Below, piece after piece: positions 1-42,291 of a stretch of 42,291 nt of DNA. Numbering within the stretch: position 1 is the first letter of the stretch; the number at the start of each line of letters is the position of its first letter. Where the stretch lies: NCBI RefSeq assembly GCF_003269065.1, contig NZ_QLTA01000043.1, positions 1 to 42,291 of the forward strand, given 5' to 3'. The position numbers were made by a program, and so were the translations under genes. The notes below the pieces were generated by a model, which worked only from the letters and a program-made list of their open reading frames with translations, was not told the DNA's origin and did not search any database. The DNA comes from Paracidovorax anthurii (lineage in GTDB: Bacteria; Pseudomonadota; Gammaproteobacteria; Burkholderiales; Burkholderiaceae_C).

Positions 1-277
1 GCGATCCGCACAGCCCCTGGCAGCGCGGCAGCTGCGAGAACACCAACGGACTGCTGCGCCAATTTCTGCCCAAGGGCACGGACCTGTCGGTCTACAGCCA
101 AGACGAACTGGACTCCATTGCCGACCTGCTGAACAACCGGCCGCGCGCCACGCTCGACTGGCGCAGCCCCATTCAAGCTATGCGCGATCTCGTGCAAGGT
201 ATGGTCGAGCAACGCGACGCGACAATCCATTAATCGATCAGCAAATGCCGGGTGTTGCATTTCGGTTTTGAGACCGC
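1..277 (+). mobile_element. IS30-family insertion sequence, right-hand part
   Basis: The window opens inside this element, so its left end is missing. The visible part is the transposase C-terminus (stop at 231-233) followed by about 45 bases of non-coding end. The stretch at about 252-277, reading GTGTTGCATTTCGG then TTTTGAGACCGCC, looks like an IS30-type terminal inverted repeat. I place the right boundary near 277; the exact base cannot be set without the left end. It abuts the 3' end of a decayed relaxase gene (stop at 301), so the element probably inserted next to, or helped break up, an integrated conjugative element. Confidence 0.75.
3..233 (+). CDS. IS30-family transposase, C-terminal fragment (partial at window edge)
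   Basis: The frame opening at base 3 reads [18 protein letters not shown] and continues with [13 protein letters not shown] to a stop at 231-233, giving 76 residues. The W-x-R-G-x-x-E-N-T-N-G block is the hallmark of IS30 DDE transposases, and its glutamate is the third catalytic acidic residue. The following stretch (a [15 protein letters not shown]-type helix) is also family-typical. The N-terminal helix-turn-helix and the first two aspartates lie outside the window. The fragment is open to the window edge, so I cannot tell whether the whole gene is intact. Confidence 0.88.
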
Positions 278-300
278 CTTAGCTTGCGCATCAGCAACTG

Positions 301-1308
301 CTACACGACCTTGAGAACCGGATTGCTCGGCGGTACTGGCTGCACCCACCGTGAAGGCTCGACCAGGACTACACAGGACAGGTGACCGGCCACCCCGCCG
401 CGGCTGTGGATCGCGAAGCGAACGATGTTCGTGCGGTTGGGGCCCGGCATGTGCCAGCCGCACTTGATGACCTCACGTTGCACCCGTGCACCGAGCTCCT
501 GAGCCTGCTCCTAGCCACCCACGTCCCGCGCGTACATGCGGAAGATGAGCGGCGACACCAATGCCATGCCCTGCTCCACGAAATGCACCGCGGCCCCGGG
601 CTCGTTGTATGTGAGCTCGCGGCTCACCAGGCTCTGCTGGACCCACCGGAGGAACGCGATCGCGAGTTCGCTCGGCTCGGGCGAGGGCTTGCCCTGGTCT
701 CCCCCAAGCCGCGGCAGCTGCTGAACCAGAAGCACCGGCTCGGGAGGGGCTGGCGCCGAGGGCGGCGCTGCAGGCATCGTGCGCGGCATGATCTCCGGCA
801 ACTCGTCGAGCTCGTCCGCCAGCCGGCGAAACTCCGCACTCACGCCGGCATGCCGCGGTGGTCCCAAGGGAGCGAGGGACGCGGCGTCGGCGCCGCCGAT
901 CGCAGCCTGCGGAGCGGCTGGTGCCGGCGCTGCGGCGGCCTGTGGTTGGTGCCGCTTGAGCGCTGCGGCAGACTCCATCGGATCGAGAAACTCCGATTCG
1001 TCGATGAGGTAGGCCGCCTCCTCGGCATCGATCCCCAGGGGCCTCGCTGGCGGCAGCATTGGCGCATCCTCGCGTGCGCTTGCAGCTGCTGCAGGCTTCG
1101 CGGGGAGTGGCGCATGAGCAGCCCCCAGCGGTCTGGAATCCGTGGGCGGCTTCTTGTCCTTCGGTGCAGCTGCAGGTGAAGGCGTTGGCGCAGGTTCGCC
1201 TTGCCTGGTCGAATCTGCAGCAGGCTTCGAGGCCTTGGGCATGGGCTTGTTGAAAGCAGGCTCGCTCCGGCATCTGCGCAAGTCCGCCGGGGTGGACACC
1301 CTCCTCAC
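301..1308 (-). pseudogene. Decayed TraI_2-type (MobH, PFGI-1 class ICE) relaxase, C-terminal region with internal amber codon
   Basis: Read on the minus strand, the frame from about 1308 encodes a long Ala/Pro-rich linker. It is followed by a conserved block around FLRWVQQSLVSRELTYNEPG and VHFVEQGMALVSPLIFRMYA, which resembles the C-terminal domain (TraI_2_C) of relaxases of PFGI-1-class integrative conjugative elements. A TAG at 511-513 interrupts it. The same frame then continues without a shift into VQREVIKCGWHMPGPNRTN, an SRGGVAGHLSCVVL segment and QPVPPSNPVL, ending at 301. These later segments also look like the normal relaxase C-terminus, so the TAG is a nonsense mutation and not the true end. 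The N-terminal relaxase/HD part is absent, and the GTG at 1308 only opens the frame. No other conjugation gene is visible. About 235 bases without a gene follow, up to 1543. Confidence 0.7.
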
Positions 1309-1543
1309 CCTTACCTACCGGGCGACAACGAAACCGGGATCACCGCCTGCCGCACATAGCGAGCTCGTATCGTCAGGCCACATTGAGGTGGCGCATCTTT
1401 TACATTTGGTTTAATTTTTGACTCGGGTCGTGGGGTATCCGGCGCCATTAAGCACCGCCCGCTCCGCAGGCCTGCCGGAGTACCGCTTTTGAACATCCGT
1501 TACGAGCGTTGCTTCTTTTCAATCCTCATCGCAAGGAAATCGC

Positions 1544-4500
1544 ATGTTTGCCAATATCGTCGAGGGAGCTCAACGTGGTCTGTTATTGCGGCCTTTATTC
1601 GGCCAGATTCTCACACTCACGCTTCGGGACCGTGGCCCTGCCAGTCAGCAGGCGGTGCTGGATGTGGTTCGCGAGCTGGCCCGGGCCAGCGAGGCTGCTC
1701 CCCAGCCTGCGGGGCTGGTGGCTGCGTTTGCGCCAGAGCTGTGGGGCCACTGGCAGGGCCGTGAGATTCCGGTCAGCCGCAAGGTGCTCAACCACTCGCC
1801 CAAGCTGCGCGATACCGGTGGAGATGTGCTGCTGTACCTGAAAGCGCCCGATGCAGAAACGGCGCGCCGTCTGGTGAGCGAATGCCGGCCCGCGCTGGAA
1901 GCACTGGCCAGCCACATCGAGGCGGTGGAGGCTGGCAAACGCGAGGATGGCCGTGTCATCGGCGGCCGCTATCTGGATGGCATCACCAATCCCAACGATC
2001 CCGTCAGTCTGGCCGAGGATATTTTGCTGGGCGACGCGTATGCGGGGGCGTCGTTCGCCTTCACCCAGAAATTCCTGTTTGATTGGCGCACCATTGCCGC
2101 GATGTCGCCGGACAGCGAAGACGCCATGATCGGCCGCGATACCGATGGCGCGATCCTGCCGCAGGGGCCGGCGGATGCGCACATCCACCGCGCCCATGTG
2201 CGCGACGCCAATGGCGACAACCGCAAGCTGCTGCGCCAGGCGCTGCCCTTTGGCGAGCAGGCCGGTCACGCGGCGCGTGAGGCGGGGCTGATGTTCGTGG
2301 CTTTTTGCAACGAGCAGGAGCGTTTCGAGAAGATCTTGCACCACCTGATGGGTGACATGCCCGATCGCCCGATCGATCGCCTGATGAGCGTGGTGCAGGG
2401 GGTGGCGGGTGCCTACTGGTATGTGCCGGCGGCTGCCGAGCTGGACGTGGCGCACGTGGCCAGCGTGGCAGATGCGGAGGAAGACCCGCACTGGGATGTG
2501 CGCAGCCCCAATGGCTATCTGTTCTACAACTCGCAGGACTATCTGCACCAGATGGCGGAGGGCGGCTATGCGCCGGGTGACCCGCCCAGCCCTCGCCTGC
2601 TGGCCTTGTTGGGGCGCACCTTTTCGCACTGGAGCGACGGCTGGCTGCGCCGCCAGCCCTTTCCGCGCCTGCCGCACTTGTCCACGCTGGTGACACCGGA
2701 CGAAGCGCCGGTGCTCCAGGGGTCGGCCTTGCTGCGCAAGGGGCTGGCCAACCAGAAGACGCTGGCCGATCTGCTCTCGGCCCCGCACTCGCGGCTGGCG
2801 CGTGACAACCAGTTGCTGCGCATCTACCCCGAAGAATTGCTGGTGGGGATCATTCCCGACTTCACGCTGGGGCGCGGCAAGGAAGTGGTGCCCTACCTGA
2901 GCGAGCAAGAGACCATTGCGGCCTGGCTCAAGGGCGAGCTCAACGAATGGTCGGCCATGGGCCATGTGGTGCCGCACTACCAGCGCCTGGTCGATCTGGG
3001 CCTGGGCGGCCTGGTGGCGCAGCTGCAGCAAAAGCAGGCACAGCCTGGCCTGACGGCGGCGCAGCAGGAGTTCTATCAGGGGGCGATCTGGTCGCTGGAA
3101 GGCGTGCAGCGCTACCTGCTCAACTGGGCGGAGCATGCCGAGCACACCGTGGTCCAGGCCACGACACCGGAAGATGCGCAGAACATGCGTGACGTGGCTG
3201 CGCGCCTGCGCCACCTCAGCAGCCAGCCGCCGCGTGATTTCCATGATGGCGTGCAGTTGATCTTTTCCTTCCACTGCTGCCTGCACCTGCTGGGTGAGCT
3301 GACGGCCATGGGGCGGCTGGACCAGATCTTGTGGCCGCTGCTCCAGAAGCACCCGCTGGACGAAGCCCGTGCGCAGGAGATCATCGATTGCCTGTGGCTG
3401 AAGATGGGCGAGAACGCCTTCGTGAACCGGGCCAACATCACCGACTACGTCAATTACGGCACCACGGCGGTGTGCGGGCTGGGCGGTAACTTCCCGCAGG
3501 GGGGCGGCATCAACCAGTGGGTGCAGCAGATCACGGTGGGCGGCTATGTGGCCAATGACGATGCCGAGCCTGTCGGCGGCGTCAACCCGGTGACCATGCT
3601 GTGCCTGAAGGCGGCCCGCCGCATACCGGTGAATGCGCCCACCCTTTCGCTGCGGGTGTACAAGGACATGCCCCAGGAGGTGCTGGACGCGGCGGCCCAG
3701 TCGCTGCTGGCGGGCGGCGCGCACCCCATCCTGTACCAGGACGACAAGCTGTGCGAAGCGCTGCGCCGCTCGGGCAAGGACGTGTCGCTGCGCTGGTCGC
3801 GCGATTACGCCGCCGATGGCTGCTATGAGCCGATGCTGGCGGGTGCCACCGAGTTTGCGTTTGCCAACGTCACGCCGATGGCGGCGCTGGAGCAGGCGCT
3901 GAACCAGGGGGCCACCTACGGCGAGGCCGGGCCGATCTACCTGCGCGGCCTGAAGCAGACTTTCCGCTCTCCGCCCGCGCACGAGATAGACAGCTTTGAA
4001 AAGCTGCAGGCACAGTTCCTGCGCCAGCTGGAATGGCTGGTGATCCAGACCTACAACGTCATCCTCGGTGCCTACGGCAATCTGGGCGAAATCTGCCCCA
4101 GCCCCTTGCTGTCCACGGTGATCGACGGCTGTGTCGAGTCGGGCCGCGACCTGACCAACGCCGGAGCGCGCTTCCACATGATTGCGCCGCTGTGCGTGGG
4201 CGTCTCCAACACCATCGATTCGCTGTATGCGATCAAGAAGCTGGTGTACGACCGCGAGACGGCGATCGCCACACTGCCCGAGTTGGTGGACTGCCTGATC
4301 AACGACTGGGGCTACACACTGATCGAGCCGTATCAGAACGGGTTGATGGGGCCTGCAGCGGCGGGCGAGCGCGCACGCCGTTACCAGGAATGGCGTGACA
4401 CCGCCCTGCAGTTGCCCAAGTGGGGCAGTGGCCACAAGGACGTGGACGAGCTGGGCAATTGGGTGATGGACCACCTGATCCGCCTGTGCGTGGATGTGAT

Positions 4501-5050
4501 CCGCCAGCCCCATCCTGCACTGCAGCCGGTGCTGGACGGCATTGCCAAGACCTATGGCCCGTTCGAGTTCGTCGTCACGCCGGGCATCGGCACCTTCGAG
4601 GGCTATGTGGGCGACGGTGCACCCTGCGGCGCCACGGCCGATGGCCGCCGCAACGGCATGCCCATTGCGTCCGACCTGTCTCCCGTTCCGGCACCGCAGG
4701 ATCTGGCGGCGGCACCGGCCTTCCGCAACATCTACCAATCGCTGGAGAGCTGGCGCAACGATGCCATCGACTACGGGCTCTCCAACGCGTCTCCGGTGGA
4801 CATGAACATCTCCGAGAACTTCCCGCTGGAAGACCTGAAACGCTTCCTGCGCGTGTATGCCGACGGGGGCACCGGCTCCAACCTGATCACGCTGACCTGC
4901 GCCGACCTGGCCACCTACCAGGCGGCGAGCAAGGACCCGGAACGCTACGACCTGCTGCGCGTGCGCATGGGGGGCTGGACCGAGTTCTACGCGGTGATGT
5001 TCCCCATGCACCAGGAGCAGCACCAGCGCCGCCAGTATTTCACCCCCTGA
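1544..5050 (+). CDS. DyP-type peroxidase / pyruvate-formate-lyase-like glycyl radical enzyme fusion protein
   Basis: This 1168-residue protein appears to join two enzyme folds. Residues about 1-310 look like a dye-decolourising peroxidase: GRYLDGITNP supplies the distal Asp (D145), HIHRAH the likely proximal haem His (H213), and LLRQALPFG the distal Arg (R231), followed by LMFVAFCNEQERFE and a GAYWYVP end. Residues about 430-1168 are a PFL-like glycyl radical enzyme. GCYEP (C760, E762) matches the thiyl-radical Cys and base Glu of GCVE-type members, and VRMGGW near the C-terminus (G1144) sits where the radical glycine loop should be. That loop departs from the usual R-V-[SA]-G-Y form. DyPs normally have about 300-450 residues and glycyl radical enzymes about 800, so the length suits a fusion. 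No frameshift is needed. No glycyl-radical activating enzyme is visible in the window. The substrate is unknown. The next gene follows after 65 bases and may be co-transcribed. Confidence 0.8.
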   Translation: MFANIVEGAQRGLLLRPLFGQILTLTLRDRGPASQQAVLDVVRELARASEAAPQPAGLVAAFAPELWGHWQGREIPVSRKVLNHSPKLRDTGGDVLLYLKAPDAETARRLVSECRPALEALASHIEAVEAGKREDGRVIGGRYLDGITNPNDPVSLAEDILLGDAYAGASFAFTQKFLFDWRTIAAMSPDSEDAMIGRDTDGAILPQGPADAHIHRAHVRDANGDNRKLLRQALPFGEQAGHAAREAGLMFVAFCNEQERFEKILHHLMGDMPDRPIDRLMSVVQGVAGAYWYVPAAAELDVAHVASVADAEEDPHWDVRSPNGYLFYNSQDYLHQMAEGGYAPGDPPSPRLLALLGRTFSHWSDGWLRRQPFPRLPHLSTLVTPDEAPVLQGSALLRKGLANQKTLADLLSAPHSRLARDNQLLRIYPEELLVGIIPDFTLGRGKEVVPYLSEQETIAAWLKGELNEWSAMGHVVPHYQRLVDLGLGGLVAQLQQKQAQPGLTAAQQEFYQGAIWSLEGVQRYLLNWAEHAEHTVVQATTPEDAQNMRDVAARLRHLSSQPPRDFHDGVQLIFSFHCCLHLLGELTAMGRLDQILWPLLQKHPLDEARAQEIIDCLWLKMGENAFVNRANITDYVNYGTTAVCGLGGNFPQGGGINQWVQQITVGGYVANDDAEPVGGVNPVTMLCLKAARRIPVNAPTLSLRVYKDMPQEVLDAAAQSLLAGGAHPILYQDDKLCEALRRSGKDVSLRWSRDYAADGCYEPMLAGATEFAFANVTPMAALEQALNQGATYGEAGPIYLRGLKQTFRSPPAHEIDSFEKLQAQFLRQLEWLVIQTYNVILGAYGNLGEICPSPLLSTVIDGCVESGRDLTNAGARFHMIAPLCVGVSNTIDSLYAIKKLVYDRETAIATLPELVDCLINDWGYTLIEPYQNGLMGPAAAGERARRYQEWRDTALQLPKWGSGHKDVDELGNWVMDHLIRLCVDVIRQPHPALQPVLDGIAKTYGPFEFVVTPGIGTFEGYVGDGAPCGATADGRRNGMPIASDLSPVPAPQDLAAAPAFRNIYQSLESWRNDAIDYGLSNASPVDMNISENFPLEDLKRFLRVYADGGTGSNLITLTCADLATYQAASKDPERYDLLRVRMGGWTEFYAVMFPMHQEQHQRRQYFTP

Positions 5051-5115
5051 TCCCCTGCCCCGCCCTCCGCACCGGCCGCAACCCTGCGGCCGGTGCCGCT
5101 TACCGGAAAACCATC

Positions 5116-6363
5116 ATGATGCTGCGTTTCTTTTTGTTGCTGCTGTGCGCGCTGTGCTTCAACCGCGCCGCGCTGGCAGATTCTCCAGCCCTCAATCCGA
5201 ACGACTGGAATTTTGTATTGGTGCCCAGCTTTGAAAGCCAGGCGGGCAAGGGCAACAACGTCTCGCCCACTGGCCTCAACCACGCGCTGCGCTTTGGGCA
5301 GTTGCTCAACAGCGTGCTGGCGGGCAAGGCGGCGCAGGTGCGACAGGTGTACGCCTTCACCTACGCAGGCTCGCCGAGCATGGTGCCGTTGCAAACCATC
5401 GAGCCCTATGCGCTGTTGAACAACTTCGGTGTTTCCTCGCAAAGCCTCAGCCAGGGCGATGCCAGCGTATACAACTCACCGGCGTACTTCATGCAGCAGT
5501 TGCTGGGCAACCAGCCGCGCGGCACCTATGTGATGGCCATGCCGCCCGAGATGATCCAGGCCATGGTGGGCAGCGTCAGCAACGATGCGCTGGCACTGAA
5601 TGGCACGCACCAGTATGTGGTGCTGTCGGGCCAGGGCCAGCCGTTTGCCGTGGGCATCTACAGCGATGGCATTGCCGATGACCCGCTCTTTCCCAAGGTG
5701 CCGCTGCCACCGCGCTCCGCCTGCGCCCAGCCGCCTGTCACCATCCAGGCCAAGGCACCGGGCGGCTGGCAGCCCTACACCGAACAAAAGGTGTATCTGG
5801 TGCGCCACGTGGAAGCGCACCCCAGCGGCAACTTTGAAAACGGCAACTACGTGTGCCAGGGGCAGTGGCGCGCACTGGGTGCCAACGCCCGGCTCAGCGA
5901 GATCATGAAGCGCAAGCCGGACCATGTTTTCACGTCCAACCCCAACAACATCATCGGCTGCAATGGCACGTGCTCGTACATCCGTCCCTCGCTGACGGTG
6001 GCGCCGTTCGCCATTGAGCACCACCTGCCTCTGACGCTGGCCGAGTTCCAGTGGAACGATGCCATCGACCTGGCGCAGGCGCTTTTCAACCGCGCTTCGC
6101 CCTACTTCAGCCGTGCGGAGCATGGCGGCACGATCCTGGTGGGCTGGGAGCACGCCCATATCGAAAAGGCCGTGAAATACCTGCTGACCGGCATGTACCG
6201 CAACCCGGCCGCCGCAGCGCAAGTGCCGTCCTGGAGCTTCGAGGATTACGACAGCGTGTGGGAACTGTCCACCGATAAGCAAGGCGACCTGACATTCCGC
6301 AACACCTGCGAGGCCATTCCTACCACCGCCTTGCCCAGCACCTGCCCGGCCTTTTTCCAATAA
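5116..6363 (+). CDS. Secreted histidine phosphatase superfamily protein (two phosphatase-like halves)
   Basis: This 415-residue protein has a clear signal peptide (MMLRFFLLLLCALC, cleavage probably after ALA near residue 21), so it is exported. The C-terminal half contains LVRHVEAHP (R230, H231, E233), the phosphohistidine RHG/RHxE motif of branch-1 histidine phosphatases, and GWEHAH (H346), the likely second catalytic His. The N-terminal half shows the same layout without the catalytic His: FVLVPSFES sits where the RH motif should be, then SPTGLNHALRFGQLL resembles the usual following helix. I read it as an inactive duplicate domain. Several Cys in the C-terminal half could form disulfides in the periplasm. 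It lies 65 bases after the DyP/glycyl radical gene in the same direction. The substrate is unknown. An in-frame extension upstream of 5116 exists but lacks the signal sequence and overlaps the previous gene. Confidence 0.75.
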   Translation: MMLRFFLLLLCALCFNRAALADSPALNPNDWNFVLVPSFESQAGKGNNVSPTGLNHALRFGQLLNSVLAGKAAQVRQVYAFTYAGSPSMVPLQTIEPYALLNNFGVSSQSLSQGDASVYNSPAYFMQQLLGNQPRGTYVMAMPPEMIQAMVGSVSNDALALNGTHQYVVLSGQGQPFAVGIYSDGIADDPLFPKVPLPPRSACAQPPVTIQAKAPGGWQPYTEQKVYLVRHVEAHPSGNFENGNYVCQGQWRALGANARLSEIMKRKPDHVFTSNPNNIIGCNGTCSYIRPSLTVAPFAIEHHLPLTLAEFQWNDAIDLAQALFNRASPYFSRAEHGGTILVGWEHAHIEKAVKYLLTGMYRNPAAAAQVPSWSFEDYDSVWELSTDKQGDLTFRNTCEAIPTTALPSTCPAFFQ

Positions 6364-6641
6364 TCAGGTGCGAACCGGCCCGTGGGTGAAAGGCCCTCCG
6401 GAAGCTGGACAAACGCGAGAGCAATTGACGCTCCGCACCTTCAAAACGATCAGAGTTTGCGGGGTCTTGTCGGGACTGACCGCATATCCCCGGGTGGCCA
6501 ACCGCAGCCTGGTGGTGCCATCGGAAGCGAGGTCGCCGGTCTGGACCAGGCGGGTCCGTCGGCGGACCTCGGCCGGGTTCGGCCACGGCCCGCTCGGATT
6601 TGTCCGATGATCGCGGCCGTAACGCTGCACTGGACAGATCC

Positions 6642-8822
6642 ATGACCACCTCTTCCGATCATTTCTCCGAACGGCGCCGCCAACAATTGCTGTACGCCCT
6701 CTGCACCTGGGGCCTCGCGGCCTGTGGCGGCGGCGACGGGCCTGCGTCTGCCTCTGCGGCGCAATCCCGGGCCCGTCCTGCGGAGGGCGCGGGCTCCTCC
6801 GATGCCCGGGTCGCCTCCGAAGCTGGTCAGGTGGTTTCGGCGTTCGTCCATCCCGGGCTGCTGAACACGGCGGACGACTTCGCCCGCATGGCCGCCAAGG
6901 TGGCCGCCAATGCGGCGCCGTGGGCGGATGGCTTCGCGCAGGTGCGCTCGGCCGTGTCCGGCATGCAGGGCTGGACCAGCAACGCCACCGCCACCATCAC
7001 GCGCTCTTCATCGGGCAGCAATTTCGGCCGCCTGGCCACGGACATCTCGCGGGCCCAGGCCTGTGCCCTGTACTGGAAGGTCACCGGAGACACCCGGTAC
7101 GCCGACAAGGCCGCGTACTACATGGCCACCTGGTCATCCACGCTGACCACGCTCAACGGCAACAACGATGTCGCGCTGCTGGCGCTCAACGCGTACCAGT
7201 TCGCCAACGTGGGCGAAACCATGCGCACCTACACGGGCCTGCCGGACGGCGCGCTGGCGAACTTCCAGAAGATGATGTCGGGCATCTTCGCGCCCGTTTC
7301 GGTCCAGGGCCTCTACACCTCGCTGGTGCCGCACACCGTGTACTCGAACTGGCAACTGGCCAGCATCGCCGCGCTGATGGCGATCGGGGTACTGTGCGAC
7401 GACATCGACATGTTCAACAAGGCCGTGGAGTATTTCCGGACCGGCGCGGGCAACGGCGGCATCCGGCAGGCGGTCTTCCTGCTGCATCCCGGGCACCTGG
7501 GGCAGACGCAGGAATCCGGCCGGGACCAGGGCCACAACACGCTGAGCGTTGGGCTCATGGGCGTCATCTGCGAGATGGCCTGGAACCAGGGCATCGATCT
7601 GTACGGCTACGACAACAACCGCGTGCTGGCGGGCGCCGAGTACGTCGCCATGGGCAATCGATACGCCGCCGGCACCACAAGCTACCCGGACATGCCCTTC
7701 ACCACCTACAGGAACCAGCAGGTGGAGCAGACGGTGTTCTCCACGGCCGGGCAGCCGTCCGTGCGCAACGAGTGGTCGATCCTCTACCACCACTACGTGA
7801 ACCGCAAGGGGCTGGCCGCGCCGAATTGCAAGGCCTTCGCCGAATCACGCACCGAGACCGCGGCAGACAACGATCTGCCGGGCTTCGGCACCCTCGCCTA
7901 CGCGCGCGATGCCTACACGGGCGACGTGCCGCCCAGCGGCCTCACTGCGCACGTGGTCGGCGGCAATGTCATCCTCTCGTGGTGGGGCAGCGCCCGCGCC
8001 ACCGGCTACAGCGTGCAGCGCAGTCTGGCGAGCGGCTCGGGCTATGCGACCATCGCGACCGTCGGCAGCGGCGAACGGTTGACCTGCACCGATACCGCGG
8101 CCCCCTCGGGCACGTATTACTACGTCGTCACGGCGACCACGCCGGCAGGGGAAACGGCGGCCTCCAACGAGGTGAGCGCCATCACGTCCACATCGCTGCT
8201 GGTGCATTTGCCGTTCGACGAAGGAACGGGAACCACGGCCGCCGACCGCAGCGGCAACGCCAATACCGCACAGCTGGTCAACGCGACCTGGGGGGCCGGG
8301 CGTGCGGGCGGCTACGCGGCATCGTTCAACGGCAGCTCCAGCTATGTGGCGCTGCCTGACGGCCTGCTGAGCGACGTGGGCGATTGCACGCTCGCGGTCT
8401 GGGTCTATTGGCGCGGGGGCGGTTCCCGACAGTCGGTGTTCTACTTCGGGTCAGGCGTCCAGTACATGGCGTTCACGCCCAGCTTCAACACCAGCTCCAG
8501 CAACAACACCCGCTTCGTGATCACGCTCAACGCCATCGATGGCGCGGACCGCATCGAGACGGGCTCGGCGCTCGCCGCCAATGCGTGGAAGCACGTGGCC
8601 ATCACGTTCGCGGCCGACGTGCTCACCCTCTACATCGATGGCGCCCCGGTGGGCACGGTGGCCTCGCGCTTCCACCCGTTCCGCCTGGGCACCACGGACA
8701 AGAACCTGCTGGGACGATCGCTCTCGTTCTCGGATCGCTATTTCAATGGACTGCTGGACGACTTCCGCATCTACCGGGGCGCCCTGTCCGCCGGCGAGGT
8801 GGCCCGTCTCGCGGCAGGCTGA
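6642..8822 (+). CDS. Polysaccharide lyase lipoprotein (alginate/glucuronan-lyase-like) with FN3 and LamG-type domains
   Basis: This 726-residue protein starts at the ATG at 6642; a TTG 42 bases upstream is possible but less likely. Residues 11-28 (RRR, hydrophobic stretch, GLAAC) form a lipoprotein signal with C28 as the lipidated Cys. Residues about 70-420 match the alginate-lyase alpha-barrel fold: FVHPGLLNTADDFARM, a YSNWQLASIAALMAIGV helix, and GQTQESGRDQGHN with AWNQGIDLYGYDNNR, the most conserved block. This is typical of lyases of the PL38 kind, acting on glucuronan or alginate; the assignment is from memory of motifs. Residues about 425-515 form an FN3-type beta domain, and about 520-726 a LamG/concanavalin-like domain (LPFDEGTGT to DDFRIYRGALS), probably for sugar binding. 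The next gene is an SDR 28 bases on, which could reduce an unsaturated uronate product. The 278-base gap upstream (6364-6641) holds nothing I can identify. Confidence 0.78.
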   Translation: MTTSSDHFSERRRQQLLYALCTWGLAACGGGDGPASASAAQSRARPAEGAGSSDARVASEAGQVVSAFVHPGLLNTADDFARMAAKVAANAAPWADGFAQVRSAVSGMQGWTSNATATITRSSSGSNFGRLATDISRAQACALYWKVTGDTRYADKAAYYMATWSSTLTTLNGNNDVALLALNAYQFANVGETMRTYTGLPDGALANFQKMMSGIFAPVSVQGLYTSLVPHTVYSNWQLASIAALMAIGVLCDDIDMFNKAVEYFRTGAGNGGIRQAVFLLHPGHLGQTQESGRDQGHNTLSVGLMGVICEMAWNQGIDLYGYDNNRVLAGAEYVAMGNRYAAGTTSYPDMPFTTYRNQQVEQTVFSTAGQPSVRNEWSILYHHYVNRKGLAAPNCKAFAESRTETAADNDLPGFGTLAYARDAYTGDVPPSGLTAHVVGGNVILSWWGSARATGYSVQRSLASGSGYATIATVGSGERLTCTDTAAPSGTYYYVVTATTPAGETAASNEVSAITSTSLLVHLPFDEGTGTTAADRSGNANTAQLVNATWGAGRAGGYAASFNGSSSYVALPDGLLSDVGDCTLAVWVYWRGGGSRQSVFYFGSGVQYMAFTPSFNTSSSNNTRFVITLNAIDGADRIETGSALAANAWKHVAITFAADVLTLYIDGAPVGTVASRFHPFRLGTTDKNLLGRSLSFSDRYFNGLLDDFRIYRGALSAGEVARLAAG

Positions 8823-8850
8823 AAATTTTCTCTCTTTCAAAGGATGCCCC

Positions 8851-9648
8851 ATGCTCCCCGGACAGACCCCCTCCATCCATCTCGGCCACGCCGATCGCGT
8901 CTGCATCGTCACCGGCGGTGCCCAGGGCATCGGCGAGGCCTGCGCCCGGCGTTTCGCGCGCGAGGGGGCCCGCGTGGTCGTGGCGGATGTGGATGACGCG
9001 CGCGGCGCGGCCCTGGCGGACGAACTGGGCGGCGCGGCCCGGTACCTGCGCTGCGATGTGGGCGAGAAATCCCAGGTCGATGACCTGGTCCGGCAGGTGG
9101 TGGCCCGGCATGGCCGCATCGACGTGCTCGTGAACAATGCGGGCATCTTTCGCGCCGCGGATTTCCTGGAGGTGACCGAGGCGGACTTCGATGCCGTGCT
9201 GCGCGTCAACCTCAAGGGCGCTTTCCTGATGGGCCAAGCGGTGGCGCGGGTGATGGCGGCCGCGGGCGCCGGCGCCATCGTCAACATGAGCTCCGTGAAC
9301 GGCGTGCTGGCGATCCCGAACATCGCCAGCTACAACGTGAGCAAGGGCGGCATCAACCAGCTCACGCGGGTGATGGCGCTGGCCCTGGCCGAGCGTGGCG
9401 TGCGCGTGAACGCGGTGGCGCCGGGCACGATCGCGACGGAACTGGCGTCCAAGGCCGTGCTGACGAGCGACGACGCACGCCGCAAGATCCTGAGCCGCAC
9501 CCCCATGAAGCGCCTGGGCGAGCCTTCCGAGATCGCCGACGTGGTGGCATGGCTGGCCAGCGATGCCGCCAGCTATGTGACCGGCGAGATCGTCACCGTG
9601 GACGGCGGGCGGATGACGCTCAACTACACCGTGCCGGTCGAGGGCTGA
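8851..9648 (+). CDS. Short-chain dehydrogenase/reductase (SDR), gluconate-5-dehydrogenase / KduD-like
   Basis: This 265-residue protein is a classical SDR. It has the NAD(P)-binding TGGAQGIG motif (residues 21-28), NNAG, catalytic S148, the YxxxK pair Y161/K165 and a C-terminal VDGGR. An acidic residue (VVVADVDD) follows the second beta strand, which favours NAD(H). The start is set by the Shine-Dalgarno AAAGGA at 8839-8844, six bases before ATG 8851. It follows the polysaccharide lyase gene by 28 bases and is probably in its operon. Together with the downstream KDPG aldolase this suggests a role in sugar-acid interconversion, for example reducing 4-deoxy-5-keto-uronate to 2-keto-3-deoxygluconate, but SDR substrates cannot be read from sequence. 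Confidence 0.85.
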   Translation: MLPGQTPSIHLGHADRVCIVTGGAQGIGEACARRFAREGARVVVADVDDARGAALADELGGAARYLRCDVGEKSQVDDLVRQVVARHGRIDVLVNNAGIFRAADFLEVTEADFDAVLRVNLKGAFLMGQAVARVMAAAGAGAIVNMSSVNGVLAIPNIASYNVSKGGINQLTRVMALALAERGVRVNAVAPGTIATELASKAVLTSDDARRKILSRTPMKRLGEPSEIADVVAWLASDAASYVTGEIVTVDGGRMTLNYTVPVEG

Positions 9649-9690
9649 GGGCGGTGGCCCCGCGCCTTCCTGCCCGCCCGCCTACCTGGC

Positions 9691-9753
9691 GTTTGCTATA
9701 TAAAACATAGCAAACAATCAAGAAAATACGGCGACATGGAGGGCTTTTGAGCC
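9691..9753 (+). repeat. Dispersed intergenic repeat, copy A
   Basis: An inverted repeat GTTTGCTAT/ATAGCAAAC with a 7-base spacer (9691-9715) is followed after about 14 bases by CGGCGACATGGAGGGC and a small GGCT/AGCC hairpin. The same order of parts recurs at 10287 and 34818 (copies B and C). It lies between the SDR and gloA genes, in a 219-base gap with no other feature. Confidence 0.75.
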
Positions 9754-9867
9754 TGATCCGGCATGCGGGGCACCGCCCTGCCCTCCGGCCCCCCCCGGGC
9801 GCGCGGATGGCCCGGCCGGAAGGCGGCCGGGGTGGCGGGTTTTCGATCTGCCGGCACAATCCGGGCC

Positions 9868-10284
9868 ATGAGATTCCTCCACACGATGCTGCGCGTCGGC
9901 AACCTCCAGCGCTCGATTGACTTCTACACCCAGGTGCTCGGCATGCAACTGCTGCGCAAGTCCGAAAACCCCGAGTACAAATATTCGCTCGCCTTCCTGG
10001 GCTTCGAGGGCGGCAATCCGGGCCAGGCCGAGATCGAGCTGACCTACAACTGGGGCGTCGAGAGCTACGAGCTGGGCACGGCCTATGGCCACATCGCGCT
10101 GGGCGTGCCCGACGCCTACGCCGCGTGCGAGAAGATCAAGGCCGCCGGCGGCAACGTGACGCGCGAGGCCGGCCCCGTGAAGGGCGGCACCACGGTCATC
10201 GCGTTCGTGACCGACCCGGACGGCTACAAGATCGAGCTGATCCAGCGGGCGAACGACCAGGGAACCGGCACCGGACTGCGCTGA
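9868..10284 (+). CDS. gloA: Lactoylglutathione lyase (glyoxalase I)
   Basis: GloA isomerises the hemithioacetal of methylglyoxal and glutathione to S-lactoylglutathione, the first step of methylglyoxal detoxification in the cytoplasm. The 138-residue product is the usual GloA length (E. coli 135). It begins with the family-typical [20 protein letters not shown], and [11 protein letters not shown] and IELTYNWG are also near-diagnostic. The four metal ligands of the Ni-type enzyme are in place as H5, E57, H75 and E123. The start at 9868 agrees with the family N-terminus; an in-frame extension upstream is GC-rich and not conserved-looking. It converges on eda, separated by repeat copy B. Confidence 0.95.
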
Positions 10285-10286
10285 GG

Positions 10287-10349
10287 ATTGCTATTGAAAT
10301 AATAGCGAACTATGTAGATTTTACGGCGACATCGAGGCCCTAGGGCCTC
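10287..10349 (+). repeat. Dispersed intergenic repeat, copy B, ending in a 16-bp palindrome
   Basis: This copy has TTGCTAT, a short spacer and ATAGCGAAC, then CGGCGACATCGAGGCCC about 22 bases on. It runs into the perfect palindrome GAGGCCCTAGGGCCTC (10334-10349), whose CTA on the plus strand is the eda stop codon on the minus strand. It fills the gap between convergent gloA and eda and could serve as a bidirectional transcription end, although no T-tract follows. Confidence 0.72.
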
Positions 10350-10965
10350 AAAGCCCGGGCCCCACGGGCCAGCGTGGTGATGCGGGCCCAGTCCCCCTGG
10401 GCCAGCGCGTCGCCGGGCACCAGCCACGACCCTCCCACGCACTCCACGTTGGAGAGCGCCAGGAATTCCCCGGCATTGCCCGGCTGGATGCCGCCGGTCG
10501 GGCAGAAGCGCACGTCACCGAACGGGCCCTGCCAGGCCTTCAGCATGGCGAGGCCGCCCGCCTGCAGGGCGGGGAAGAACTTGAGGGCCGAGAAGCCCTC
10601 CTCCTGGGCCGCCATGATCTCGCTGCCCGTTGCCACGCCGGGCAGCAGGGGCAGGCCGGCATCGCGGCAGGCGCGTCCCACCGCCGGGGTGAAGCCCGGG
10701 CTCACGGCGAAGCGCGCGCCCGCGCGGCCCGCGGCCTGCGCGTCGGCGGCGCTGCGCACGGTGCCCGCGCCCACGACGGCCTGCGGCACGTCGCGCGCGA
10801 TGGCTTCGATGCAGTCCAGCGCCTGGGAGGTGCGCAGGGTCACCTCCAGCATGCGGATGCCCCCTTCCACCAGCGCGCGCGCCATGGGCACGGCATGGGC
10901 CACGTCGTTCAGCACGATGACGGGAATCACGGGGGCATCGCGCATCACGTCGAGCGCGGTCAATG

Positions 10966-10975
<10 letters not shown>
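10340..10975 (-). CDS. eda: KDPG aldolase (2-dehydro-3-deoxy-phosphogluconate aldolase)
   Basis: Eda cleaves 2-keto-3-deoxy-6-phosphogluconate to pyruvate and glyceraldehyde-3-phosphate, the last step of the Entner-Doudoroff pathway. The 211-residue TIM barrel has the expected active site: MLEVTLRT gives the catalytic Glu (E44) and phosphate-binding Arg (R48), and FSALKFFPA gives the Schiff-base Lys (K132, equivalent to K133 in E. coli). VVGAGTV and GGIQPGN are also typical. Its ATG at 10975 lies 10 bases inside the end of edd (stop at 10966-10968), so the two are probably translationally coupled. Its stop codon sits in the centre of a 16-bp palindrome shared with repeat copy B. Confidence 0.96.
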
Positions 10976-12807
<1,832 letters not shown>

Positions 12808-12980
12808 GGCGGGATTCGGGCTTTGCCTTGCTGGGAGGTGAGACGGCGGGCCGCCGGAAGTTCGCTACCAAAAGCAACCATCGGCAAGCAGCCGGGCCAC
12901 CGATCGTACGCCCGCCGCGGCAGGCCCGCTGTAGGCCGGGGTGGGCGATCGCGGCGCCCCGCCCTCCCCGGCCGGCCGGG

Positions 12981-14000
12981 TCACTGGCCGCCGCGCGCCT
13001 GTTTCACGGCGCCCTGCACGGCGTCCCAGGTGTCCTGGCCCACCGCCTTGGCGATGCCGGCATTCACGCCGGCGAGCCGCTCGCGCATGCGGCTGGCTTC
13101 GGCGGCGGGCAGCTCGTTCACCTGCATGCCCTTGGTCTTGAGGTCGGCCAGCGCCTTGGCGGCCTCCTCGCGCGTGTCCTTGCGCTCGAAATCGCGGCTC
13201 TTGGCGGCGGCGTCCTGCAGCACCTTCTTCTCGGCGGGCGTGAGCGTGTCCCACCACTTCTTGCTCACCGTGACGATCCAGGGGCTGTAGACGTGATTGG
13301 TGACGGTAAGGTACTTCTGCACTTCGTAGAACTTGCTGGACACCACCGTGTTGAACGGGTTTTCCTGCCCATCGACGGCGCGCGTCTCCAGCGCCGTGAA
13401 CAGCTCGGAGAACGGCAGCGGCACGGCGTTCGCGCCCAGGGCCTTGAAGCTGTCGAGGAACACGTTGTTCTGCATCACGCGCAGCTTGATGTCGCCCATG
13501 TCTTCCAGTTTGGTGACGGGGCGCTTGCTGTTGGTGAGGTTGCGGAAGCCGTTCTCCCAGTACACCAGCCCGACCATGCCCTTGGGCTCCAGCTTCGCCT
13601 TGACCTTCTCGCCCACGGGGCCGTCGAGCACGGCGTCGGCCTCCTTCGCGCTGCTGAAGAGGAAGGGCGTGTCCCACACCGCCATCTCGGGCACGATGCC
13701 CACCAGCGTGGCGGTGGAGCCCACCATCATCTCCTGCGCCCCGCCGATCAGGGCCTGCTGCATCTGCGTATCGGAGCCCAGCGACGCATTGCCGATAGCG
13801 CGCACCTTCATCTTGCCGCCGGTGGCTTTCTCCACCTCCTGCGCGAAGAAGCGCACGGCGCGCCCCTGGTTGGAGTTGTCCACGAGGCCGAAGCCGAAGC
13901 GCACGATGCGCGGCTTGAAATCCTGGGCCTGGGCGACGGCGGGCGCGCCGGTGGCGGCAATGGCGGCCACCAGGGTGGCGAGGGCGAAGCGGATGCGCAT
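12981..14000 (-). CDS. dctP: TRAP transporter solute-binding protein (DctP family)
   Basis: This 339-residue periplasmic protein captures the substrate for a tripartite ATP-independent transporter. It has a Sec signal peptide ([21 protein letters not shown], cleavage near AQA). The DctP-fold body includes the [15 protein letters not shown] segment, whose Arg (KLRV) normally salt-bridges the carboxylate of the ligand, and [12 protein letters not shown]. The binding ligand is therefore an organic acid. With gntK, edd and eda around it, gluconate or a related sugar acid is the best guess. It is 51 bases after dctM in the same direction. Confidence 0.93.
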
Positions 14001-14051
14001 GGTTTTGTCTCCTGAAAAAATGAATGGAATCGAACGCGAGGGGCCGCAGCC

Positions 14052-15332
14052 TCAATGCAGCCAGCGCAGCGGCGCCGTCACCAGCGACGGGAAGATGACG
14101 AAGAGGACGAGCAGCAGCACGTACACCAGCAGGAACGGCGTCGTGCCCCGGATCACGGTCTCCATGCGCAGCCGGCCCACGCCGGCCACCACGTTCTGCA
14201 CCGTGCCCACGGGCGGCGTGATCAGTCCGATGCAGCCCACGTAGATGAACATGAAGCCGAAGTACACCGGGTCGATGCCGGCCTTCACGGCCAGCGGCAC
14301 GCACACGGGGCCGAAGATCAGGATGGTGGGCGTCAGGTCCATGGCCGTGCCCACCACCAGCAGGAAGACCATCATCAGCGCCATGAACAGCATGGGGTGG
14401 CCCATCACACCGGCGAAGCTGTCGGCCAGCAGGTTGGGCAGGTCGGCCAGGGTGATCATGTAGGCCGTCACGGTGGCCGCGCCGCAGAGGAACATCACCA
14501 CCGCCGTGGTCTTGCCCGCGGCCAGGAAGACTTCGTAGAGCTGGCTCCAGTTCAGCTCGCGGTACACGAACATCGAGACGATGAGCGCATACACGGCGGC
14601 CACCACGGCGGCTTCCGTGGGCGTGAAGATGCCGCCCTTCAAGCCGCCCAGGATGATGACCGGCATCATCATGGCCCAGAAGCTGTGCAGCAGCGCCCGC
14701 AGCCGGGGTCCCCACTCCACGCGCTCCATCGCGGGCAACTGGTGCTTGCGCGCGATCCACCACCACGCCAGGATGAGGAAGATGCCCATCATCAGGCCGG
14801 GGAACACCCCCGCCAGGAACAGCTTGCTGATCGAGGTGTTGGTGGTCACGCCGTAGATCACGAACGGCATGGACGGCGGAATGATCGGCGCGATGATCCC
14901 GCCCGAGGCCAGCAGGCCGGCGCTGTAGCTGGCCGGGTAGTTCTGCTGGCGCATCATCGGCAGCAGGATCGTGGCCAGCGCCGCCGTGTCGGCGATGGCC
15001 GAGCCGCTCATGGACGCCAGCAGCACCGCCGCGCCGATCGCCACGAAGCCCAGCCCGCCCCGGATGTGGCCCACGAAGGCGCGCGCCAGATCGATGATGC
15101 GGCGCGAGAGGCCGCCCGCGTTCATCAGCTCGCCCGCCAGGATGAAGAACGGCACCGCCAGCAGCGGGAAGTTGTCGAAGCCCGCCTGCAGGTTCTGCGC
15201 CAGCAACTGCGAATCGAAGAAGTCCAGGTGCCACATCAGGGCCACGCCGGTCAGCACCAGCGCCTGGGCGATGGGCATGCCGATGGCCATGCCGCCGATC
15301 AGCACGCCGAGGAAGATGAGGGTCACGACCAT
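14052..15332 (-). CDS. dctM: TRAP transporter large permease (DctM family)
   Basis: This 426-residue inner-membrane protein is the ion-coupled translocation subunit. It has about 12 hydrophobic segments, with GMPIAQALVLTG early, an MSGSAIADTAALATILLP segment and a C-terminal FGFMFIYVGCIGLITPPVG block, all typical of DctM. The start ATG at 15332 (MVVTLIFLGVLIGG) fits the family; the frame stays open upstream into dctQ but in the wrong reading. It follows dctQ by 10 bases and precedes dctP by 51. Confidence 0.94.
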   Translation of the reverse strand: MVVTLIFLGVLIGGMAIGMPIAQALVLTGVALMWHLDFFDSQLLAQNLQAGFDNFPLLAVPFFILAGELMNAGGLSRRIIDLARAFVGHIRGGLGFVAIGAAVLLASMSGSAIADTAALATILLPMMRQQNYPASYSAGLLASGGIIAPIIPPSMPFVIYGVTTNTSISKLFLAGVFPGLMMGIFLILAWWWIARKHQLPAMERVEWGPRLRALLHSFWAMMMPVIILGGLKGGIFTPTEAAVVAAVYALIVSMFVYRELNWSQLYEVFLAAGKTTAVVMFLCGAATVTAYMITLADLPNLLADSFAGVMGHPMLFMALMMVFLLVVGTAMDLTPTILIFGPVCVPLAVKAGIDPVYFGFMFIYVGCIGLITPPVGTVQNVVAGVGRLRMETVIRGTTPFLLVYVLLLVLFVIFPSLVTAPLRWLH

Positions 15333-15342
15333 GGTGCTTCCC

Positions 15343-15867
15343 TCACTCGATCGAGGCGTCGCCGCCCGCGTCATCGCCGGCCGGACGGCCGCGCACGAGT
15401 TCCAGCACCAGCGCGACCAGCAGGCCCGCGGCCAGCACCAGCGTGGCCGCCGCGCCCAGCGCGAGCGGGTAGCCCAGCACCGTGCTGTAGCTCTCCAGGC
15501 CGGCCACCACCTGCTCCCAGGAGCCCTTGAGCAGCAGCACCATGCACAGCGCCACCAGCGCCTGGCTGACCCAGAACAGCGCCTTGCGCGGCGCCCCCGA
15601 GAGACGCGCGGTGAGCATGTCGAAGCCCAGGTGCTTGCCCTCGAACGCGGCCACGATGGCGCCCACGGCCACCAGCCAGACGAACAGCAGCCGCGAGATC
15701 TCCTCGTAGGAAACGATGCTGGTGCCGAACGCATAGCGCAGCACCACGTTCACGAACACGGCCACGACCATGCCGGCCAGCGCCAGCACCATGAAATGCT
15801 CGGCCCACCGCTGCGGCAGGCTCTTGCGGCGCGCGGGCTGCGCCGGGTGGGTTGCGGACTCGGTCAT
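15343..15867 (-). CDS. dctQ: TRAP transporter small permease (DctQ family)
   Basis: This 174-residue protein has four predicted membrane helices (about 25-48, 58-75, 95-115, 135-160), as expected for DctQ. The VNVVLRYAFGTSIVSYEEISRL stretch after helix 1 is the conserved DctQ signature (R-Y-x-F then W/Y-x-E-E). It partners DctM and DctP. Its ATG overlaps the gntK stop by four bases (ATGA at 15864-15867), indicating translational coupling, and dctM starts 10 bases after its stop. Confidence 0.93.
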   Translation of the reverse strand: MTESATHPAQPARRKSLPQRWAEHFMVLALAGMVVAVFVNVVLRYAFGTSIVSYEEISRLLFVWLVAVGAIVAAFEGKHLGFDMLTARLSGAPRKALFWVSQALVALCMVLLLKGSWEQVVAGLESYSTVLGYPLALGAAATLVLAAGLLVALVLELVRGRPAGDDAGGDASIE

Positions 15868-16484
15868 GCGGTATCTCCGGAAGGGGTGGGCGTGGACACC
15901 GCCACGCCCTGGGGTTCAGTGCCGCCACGGCGCATCCACGCCGCGATGGCCTCGGCCAGCGCGGGCACGGGCTGCCGGGCGTCGAGCGGCAGCACGCCGG
16001 GTTCGCCCCGGGGGGATTCCAGCGTGGCGAACTGGTCCGCCACCAGGGACGGGGAAAAGAAGTGCCCGGGCCGCGCCCGCACCCGGGCCAGTGCGCTGTC
16101 GTAGTCCAGTTCGAGGAACGCGAAGCGCAGCCCCGGCGAGGCGGCCCGCAGGCGGTCCCGGTACCGGCGGCGCAAGGCCGAGCAGGTCAGCACCAGCCCG
16201 CCGCCGCCCTGCCCCGCGGACCCGACCGCGCCCGGGCTGCCCACGTCCGCCAGCAGACGGGCCAGGCGATCGAGCCAGCCCGCGCGGTCCTCGTCGGTCA
16301 GCGGCTGGCCGGCGCGCATCTTGGCCACGCTCTCGGGGGAATGGTGCGCGTCGCCCTCCTCCAGGCGCCACCCCAGCAGGGCGGCAGCAGCGGCGGCCAC
16401 GCTGGATTTGCCGCATCCCGAGACGCCCATGACCACCAGGGTGGAGGTCGGCAGTGCTTGGATAGCGCTATCCAAAGAATCCAT
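15864..16484 (-). CDS. gntK: Gluconokinase, first gene of the gluconate/TRAP/ED cluster
   Basis: GntK phosphorylates gluconate to 6-phosphogluconate, the substrate of Edd. The 206-residue product has the P-loop GVSGCGKSS (20-28), the family EGDAHHSPESVAKM motif, PLTDEDRAGWLDRL and VLTCSALRRRYRDRLR, all GntK hallmarks. A Gly-rich insertion lies around residues 95-110. The ATG at 16484 gives an 18-residue leader before MGVSG, close to the usual 12-15, and no better start is seen. Codons 4-9 coincide exactly with the 18-bp palindrome TTGGATAGCGCTATCCAA, so the likely repressor site lies inside the coding sequence. dctQ overlaps its stop codon. Confidence 0.94.
   Translation of the reverse strand: MDSLDSAIQALPTSTLVVMGVSGCGKSSVAAAAAALLGWRLEEGDAHHSPESVAKMRAGQPLTDEDRAGWLDRLARLLADVGSPGAVGSAGQGGGGLVLTCSALRRRYRDRLRAASPGLRFAFLELDYDSALARVRARPGHFFSPSLVADQFATLESPRGEPGVLPLDARQPVPALAEAIAAWMRRGGTEPQGVAVSTPTPSGDTA
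16458..16475. promoter_or_regulatory. LacI/GntR-type operator 1, inside gntK codons 4-9
   Basis: The sequence TTGGATAGCGCTATCCAA is a perfect 18-bp palindrome with the central CG typical of LacI-family operators. Its 14-bp core recurs exactly at 16599-16612. It lies within the first codons of gntK, downstream of any gntK promoter, so a bound regulator would act as a roadblock or by looping to the second site 139 bases away. Confidence 0.8.
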
Positions 16485-16598
16485 AAAAAATGCGGACTTT
16501 TCCCGGGGAAAAAGGGCCCGCTTGTCTCCAATGTAGAAAAAAGAATTCCCAGGGACGTTAAGAAAGACTTGGCCTGCTTCTGACGTTAACCCTGAGAT

Positions 16599-16612
16599 GG
16601 ATAGCGCTATCC
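16599..16612. promoter_or_regulatory. LacI/GntR-type operator 2 in the divergent intergenic region
   Basis: GGATAGCGCTATCC is a perfect 14-bp palindrome identical to the core of operator 1. It lies 39 bases before the start of the LacI-family gene and 115 bases before gntK, so it could control both divergent genes. Two copies of GACGTTAA (16554-16561 and 16582-16589) also lie in this region, 28 bases apart; their role is unknown. Confidence 0.8.
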
Positions 16613-16650
16613 TAGACAACAATGCTGTACCAGCCGATCCGGATTAACCC

Positions 16651-17691
16651 TTGAACGCATCCGCTCCTCCTCCCGGCCGCCGCGCCCGCAAGGCCAGCGG
16701 CCGGGTCACCCTCGACGACGTGGCCCGCCTGGCGGGCGTGAGCCCGATCACCGTCTCGCGCGCCCTGCGCCAGGAGCGCGGCGTGGACCCGGTGCTGGCC
16801 GCGCGCGTGCAGGCGGCCGCCGGGCAACTGGGCTATGTGCCCGACCCGGCCGCGCGCGCCCTGGCCTCGCAGCGCAGCACACAGGTCCTGGTGCTGGTGC
16901 CCATGCTCTCCAACGCGCTGTTCGTGGACCTGCTGGAGGCGGTGCACCGCACTCTGTTCCCCGCCGGCTTCCTGCCGCTGATCGGGGTCACCCACTACGA
17001 CGTGGCCGAGGAGGAGCTGCTGCTGCGCACCTACCTCCCCCACCGCCCGGCCGGCCTGCTGGTCACCGGATTCGACCGCAGCGAGGCCGCGCGCCAGCTC
17101 ATCGCGCGCAGCGGCGTGCCCTGCGTGCACCTCATGGAAACCAGCGATGCGCAGGGCGTGCACTGCGTGGGTTTCTCGCAGACCGAGGCCGGGGCCGCCA
17201 TGGTGCGCCACCTGCTGGAGCAGGGGCGCCGGCGCATCGCCTTCTGCGCGGCCCAGCTCGACCCCCGCACGATGCAGCGCGCCGAGGGCTACCGCCAGGC
17301 CCTGCGCCAGGCCGGCCTCTACGATCCCCGCCTGGAGATCCTGAGCCCGGAGCGCTCGTCCATCGCGCTCGGTGCCCGCCTTTTCGAAGAAGTGCTGCAG
17401 CGCCTGCCCGATGCCGATGCCATCTTCTTCTGCAACGACGACATCGCGCAGGGTGGATTGCTGGCCGCCACGCGGCTGGGCGTGGCCGTGCCGGGCCGCA
17501 TGGCCGTGGCGGGCTTCAACGACCTGGCCGGCAGCGACCAGATGGTGCCGCCCCTCACCACCGTGCGCACGCCCCGCGGCGAGGTGGGGCGCGCCGGCGC
17601 CGGCATGCTGCTGGACCTGATGCGCGGCACGCCGCCCGCCCGGCACTGCGTGGCCCTGGAGTACGAGCTGGTGGTGCGGCAGAGCACCTGA
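16651..17691 (+). CDS. LacI-family transcriptional regulator, likely gluconate repressor (GntR-like)
   Basis: This 346-residue protein has the LacI helix-turn-helix at about residues 20-65 (VTLDDVARLAGVSPITVSRAL) and the hinge segment LGYVPDPAARALAS. A periplasmic-binding-protein-like sensor domain follows, with FFCNDDIAQGGLLAA and GFNDLAGSDQMVPPLTTVRTP as typical late motifs. The start is a TTG at 16651, preceded by only a weak ribosome site. It is divergent to gntK and flanked by two copies of GGATAGCGCTATCC, so it most probably represses the gntK-TRAP-edd-eda cluster and itself, with gluconate or 6-phosphogluconate as inducer. The ligand is inferred from context. Confidence 0.92.
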   Translation: MNASAPPPGRRARKASGRVTLDDVARLAGVSPITVSRALRQERGVDPVLAARVQAAAGQLGYVPDPAARALASQRSTQVLVLVPMLSNALFVDLLEAVHRTLFPAGFLPLIGVTHYDVAEEELLLRTYLPHRPAGLLVTGFDRSEAARQLIARSGVPCVHLMETSDAQGVHCVGFSQTEAGAAMVRHLLEQGRRRIAFCAAQLDPRTMQRAEGYRQALRQAGLYDPRLEILSPERSSIALGARLFEEVLQRLPDADAIFFCNDDIAQGGLLAATRLGVAVPGRMAVAGFNDLAGSDQMVPPLTTVRTPRGEVGRAGAGMLLDLMRGTPPARHCVALEYELVVRQST

Positions 17692-17868
17692 ACCCGCGGG
17701 GAGAGACCCTACGGCGAGCGTTACATTCATGCAACTCTCGTAAGCGAACATCAAGGACTCTCCCCCACAATGCTTGCAGGCCCGACAGGGCTGGCAGCGA
17801 CTGAGCGGCGTTCGATCCGGCCCGAGAGCCGGCACGGGCAACGGAACTCAATCCCGGAGGGAGAATGG

Positions 17869-18912
17869 ATGCAGCAGAAGATATTGCTGGTGGACGATGA
17901 CCTGGGCGCCATCAAGCTCATGCGCTACATGCTGGCGGGGCTCGGGGACGTGCAGTTCGCCACCAATGGCGCCGATGCCCTGCGCCTCGTGAGCGAGGCC
18001 CCGCCCAGCGTGATCGTGCTGGATGCCGAAATGCCCGGCATGAGCGGCTTCGAAGTCTGCAGGGCCGTCAAGGCCGACCCCGCCACCGCCGACGTACCCA
18101 TCATCTTCGTCACCAGCCACGCCGAGGTGGACCTGGAGTTGGAAGGGTTCGCGCTCGGCGCGGCGGATTTCATCGCCAAGCCCGTCAGGCCCGCCCTCCT
18201 CCAGGCCCGGGTGAAAACCCAGCTGCGGCTTTCGCAGCTCACACAAGAGCTTCGCCAGATCGCGGCCACCGACGGGCTGACCCAGTTGGCGAACCGCCGC
18301 AAGTTCGACGAATCGCTGCTGCAGGAATGGCAGCGTTGCCAGCGCTCGGGCACGGCCCTGAGCATGCTGCTGGTGGACGTGGACCATTTCAAACAGTTCA
18401 ACGACCGTTATGGCCACCCCGCGGGCGACGATTGCCTGCGTCAGGTCGCGCAGGCGCTGCGCGATGCCGGCCTCCGGCTGGGCGACCTCGCAGCCCGCTA
18501 CGGCGGCGAAGAGTTCGCGCTGCTGATGCCCCAGACGGACCGCGCGGGCGCCGCCTTCGTCGCCCGCAGGATCATGGAGAACGTCGCGGCCCTGCGGATC
18601 GAGCACGGCGATTCCGCGGCTGCCGGGCGCCTGAGCGTCAGCATCGGCATCGCGAGCTGCGACGAATACAGCGCCGACTGGCTGCCCTCCCGGGGAGAGC
18701 ATGGCGAGGCATCCATGCGGGAGCAGGCCGATCGCCTGGTGCGCAGCGCGGACCAGGCACTCTATGCCGCGAAGCAGGCCGGGCGCGCGCGGGCGTATCA
18801 GGGACACGTCTCGGATACGGCCCCCGGGAGCGCCCCCGTCCTGGCCGTCCCGCCCCTGTCCCTTCTCGCTTCGGCCACCGGCCCCGGCCCGCGGCCGGGC
18901 ACCGACCGCTGA
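17869..18912 (+). CDS. Response-regulator diguanylate cyclase (REC-GGDEF)
   Basis: This 347-residue protein makes cyclic di-GMP when activated by phosphorylation. Residues 1-125 form a receiver domain: acidic VDDD, phosphoacceptor D52 in VLDAEMPG and conserved Lys in IAKPV. Residues about 145-325 form a GGDEF domain with an intact GGEEF active site (212-216) and an RxxD product-inhibition site (R203, D206) exactly five residues before it. DGLTQLANRR, VDHFKQFND and YGHPAGDD are typical. The Pro-rich tail after residue 315 is unstructured. The start is set by the strong GGAGGGAG at 17856-17863, six bases before ATG 17869. It is probably co-transcribed with, and phosphorylated by, the hybrid kinase encoded 69 bases downstream. 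Confidence 0.94.
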   Translation: MQQKILLVDDDLGAIKLMRYMLAGLGDVQFATNGADALRLVSEAPPSVIVLDAEMPGMSGFEVCRAVKADPATADVPIIFVTSHAEVDLELEGFALGAADFIAKPVRPALLQARVKTQLRLSQLTQELRQIAATDGLTQLANRRKFDESLLQEWQRCQRSGTALSMLLVDVDHFKQFNDRYGHPAGDDCLRQVAQALRDAGLRLGDLAARYGGEEFALLMPQTDRAGAAFVARRIMENVAALRIEHGDSAAAGRLSVSIGIASCDEYSADWLPSRGEHGEASMREQADRLVRSADQALYAAKQAGRARAYQGHVSDTAPGSAPVLAVPPLSLLASATGPGPRPGTDR

Positions 18913-18981
18913 CCCGGGGCCACGATGCCAGATCCGGCAGCACGGTTCCCGAACCCCTCGGACGCGACAGGAGTCCCCTTC

Positions 18982-21900
18982 ATGGTCAATGGGCATTGGA
19001 AGGTCAGGAGTGCCGTGGCGGGAGTGCTGCTGGGCGGAATGGCGCTCGTGATCCTGGCGGTTTCCTGGCAGATCGCCATCAACCGGCAGGCCCGCGAGGC
19101 GGCGTTCGAGGCCCTGGTCGCACGGGTCGTCGAGCGCGTTCAGACCGGAATGGAGCGCTATGAATACGGCCTGCGCGGTGCCCGGGGTGCGATCATTGCG
19201 GCCGGCCCGGACAACATCAACCGGGAGATGTTCCGGCAGTACGCGCAATCGCGCGACATCGCGCGTGAGTTTCCCGGGGCCTGGGGGTTCGGCTTCGTCC
19301 GCCGTGTCGCCCTGGGCGAAGAGGCCGCCTTCCTGGCCCGCGCGCGCCGCGACGGCGCCCCGGACTTCACGATCCGCCAGCTGGAGCCGCACGCCGGCGA
19401 ACGCTACGTGATCCAGTACGCGGAGCCCCGGGAGCGCAACGCGGTCGCGCTCGGCCTGGATGTCGCCTCGGAGACCCGGCGCCGCACGGCGGCGGAGCGG
19501 GCGATGCGGGAAAACACCCCGATCCTGACCGCCCCCCTCGCCCTGCTGCAGCAGACGGGCAAGTCCCGGCAGTCCTTCCTGCTGCTGCTGCCGATCTACC
19601 GGCCGGGCGCGGTGCCGGACACCCCGGAGTCCCGGGAGGAGGCCACCATCGGATGGTCGTACGCCCCCCTGGTGATGGACGAGATCCTCGCGGCCCAGCG
19701 GGCGCGCGAGGAGGGGTATGTTCTCGCGCTGCGGGACCGCGACGACGGCGCCCCGGGCACAGAGGCGGCGCCCTTCCATGCCACATCGCCCTGGCAGGCC
19801 ACCGTGGTAGACGGGTTGCGCGTGCGCGTTCCCCTGACGGTCTATGGCCGGCAATGGGAAGCGGAGATCCTGGCCACCCCCCAGTTCGTCGCCGCGCTGC
19901 ACCAGCGGGCCGCCTGGGAAGTCGCCGTGCTGGGCGCGGGCGTGGTCGCCCTGCTCGCCGCGCTCGCCTGGCTCGCGGGCCAGGGGGCGGGCCAGCGGGA
20001 TGCGCTGCAGGCCGCGCGGGAAAGCCGGGCGGCGATGGTGGAGTCCTCGCCGGACGCCATCATCGGCGTGGCGCTGGATGGCCGCGTCATCCACTGGAAC
20101 CCGGCCGCGCAGGCCATCTTCGGCCACGCGGAAGCCGACATGGTCGGGCGCCCGATCGACACCCTCTTCGCTCCCGGCAACCCCGAGCACGAGCATGCCG
20201 GCATCCTCGCCAGGGTCCGCCGGGGCGAGCTCGTCTCGACCTTCGAGACCACGCGGCTGCGCCGCGACGGCACCCGCATCGACGTCGCGGTGTCGGCCGC
20301 GCCGCTGCGCAATGCCCGCGGAGCCGTCGTGGGCGTGGTGAAGACGCTGCGCGACATCAGCCAGAACAAGGCGGCCGAGCGCGCGCTCCAGCAGTTGACG
20401 GCCGACCTCGAACGCAAGGTGGCCGAGCGCACCCTGGGCCTGGAGACCGCACGCCGCGACCTGCGCAACATCCTCGACGCGCTGCCGTCCATGGTGGGCT
20501 ACTGGGATGACGCCCTGCGCAACCGCTTCGCGAACAAGGCCTACCGGGATTGGCTGGGCGTCGGGGAGGAGCCGGCGACCGGCCGCTCCATGCTGGAGCT
20601 GCTGGGGCAGAACCTGTTCGAGCGCAACGAGCCCTATGCCCGGTCGGCCCTGCGCGGGGTGGCGCAGACCTTCGACCGCTCCGAGACGCGCCGCGACGGC
20701 CCGGGCATCCGCCACTGGCTGGCGCATTACCTGCCCGACATCGTGGATGGCACGGTCCGGGGCTTCTACGTGCTGGTGCACGACGTGACGGAGCTGACCG
20801 AGAGCCGCCAGGCCGCGGCGGCGGCCCAGCGGGACAACGACTTCCTGCTGCGCACCATCCATGAACACGCCATCGTCTCCGTGGCCGACCGATCCGGTCG
20901 CATCACCGACGTGAATCCTGCGTTCTGCGCGATCTCGGGCTACAGCCGGGAGGAACTGCTGGGCCGCACCCACCGGCTCATCAACTCGGGCACGCACGAT
21001 GCCGGATTCTGGCCGGGCATCTGGCGCACGATCGCCTCGGGCAAGGTGTGGCATGGCGAGGTCTGCAACCGCGCCAAGGACGGCTCGCTCTACTGGGTGG
21101 ACAGCATCATCGCGCCCTTCGCCGATGCCGACGGGCAGGTGGACCGCTATATCTCGATCCGCTTCGACATCACCGAGCGCAAGCGCGCCGCCGCCGAACT
21201 GGCGGCCACGCACGAGCGCCTCGCGCTGGCCACGGACGCGGCCAGCCTGGGCGTCTGGGAGCTGGATCTCGAGACCCGCAGCCTGCGCTGGGACGACTGG
21301 ATGTACCGCATCTACCGGCAGACGCGCCACCACGATGTCGAGCCCTACGCCCTCTGGCTGGACCGCGTGCATCCCGACGATCGCGAACGCGCCACCCAGG
21401 AGCTGAGCCACTGCATCGCGGAACTCAAGGACGTCGACATGGAGTTCCGTGTGCTGTGGCCCGACGGCCAGGTGCGGCACATCAAGGCCATGGCCAAGCT
21501 CCATCGCAGTGCCGATGGCCGCCCGCTGCGCATGATCGGCATCAACTGGGACATCACGGACCGCAAGCAGGTGGAGCTGGACCTGTCGCAGACCACGTCC
21601 CTGCTGCGCATGGTGCTGGCGTCCGCATCGGAGGTCGCCATCATCGCCACGGACGCGGATTTCGTCGTCCGCATCTTCAACCGCGGGGCCGAGCGCCTGC
21701 TGGGCTACGACAGCACGGACATCATCGGCACCAACTCGACGACGCTCTTCCACGACCCGCAGGAGATCGACGCACGCGCACAGGAGCTCGGCCAGGCGCT
21801 GGGGCATGCCGTGCCGGCCTCCGCCGAGGGCATCTTCCGGGAGCCCTCCACGCACGGGCATGTGCGGGAATGGACCTACCTGCGCAAGGACGGCTCGCGC

Positions 21901-23817
21901 GTGGTGGTCTCCCTGGTGGTCACGCCGATGTACGGCGATGACGGGCGGCTGCTGGGCTTCCTGGGGGTCGCCTACGACATGAGCGACCAGAAGGAGCATG
22001 AGCAGGCGCTGGAATGGGCCAAGACCGCCGCCGAGCAGGCCAGCCTGGCCAAGAGCCAATTCCTCGCCAACATGAGCCACGAGATCCGCACGCCGATGAA
22101 CGCCGTGATCGGCCTGACCTACCTGCTGGAACAGACGAGCCTGGATGCCCAGCAGGCGGAGTTCCTGCAGAAGATCCTGCGCGCCAGCAAGGCGTTGCTG
22201 GGCGTGATCAACAACATCCTGGACCTGTCCAAGATCGAGGCCGGCGAACTGAGCGTGTCCCCGGAGCCGTTCATCCTGCGCGACAGCCTGCACTACCTGA
22301 TGGAGGTGGTCCGGGTCCAGGCCGACGCCAAGCGCATCGGCCTGACCCTGGACCTCCCCGATGGCCTTCCCCGCCACCTGGTCGGCGACGCGCTGCGCCT
22401 CAACCAGATCCTGACCAACCTGCTGTCCAACGCCATCAAGTTCACCGAGCGGGGGGGCGTGCGCCTCATCGTGCGCAGTCTGCCGGACGGAGACGCCTCC
22501 ATCCGCCTGCGCTTCGAGGTGCACGATTCCGGCATCGGCATCTCGCCGGAAGATGCGGCGCGGCTGTTCCAGCCCTTCGCGCAGGCCGATGCGACGATCA
22601 CGCGGCGCTTCGGGGGCACGGGCCTGGGGCTGTCCATCGTGCGGCAACTGGCCGAACTGATGGGCGGGCGCGTGGGGCTGGAGAGCGTGCCGGGAACCGG
22701 CAGCCAGTTCTGGGTGGAGCTGCCGTTCGGGCGCGCCGAGGCCGCCATCGAGGTGGCCGAGGCGAAGAAGCCGCAGGAGCCGGAGATGACCGGGCTCTCC
22801 GGCGTGCGCGTCCTCGTGGTGGATGACAGCGACATCAACCTGGAGGTGGCCCGGCGCGTCCTGGAGCTGCAAGGGGCTTCGGTCGGCCTCGCGGCCAACG
22901 GCCAGGAGGCCATCGACCGCCTGCAGCCAAGGGGCGAGGCGTTCGACATCGTGCTCATGGACATCCACATGCCCGTGATGGACGGACTGACCGCGACCCG
23001 GTTCATCCGCAGCAGCATGGGCCTGACGGATCTCCCGGTGATCGCGCTCACGGCCGGGGCGCTCGCCAGCCAGCGCCAGGAAGCCGAGAACGTAGGCATG
23101 AACGACTTCATCGTCAAGCCGTTCTCGCCGCGCGACGTGGTGGCCTGCATCCGCAGGTACCTGCCCGCGGACCGCGCCGCCGGAAATGCCCAGGCCTTGC
23201 CGGCCATCACCGAAGCACCGCACTCCAGTGACTGGCCCGACATTCCGGGCATCGCGGTAGAGCATGTGGCGCGGCAGCTCGGGGGCGATCTGGTCCTCTT
23301 CCGGTCCCTGCTCGGGCATCTGCTGCGGGAGTTCCAGGAATTCCCCATCCCCGCCGACTCGGAAGCCGACTGGCGGGACACCACAGCCCGGGTCCACAAG
23401 CTGCGCGGGGCCTCCGGAACCGTGGGGGCGCAGGACGTGCATCGCCTGGCCACGGATGCCGAGAACGCTTGCCGCGCGCAGAACCGCATGCATGCGCGGG
23501 CGCTCATCGCCGCGCTCAACGAGTCGCTGGCCCATCTGCGCGAGCATGCCGCGCAGTGGCTCTCCAGCAGCCCGCAGGCCCCGGATCCGCTCTCCAGCCC
23601 CGCGTCCGTCCCGGCCCTGTCGCGCAACGCGCCCGAGGTGGTCCGCCTGCGGGAGCTGCTGCTGCGCCAGGATCTGGCGGCGCTGGACCTGTTCGCCACC
23701 CTGGCGCCCGGGCTGGGCATGGGCATCGGCGCTTCATCGCTGGAATCCATCCGGGAGCACATCGACGAGCTGCGCTTCGTGCAGGCTGTGGAGGCGCTGG
23801 ATCAGGCGTGGCGCTGA
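18982..23817 (+). CDS. CHASE-multiPAS hybrid sensor histidine kinase with REC and HPt domains
   Basis: This 1611-residue inner-membrane kinase starts at ATG 18982, eight bases after AGGAG; an ATG at 18925 without a good ribosome site is the alternative. Two membrane helices (about 10-30 and 315-340) bracket a periplasmic CHASE domain. Then come about five PAS domains (about 355-985), some with PAC ends such as YISIRFDITERKRA. The HisKA has NMSHEIRTPMN with H1033; the ATPase has N-box NLLSNAIKF, DSGIGI and GGTGLGLSI. A receiver has D1327 in LMDIHMPVMDG, and a C-terminal HPt has H1472 in VHKLRGASG. All four phosphorelay sites are present, so it could run a His-Asp-His relay to the adjacent REC-GGDEF protein. 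The multiple PAS domains suggest several signal inputs. The signal is unknown. Confidence 0.93.
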   Translation: MVNGHWKVRSAVAGVLLGGMALVILAVSWQIAINRQAREAAFEALVARVVERVQTGMERYEYGLRGARGAIIAAGPDNINREMFRQYAQSRDIAREFPGAWGFGFVRRVALGEEAAFLARARRDGAPDFTIRQLEPHAGERYVIQYAEPRERNAVALGLDVASETRRRTAAERAMRENTPILTAPLALLQQTGKSRQSFLLLLPIYRPGAVPDTPESREEATIGWSYAPLVMDEILAAQRAREEGYVLALRDRDDGAPGTEAAPFHATSPWQATVVDGLRVRVPLTVYGRQWEAEILATPQFVAALHQRAAWEVAVLGAGVVALLAALAWLAGQGAGQRDALQAARESRAAMVESSPDAIIGVALDGRVIHWNPAAQAIFGHAEADMVGRPIDTLFAPGNPEHEHAGILARVRRGELVSTFETTRLRRDGTRIDVAVSAAPLRNARGAVVGVVKTLRDISQNKAAERALQQLTADLERKVAERTLGLETARRDLRNILDALPSMVGYWDDALRNRFANKAYRDWLGVGEEPATGRSMLELLGQNLFERNEPYARSALRGVAQTFDRSETRRDGPGIRHWLAHYLPDIVDGTVRGFYVLVHDVTELTESRQAAAAAQRDNDFLLRTIHEHAIVSVADRSGRITDVNPAFCAISGYSREELLGRTHRLINSGTHDAGFWPGIWRTIASGKVWHGEVCNRAKDGSLYWVDSIIAPFADADGQVDRYISIRFDITERKRAAAELAATHERLALATDAASLGVWELDLETRSLRWDDWMYRIYRQTRHHDVEPYALWLDRVHPDDRERATQELSHCIAELKDVDMEFRVLWPDGQVRHIKAMAKLHRSADGRPLRMIGINWDITDRKQVELDLSQTTSLLRMVLASASEVAIIATDADFVVRIFNRGAERLLGYDSTDIIGTNSTTLFHDPQEIDARAQELGQALGHAVPASAEGIFREPSTHGHVREWTYLRKDGSRVVVSLVVTPMYGDDGRLLGFLGVAYDMSDQKEHEQALEWAKTAAEQASLAKSQFLANMSHEIRTPMNAVIGLTYLLEQTSLDAQQAEFLQKILRASKALLGVINNILDLSKIEAGELSVSPEPFILRDSLHYLMEVVRVQADAKRIGLTLDLPDGLPRHLVGDALRLNQILTNLLSNAIKFTERGGVRLIVRSLPDGDASIRLRFEVHDSGIGISPEDAARLFQPFAQADATITRRFGGTGLGLSIVRQLAELMGGRVGLESVPGTGSQFWVELPFGRAEAAIEVAEAKKPQEPEMTGLSGVRVLVVDDSDINLEVARRVLELQGASVGLAANGQEAIDRLQPRGEAFDIVLMDIHMPVMDGLTATRFIRSSMGLTDLPVIALTAGALASQRQEAENVGMNDFIVKPFSPRDVVACIRRYLPADRAAGNAQALPAITEAPHSSDWPDIPGIAVEHVARQLGGDLVLFRSLLGHLLREFQEFPIPADSEADWRDTTARVHKLRGASGTVGAQDVHRLATDAENACRAQNRMHARALIAALNESLAHLREHAAQWLSSSPQAPDPLSSPASVPALSRNAPEVVRLRELLLRQDLAALDLFATLAPGLGMGIGASSLESIREHIDELRFVQAVEALDQAWR

Positions 23818-23894
23818 GCGGTGCCCGGTGACCCGGGGCCGCGCATTTCGCCCTGGCTTTCAGGAAGCCGCACGGCATGTCCGTGCGGGTGGAT

Positions 23895-23925
23895 AGAAAA
23901 CAAAAGGCCCGGCAGTGCCGGGCCT
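23895..23925 (-). terminator. Intrinsic terminator of the OmpA-family gene
   Basis: AGGCCCGGC/GCCGGGCCT form a 9-bp stem with a 3-base loop (23905-23925). Read on the minus strand, TTTTGTTTTC follows it directly. It lies 27 bases past the stop of the minus-strand OmpA gene. On the plus strand no T-tract follows, so it is not an efficient end for the hybrid kinase gene. Confidence 0.85.
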
Positions 23926-23951
23926 GGAGCCAGTGCCTTGGGGGGAGCGCG

Positions 23952-24491
23952 TCACCGGGGCGCCAGCGTCACCTCGACGCGGCGGGCTTCTGCGTTGTTG
24001 CCGGCGCCCTGGGTCAATTCGGGCTTGCGCAGTTCGATCCTGTCGGCGGGAACGCCACCGGCCACCAGCGCATCGCGCACGGCCTGGGCACGCTGCTTGG
24101 CCAGCTCGGCGTTGGCCGCGGCATCGCCCGTGGCATCGTGGAATCCGGACACCAGCACGCGGCGGCCGTCTTCCTTCACCGCGCGGATCACGTCGGCCAG
24201 CGCGGGGGCCGCATCGGCGGCCAGATCGGCCTTGCCGGACGCGAAAAAGAACTTCACCACGCTGCCATCCACCACCACGCGCGCCACCTCGTTGCCGGCC
24301 AGATCCAGGGTGCCGGCGGGGGCCACCACTTCCGCCGCGGGGACGGCTACCGCCGGGGCGGGATGGCGTGCGATGCCCCGCTGGACCACCACGGTGCCCA
24401 CGACCGTGGACACGACGAGCGCGATGATCGCGAACAGGAAGCCCAGGGCAAAGCGCTGCTGGCTGTCATCGCTGGAAGAACTGAAGGCCAT
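23952..24491 (-). CDS. OmpA-family protein with N-terminal membrane anchor
   Basis: This 179-residue protein has one N-terminal hydrophobic helix (about residues 14-37, FALGFLFAIIALVVSTVVG) and no cleavage site, so it is probably anchored in the inner membrane with its C-terminal part in the periplasm. Residues about 75-175 form an OmpA/MotB-like peptidoglycan-binding domain: FFASGKADLAADAAPAL, VLVSGFHDATGD, LAKQRAQAVRDALVAGGV and a final EARRVEVTL. The strictly conserved Asp and Arg of the diaminopimelate pocket appear present (HDATGD, ARRVEV). It is divergent from the chaC-like gene, with only 33 bases between the two start codons. Confidence 0.88.
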   Translation of the reverse strand: MAFSSSSDDSQQRFALGFLFAIIALVVSTVVGTVVVQRGIARHPAPAVAVPAAEVVAPAGTLDLAGNEVARVVVDGSVVKFFFASGKADLAADAAPALADVIRAVKEDGRRVLVSGFHDATGDAAANAELAKQRAQAVRDALVAGGVPADRIELRKPELTQGAGNNAEARRVEVTLAPR

Positions 24492-24524
24492 GATGGGGAA
24501 AACTCCGTAGGTCAATAATGGGAC

Positions 24525-25160
24525 ATGGACGAAACCGCGAATTGTAGGGGGGCGGACACGGCCCCCCTGCCCGCTCCGCTGCGGGATCCCGCACCCCTGC
24601 TGGAGCAGACCCTCTGCGAATGGGGAGAGGCGCAGGACCTCTGGATCTTCGGCTACGGCTCGCTGATCTGGCGGCCCGATTTCGAGTTCGCCGAGCAGCG
24701 GCCCGCGCGCGTGCACGGCTGGCACCGGGCACTCAAGATGTGGAGCCGCATCAACCGGGGCACGCCCGCCTGCCCGGGGCTGGTGTTCGGCATGCTGTCG
24801 GGCGGCAGCTGCCGCGGCATGGTCTTCCGGGTGGAGCAGGCGCATGCCCGGCAGGTGCTGGTGAACCTGTGGCAGCGCGAGATGGCCCTGGCGGTGTACG
24901 ACCCCCGGTGGCTGCCGTGCCAGACGCCGCAGGGCACCGTGCGCGCCCTGGCCTTCACGCTCTCGCGCAGAAGCCCCAGCCACACGGGCGAATTGTCCGA
25001 GGCGGAATACCGCCGCATCTTCGCCGAGGCCAGCGGCAAATACGGCACCACCCTCGATTACGCACAGGCCACCTATGACGGCTTGAAGCGCATCGGCATC
25101 GAGGACCGCGCCCTGGCGCGGCTGCTGCGCCTGTCCCTGCGGCCCGACGGGGTGCCTTGA
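24525..25160 (+). CDS. Gamma-glutamylcyclotransferase, ChaC family (glutathione-specific)
   Basis: ChaC-type enzymes split glutathione into 5-oxoproline and Cys-Gly in the cytoplasm. The 211-residue product has the phosphate/gamma-glutamyl-binding [12 protein letters not shown] (about 42-53), the expected [13 protein letters not shown] strand and LWQREM, whose Glu matches the catalytic base of the family. [20 protein letters not shown] near the end is also ChaC-like. The N-terminal 35 residues are an extension of low conservation; a GGGA lies just before ATG 24525. It is read divergently from the OmpA gene and is followed by pdxH after 44 bases. Confidence 0.88.
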
Positions 25161-25204
25161 CCGCCCGCAGGCCGTGCCGGGAACGGCCGGGGCACAATCG
25201 CCGC

Positions 25205-25867
25205 ATGGCCTCCACACCCTCTCCGCTTGCCTCCTCCATCGCCGACCTGCGCAAAAGCTACGAGCGCGCCGAACTGGGCGAAGACGCCTCCCATGCCGAC
25301 CCGCTGCAGCAGTTCGACCAGTGGCTGCGGGAAGCCCTTGCCGCCCAGGTGCCCGAGCCCAATGCCATGACGCTCGCCACCGTGGGCCCCGACCTGCGCC
25401 CCAGCACCCGCGTGGTGCTCATCAAGGGCTACGACGAGCGCGGCATCGTCTGGTACACCAACTATGAAAGCCGCAAGGGCCGGCAGCTTGCGGGCAACCC
25501 CTTCGCGGCCCTGCAGTTCCACTGGGTGGAGCTGGAGCGCGTGGTGCGCATCGAAGGCACGGTCGAAAAAGTGAGCGATGCCGAAAGCGACGCCTATTTT
25601 GCGAGCCGGCCCCTCGATTCGCGCATCGGCGCCTGGGCCAGCCCGCAGAGCCAGGTGATTTCGGGTCGCGGCGTGCTGGTGGCCAACGCGGCGAAATACG
25701 GCGCGCAATTCCTCCTGCAGCCCCCGCGCCCGCCCCACTGGGGCGGCTACCGCCTGAAGCCCGACCGCTGGGAGTTCTGGCAGGGCCGCAAGAGCCGCCT
25801 GCACGACCGGCTCAGCTACCGCCAGGACCCCGCGGGCACCTGGGCCCGCGAGCGCCTCGCGCCCTGA
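25205..25867 (+). CDS. pdxH: Pyridoxamine/pyridoxine 5'-phosphate oxidase
   Basis: PdxH oxidises pyridoxine or pyridoxamine 5'-phosphate to pyridoxal 5'-phosphate with FMN, completing vitamin B6 biosynthesis and salvage. The 220-residue length is normal. [55 protein letters not shown] and the C-terminal [22 protein letters not shown] block are all family signatures, the last containing the substrate-binding Arg and His. The start at 25205 (MASTPS) is preferred over an in-frame extension that overlaps the gamma-glutamylcyclotransferase stop. Confidence 0.96.
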
Positions 25868-25898
25868 CCGGCCACGCCCCGGGCGGCTGGGCCTCTCG

Positions 25899-26873
25899 TC
25901 AGTGCCACAGCCGCTGCGCGAGCAACAGCATCAGCGGCACCGTGAGAAGCGCCATCGCCGTCGAAAGCGCGATGCTGGCCGACACCTCGTCCTGCATCGT
26001 GCCGTAGCGCTGGGTGAACAGGAACACGTTCGCCCCCACGGGCAGCGCCGCGGCCGTGAACATCACCGCCACCGACAGCCCCGACAACCCGAAGACCCAG
26101 GCCAGAGCGAACAGCAGCAGCGGGTGCGCGATGTTCTTCACCACCGCGATGCCCAGCGCCTCGCGCACGTGGTGCCCCACCTTGGTGTAGGCCAGCGTAA
26201 TGCCCACCAGCAGCAGCGCCATCGGCCCCAGGGCCGTGCCCAGCACCTGCAGCGGCTTGTCGATCACCTCCGGCAGCACCAGCCCCGTCTGCCCGAACAG
26301 CAGGCCCGCGAGGATCGGCAGCGGCACCGGGTGCACGATGCCGTTGCGCACCGCCTGCAGCACGGTGTGCAGCACCGGCCGCGGCGCGGTGCGGCCCGAC
26401 CGCTGGCTCTCGCGCGCCTCGGCCAGCTCGAACACGATGGTCGCGCCCGTGAGCAGCACCAGCGCATGCAGCGAGATCAGCGTGAAGAGCGTCACCAGCC
26501 CTTCCTTGCCATACACCAGCCCCACCAGCGGCACGCCGATCATGATGTTGTTGCTGAACATATTGGCCAGCCCGCGTGCCGCCGACCGCGTGGAAAAACC
26601 CGCGAAGGCCATGGTCACGCTGAACACCAGCCCCGCCGCGAGGAAGTACAGCGCCACCGGCTCGAAGTTCAGGTCCTGCACCCGCACCGCGCCCATCGTG
26701 CGGAACAGCAGCGCGGGCGTGAGGACGAGGAAGACGATGTTGGAGAGATCCTTGATCGCCGTGGCCCGCACCCAGCCGATGCGGGCGGTGAAAAAACCGA
26801 TGGCGATGCAGAGGATGACGGGGACGAGGGAGGCGAAGACGGGGGAGTTCACGGGGAGGGAGGCGTGCCCCAT
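25899..26873 (-). CDS. AEC-family (auxin efflux carrier-like) transporter
   Basis: This 324-residue inner-membrane protein has about ten hydrophobic helices in the AEC arrangement. FASLVPVILCIAIGFFTAR starts helix 1, FSNNIMIGVPLVGLVYG is the conserved Asn-containing broken helix, and ALGIAVVKNIAHPLLLFAL with ALPVGANVFLFTQRYG form the second repeat. Bacterial AEC permeases move malate, malonate or other organic acids; the substrate is not evident. It converges on pdxH (31 bases apart). A GTG at residue 8 is an alternative start. Confidence 0.9.
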   Translation of the reverse strand: MGHASLPVNSPVFASLVPVILCIAIGFFTARIGWVRATAIKDLSNIVFLVLTPALLFRTMGAVRVQDLNFEPVALYFLAAGLVFSVTMAFAGFSTRSAARGLANMFSNNIMIGVPLVGLVYGKEGLVTLFTLISLHALVLLTGATIVFELAEARESQRSGRTAPRPVLHTVLQAVRNGIVHPVPLPILAGLLFGQTGLVLPEVIDKPLQVLGTALGPMALLLVGITLAYTKVGHHVREALGIAVVKNIAHPLLLFALAWVFGLSGLSVAVMFTAAALPVGANVFLFTQRYGTMQDEVSASIALSTAMALLTVPLMLLLAQRLWH

Positions 26874-27054
26874 CCGGAGGGACAGCGGGGTCGATGGGGC
26901 GCAACGAGGACTGGGATGCAGGATTATCTGCCGCCAAGACTGGGCCGGAAGCCGCTTGGATTCCTACAGTTTCGTAGAGCCCGATCAAGGGCCGTTATGC
27001 AGGGCGGTCCCTTGCGTCAATGACTGGGCATCCGAATGGTCCAAGTTCAGGGCG

Positions 27055-27069
27055 GGATGCTTAGCATCC
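27055..27069. repeat. Small inverted repeat upstream of the nuclease-kinase island
   Basis: GGATGC-TTA-GCATCC is a perfect 6-bp inverted repeat about 87 bases before the first island gene, in a 282-base gap (26874-27155) that holds no gene. It could be an operator or a weak hairpin; no T-tract follows. TTGTTAAACTGTGTATC just downstream (about 27118) is AT-rich and may belong to a promoter, but I could not place convincing -35/-10 boxes. Confidence 0.4.
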
Positions 27070-27155
27070 GTATGCTGCCAACTATGGGGCGTAGAAAATG
27101 CCCAGCACCCTAACCCCTTGTTAAACTGTGTATCAAAGAGCCTTGGATAAGCGAT

Positions 27156-27671
27156 ATGGCCCACGCCATCACCCAACCGAACGATCGTAAAGAATTTGCC
27201 ACCGAAGCCGACTTTGTAGAGCGCTTTGTTGGTAAGTTGTCGGCAGGTCGTACCTCCTTCGGGCGGGTCCAGATTACTAAAGAGTGGGATCACACAGCAG
27301 GGTTCGTGGATGTTCTCGCACGACATCGGCGAAAGACGCTGCTGGCCTTCGAGGCCAAGCTGGATAACTGGAAAAGAGCATTTCATCAGGCGTACCGCAG
27401 CACCGCATACGCTAACAAATCGTATGTCATCGTCCCCGCACGTGTGGCCGAGAGAGCCTTGAGGGATCGAGACGAGTTCGAGTTACGAGGGGTGGGACTA
27501 TGTTCATTCGATGGGAAGTCCGTGCAGGTGCTAATCGAAGCGTCAGAGCAGGAGGCGCTTTTGGTTTGGCTCCGTGCACAAGCGCACGAACATTTCGATG
27601 CCCTCGACGATGAGCGGGCACTTGAATCTGGACGCGGCAGCTGCGGAGCTGTGCAACCAGCGCGGATTTGA
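27156..27671 (+). CDS. PD-(D/E)xK nuclease-like protein, first gene of a three-gene accessory module
   Basis: This 171-residue protein shows a compact PD-(D/E)xK pattern: E17 in an N-terminal helix, D52 in GFVDVLA, then FEAK with E66 and K68, and Q78 in FHQAYRS, matching the downstream Q/Y motif of RecB- and resolvase-like nucleases. A strand YVIVPARVAERAL and the GVGLCSFDG strand follow, as in the core fold. DNA or RNA cleavage is inferred from the fold pattern; I recognise no named family. Codon use is less GC-biased than in the flanking pdxH and TonB genes, suggesting transfer. The start ATG at 27156 is preceded by GGATAAG. Its end overlaps the kinase gene by about 62 bases. Confidence 0.65.
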   Translation: MAHAITQPNDRKEFATEADFVERFVGKLSAGRTSFGRVQITKEWDHTAGFVDVLARHRRKTLLAFEAKLDNWKRAFHQAYRSTAYANKSYVIVPARVAERALRDRDEFELRGVGLCSFDGKSVQVLIEASEQEALLVWLRAQAHEHFDALDDERALESGRGSCGAVQPARI

Positions 27672-28464
27672 GTTTCTAGGCCCTCTTGGGCAGGGCGCCT
27701 TCAAAAGTGCCTATCTGGCCGCCTACAACTCTCAGCAATTCGCACTGAAGCTTGCAGTTGCCGCCGGCGCTACGGAGCGGCTGGTTAGGGAAGCTCGAGC
27801 GCTTCAAGAGTGCTCGCACAACTCGGTAGCTCGGCTTCTTCAGGCCCACCCTCACATCACTCTGGAGGGGGGCGAGCTGTGGGTCGTCTGCGAAGAATAC
27901 CTGGCTGGAGGAACCCTGCAATCCCGGCGTACATGTGGTGTGCTGTCTGTCGCGGATACCCGGGCAATTGGTGTTGCGCTTGCCGAGGTTCTCGGTCATC
28001 TCCATGAGAAGCGACTCGTCCACCGCGACATTAAGCCTGAGAACATCATGTTCCGTGACCGCAGCAACGCCCACCCGGTGCTGACCGATTTTGGCATCGT
28101 ACGGATGCTCAATCAGCCTACCCTGACTCAGGCATTCGCCCAAATGGGGCCCGGCACCCCCGCATACGCGGCTCCAGAACAATTGACCAACGACAAGGCA
28201 CTGATTGACTGGCGCACCGACCAATTCGACCTCGCCATCGTGCTCGCTGAGTGCCTACTTGGGCATCACCCGTTCCTCGCATCGGGGAAGACCATCCCCG
28301 AGGCGATCATGGCAGTGGCTGCCCGCCACGAGATGCCCGCCGAAAACGCGGCGCGCCTTGCGGCCCTGGGGTTCGGAGCACTTCGGACGGCACTGAAACC
28401 CTGGCCCATCGCCCGCTTCAGAAATCCCTCTGACTTTCTAGAGTCGTTGAAGACATCTTCCTGA
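27610..28464 (+). CDS. Eukaryote-like Ser/Thr protein kinase, second gene of the accessory module
   Basis: This 284-residue soluble kinase is complete, with no membrane segment or sensor domain. It has the glycine-rich loop LGQGAFKSAYLA, ATP-binding K47 in FALKLAV, catalytic HRDIKPEN (H138-N145, D140 as base), DFG at D160-G162, APEQ and WRTDQFDLAIVL. All residues needed for catalysis are present, so it is probably active. I choose ATG 27610 (MSGHLNLDAA); GTG 27574 and ATG 27598 are in frame, and none has a clear ribosome site, so translation may be coupled to the nuclease gene it overlaps. The stop TGA at 28462-28464 overlaps the GAGGAAA ribosome site of the next gene. The partner substrate may be one of its neighbours. 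Confidence 0.85.
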   Translation: MSGHLNLDAAAAELCNQRGFEFLGPLGQGAFKSAYLAAYNSQQFALKLAVAAGATERLVREARALQECSHNSVARLLQAHPHITLEGGELWVVCEEYLAGGTLQSRRTCGVLSVADTRAIGVALAEVLGHLHEKRLVHRDIKPENIMFRDRSNAHPVLTDFGIVRMLNQPTLTQAFAQMGPGTPAYAAPEQLTNDKALIDWRTDQFDLAIVLAECLLGHHPFLASGKTIPEAIMAVAARHEMPAENAARLAALGFGALRTALKPWPIARFRNPSDFLESLKTSS

Positions 28465-28472
28465 GGAAACTT

Positions 28473-29618
28473 ATGGCTTCTTACTTGCAACTCGGTCACG
28501 ACTCTTGGAACCTTTTGGAAGAGCCGGACATTGGTGATTACGCAGGGCTAGTCCTCAGTCCGGTGAACGATGCGCCAGCTGACGTCGCAAACCGCTTAGG
28601 CCGGCTTGGTGATCTTCGTGACGAGTTGGAGGTGATCCTCGATCCGCAGATGTACAACCCCGCGTTCGAGAAGGGGAAGATGGACGAGTGGGCGTACTTC
28701 TCTTCCGAATACGAGACTGCGGACCGTGGAGACCTCAACTGGTGGGCTCAACGCGCCCACGAAATCGTCGAGCAAGGGGCGCAGCTAGGGGTGGATGCGG
28801 TTTGCTCGCCGGCCTTTGTTCCCCGACAGTTCACCGACGCCTACTACGCCTTCATTGTTGAGGTTGCTGATGCGATGAAGCACCATGCCGATGGACGACA
28901 GCAGGAGACGCTGCTCACCGCAATCGTTAGCCTCAGAGACCTGAACAACCCCTCCCGCGCTCTCAGCATCGCGTCTATTTTGTCCCGCAGCTCGTGTGAT
29001 CGCGTCTACTTGATGTTTCTAAACGAAGACGTTCCGGCACGGCAACCCATGAAGGACGCGGCAGGCTTGCCGACGGCTGTGCACCTAATTAGGCTGTTGT
29101 CCGAGGCGATGCGCATCCATGTCGCCTTCGCAAGCCACGACCTTGTGCTCTGGAAATTTGCCGGCGCTACTGACATCTCAACGGGCAAGTACATGAACCT
29201 CCGTCGCTTCTCTCCAGGTCGCTGGGGCGAGGAGGAGCCTGGCGGTCGCCAAGTGCCATATTGGAACGAAGGCCCTCTACTTGCGCGTTTGCGGGAAGCC
29301 GACGTCGCGAAGCTCAACCGCCAGGGCTGGTTCGATGATCGAACCTTTGAGTCAAATCCCGCAGGGGCTCGAATACTTGAAATCATCCGGAGCGGAGAGA
29401 AGGTTGCGTGGCTAAAGTTGTCTTGGATGCAGTACCTTCGCTGGGCCAGCAATATCGAATCGCTGTGGCATGGCGACGCAGCTGCGGTGGAGACTGGCCT
29501 GCGCGCAGCAGACCACAACTGGGGTTTGCTGTCGAACGTGTTGTTCCAGGATCGGTTCAACGACGGCTCCCATGTGCGGGGCTGGATCAACGCCATACGA
29601 GAGGGGCGTGGCCGTTAG
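28473..29618 (+). CDS. Unrecognised TIM-barrel-like protein, third gene of the accessory module
   Basis: I do not recognise this 381-residue protein. Its hydrophobic strands alternate with helices as in a beta/alpha barrel: GLVLSPVN, LEVILDPQMYNPAF, VDAVCSPAFVP, TAIVSLRDLNNPSRAL, DRVYLMFLNEDVP, then IHVAFASHDLVLWKFAGATD followed by STGKYMNLRRF. The LDPQ-Y start and the ASHD...GATDISTGK...NLRRF block recall tRNA-guanine-transglycosylase-like barrels, but this is a faint resemblance. A nucleic-acid base-modifying or nucleotide-binding role is speculation. It has no signal peptide or membrane helix. It starts nine bases after the kinase stop with GAGGAAA before ATG 28473, so it is in the same operon, and shares the lower-GC composition. 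Confidence 0.6.
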   Translation: MASYLQLGHDSWNLLEEPDIGDYAGLVLSPVNDAPADVANRLGRLGDLRDELEVILDPQMYNPAFEKGKMDEWAYFSSEYETADRGDLNWWAQRAHEIVEQGAQLGVDAVCSPAFVPRQFTDAYYAFIVEVADAMKHHADGRQQETLLTAIVSLRDLNNPSRALSIASILSRSSCDRVYLMFLNEDVPARQPMKDAAGLPTAVHLIRLLSEAMRIHVAFASHDLVLWKFAGATDISTGKYMNLRRFSPGRWGEEEPGGRQVPYWNEGPLLARLREADVAKLNRQGWFDDRTFESNPAGARILEIIRSGEKVAWLKLSWMQYLRWASNIESLWHGDAAAVETGLRAADHNWGLLSNVLFQDRFNDGSHVRGWINAIREGRGR

Positions 29619-29672
29619 CGAAGGACTGCTACCAGCCTAAAACAGCCCCTTAATACCGTCTCCCAGCGACCC

Positions 29673-29708
29673 AAAATGGGGCGTGCAGTTCCTCCCCAGC
29701 ACGCCCCA
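29673..29708 (-). terminator. Intrinsic terminator of the TonB-dependent receptor gene
   Basis: TGGGGCGTGC and GCACGCCCCA form a perfect 10-bp stem with a 12-base loop (29677-29708). On the minus strand TTTT follows directly (29676-29673). It begins five bases past the receptor stop codon. It also separates the convergent accessory module from the receptor gene. Confidence 0.85.
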
Positions 29709-29713
29709 CCCCC

Positions 29714-31852
29714 TCAAAACTCCACCTTCACCCCCACCTTCAAACTCCTCCCCGGCAACGGCGCCTTCGGGAACGCCGTGGTCGTCAGGATCGAAGTCGC
29801 GCTGTACGCCAGCTTGTCCGTGATGTTGTCCAGCCGCGCGTACCACAGCACATTGCTCCGGTTGGCCCCGAACTGCCACTGGGTGCGATACCCCAGCGAT
29901 GCATTCCACAGCGTGTAGGCGCCCGTGGCGCGGGTGCCGTCGGCGGGCACGCGGTTTTGCGCGGCGAGATAGTCGAAGCCCAGCCCGGCGCGCCAGGGGC
30001 CGCTGGCCCACAGCAAGGTGCTGCCCAGGCGCAGCGGGGCGATGCGCGGCAGGGGCTCGCCCGTGTCGCGGTTGGTGGCGCGCACGATGTCGCCGCGCAG
30101 TTGCAGGTCCACCGTGGAGCCATCACCCAGTACGCGGGACGATGGCGCCACGAGGCCGCTCTCGCCCACTAGGCGCACGTTGCCGCTGGCTTCCAGGCCG
30201 TAGAACCGGGCGCGCATGCCCTGGTAGCGGTATTCGGGCAGTGCGCCGTCGGTGCCGGCGGGCACGGTGTCGCCCTCTTCCGATCGCAGCAGGCCGGTGG
30301 GCGTGAGGCCGATGTAGTTGGAGAACTGGCTCACAAAGGCGGTGGCGGCGAAGCGGTGCGGGCCGCTTTTCCAGGCGGCGCCCACATCCAGGCTGGTGGA
30401 TTTTTCCAGGCCCAGGTTGGGGTTGCCCGTCTCCCAGGCGCCGGTGGCCACGTGCGGGCCGTTGGCGAAGAGTTCGTAGTCCTTGGGCGCGCGCTGGGTG
30501 TAGGAGAGGTTGGAGGTCAGCTGCCACGCGGGCGTGAGGTTGACGAGCGCGCCCAGGGCGGCGCTGTAGGGGTTGAAGTCGTGCTTGCCGATGGCGAAGC
30601 GGTCGATGCCGGGGCTGCCGAAGGATTCGACCGTGTCGTGCTCGGTGCGGGCGCCGAAGGTGAGCTTGCCCCAGTCGGTGCCCAGCTCTTCGTGCACGAA
30701 GAGCGCGGTGCTGGCGCTGCGGCTGCGCGGGGCGAAGGCTTCATTGCCCTCGGCGGAGAAGCGCGAAACCTCGGTCTGCAGGCCGACCACGCCCTGCAGT
30801 TTGCCGATGGGCGCGTGCCGCGCTTCCAGCCGCAGGTCGTTGCCGCCGTTGCGGAAGGTGGTGCCGGGCGTGCTGCCTTCGTATTCGGTGTGGCGGTAGT
30901 CGGTGTGGCTGGCCTGCACGCGCACGCTCTGCAGCGGGCCGGTGTCGAAGCGCCACAGGCCGTCCAGCGCATAGCGGTTGGAGCGCATGCCGATGGTCAC
31001 GTCGTCCTCGGCGACGGTGCCGTAGTTGCTGCGGTAAGTGCTGGCCGAGACGCCCAGGTAACCCCGGTCGAAGAACGCCGTGCCACCCAGTGCGCCGCCG
31101 CGCGTGTGGCTGGCCGAGTTGCAGATGCGCCGCGCGAGGCTCGGCGAGCCGGGTTTCTCGCAGGCCAGGTCGATAGGCACGCGCACGTCGTCGGTGTTGC
31201 GGTCGAACACGTCGGCATGCAGGGCGAAGCGGTCGTTGCCGCCCTCCACCATCGCGGCGCCCGCGCGTTCGCGGTTGCCGGTGGCGGCCGAGGCCTCGGC
31301 CTTGCCGTCCACGCCGTTGAGTGGCTCGCGCGGGATGCGGTTGTCGATCACGTTGACCACGCCGCCCACGGCGCTGCCGCCGTAGAGCAGTGCGGCCGGG
31401 CCGCGCAGCACTTCGATGCGCTCGGTGGTCAGCGCCTCGGTGGGCACGGCATGGTCGAAGCTCAGGGCGGATGCGTCCAGCGTGGCGCCGCTGTTCTGCA
31501 GCACGCGGATGCGGTCGCCGTCCAGCCCGCGGATGATGGGCCGGCTGGCGTTGGGGCCGAAATAGGTGCTGCTGACGCCGGGCAGGCCGTCCAGGGTCTG
31601 GCCCAGCGTGGACTCGGTGCGCAGCGTGAGGTCGTCGCCGGACAGCTGCGTGGCAGGGGCGACCACCGTGTCCGCACCCAGCGGGTTGCCGGTGACGGTC
31701 ACTTCGGGCAGGCGGGTTTTCTGGCCGGAGGGGTCGCCCTCGGTCGTCTGCGCGCGTGCGCCGGACGCCAGCAGCATCAGCACGGCACAGGCGAGCGGGT
31801 GCAGCGCGGTATGGCGTGAGCGGCGTGGAGGGGATGAAAGGTGGGAGTTCAT
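29714..31852 (-). CDS. TonB-dependent outer-membrane receptor, probably for zinc or another metal
   Basis: This 712-residue outer-membrane protein has a signal peptide ending in SGARAQ and a plug domain: LPEVTVTGNPLG, DGLPGVSSTYFGPNASRP then IIRGLDGDRIRVLQNS, and RIEVLRGPAALLYGGSAVGG. A beta barrel follows, ending in the aromatic signature LKVGVKVEF. A Cys-bearing loop (DLACEKPGSPSLARRICNSAS) and several His-containing loops are seen, as in ZnuD-type zinc receptors. It is the last gene of a run headed by a Fur/Zur-family regulator, but a terminator (32045-32088) separates it from that run, so it may have its own promoter within 31853-32044, where I found no copy of the palindrome at 36097. 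Metal specificity is inferred from context. Confidence 0.85.
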   Translation of the reverse strand: MNSHLSSPPRRSRHTALHPLACAVLMLLASGARAQTTEGDPSGQKTRLPEVTVTGNPLGADTVVAPATQLSGDDLTLRTESTLGQTLDGLPGVSSTYFGPNASRPIIRGLDGDRIRVLQNSGATLDASALSFDHAVPTEALTTERIEVLRGPAALLYGGSAVGGVVNVIDNRIPREPLNGVDGKAEASAATGNRERAGAAMVEGGNDRFALHADVFDRNTDDVRVPIDLACEKPGSPSLARRICNSASHTRGGALGGTAFFDRGYLGVSASTYRSNYGTVAEDDVTIGMRSNRYALDGLWRFDTGPLQSVRVQASHTDYRHTEYEGSTPGTTFRNGGNDLRLEARHAPIGKLQGVVGLQTEVSRFSAEGNEAFAPRSRSASTALFVHEELGTDWGKLTFGARTEHDTVESFGSPGIDRFAIGKHDFNPYSAALGALVNLTPAWQLTSNLSYTQRAPKDYELFANGPHVATGAWETGNPNLGLEKSTSLDVGAAWKSGPHRFAATAFVSQFSNYIGLTPTGLLRSEEGDTVPAGTDGALPEYRYQGMRARFYGLEASGNVRLVGESGLVAPSSRVLGDGSTVDLQLRGDIVRATNRDTGEPLPRIAPLRLGSTLLWASGPWRAGLGFDYLAAQNRVPADGTRATGAYTLWNASLGYRTQWQFGANRSNVLWYARLDNITDKLAYSATSILTTTAFPKAPLPGRSLKVGVKVEF

Positions 31853-32021
31853 GGCAAACGACGAGAGAAGAGAGAAATGGAGGACAACGGACGGGCGGCG
31901 CACACCCGCGCGCCAGCCCGGACGCCCGCCATGGCGAATGCCGCCGCAATCCGGCCGGTCATCGGCCGTAGCGGGGCGAAACGCGCACAGCAGGCGCTGA
32001 GAGAAAAAAGGAAGCGGAAAA

Positions 32022-32051
32022 GGAGAACGAAAAACCGGAGAACGAAAAACC
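32022..32051 (-). repeat. Two tandem copies of a 15-bp unit
   Basis: GGAGAACGAAAAACC occurs twice head to tail (32022-32036 and 32037-32051). On the minus strand each copy contributes a TTTTT tract just after the terminator hairpin, so the duplication doubles the U-tract. Confidence 0.8.
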
Positions 32052-32088
32052 CGGCCGGGCCGCTGCGAAGCGGCCCACGGCCCGGCGT
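32045..32088 (-). terminator. Intrinsic terminator at the end of the metal-transport run
   Basis: GGGCCGCT/AGCGGCCC form an 8-bp stem with loop GCGA (32057-32076), which can extend through a two-base bulge into further GC pairs. On the minus strand GTTTTT follows at 32050-32045. It lies 15 bases beyond the stop of the small His-containing gene and upstream of the TonB receptor gene. Confidence 0.78.
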
Positions 32089-32090
32089 GT

Positions 32091-32528
32091 TCAGGCGCGG
32101 GCGGAGCCCGGCGGCGCGCGTGCCAGGAAGGTGCGCGACGGGCGTGCGCCGATGCCCGTCCAGGGAAGGTCCGGCGGCGCGGGCACGACGCCCGGCGCCG
32201 GGGCCGGCAGCAGGGCCGGCGGCAGCGCGTCACCGAAGAGCGATTGGTCGAGCAGGTGGCAGTCGTTGCCGGCATGGCCGGTGAACAAGGCCTCCAGCAC
32301 GCCGGCCGGATGGGCGTGCCCGCCGTGGCCCCCTGCCCTGTCCATGGCCTGCACCGCGCCGGCCGTGGGCCCGTGCACCACCTGGTGCACCCGGCCCAGT
32401 GCCGGGGCCAGGACCAGTGCCATCGCCAGCCACATCCACAGCGCGAGCGTGCGGGCGCGCCGCTGCCGGCGCGCAGCCGGCAGGGAGGTGGCCGTGGAAA
32501 GGCGGGGCATGGGAGCGGGCCGGGTCAC
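32091..32528 (-). CDS. Small membrane-anchored or exported protein with His-rich segment
   Basis: This 145-residue protein is not of a family I can name. It has a basic N-terminus, one hydrophobic helix (about 28-45, TLALWMWLAMALVLAPAL) and a periplasmic tail with VHQVVHG, a GGHGGHAHPAG stretch and GNDCHLLDQSLFGDAL. The His and Cys residues could bind a metal, in line with its position among metal-transport genes. The start is a GTG at 32528, one base after the stop of the DUF3299-like gene, so translation is probably coupled; ATG 32510 is an alternative. The Pro-rich C-terminus is low in complexity. Confidence 0.65.
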   Translation of the reverse strand: MTRPAPMPRLSTATSLPAARRQRRARTLALWMWLAMALVLAPALGRVHQVVHGPTAGAVQAMDRAGGHGGHAHPAGVLEALFTGHAGNDCHLLDQSLFGDALPPALLPAPAPGVVPAPPDLPWTGIGARPSRTFLARAPPGSARA

Positions 32529-32529
32529 G

Positions 32530-33078
32530 TCACTTCACGGGCTCGGCATTGACCATGCGGTAGAAGAGCCCGTATTCATCGTTGCCCAGGGTCTTGAATT
32601 CGCCTTGCACCACGATGGGTTCGAGCGAATACGGCACGGCCACGGAGGCCTTCACCTCCACCATGCTTTCGGGGCCGCCGGGGATGCAGAACGGGCACGT
32701 GAGCGGCACGGACGTGAGCAGAAAGTGCCGCTGCAGCGGCCTGGCATCCATGGGCACCATGAAGCCCTGCATGCGCTGCACCTTGCCGTCGAGCGCCTTC
32801 TGCTCGGCGTTGAAGACCGGGGCAACGCGGGTCTTGAGGGTTTTCTTGGTCAGGTTGGTGAGCGTGGACCAGGGGACCACGTCATCGCGCTGGGGCAGCG
32901 GCTTGATGGGGCTCTGCGGGCTGTGGTAGCCCGGGCCGCTGCCGCCGGGCAGCGCGCCGCCGCCCAGCGGCGACGACAGGACGGCACCATTGCCGTCCGC
33001 CTTGGGTGCCGATGGGCTCTGGGCCCAGGCGCCCGCGCACGCCAGGGCGCAGATCCAGGCCAGGCTCGGTGATTTCAT
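32530..33078 (-). CDS. DUF3299-family exported protein
   Basis: This 182-residue protein has a signal peptide (MKSPSLAWICALACAGAWAQ) and a DUF3299-like domain. VVPWSTLTNLTKKTL begins it, then RMQGFMVPMDARPLQRHFLL and the pattern TSVPLTCPFCIPGGP with a CxxC. Members of this family recur next to ABC permease/ATPase pairs controlled by Zur, and a periplasmic metal-handling role is suspected; the biochemical activity is unknown. The start ATG 33078 has GGAG eight bases upstream; the longer frame to 33183 lacks a signal sequence. It is 114 bases after the small Cys/His-rich gene. Confidence 0.8.
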   Translation of the reverse strand: MKSPSLAWICALACAGAWAQSPSAPKADGNGAVLSSPLGGGALPGGSGPGYHSPQSPIKPLPQRDDVVPWSTLTNLTKKTLKTRVAPVFNAEQKALDGKVQRMQGFMVPMDARPLQRHFLLTSVPLTCPFCIPGGPESMVEVKASVAVPYSLEPIVVQGEFKTLGNDEYGLFYRMVNAEPVK

Positions 33079-33192
33079 CGGAACACTCCGGGATACGGTG
33101 CAGAGGGGCAAACCATCGGGTGGGGTGGGGAAGATCGAAGCCGACCGGGGGGCGCGGCATGGCATAACGGCCGGCCGCGCCATGCAGTCCGG

Positions 33193-33471
33193 TCAGTGCT
33201 GATGCTTCATGCCGCAGTATTTACCGATGGCCAGACCCTTGCAAGCGGCCTGGAGTTCCTTCTCGCACTGGTCGTGGCCCTTGCCCGATTCCAGGCATTT
33301 CGCCGCGGCCTCGTGGGCGCTGGCCATGGCGCGGTGGCGCTGGATGTCGGCCTGGATCTCCTTGTCGCCATGGGCGGAGTCCTTGTCGTCGTGCGCGTGG
33401 GCCGCCAGGGCGCCCAGGGCGAGCAAGGGAGCCAGGACGAGTGCGAAGGCGAGGCGGCGGGGTTGGTGCAT
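33193..33471 (-). CDS. Small periplasmic Cys/His-rich protein
   Basis: This 92-residue protein has a signal peptide (MHQPRRLAFALVLAPLLALG, cleavage after AHA) and a mature part rich in His, Asp and Lys, with three Cys (AKCLESGKGHDQCEKEL, AACKG) and a fourth in KYCGMKHQH at the end. The spacing suggests two disulfides in a helical hairpin, or a metal-binding site with the terminal His. The start at 33471 is chosen because AAAGGA lies eight bases upstream; an ATG at 33480 would overlap that site. It lies downstream of the FtsX-type permease in the same direction, beyond an 89-base gap. I know no family name for it. Confidence 0.7.
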   Translation of the reverse strand: MHQPRRLAFALVLAPLLALGALAAHAHDDKDSAHGDKEIQADIQRHRAMASAHEAAAKCLESGKGHDQCEKELQAACKGLAIGKYCGMKHQH

Positions 33472-33551
33472 GGTGTGCATCCTTTCAGGCAAGGTTGAGA
33501 AGGGAACGGAAAAGAAAAAAAGAAGGAAAAGGACAACCGGACGAGGGCCTG

Positions 33552-33573
33552 GGGGCGCCCCTAGGGGCGCCCC
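33552..33573. repeat. 22-bp perfect palindrome spanning the permease stop codon
   Basis: Two GGGGCGCCCC arms flank a central TA. The minus-strand permease stop codon (TAG, 33561-33563) lies at its centre. On the minus strand a pyrimidine-rich stretch with long T-runs follows about 40 bases later (33536-33506), so the hairpin may slow or partly end transcription before the small Cys/His-rich gene. Confidence 0.8.
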
Positions 33574-34835
33574 AGCAGCTCGGCCACGTCCACGCGGTAG
33601 GCCTGCAGGGCGGGCAGCAGCGCGGCCAGGGCGGCCACGGCCACGGCCAGGCCGGGAATGGACCATTCCCCATGCAGCCAGAGGGCGCCGGTCACGGGCA
33701 TGGCGTTCTGGGCCGCGAGCATCTGGCCCACCACCGCCGCCAGCGCGTGGCCCAGGCCCAGGCCCAGGGCCGACGCGATCAGCGCCAGCCACAGTGCCTC
33801 GCACAGCAGCAGCCCGCCCACCCGTGCGGGCGGCGCGCCCAGCATGCGCAGCATGGCCAGATCGGCGCGGCGCTCGCGCACCGCGTTCCAGAGTGCGATG
33901 AAGACGCTCAGGGCCGCCACCCCCAGCAGCACGGCGCCGAAGGCGCGCAGCACCTCGACGCCCACGCCCAGCAGGCGCAGCAGGCGCGTGATCTCCACGG
34001 CCGGGGCGGCCGCCTGCATGGGGGTGCTGGTGTTGATGTAGCGCGGCAGCGTCACCGCCGCGAGCGGGCTGCGGTAGCGCACCAGGGCCAGGGTCACCTC
34101 GCGCTCCTGCCGCAGGATCTCCAGGTCCTCGGGGTCGTCGGCCTGGGCGGTCTCGTGCACCATCCAGACCGATTCGGTCGATGTGAGCACCAGCCGGTCG
34201 ATCACGCAGCCGCAGGGCCGCAGGGTGCCGACCACGGAGTAGGGATGGTCGCCATGTGCGTGCCCGCCGGGCGCGAGGCCATGGGTGCCGACGAAGCTGC
34301 GCCCCAGCAGACCCACGGGCCCGGGCGCCGGCATGCCGCCGCCTTCGGGCCCTCGGGCCGCGCGCTCCATGGCGCCGGCCACGGTGGCGCCCAGCACGGC
34401 TTCCATCGGCTTGTCCCACAGGCGGCCCGCATCGATCTGCATGCCGTAATGCGCCGGGTACTCGGGCGTGGTGCCCACGATGCGGTAGCCGCCGAAGCTG
34501 TCGCCCAGGCTGAGCGGGATCGCCTGCGCCACCAGCGGGTGGCTGCGCAGCGCCTCGAAATCCTGCAGCGCGATGTTGCCGGGCGGCACGTCGATGTGGA
34601 ACACGCCCGCCAAGATGAGCTGCAGCGGGCTGCCCTTGGCGCCCACCACGAGGTCGATGCCCTGCACGTCGCGCTCGAAGCCCCGGTCCACCTGGGTGGC
34701 CACGAGCAGCACCAGCGTGACGGCCGCGAGCCCGAGCGTGAGCAGCAGCAGGTTCAGCGCCGCCGCCAGCGGGCGCGACCAGAGGTAGCGCCAGGCCAGC
34801 CGGGGCAGGCTCCATCCGTTTGCTATATTTTTCAT
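33561..34835 (-). CDS. ABC transporter permease, FtsX/MacB-like (metal-linked cluster)
   Basis: This 424-residue inner-membrane protein has the FtsX-type topology: one N-terminal helix (about 22-45), a large periplasmic domain (about 50-285) and three C-terminal helices (about 290-410). RYLWSRPLAAALNLLLLTLG opens it, and RERRADLAMLRMLGAPPARV is the conserved cytoplasmic loop that contacts the ATPase. The periplasmic domain has a GGHAHGDH segment and a CGC pair that could bind metal. FtsX-type permeases usually act mechanically on substrates in the periplasm or outer leaflet rather than moving solutes through a channel. Its ATG overlaps the stop of the ATPase gene (ATGA), and this junction lies inside repeat copy C. 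Confidence 0.88.
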   Translation of the reverse strand: MKNIANGWSLPRLAWRYLWSRPLAAALNLLLLTLGLAAVTLVLLVATQVDRGFERDVQGIDLVVGAKGSPLQLILAGVFHIDVPPGNIALQDFEALRSHPLVAQAIPLSLGDSFGGYRIVGTTPEYPAHYGMQIDAGRLWDKPMEAVLGATVAGAMERAARGPEGGGMPAPGPVGLLGRSFVGTHGLAPGGHAHGDHPYSVVGTLRPCGCVIDRLVLTSTESVWMVHETAQADDPEDLEILRQEREVTLALVRYRSPLAAVTLPRYINTSTPMQAAAPAVEITRLLRLLGVGVEVLRAFGAVLLGVAALSVFIALWNAVRERRADLAMLRMLGAPPARVGGLLLCEALWLALIASALGLGLGHALAAVVGQMLAAQNAMPVTGALWLHGEWSIPGLAVAVAALAALLPALQAYRVDVAELLGRP

Positions 34836-34875
34836 AGCTGATGAGATAGATTCGACGGCGACATGGAGGCCCCGG
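34818..34875 (+). repeat. Dispersed repeat, copy C, lying across a gene junction
   Basis: TTTGCTAT, a short T-rich spacer and ATAGC form the imperfect palindrome, followed by CGACGGCGACATGGAGGC about 15 bases later, as in copies A and B. Here the repeat is coding. On the minus strand it gives the ATPase's last residues (about SMSPSNLSHQL), its stop, and the start ATG plus first codons (MKNIANG) of the permease. Confidence 0.75.
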
Positions 34876-35527
34876 GGGCCAGATCGAGCCGCTGCGTGCC
34901 CGGCAGGGGGCCCAGCGCGTCGGTGGCGCGGCGGTCGTGCGTGGCGATCACCAGCGTGGCGCCGCATGCCGCCGCGCAGGCGGTCAGCAGGCCGAGCGCC
35001 GCGCGGGCGGCATCGTCGTCGAGGCTGGCGGTGGGCTCGTCGGCCAGCAGCACGCGGGGCGACAGCAGCACCGCCCGCGCGAGGGCCACGCGCTGCGCCT
35101 GCCCGCCGGAGAGCTGGTGCGGGCGGCGGGCGGCGAGCGCGTCCACGTCCAGCCGCGCCAGCGCGGCCGCGATGGCGCGGTCGTCGCGCGCGAGGCCGGC
35201 GGCGAAATACGGCAGCGCCAGGTTCTCCGCCACGCTGAGCGCGGGCGACAGGTGCAGGGCCTGGGGCAGGAAGCCCACGTGGCGCGCCCGCCAGGCATCG
35301 CGCCGCGCTCCGGCGAGCCGGCCCGCTCCCGCGAGCGCCTGCCCTGCCACTTCCAGATGTCCCTCCGTGGCCGTGCGCAGCCCGGCCGCCAGGGCCAGCC
35401 ACGTCGATTTGCCGGAGCCCGACGGGCCGCCCAGCAGCAGGCATCCGCCCTGGGGCAGGTCCATGTCGGGAAAACGGAGGGCAGCGCCGCCAGCGTGGGA
35501 GAACGCCAGCCCCTGTGCCCGGATCAC
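34832..35527 (-). CDS. ABC transporter ATP-binding protein (LolD/MacB type)
   Basis: This 231-residue ATPase energises the adjacent FtsX-type permease. It has Walker A GGPSGSGKST, a Q-loop (GFLPQAL), the ABC signature LSGGQAQRVALARA, Walker B VLLADEPTASLD and the switch His in VIATHDRRA. The start is taken as the GTG at 35527, which overlaps the regulator's stop codon (GTGA); a longer frame upstream is just the regulator gene in another frame. The last dozen residues come from repeat copy C and are unlikely to matter for the fold. The regulator, ATPase and permease genes are linked by overlapping stop/start codons. Confidence 0.92.
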   Translation of the reverse strand: MIRAQGLAFSHAGGAALRFPDMDLPQGGCLLLGGPSGSGKSTWLALAAGLRTATEGHLEVAGQALAGAGRLAGARRDAWRARHVGFLPQALHLSPALSVAENLALPYFAAGLARDDRAIAAALARLDVDALAARRPHQLSGGQAQRVALARAVLLSPRVLLADEPTASLDDDAARAALGLLTACAAACGATLVIATHDRRATDALGPLPGTQRLDLAPGASMSPSNLSHQL

Positions 35528-36024
35528 GCGCCCTTCTCCGGATGCGCGCAGCCGGCGCAGCGCCCGCGCACCGCGATGTCCACGGCCAGCTCTTCGTGGC
35601 CCGCCGAGGCCAGGGCCCGCAGCACCTCCTGCAGGGCCGACTGCACGGGCGCGGCTCCCTCCGGGAGCCGGAACTGGCGGTGGCAGTCGGCGCACACGAA
35701 GCGCGGCGCGGCGCGGTCCGGCGCCCTGGCGGCGATCGCATAGCGCGTCACCCGCTGGCCGTCGACATGCCGCTCCAGCAGGCCCGCCACGGCCAGGCGG
35801 TCCAGCAGCCGGTACACCGTGACCCGGTTCACCGACACCCCGCGCCGCTCCAGCGCCGCCACGACGTCGGTGCCGGAACGCGCCACGGCGGGGTCGCTGT
35901 CCATCAGCGCCAGCACGGCACGGGTGGCGCGGGTGGCGCGCAGCCCGTCAGGCAGCGCGCGTGGCGTGGCGGGGGTGGATGCGGCCGAGGGCCGGGGGGC
36001 ACGGGGGGATGAGGTGGATGGCAT
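35524..36024 (-). CDS. Fur-family regulator, probably Zur (zinc-responsive repressor)
   Basis: This 166-residue protein has a winged-helix domain (about 35-105, with SVNRVTVYRLLDRLAVAGLL as the recognition region). The metal/dimer domain follows, with RFVCADCHRQFRL and GRCAGCAHP, the two CxxC pairs of the structural zinc site. It lacks the His-rich HHDH signature of Fur itself, and heading a metal-transport operon favours Zur. Start choice: ATG 36024 (MPSTSSP) gives a normal length. ATG 36096 also opens the frame but abuts the palindrome at 36097-36117, leaving no ribosome site. The stop overlaps the ATPase GTG. The regulator probably represses its own operon under zinc sufficiency. Confidence 0.83.
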   Translation of the reverse strand: MPSTSSPRAPRPSAASTPATPRALPDGLRATRATRAVLALMDSDPAVARSGTDVVAALERRGVSVNRVTVYRLLDRLAVAGLLERHVDGQRVTRYAIAARAPDRAAPRFVCADCHRQFRLPEGAAPVQSALQEVLRALASAGHEELAVDIAVRGRCAGCAHPEKGA

Positions 36025-36096
36025 GGCCGGTGCGGGCCGCACGCTCCAGGCGATCCACGGGGCGGTGCCGCGCGGGCGCAGGAAACGGGCGTCCAT

Positions 36097-36117
36097 TAAT
36101 GCAATCGGGTTGCATTA
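36097..36117. promoter_or_regulatory. Candidate Zur/Fur-family operator
   Basis: TAATGCAA-TCGGG-TTGCATTA is a perfect 8-bp inverted repeat with a 5-base spacer, AT-rich in a very GC-rich context. It lies 73-93 bases upstream of the chosen start of the Fur/Zur-family gene and between it and msrA (whose stop is at 36176). Position and symmetry fit an autoregulatory metal-responsive site. Confidence 0.75.
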
Positions 36118-36175
36118 TGCGCCTGCCGGCTCCCGCCCACGCGATTTCTGCGGCCCGCCTGGGCCGCATTCCGGA

Positions 36176-36715
36176 TCAGTCCGGCTTGAGGTGGCGCGCG
36201 AAGGTCTTGCGGAACTTCTCCACCTTCGGGCCCACGACGAATGCGCAGTAGCCCTGCTCCGGGTGGTTCAGGAAATAGTCCTGGTGGTAGTCCTCGGCGG
36301 GCCAGTACGCGGCCAGCGGCGCGACCTCGGTGACGATGGGGGCGCCGAAGAGGCGGTCCTGCGACATCTGGCGCACCATGGCCTCGGCCTGCTCCTGCTG
36401 CCCGGCGTGGCTGGTGTAGATGCCGCTGCGGTATTGCGGCCCCACGTCGTTGCCCTGGCGGTTGAGCGTGGTGGGGTCGTGGGTGGCGAAGAAGATCTCG
36501 AGAATCTCCTGCAGCGTGATCGCCTCGGGGTCGAACGTGAGCCGCACGACCTCCGCGTGGCCCGTGGACCCGGTGCACACCTGCTCGTACGTGGGATGGG
36601 GCACGTGGCCGTTGGCATAGCCGCTCTCCACGTCGGTCACGCCGCGCACGCGGTCGAAGACGGCTTCGGTGCACCAGAAGCAGCCGCCGCCCAGGGTGAT
36701 GGTTTCGAAAGTCAT
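36176..36715 (-). CDS. msrA: Peptide-methionine (S)-S-oxide reductase
   Basis: MsrA reduces methionine-S-sulfoxide in proteins and free methionine, repairing oxidative damage in the cytoplasm. The 179-residue product has the catalytic GGGCFWCTEAVF (C12 as nucleophile), GYANGHVPHPTYEQVCTGSTGHAE, PTTLNRQGNDVGPQYRSGIY and a C-terminal DYFLNHPEQGYCAF whose Cys can resolve the disulfide. The start at 36715 (MTFETITLGG) has GCGAGGCG upstream. It is divergent from the TetR gene across 140 bases and is read in the same direction as the metal operon, but ends well before its promoter. Confidence 0.96.
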   Translation of the reverse strand: MTFETITLGGGCFWCTEAVFDRVRGVTDVESGYANGHVPHPTYEQVCTGSTGHAEVVRLTFDPEAITLQEILEIFFATHDPTTLNRQGNDVGPQYRSGIYTSHAGQQEQAEAMVRQMSQDRLFGAPIVTEVAPLAAYWPAEDYHQDYFLNHPEQGYCAFVVGPKVEKFRKTFARHLKPD

Positions 36716-36805
36716 GGAACGCCTCGCTGAAAAAGAGACCAGGAAAAAGGGCCGCCGACGGCGCCCGGGCACCGCGCCGCGATGGCGCGCAGCCGCTCAG
36801 GTGCG

Positions 36806-36854
36806 TTGACGCTGGAGCGCGCGGTTGCTACATTACTAACCAGTCAGTCATTAA
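36806..36854 (+). promoter_or_regulatory. Promoter and operator of the TetR-family gene
   Basis: TTGACG (36806-36811), 17 bases and TACATT (36829-36834) form a good sigma-70 promoter. The AT-rich element TTACTAACCAGTCAGTCATT (36833-36852) begins inside the -10 and runs to just before ATG 36856. TTACTAAC and CAGTCAGTCA are usual parts of TetR/AcrR-type operators, so autorepression is likely. Confidence 0.7.
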
Positions 36855-36855
36855 T

Positions 36856-37548
36856 ATGCTTCACGACGCATCCCCCCCCCACCCTGCCGAGCCCGAGGCG
36901 CCCCGGCGTGCCCGGCGCAAGGAAGCGCGCCCGGGCGAGCTGATCGAGGCCGCGCTCGACCTGTTCGTGGAGAAAGGCTATGCCGCCACCAAGGTGGATG
37001 AGGTGGCGGCGCGGGCGGGGGTTTCCAAGGGCACGCTGTTCCTTTATTTCCCCAGCAAGGAAGACCTGTTCAAGGCGGTGGTGCGCCACAACATCGGCCG
37101 GCATTTCGCCGACTGGGACGTGGAGATCGAGCAGTATCCGCACGGCACCCCCGAGCTCCTGCGCCATGCCTACCAGCTCTGGTGGGAGCACATCGGCTCC
37201 ACCAAGGCCTCGGGCATCTCCAAGTTGATCCTGAGCGAGGCCCACAACTTTCCCGACATCGCGGCGTTCTACCGCACCGAGGTGGTCGAGCCGAGCCACC
37301 GGCTCATCCGGCGCACCCTGCAGCGCGGCATGGACCGGGGCGAGTTCCGGATTCTGGACCTGGACTGCTCCGTCTATGTCGTCGTGGCGCCGCTGGTTTT
37401 CATGATGATGTGGCGGCATTCGGGCCCCTGCATGCCGGATGCGCTCGAGATGGACCCCCAGCGCTTCATCGACGCGCAGGTGGACAACCTGTTGGCGGGC
37501 CTGTGCGTGCGCGAGGGCGGCCCGCCTAAAATCGACGGTTTGTCCTGA
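36856..37548 (+). CDS. TetR/AcrR-family transcriptional regulator
   Basis: This 230-residue repressor has a TetR helix-turn-helix at about residues 28-75: ELIEAALDLFVEKGYAATKV then DEVAARAGVSKGTLFLYFPSKEDLF, the family signature. The C-terminal ligand domain (about 85-225) includes SKLILSEAHNFPDIAAFYRTEVVEP, seen in regulators of efflux or membrane-stress genes. The ligand is unknown. It is followed by a PCM-like methyltransferase, a rhodanese and a TolC-family gene in the same direction, so it may control the efflux gene as well as itself. The N-terminal 25 residues are Pro/Arg-rich and probably disordered. Confidence 0.92.
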   Translation: MLHDASPPHPAEPEAPRRARRKEARPGELIEAALDLFVEKGYAATKVDEVAARAGVSKGTLFLYFPSKEDLFKAVVRHNIGRHFADWDVEIEQYPHGTPELLRHAYQLWWEHIGSTKASGISKLILSEAHNFPDIAAFYRTEVVEPSHRLIRRTLQRGMDRGEFRILDLDCSVYVVVAPLVFMMMWRHSGPCMPDALEMDPQRFIDAQVDNLLAGLCVREGGPPKIDGLS

Positions 37549-37571
37549 CCCGTGCACCGGAGAAATCCCCC

Positions 37572-38282
37572 ATGACCCTCCCCCTCAACACGACCGCCAA
37601 CGCGAGCGACCCCGTGACGCTGGCCCGCTACAACATGATCGAGCAGCAGATCCGCCCCTGGAACGTGCTCGACGCCGACGTGCTGGAACTGCTGGCGGCC
37701 GTGCGCCGCGAGGATTTCGTGCCCCCGACCTACCGGGGCATGGCGTTCATGGACATGGAGATCCCGCTCAGCCCCTCCACCGAAGAGGCACGCAACCTGG
37801 GCCGGTGCATGCTGGCGCCGCGCGTCGAGGCCCGCCTGCTGCAGGACCTGCAGATCAAGTCCACCGACCGCGTGCTGGAGATCGGTGCCGGCTCGGGCTA
37901 CATGGCCGCGCTGCTCGCCCACCGCGCCGAGCACGTGCTGTCGCTGGAGATCGTGCCCGACCTGGTGGAGTTCGCCCGCGAGAACCTGCTGAGCGCCGGC
38001 ATCCACAACGCCGTGGTGCGGCAGGCCGACGGCGCGCTGGACGCGATCCCGGAAGGCTCCTTCGACGTCATCGTGCTGAGCGGTTCGGTGTACGAGGTGC
38101 CGCAGAACCTGCTCGCCCTGCTGCGCGAGGGCGGACGCCTCGGCGCCATCACGGGCAACGAGCCGATGATGCGCGCCACCTTCGTGCGCCGCACGGGTGA
38201 CCGCTTCGAGACCTCCTACCCCTGGGACACCAACGCGCCGCGCCTGCAGCACTTCGCCGAGCGCCCGCGCTTCACCTTCTGA
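37572..38282 (+). CDS. Protein-L-isoaspartate O-methyltransferase family protein
   Basis: This 236-residue cytoplasmic SAM-dependent methyltransferase belongs to the PCMT family. It has VLEIGAGSGYMAALLA (motif I, SAM binding), HVLSLEIVPDLVEFARENL and FDVIVLSGSVYEVPQNLLALLREGGRL, with MIEQQIRPWNVLDADVLELL and REDFVPPTYRGMAFMD at the N-terminus. The usual Pcm substrate loop around the catalytic Ser/Thr is less clear, so the substrate may not be isoaspartyl protein. GGAGAAA lies nine bases before ATG 37572. It is 23 bases after the TetR gene and 55 before the rhodanese gene. Confidence 0.9.
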   Translation: MTLPLNTTANASDPVTLARYNMIEQQIRPWNVLDADVLELLAAVRREDFVPPTYRGMAFMDMEIPLSPSTEEARNLGRCMLAPRVEARLLQDLQIKSTDRVLEIGAGSGYMAALLAHRAEHVLSLEIVPDLVEFARENLLSAGIHNAVVRQADGALDAIPEGSFDVIVLSGSVYEVPQNLLALLREGGRLGAITGNEPMMRATFVRRTGDRFETSYPWDTNAPRLQHFAERPRFTF

Positions 38283-38337
38283 ACCGGCGTCCCTGGCGAA
38301 CGAGCAACCTTTCTTTCCGGATACAGGAAACCCTTCC

Positions 38338-38691
38338 ATGATCGACCACGTGCGTCCCGCCCAGCTTGACCAATGGTTCGCCACCGACGCGGACGAAGCG
38401 CGGCCCCTGGTGCTGGACGTGCGCGAGCCCTGGGAACTGCAGACCGCCAGCGTACAGCCCGCGCCCGGCGCCGGCGGGTTCGACGTGGCCGCGATCCCGA
38501 TGGGCGAGATTCCCGCCCGGCTCGGCGAGCTGGATGCCGACCGCCCCATCGCCTGCCTGTGCCACCACGGCATGCGCAGCCAGCGCGTGGCGGCCTTCCT
38601 GGCGCAGCAGGGTTTCCGGCGGCTGGCGAACATCACCGGCGGCATCGACGCCTGGTCGCACGAGCGGGACGCCTCCGTGGCCCGCTACTGA
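38338..38691 (+). CDS. Rhodanese-like sulfurtransferase
   Basis: This 117-residue single-domain rhodanese has LVLDVREPWELQTA (CH2A motif) and CLCHHGMRSQRVAAFL, in which C75 is the persulfide-forming Cys and the loop CHHGMRS is the six-residue active site. NITGGIDAWS closes the domain. It carries sulfane sulfur to an unknown acceptor. The start at 38338 has CAGGAAA nine bases upstream. The 126-base gap to the TolC gene contains GC-rich inverted repeats (for example ACGCCGG/CCGGCGT at about 38691 and a bulged hairpin at about 38727-38755) and then GGTTTTTT, which could be a weak terminator. Confidence 0.92.
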   Translation: MIDHVRPAQLDQWFATDADEARPLVLDVREPWELQTASVQPAPGAGGFDVAAIPMGEIPARLGELDADRPIACLCHHGMRSQRVAAFLAQQGFRRLANITGGIDAWSHERDASVARY

Positions 38692-38817
38692 ACGCCGGTC
38701 CGGCCGGCGTCGAATGCGCCCCCCGCGATGGGCCGGCATGCCGGCATCGCGCGGGCCGCCCTGCGCCCGCCGATCGAAGAAAACCCTGGTTTTTTCCTTG
38801 AAGGACGCCTGTTCGCC

Positions 38818-40161
38818 ATGCCCCTCCTCCGCCCTCTTCCCTCCCCGCTCCGCGCGCTGGCCGCGGCCCTTGCGCTGGCCGCCCTGGCCGCGCCCGTCCA
38901 TGCGCAGAGCCTCTCGTCGCTGATGGAGATGGCGCGGGCCTACGACGCGCCGCTGCAGGCCGCCATGGCCGAGGCCAGCGCGGCCGGAAGCCGCGCGGAG
39001 CAGGCCCGTGCCGGCCTGCTGCCGAGCGCGGGCCTCTCCGCGGGTGCCTCGTACGCGCGCACCGACGTGAACCGCCCGCCGCTGGACCTGGGCACGCCGC
39101 AGCAGAGTGCGGGTCTGACGGCATCGCAGCCCCTGTACCGCCCCGCCAACCGCATCGGCTTCGAGCAGGGGCAGCGCGGCATCGACTTGGCCGAGGCGCG
39201 GCTGGACGCGGCGGGGCAGGACCTGATCGTGCGGGTGGCCCAGGCGTATTTCGACGTGCTGGCCGCGCGCGATACGCTGGCCTTCGTGCGCGCTCAGAAG
39301 ACGGCCGTCTCCGAGCAATTGGCCTCGGCCCAGCGCAATTTCGAGGTGGGCAACGCCACCGTGACCGATTCGCGCGAGGCGCAGTCGCGCTTCGACCTGG
39401 TGGTGGCGCAGGAGATCGCGGCCGACAACGACCTGCGCGTGAAGCAGTTCGCGCTGGAGCAGGTCGTGGGCCGCGTGGGGGTCTCGCCCCTGCCGTTGGC
39501 CCTGCCCGTGCAGCTGCCGGCCGTGGCCCCGGCCGACGTGGACACCTGGGTGCGCACCTCCGAGGAGCTGCAGCCGCAGGTGCGGCAGGCGGTCATCGCG
39601 CTCGACGTCGCCCGGCTGGAGACGCGCAGGGCCGAGACCGGCCACCTGCCCACCGTGGACCTGCAGGCGGGCTACACGGTGGCGCGCAACCCCAACGGCA
39701 CGGTGACCCTGCCCCACATCAACTCCCGCACGCGCAACGCCACGGTGGGCGTGCAGCTCACGCTGCCGCTGTTCGCGGGCTTTTCGGTGCAGAACCGCGT
39801 GAAGGAAACCCTCGCGCTGGAGGACAAGGCCCGCGCCGATCTCGACAACGCGCGCCGCACCGTGGCGCAAAGCACGCGCTCAGCGTTCTTCGGGGTGCAG
39901 TCCGGGCAGAGCCAGGTGCGGGCGCTGGAGGCGGCCGAGCTGTCGAGCCAGAGCGCGCTCGACGCCAACCAGCTCGGCTACCAGGTGGGCGTGCGCGTCA
40001 ACATCGACGTGCTCAACGCGCAGAGCCAGCTCTACCAGACCAAGCGCGACCTGGCCCAGGCCCGCTACAGCGTGCTGCTGGGCACGCTGCGACTGCGGCA
40101 GGCCGCCGGCACGCTGACGCCGGAGGATCTGCGCGCCATCGATGCGCTGACGGCGCGCTGA
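38818..40161 (+). CDS. tolC: TolC-family outer-membrane efflux protein
   Basis: This 447-residue protein has a signal peptide (LAAALALAALAAPVHAQ) and the two TolC structural repeats. Each has helical coiled-coil segments and an outer-membrane beta segment: SAGLSAGASYARTDVNRPPL and VDLQAGYTVARNPNGTVTLP. RTLRA-like and GVRVNIDVLNAQSQLYQTKRDL segments are typical of TolC of type I secretion and RND pumps. It forms the trimeric exit duct. No inner-membrane pump or adaptor lies in the window, so it may serve several pumps. ATG 38818 is chosen because it starts directly at the signal peptide. It converges on the effector-like kinase gene 36 bases away. Confidence 0.92.
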   Translation: MPLLRPLPSPLRALAAALALAALAAPVHAQSLSSLMEMARAYDAPLQAAMAEASAAGSRAEQARAGLLPSAGLSAGASYARTDVNRPPLDLGTPQQSAGLTASQPLYRPANRIGFEQGQRGIDLAEARLDAAGQDLIVRVAQAYFDVLAARDTLAFVRAQKTAVSEQLASAQRNFEVGNATVTDSREAQSRFDLVVAQEIAADNDLRVKQFALEQVVGRVGVSPLPLALPVQLPAVAPADVDTWVRTSEELQPQVRQAVIALDVARLETRRAETGHLPTVDLQAGYTVARNPNGTVTLPHINSRTRNATVGVQLTLPLFAGFSVQNRVKETLALEDKARADLDNARRTVAQSTRSAFFGVQSGQSQVRALEAAELSSQSALDANQLGYQVGVRVNIDVLNAQSQLYQTKRDLAQARYSVLLGTLRLRQAAGTLTPEDLRAIDALTAR

Positions 40162-40197
40162 GCCTGGGGGCCATGCCCCTCTCCTGGATCGGTTTTC

Positions 40198-41745
40198 TCA
40201 GGACGCGGGCCGGCTCAATCTTCCGTAGATCGCATGGGTGTGATCGCGGGGCGGCAGTTCTCCGAAAAAGGGGTCCCGCAGCAAGGCTTCCGCGCTGGCG
40301 CGTTCCTCGGAATTCCCCTTGATCATGCGGTTGAGGAACTGAACGATTTCCGCCTTGCTTTCCGAGGGCAAGGCTTTCAGTGGCTCCATGAAGGGGAATT
40401 TCTCCACCGAGGACTCTCCATGGAGTCCGATGAAGCCCATGTGGTAGTCCGGCGACTTCAAGAAGTGCACGAGCAGCTGGGCCGCGCTGTACACATCGCT
40501 TTTGTGGCCCGCCACCGACCGCAGATCGATGTAGCCCGGGGTGCCCATGCCGCTGGGCTCGCCCTCCTCGTCCCCCTTGCCCATGTCGATCAGCCGGAAC
40601 ATCTTCTGGTTTTCGTCGTAGATGACGTTGTTGTGCGAGATATCCTGGTGCACGACGCCCTCGTCCGCGAAGCGTGAAGCCCCGATGAGCACGTCGGCGA
40701 CCATGGTCCGCGCCAGGGTGAGGTATTCACCGGGACTGACGGCGCCGCTTTCCAGGGCCCGGTGGGCTTTGCCGATCACGCCGTGGACCGTCGGGCCCTC
40801 GATCTTTTCCGAGAGGATTCCGAACTTGTCGCCGATCTGGACCAAGCCATAGACCCGCATGACCTGCGAGGTGTCCTCCAGCGAGGCGGCCATCTGGTAT
40901 TCCTTGCCGATCCTGGCCTTTTCGTTCTCGATGGCCTCCGCCAGGCCGGGGGCGTCGTCGGCATGGGCGTCGTACAGATGGCGCGGGATGGGATTCGCGG
41001 GATCGGTGCACAGCATCGCCTTGAACACGAAGTCCCGCCCGAAATCCTTCCCGTCGCGCACGAAATTCTCCGAGAGCCTCACGGCATAGGCCGTTCCGGA
41101 GGCGCCCGCGCCCAGTGGCCGCAGGCCCGGCGATGCCCCGGAAGACCCCTTCCGCGGCCGTTCCAGCGCCACGGCGGTGAACCCCTTGCCGACTTCCGCG
41201 GAGCCCGGCTTCAGTGCCGCCAGCTTCTCCCGCAGGTCGCGCCGCGTGATGTTCTGGCTGATCACTTTCACCAGGCGGGGGCTGAGGACCACGTCGGAGG
41301 TGGCCGAGCGTATTTCGCCCTTGCGCCGCCTTTCATGGCCCAGGGAGCGCAGCGCATGCCAGGAGTCCGACGCCCCGTCGCGCAGGACGGGCGTCGTGGG
41401 GTCCAGGAGGGACGCGAGGTTCGACGTCGGGCTGTCGTACGAGGAGCTCGTCCTCGTGAGGCTGGGGCTCGGGGTCGAGGATGGCGTGGAGGTCGGCAGG
41501 GAGCGGGGACTGAAGGGAACGGCCTGGCGGTCCCCGAGGGACGGAAGCCGGGCGTTGAGCCTCAACCCCTCGCTGATTTCCGCATTGAGCTTGAAGCTTC
41601 TTCTCTTCAGCAGTGCCGACTGGGGCTCGGCCTTGTGCCCGGAACTGCCGTGGCCGTCCGGGCGCGGACCTTCCTGGCTGGCGGGGTTGCGGTTCTCTTC
41701 CGTGCTTCGTTGCGGGCTGCTGGACCGTGGGCTGTGAATCTTCAT
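40198..41745 (-). CDS. Putative type III secreted protein kinase (effector candidate)
   Basis: This 515-residue protein has a Ser/Pro-rich, probably disordered N-terminus of about 170 residues (MKIHSPRSSSPQRSTEENRN at its start), as in type III effectors, with no Sec signal or membrane helix. Residues about 215-500 form a divergent protein kinase: glycine loop LGAGASGTAYAV, K242 in FVFKAML, HQDISHNNVIY (H366, D368, N373), DMG at 387-389 instead of DFG, then GTPGYIDL and KSDVYSAAQLLVHFL. The catalytic Lys, Asp and Asn are kept, so activity is plausible. The start ATG 41745 has AGGGTGG upstream; a longer frame to 41790 lacks such a site. A PIP-box promoter lies about 80 bases upstream. Secretion and host function are inferred. 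Confidence 0.75.
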   Translation of the reverse strand: MKIHSPRSSSPQRSTEENRNPASQEGPRPDGHGSSGHKAEPQSALLKRRSFKLNAEISEGLRLNARLPSLGDRQAVPFSPRSLPTSTPSSTPSPSLTRTSSSYDSPTSNLASLLDPTTPVLRDGASDSWHALRSLGHERRRKGEIRSATSDVVLSPRLVKVISQNITRRDLREKLAALKPGSAEVGKGFTAVALERPRKGSSGASPGLRPLGAGASGTAYAVRLSENFVRDGKDFGRDFVFKAMLCTDPANPIPRHLYDAHADDAPGLAEAIENEKARIGKEYQMAASLEDTSQVMRVYGLVQIGDKFGILSEKIEGPTVHGVIGKAHRALESGAVSPGEYLTLARTMVADVLIGASRFADEGVVHQDISHNNVIYDENQKMFRLIDMGKGDEEGEPSGMGTPGYIDLRSVAGHKSDVYSAAQLLVHFLKSPDYHMGFIGLHGESSVEKFPFMEPLKALPSESKAEIVQFLNRMIKGNSEERASAEALLRDPFFGELPPRDHTHAIYGRLSRPAS

Positions 41746-41788
41746 GGAACCACCCTGTGGGTCAGGGCTTGTGCGTGCATGGATTCGC

Positions 41789-41850
41789 ACTAAATCCCGG
41801 AAGCGGAGATGGCATGGGCGCCGGTGCGAAGGGGGGGCCGAAATGCCGAA
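41789..41850 (-). promoter_or_regulatory. PIP box (HrpX-type) with -10-like element
   Basis: On the minus strand TTCGG (41850-41846), exactly 15 bases, then TTCGC (41830-41826) match the plant-inducible-promoter consensus TTCGB-N15-TTCGB. TTTAGT (41794-41789) follows after 31 bases, within the 30-32 base window and matching the YANNRT -10 pattern at five of six positions. The kinase ATG at 41745 lies 43 bases further on. This predicts control by HrpX/HrpB together with the type III secretion system. Confidence 0.7.
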
Positions 41851-41964
41851 CCGGGGCGCGCACGCTGTTCGCGGCCGATGTCACGAATTGACAAACTTCC
41901 TGGAAGACCGGTGGGCACAATCCGCCGCCTCGGGAGGGAGGCCTGTTTTCAGGTGCGTCTCTAA

Positions 41965-42291
41965 GAGCGTGTTTACGATCTCCCCCGACAATCCTGGGGT
42001 GAAAAGAAAGCCATACCCAAGCGACATCAGTAGAGAGAAGTTTGCCGAGATCGAGCCGCTGCTGCGCAGCGTTCGGCGCAGCACCAAACCGATCAAGCTG
42101 GACCTGTACGAAGTGTTCTGTGCAGTGCTGTACCTGCTTCGCACGGGTTGTCAGTGGCGCTATCTGCCGCCGCAGTTCCCCAAGTGGCACAACGTCTATG
42201 CGTACTGGCGCAAGTGGAGCGAGCCTGACCAGCACGGAGTGAGCGTGCTGGAGCAGGCTTTAAAAAAATCAGGTTGGCGCGGCCCGCGAGA
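41965..42291 (+). mobile_element. IS5-family insertion sequence, left-hand part (continues past window)
   Basis: GAGCGTGTTTACGATCTC at 41965-41982 looks like the terminal inverted repeat of IS427-group IS5 elements, preceded by CTAA that may include a TA target duplication. The transposase starts 34 bases in. The element runs off the window, so the right end and the duplication cannot be checked. It inserted about 115 bases upstream of the PIP box, leaving the kinase promoter intact. Confidence 0.78.
41999..42291 (+). CDS. IS5-family transposase, N-terminal part (partial, possible programmed frameshift)
   Basis: From GTG 41999 the frame reads VKRKPYPSDISREKFAEIEP, then LLRTGCQWRYLPPQFPKWHNVYAYWRKWS, the standard N-terminal domain of IS5/IS427-type transposases. 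The DDE residues lie beyond the window. Near the end (about 42261) the run TTTAAAAAAATC is a likely slippery site: many IS427-group elements make the full transposase by a -1 shift at such an A-run. The start codon is GTG. Confidence 0.82.
   Translation, partial: MKRKPYPSDISREKFAEIEPLLRSVRRSTKPIKLDLYEVFCAVLYLLRTGCQWRYLPPQFPKWHNVYAYWRKWSEPDQHGVSVLEQALKKSGWRGPR

What the first reader, a model, noticed from the sequence alone, without database searches (positions are those of the whole stretch)
27156..29618. Three-gene lower-GC module: PD-(D/E)xK nuclease-like, complete Ser/Thr kinase, unknown TIM-barrel-like protein
Seen: three genes packed head to tail with overlap and nine-base spacing, visibly less GC-biased than the neighbouring pdxH, AEC and TonB genes, and closed by a terminator shared with the convergent receptor gene. 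The nuclease-like gene carries D52/E66/K68/Q78; the kinase keeps VAIK-type K47, D140 and D160. Known: kinases and restriction-like nucleases occur in bacterial defence systems (for example PglW in BREX, Stk2-type kinases). Inference: the kinase senses or gates, the nuclease acts, and the barrel protein may bind or modify a nucleic acid or nucleotide. I know of no described system with these three parts.
Basis: partly seen in the sequence, partly recalled or inferred. Interest (0 to 1): 0.85.

Follow-up and report, generated by a model that had tools for sequence, protein, structure and literature searches.

The report
Mobile nuclease–kinase–TGT-fold gene trio
Three neighbouring genes (a DNA-cutting-type enzyme, a protein kinase and a protein shaped like a tRNA base-swapping enzyme but lacking its key catalytic residues) travel together between distant bacteria and an archaeon on phages, transposons and plasmids, and look like an undescribed, probably antiviral, kinase-controlled unit.

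The parts
27156..27671 (+). PD-(D/E)xK-type nuclease, 171 aa (E17, E43, D52, E66-x-K68, Q78)
   Evidence: ORF; E66, K68, Q78 in 34 of 34 and D52 in 33 of 34 trios; model of the homologue L015
27610..28464 (+). Hanks-type Ser/Thr kinase, 284 aa from ATG 27610 (longest ORF from GTG 27574)
   Evidence: Pkinase E 4.6e-30; K47, E61, HRD138-140, K142, N145, D160-x-G162 in 34 of 34 trios
28473..29618 (+). TGT-fold (beta/alpha)8 protein, 381 aa, invariant Q6, G8, S29-P30, D57-P-Q, Y61, P63, P113, Y179, G238, N242-x-R244-x-F246
29677..29708 (-). hairpin between the barrel gene and the convergent TonB receptor gene, probably the TonB gene's terminator
   Evidence: fold; T residues follow only on the minus strand
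26854..29724 (.). stretch between the AEC and TonB homology blocks that is replaced by 131 bp in relative G779
   Evidence: blastn blocks

Best explanation
A horizontally mobile three-component module of the defence type. Shown: the three genes are kept together across phyla, co-diverge, are found on prophage contigs, transposons and plasmids, and keep the catalytic residues of a nuclease and a kinase; the third protein's model has the TGT fold, without a conserved TGT nucleophile or zinc site. Inferred: the TGT-fold protein uses its barrel pocket (invariant D57-P-Q, placed by strand order where TGT has a catalytic Asp) and the N242-x-R244 loop after strand 8 to recognise a nucleic-acid or nucleobase signal of infection; the kinase passes this on by phosphorylating the nuclease and/or the TGT-fold protein; the nuclease, guided in most lineages by an inserted winged helix, then cuts phage or host DNA, so that the invader is restricted or the infected cell stops. 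In six loci a calcineurin-like phosphatase would reset the switch.
For: Linkage in 38 of 40 contigs, the other two cut by contig ends. Two layouts, nuclease in the operon (23 contigs) or convergent behind it (15 contigs). Distance correlations 0.947, 0.920, 0.874. Carriers: five IMG/VR contigs, two of them checked to have the trio near head or tail genes, Tn7-like genes at three loci, integrases at three, a relaxase and a TraG-like gene at one each, two plasmids. DNA methyltransferase genes near L016, L026 and L142. Phosphatase next to the trio in 5 of 36 loci and in L142. Near-empty site in G779 and G775; patchy occurrence. Kinase closest in PADLOC to PD-T4-6 and MAD6. TGT fold. Precedents: nuclease plus kinase in PglW and DndF, TGT homologues in Dpd and BRC loci (passages of PMC12839542).
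Against: No phage assay exists. The window copy lies between ordinary genes with no mobile element or defence gene recognised beside it. Most copies found have no mobile sign that I tested, because only selected neighbours were tested. The barrel and nuclease match no PADLOC model. Foldseek on viral models ranks other TIM barrels above TGT, and no profile link to TGT was found. Substrate, trigger and phosphorylation targets are unknown.
Confidence: 0.5

Rival explanations
1. Restriction-modification-like: the TGT-fold protein is an active enzyme that exchanges or removes a base (as DpdA does in DNA), marking self; the nuclease cuts DNA without the mark and the kinase controls timing.
For: TGT fold over 312 residues; an invariant Asp at the end of strand 3; TGT homologues work in Dpd systems (PMC12839542 passages).
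Against: No conserved acid in columns 233-239 at the end of strand 8 and no conserved cysteine column. I saw no 7-deazaguanine synthesis or DpdB/DpdC-like genes among the neighbours, but only a few were searched by profile.
Confidence: 0.13
2. Addiction (toxin-antitoxin-like) module of mobile elements: the nuclease is a toxin held in check by phosphorylation or by the partner proteins, as VapKSC does with a PIN nuclease.
For: Overlapping compact genes, mobile carriers, and a three-gene kinase-nuclease precedent, VapKSC (PMC13373217).
Against: Three enzyme-sized proteins with a kinase intact in 34 of 34 and phosphatases added in six loci look more like a signal relay than an antitoxin.
Confidence: 0.13
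3. tRNA-directed stop: the TGT-fold protein delivers or senses tRNA, and the nuclease or kinase acts on tRNA or translation instead of DNA.
For: Closest solved folds are tRNA-guanine transglycosylases, including the eukaryotic tRNA-bound enzyme 7nq4; the conserved N-x-R-x-F lies where TGT has its PTR motif (recalled).
Against: The nuclease is of a fold that mostly cuts DNA (recalled) and 24 of 33 aligned copies carry an inserted winged helix like those of transcription regulators.
Confidence: 0.12
4. Element housekeeping: a regulator or DNA-processing unit that serves the carrier (prophage, Tn7-like or conjugative element) and not defence.
For: Winged helix inserted in most of the nucleases; found in many elements.
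Against: The carriers are unrelated to each other (phage contigs, Tn7-like, relaxase-bearing, plasmids), and the window copy has no visible carrier; this fits cargo better than a part of one element's machinery. The window's clade lacks the winged helix.
Confidence: 0.08

Closest known systems
PglW of type 2 BREX and DndF (NERD-type nuclease fused to Ser/Thr/Tyr kinase modules)
   Same: Nuclease of the restriction fold combined with a Hanks-type kinase; kinase matches the PglW model at E 3.9e-23; architecture as described in PMC12839542 passages
   Different: Here nuclease and kinase are separate small proteins, there is a TGT-fold partner, and no PglZ, BrxC or PglX set was recognised beside the window trio
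tRNA-guanine transglycosylase and DpdA
   Different: No sequence-profile match, no conserved acid at the end of strand 8, no conserved cysteines
BRC systems with TGT and GNAT (PMC12839542, passages)
   Same: A TGT homologue inside a defence locus
   Different: BRC is built on HerA/FtsK, PglZ and a BrxC-like ATPase; none of these is part of the trio
VapKSC (PMC13373217, abstract and passages)
   Same: Three genes, a kinase controlling a nuclease, associated with defence genes
   Different: GHKL kinase, STAS-domain substrate and PIN nuclease; none homologous here
PD-T4-6 and MAD6 kinases
   Same: Closest PADLOC models for the kinase, E 3.6e-35 and 4.6e-35
   Different: PD-T4-6 acts as a single gene (recalled); MAD6 is part of a larger methylation-associated system; below NCBIfam's MAD6 cut-off (90 against 460 bits)

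Membership tests
PD-(D/E)xK nuclease superfamily | Asp, then Glu-x-Lys on the next core strand, with helical Gln | tested here: met
   D52 33/34, E66 34/34, K68 34/34, Q78 34/34
PD-(D/E)xK nuclease superfamily | alpha/beta restriction-endonuclease core fold | tested here: inconclusive
Hanks-type protein kinase | Pkinase profile and catalytic Lys, Glu, HRD, Asn, Asp-x-Gly | tested here: met
   Pkinase 105 bits against cut-off 31.7; invariant in 34 of 34
TGT (PF01702) | (beta/alpha)8 TGT fold | tested here: met
TGT (PF01702) | Sequence-profile match | tested here: not met
   No PF01702 match at E 1 in 35 members; hhalign probability 0.1%
TGT (PF01702) | Nucleophile Asp at the end of strand 8 | tested here: not met
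   Columns 233-239 have no conserved acid in 34 sequences; commonest D is 8 of 34 at 234; position assigned by strand order, not by residue-level superposition
TGT (PF01702) | Zinc site of three Cys and one His | tested here: not met
   Only one column has Cys in 40% or more (14 of 34, column 182); the window protein has 2 Cys
Dpd system | DpdA with DpdB, DpdC and preQ0 synthesis genes | not tested
   No PADLOC model matched the barrel or nuclease, but the neighbours were not all searched
BREX type 2 / PglW | Fused nuclease-kinase PglW with BrxC, PglX, PglZ | tested here: not met
   Kinase 79 bits against NCBIfam PglW cut-off 990; separate 284-aa protein
Anti-phage defence system | Protection against phage that depends on the genes | not testable with these tools
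   Needs plating assays; only genomic context is available

The most novel reading that the evidence does not exclude
A new class of immune system in which a catalytically disarmed TGT reads the guanine state of nucleic acid (7-deazaguanine-modified phage DNA, or the anticodon base of tRNA) and switches on a nuclease through a reversible kinase/phosphatase relay. It would be a sensor built from a TGT and a counter to phages that hide behind deazaguanine DNA.
Probability: 0.18. Interest if true: 0.92.

Novelty: new variant of a known kind. Interest (0 to 1): 0.75.

Why it matters
Nuclease-kinase proteins such as PglW are part of known defence systems, but how they are triggered and what they phosphorylate is open. 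Here the same logic appears as three small separate proteins (about 170, 285 and 380 residues in the window) with a candidate sensor, so trigger, phosphorylation target and effector can each be tested. The module occurs in bacteria and in an archaeon, and its third protein belongs to a sequence family without a convincing match in Pfam, PHROGs, PADLOC or PDB sequences. If the TGT-fold protein reads modified guanine or tRNA, it would show how a base-modification enzyme becomes an immune sensor.

Tried and rejected
TGT by profile: the first hhalign run used some wrongly stranded TGT rows and was redone, with 0.1% probability. The redone TGT set is still imperfect: one of 30 rows read with stops, and of the 29 clean rows 23 carry TDSGG[FY]Q and 18 FDCVxPTR, so a few may still be on the wrong strand. 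The negative profile result is therefore weak.

PDB by sequence: two chance-level hits for the barrel (E 0.42 and 0.55); for the nuclease, 19 hits up to E 10, nearly all transcription-regulator HTH proteins. Pfam on 35 barrels: seven families, each in one member, best E 0.00048 (GATase_3), taken as noise. PHROGs: one unnamed family in 3 of 35 members at best E 0.0061. PADLOC: five models, one member each, best E 0.0037. Phage records: none with the barrel of the window. E. coli: no DNA match to the Silvania trio in 5,426 genomes; this is a DNA search only. Nuclease elsewhere: 6 of 299 genomes match, the window genome and five weak ones; I read two (G450, G558), which hold a different winged-helix nuclease with no kinase or barrel in the 2-3 kb held; the other three were not read. 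Two haloarchaeal plasmids have a related nuclease without kinase or barrel in the stretch fetched. tRNA and sigma-70 promoter scans of the window gave no hit, and the repeats found were short two-copy matches. Families hidden in the VIA list of the nuclease cannot be excluded. L034 and L048 were not counted as losses of the nuclease because their contigs end. Six further relatives had AEC homologues but no adjacent TonB gene that I could read, so they say nothing on the site.

Papers: nine searches of the open PMC library listed no description of this trio; most subscription journals are not held and no bioRxiv library is. Seen: passages of PMC13092281, abstract, outline and passages of PMC13373217, passages of PMC12839542; all other papers as search listings.

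Full report
What is there. Three genes lie head to tail at 27156-29618 on the plus strand: a 171-aa PD-(D/E)xK-type nuclease, a Hanks-type kinase (284 aa from ATG 27610; the longest ORF starts at GTG 27574) and a 381-aa protein. Nuclease and kinase genes overlap by 62 bp and 8 bp separate the kinase and barrel genes. GC falls to 0.57-0.60 from about 0.70. GC3 is 0.585-0.682 against 0.886-0.957 in pdxH, AEC and TonB.

How it got there. In two family relatives the AEC and TonB genes lie side by side: 131 bp between homology blocks in G779 and 108 bp between ORFs in G775, against 2,871 bp in the window. In three others (G765, G777, G771) about 1.9, 2.1 and 3.4 kb of other sequence lies between the two genes (positions), so the junction is not empty everywhere. 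Of 399 genomes of the order, 4 carry a barrel gene, the window genome included, one of them a distant form; the two same-genus genomes in that draw do not. Of 398 genomes of the phylum only the window genome matched a 5-row profile; the draws overlap. This looks like patchy, acquired DNA.

The trio is a real unit. With a profile of eight barrels I found 31 loci in the collection of 84,980 species genomes by a single peptide pattern, which is a lower bound. With duplicates removed (L010 and L036, L012 and L041 are the same contigs; L049 and L050 repeat L017 and L015) there are 40 contigs including the window. HMMs for the three proteins were run on 40 loci that represent 38 of these contigs: 36 of 38 carry kinase, barrel and nuclease side by side. 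L017, read from its ORFs, and the archaeal plasmid L142 make it 38 of 40. L034 and L048 have kinase plus barrel and their contigs end close by. The HMMs were trained on eight of these loci, so for those the match is by construction. Several contigs are near-copies; 34 different trios were used for the counts below. In 23 contigs the order is nuclease, kinase, barrel on one strand; in 15 the nuclease is convergent behind the barrel. In the barrel tree the 12 convergent rows are one side of one branch (support 100/99; long branches make the deep order unsure), so adjacency survived a rearrangement. Pairwise distances correlate: barrel-kinase 0.947, kinase-nuclease 0.920, barrel-nuclease 0.874, Mantel p 0.001 each. 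This shows shared descent of the three; it is not a test of interaction.

Hosts and carriers. By record titles, which for MAGs are the submitters' assignments, the full trio occurs in Pseudomonadota, Planctomycetota, Actinomycetota, Thermodesulfobacteriota, Myxococcota, Armatimonadota, Elusimicrobiota and the haloarchaeon Natribaculum breve; a Bacillota MAG has kinase and barrel on a short contig. Carriers with evidence: five IMG/VR contigs (L014-L017, L051), with the trio 128 bp behind a head-morphogenesis gene in L014 and downstream of a tape-measure gene in L015; Tn7-like genes at L036, L038 and L039 (TniB, TnsD/TniQ, a transposase with rve and Mu-transpos_C domains that clusters across the three); integrases at L020, L021 and L026, a MobA/MobL relaxase at L041 and a TraG-like protein at L027; plasmids L013 and L142. 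Only selected neighbours were tested, so these are minimum counts. DNA methyltransferase genes lie near L016, L026 and L142 and an HNH nuclease near L045. The window copy has no such neighbour that I recognised.

A fourth part. In 5 of 36 loci scanned, which form one branch of the barrel tree (Aeromonas, Vibrio, Silvania and an IMG/VR contig), a calcineurin-like phosphatase gene sits directly behind the nuclease gene (two of the five checked in Pfam). The archaeal trio is followed by a phosphatase whose best Pfam family is another one of the same superfamily (PF12850). Separate recruitment of a phosphatase beside the kinase suggests that phosphorylation is a reversible switch; this is inference, without a tree of the phosphatases.

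Mechanism. Most likely (0.5): the TGT-fold protein senses a nucleic-acid or base signal, the kinase gates, the nuclease acts on DNA, and the result is phage restriction or abortive infection. Shown: linkage, mobility, intact catalytic residues, fold. Inferred: sensing, phosphorylation targets, substrate, and defence itself. Rivals are a modification-based restriction system, an addiction module, a tRNA-directed stop, and service to the carrier element.

What is known. PglW and DndF join a restriction-type nuclease to kinases, and TGT homologues occur in Dpd and BRC defence loci (passages of PMC12839542). VapKSC is a three-gene kinase-controlled nuclease (PMC13373217). Metallophosphatases and a HipA-type kinase are among recently validated defence domains (passages of PMC13092281). 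None of these has the three parts seen here. Nine searches of the open PMC library listed no description of the trio.

Noticed in passing
L035:11815-12579, L037:11815-12579, L038:11899-12663, L045:11873-12640, L051:11889-12647; L142:7204-7893: Calcineurin-like phosphatase genes directly beside the trio in one gammaproteobacterial branch and, from another Pfam family, beside the archaeal trio.
   Followed up: partly
L015:11112-11735 and L030:8190-8840: A fourth gene of about 210 aa, no Pfam match, flanks the trio in two very distant lineages; possibly an accessory component.
   Followed up: partly
L041:8522-8938, L042:8523-8993, L048:3235-3615, L030:13627-13899: Small H-NS-like genes near the trio (one BLAST cluster; H-NS domain confirmed for L041 only).
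   Followed up: partly
L031:2316-3467: The barrel gene of the Rhizobacter MAG is split into two ORFs in different frames; the other two genes look intact.
   Followed up: no
L146:991-1767, L147:43-825; L143:4872-5279, L144:4413-5357: Related ExK nucleases, two with what looks like an N-terminal winged helix and two haloarchaeal, without kinase or barrel in the stretch held.
   Followed up: partly
L013:9390-10538: The gene after the trio on the Polaromonas plasmid has a C-terminal part that looks by eye like another ExK nuclease.
   Followed up: no
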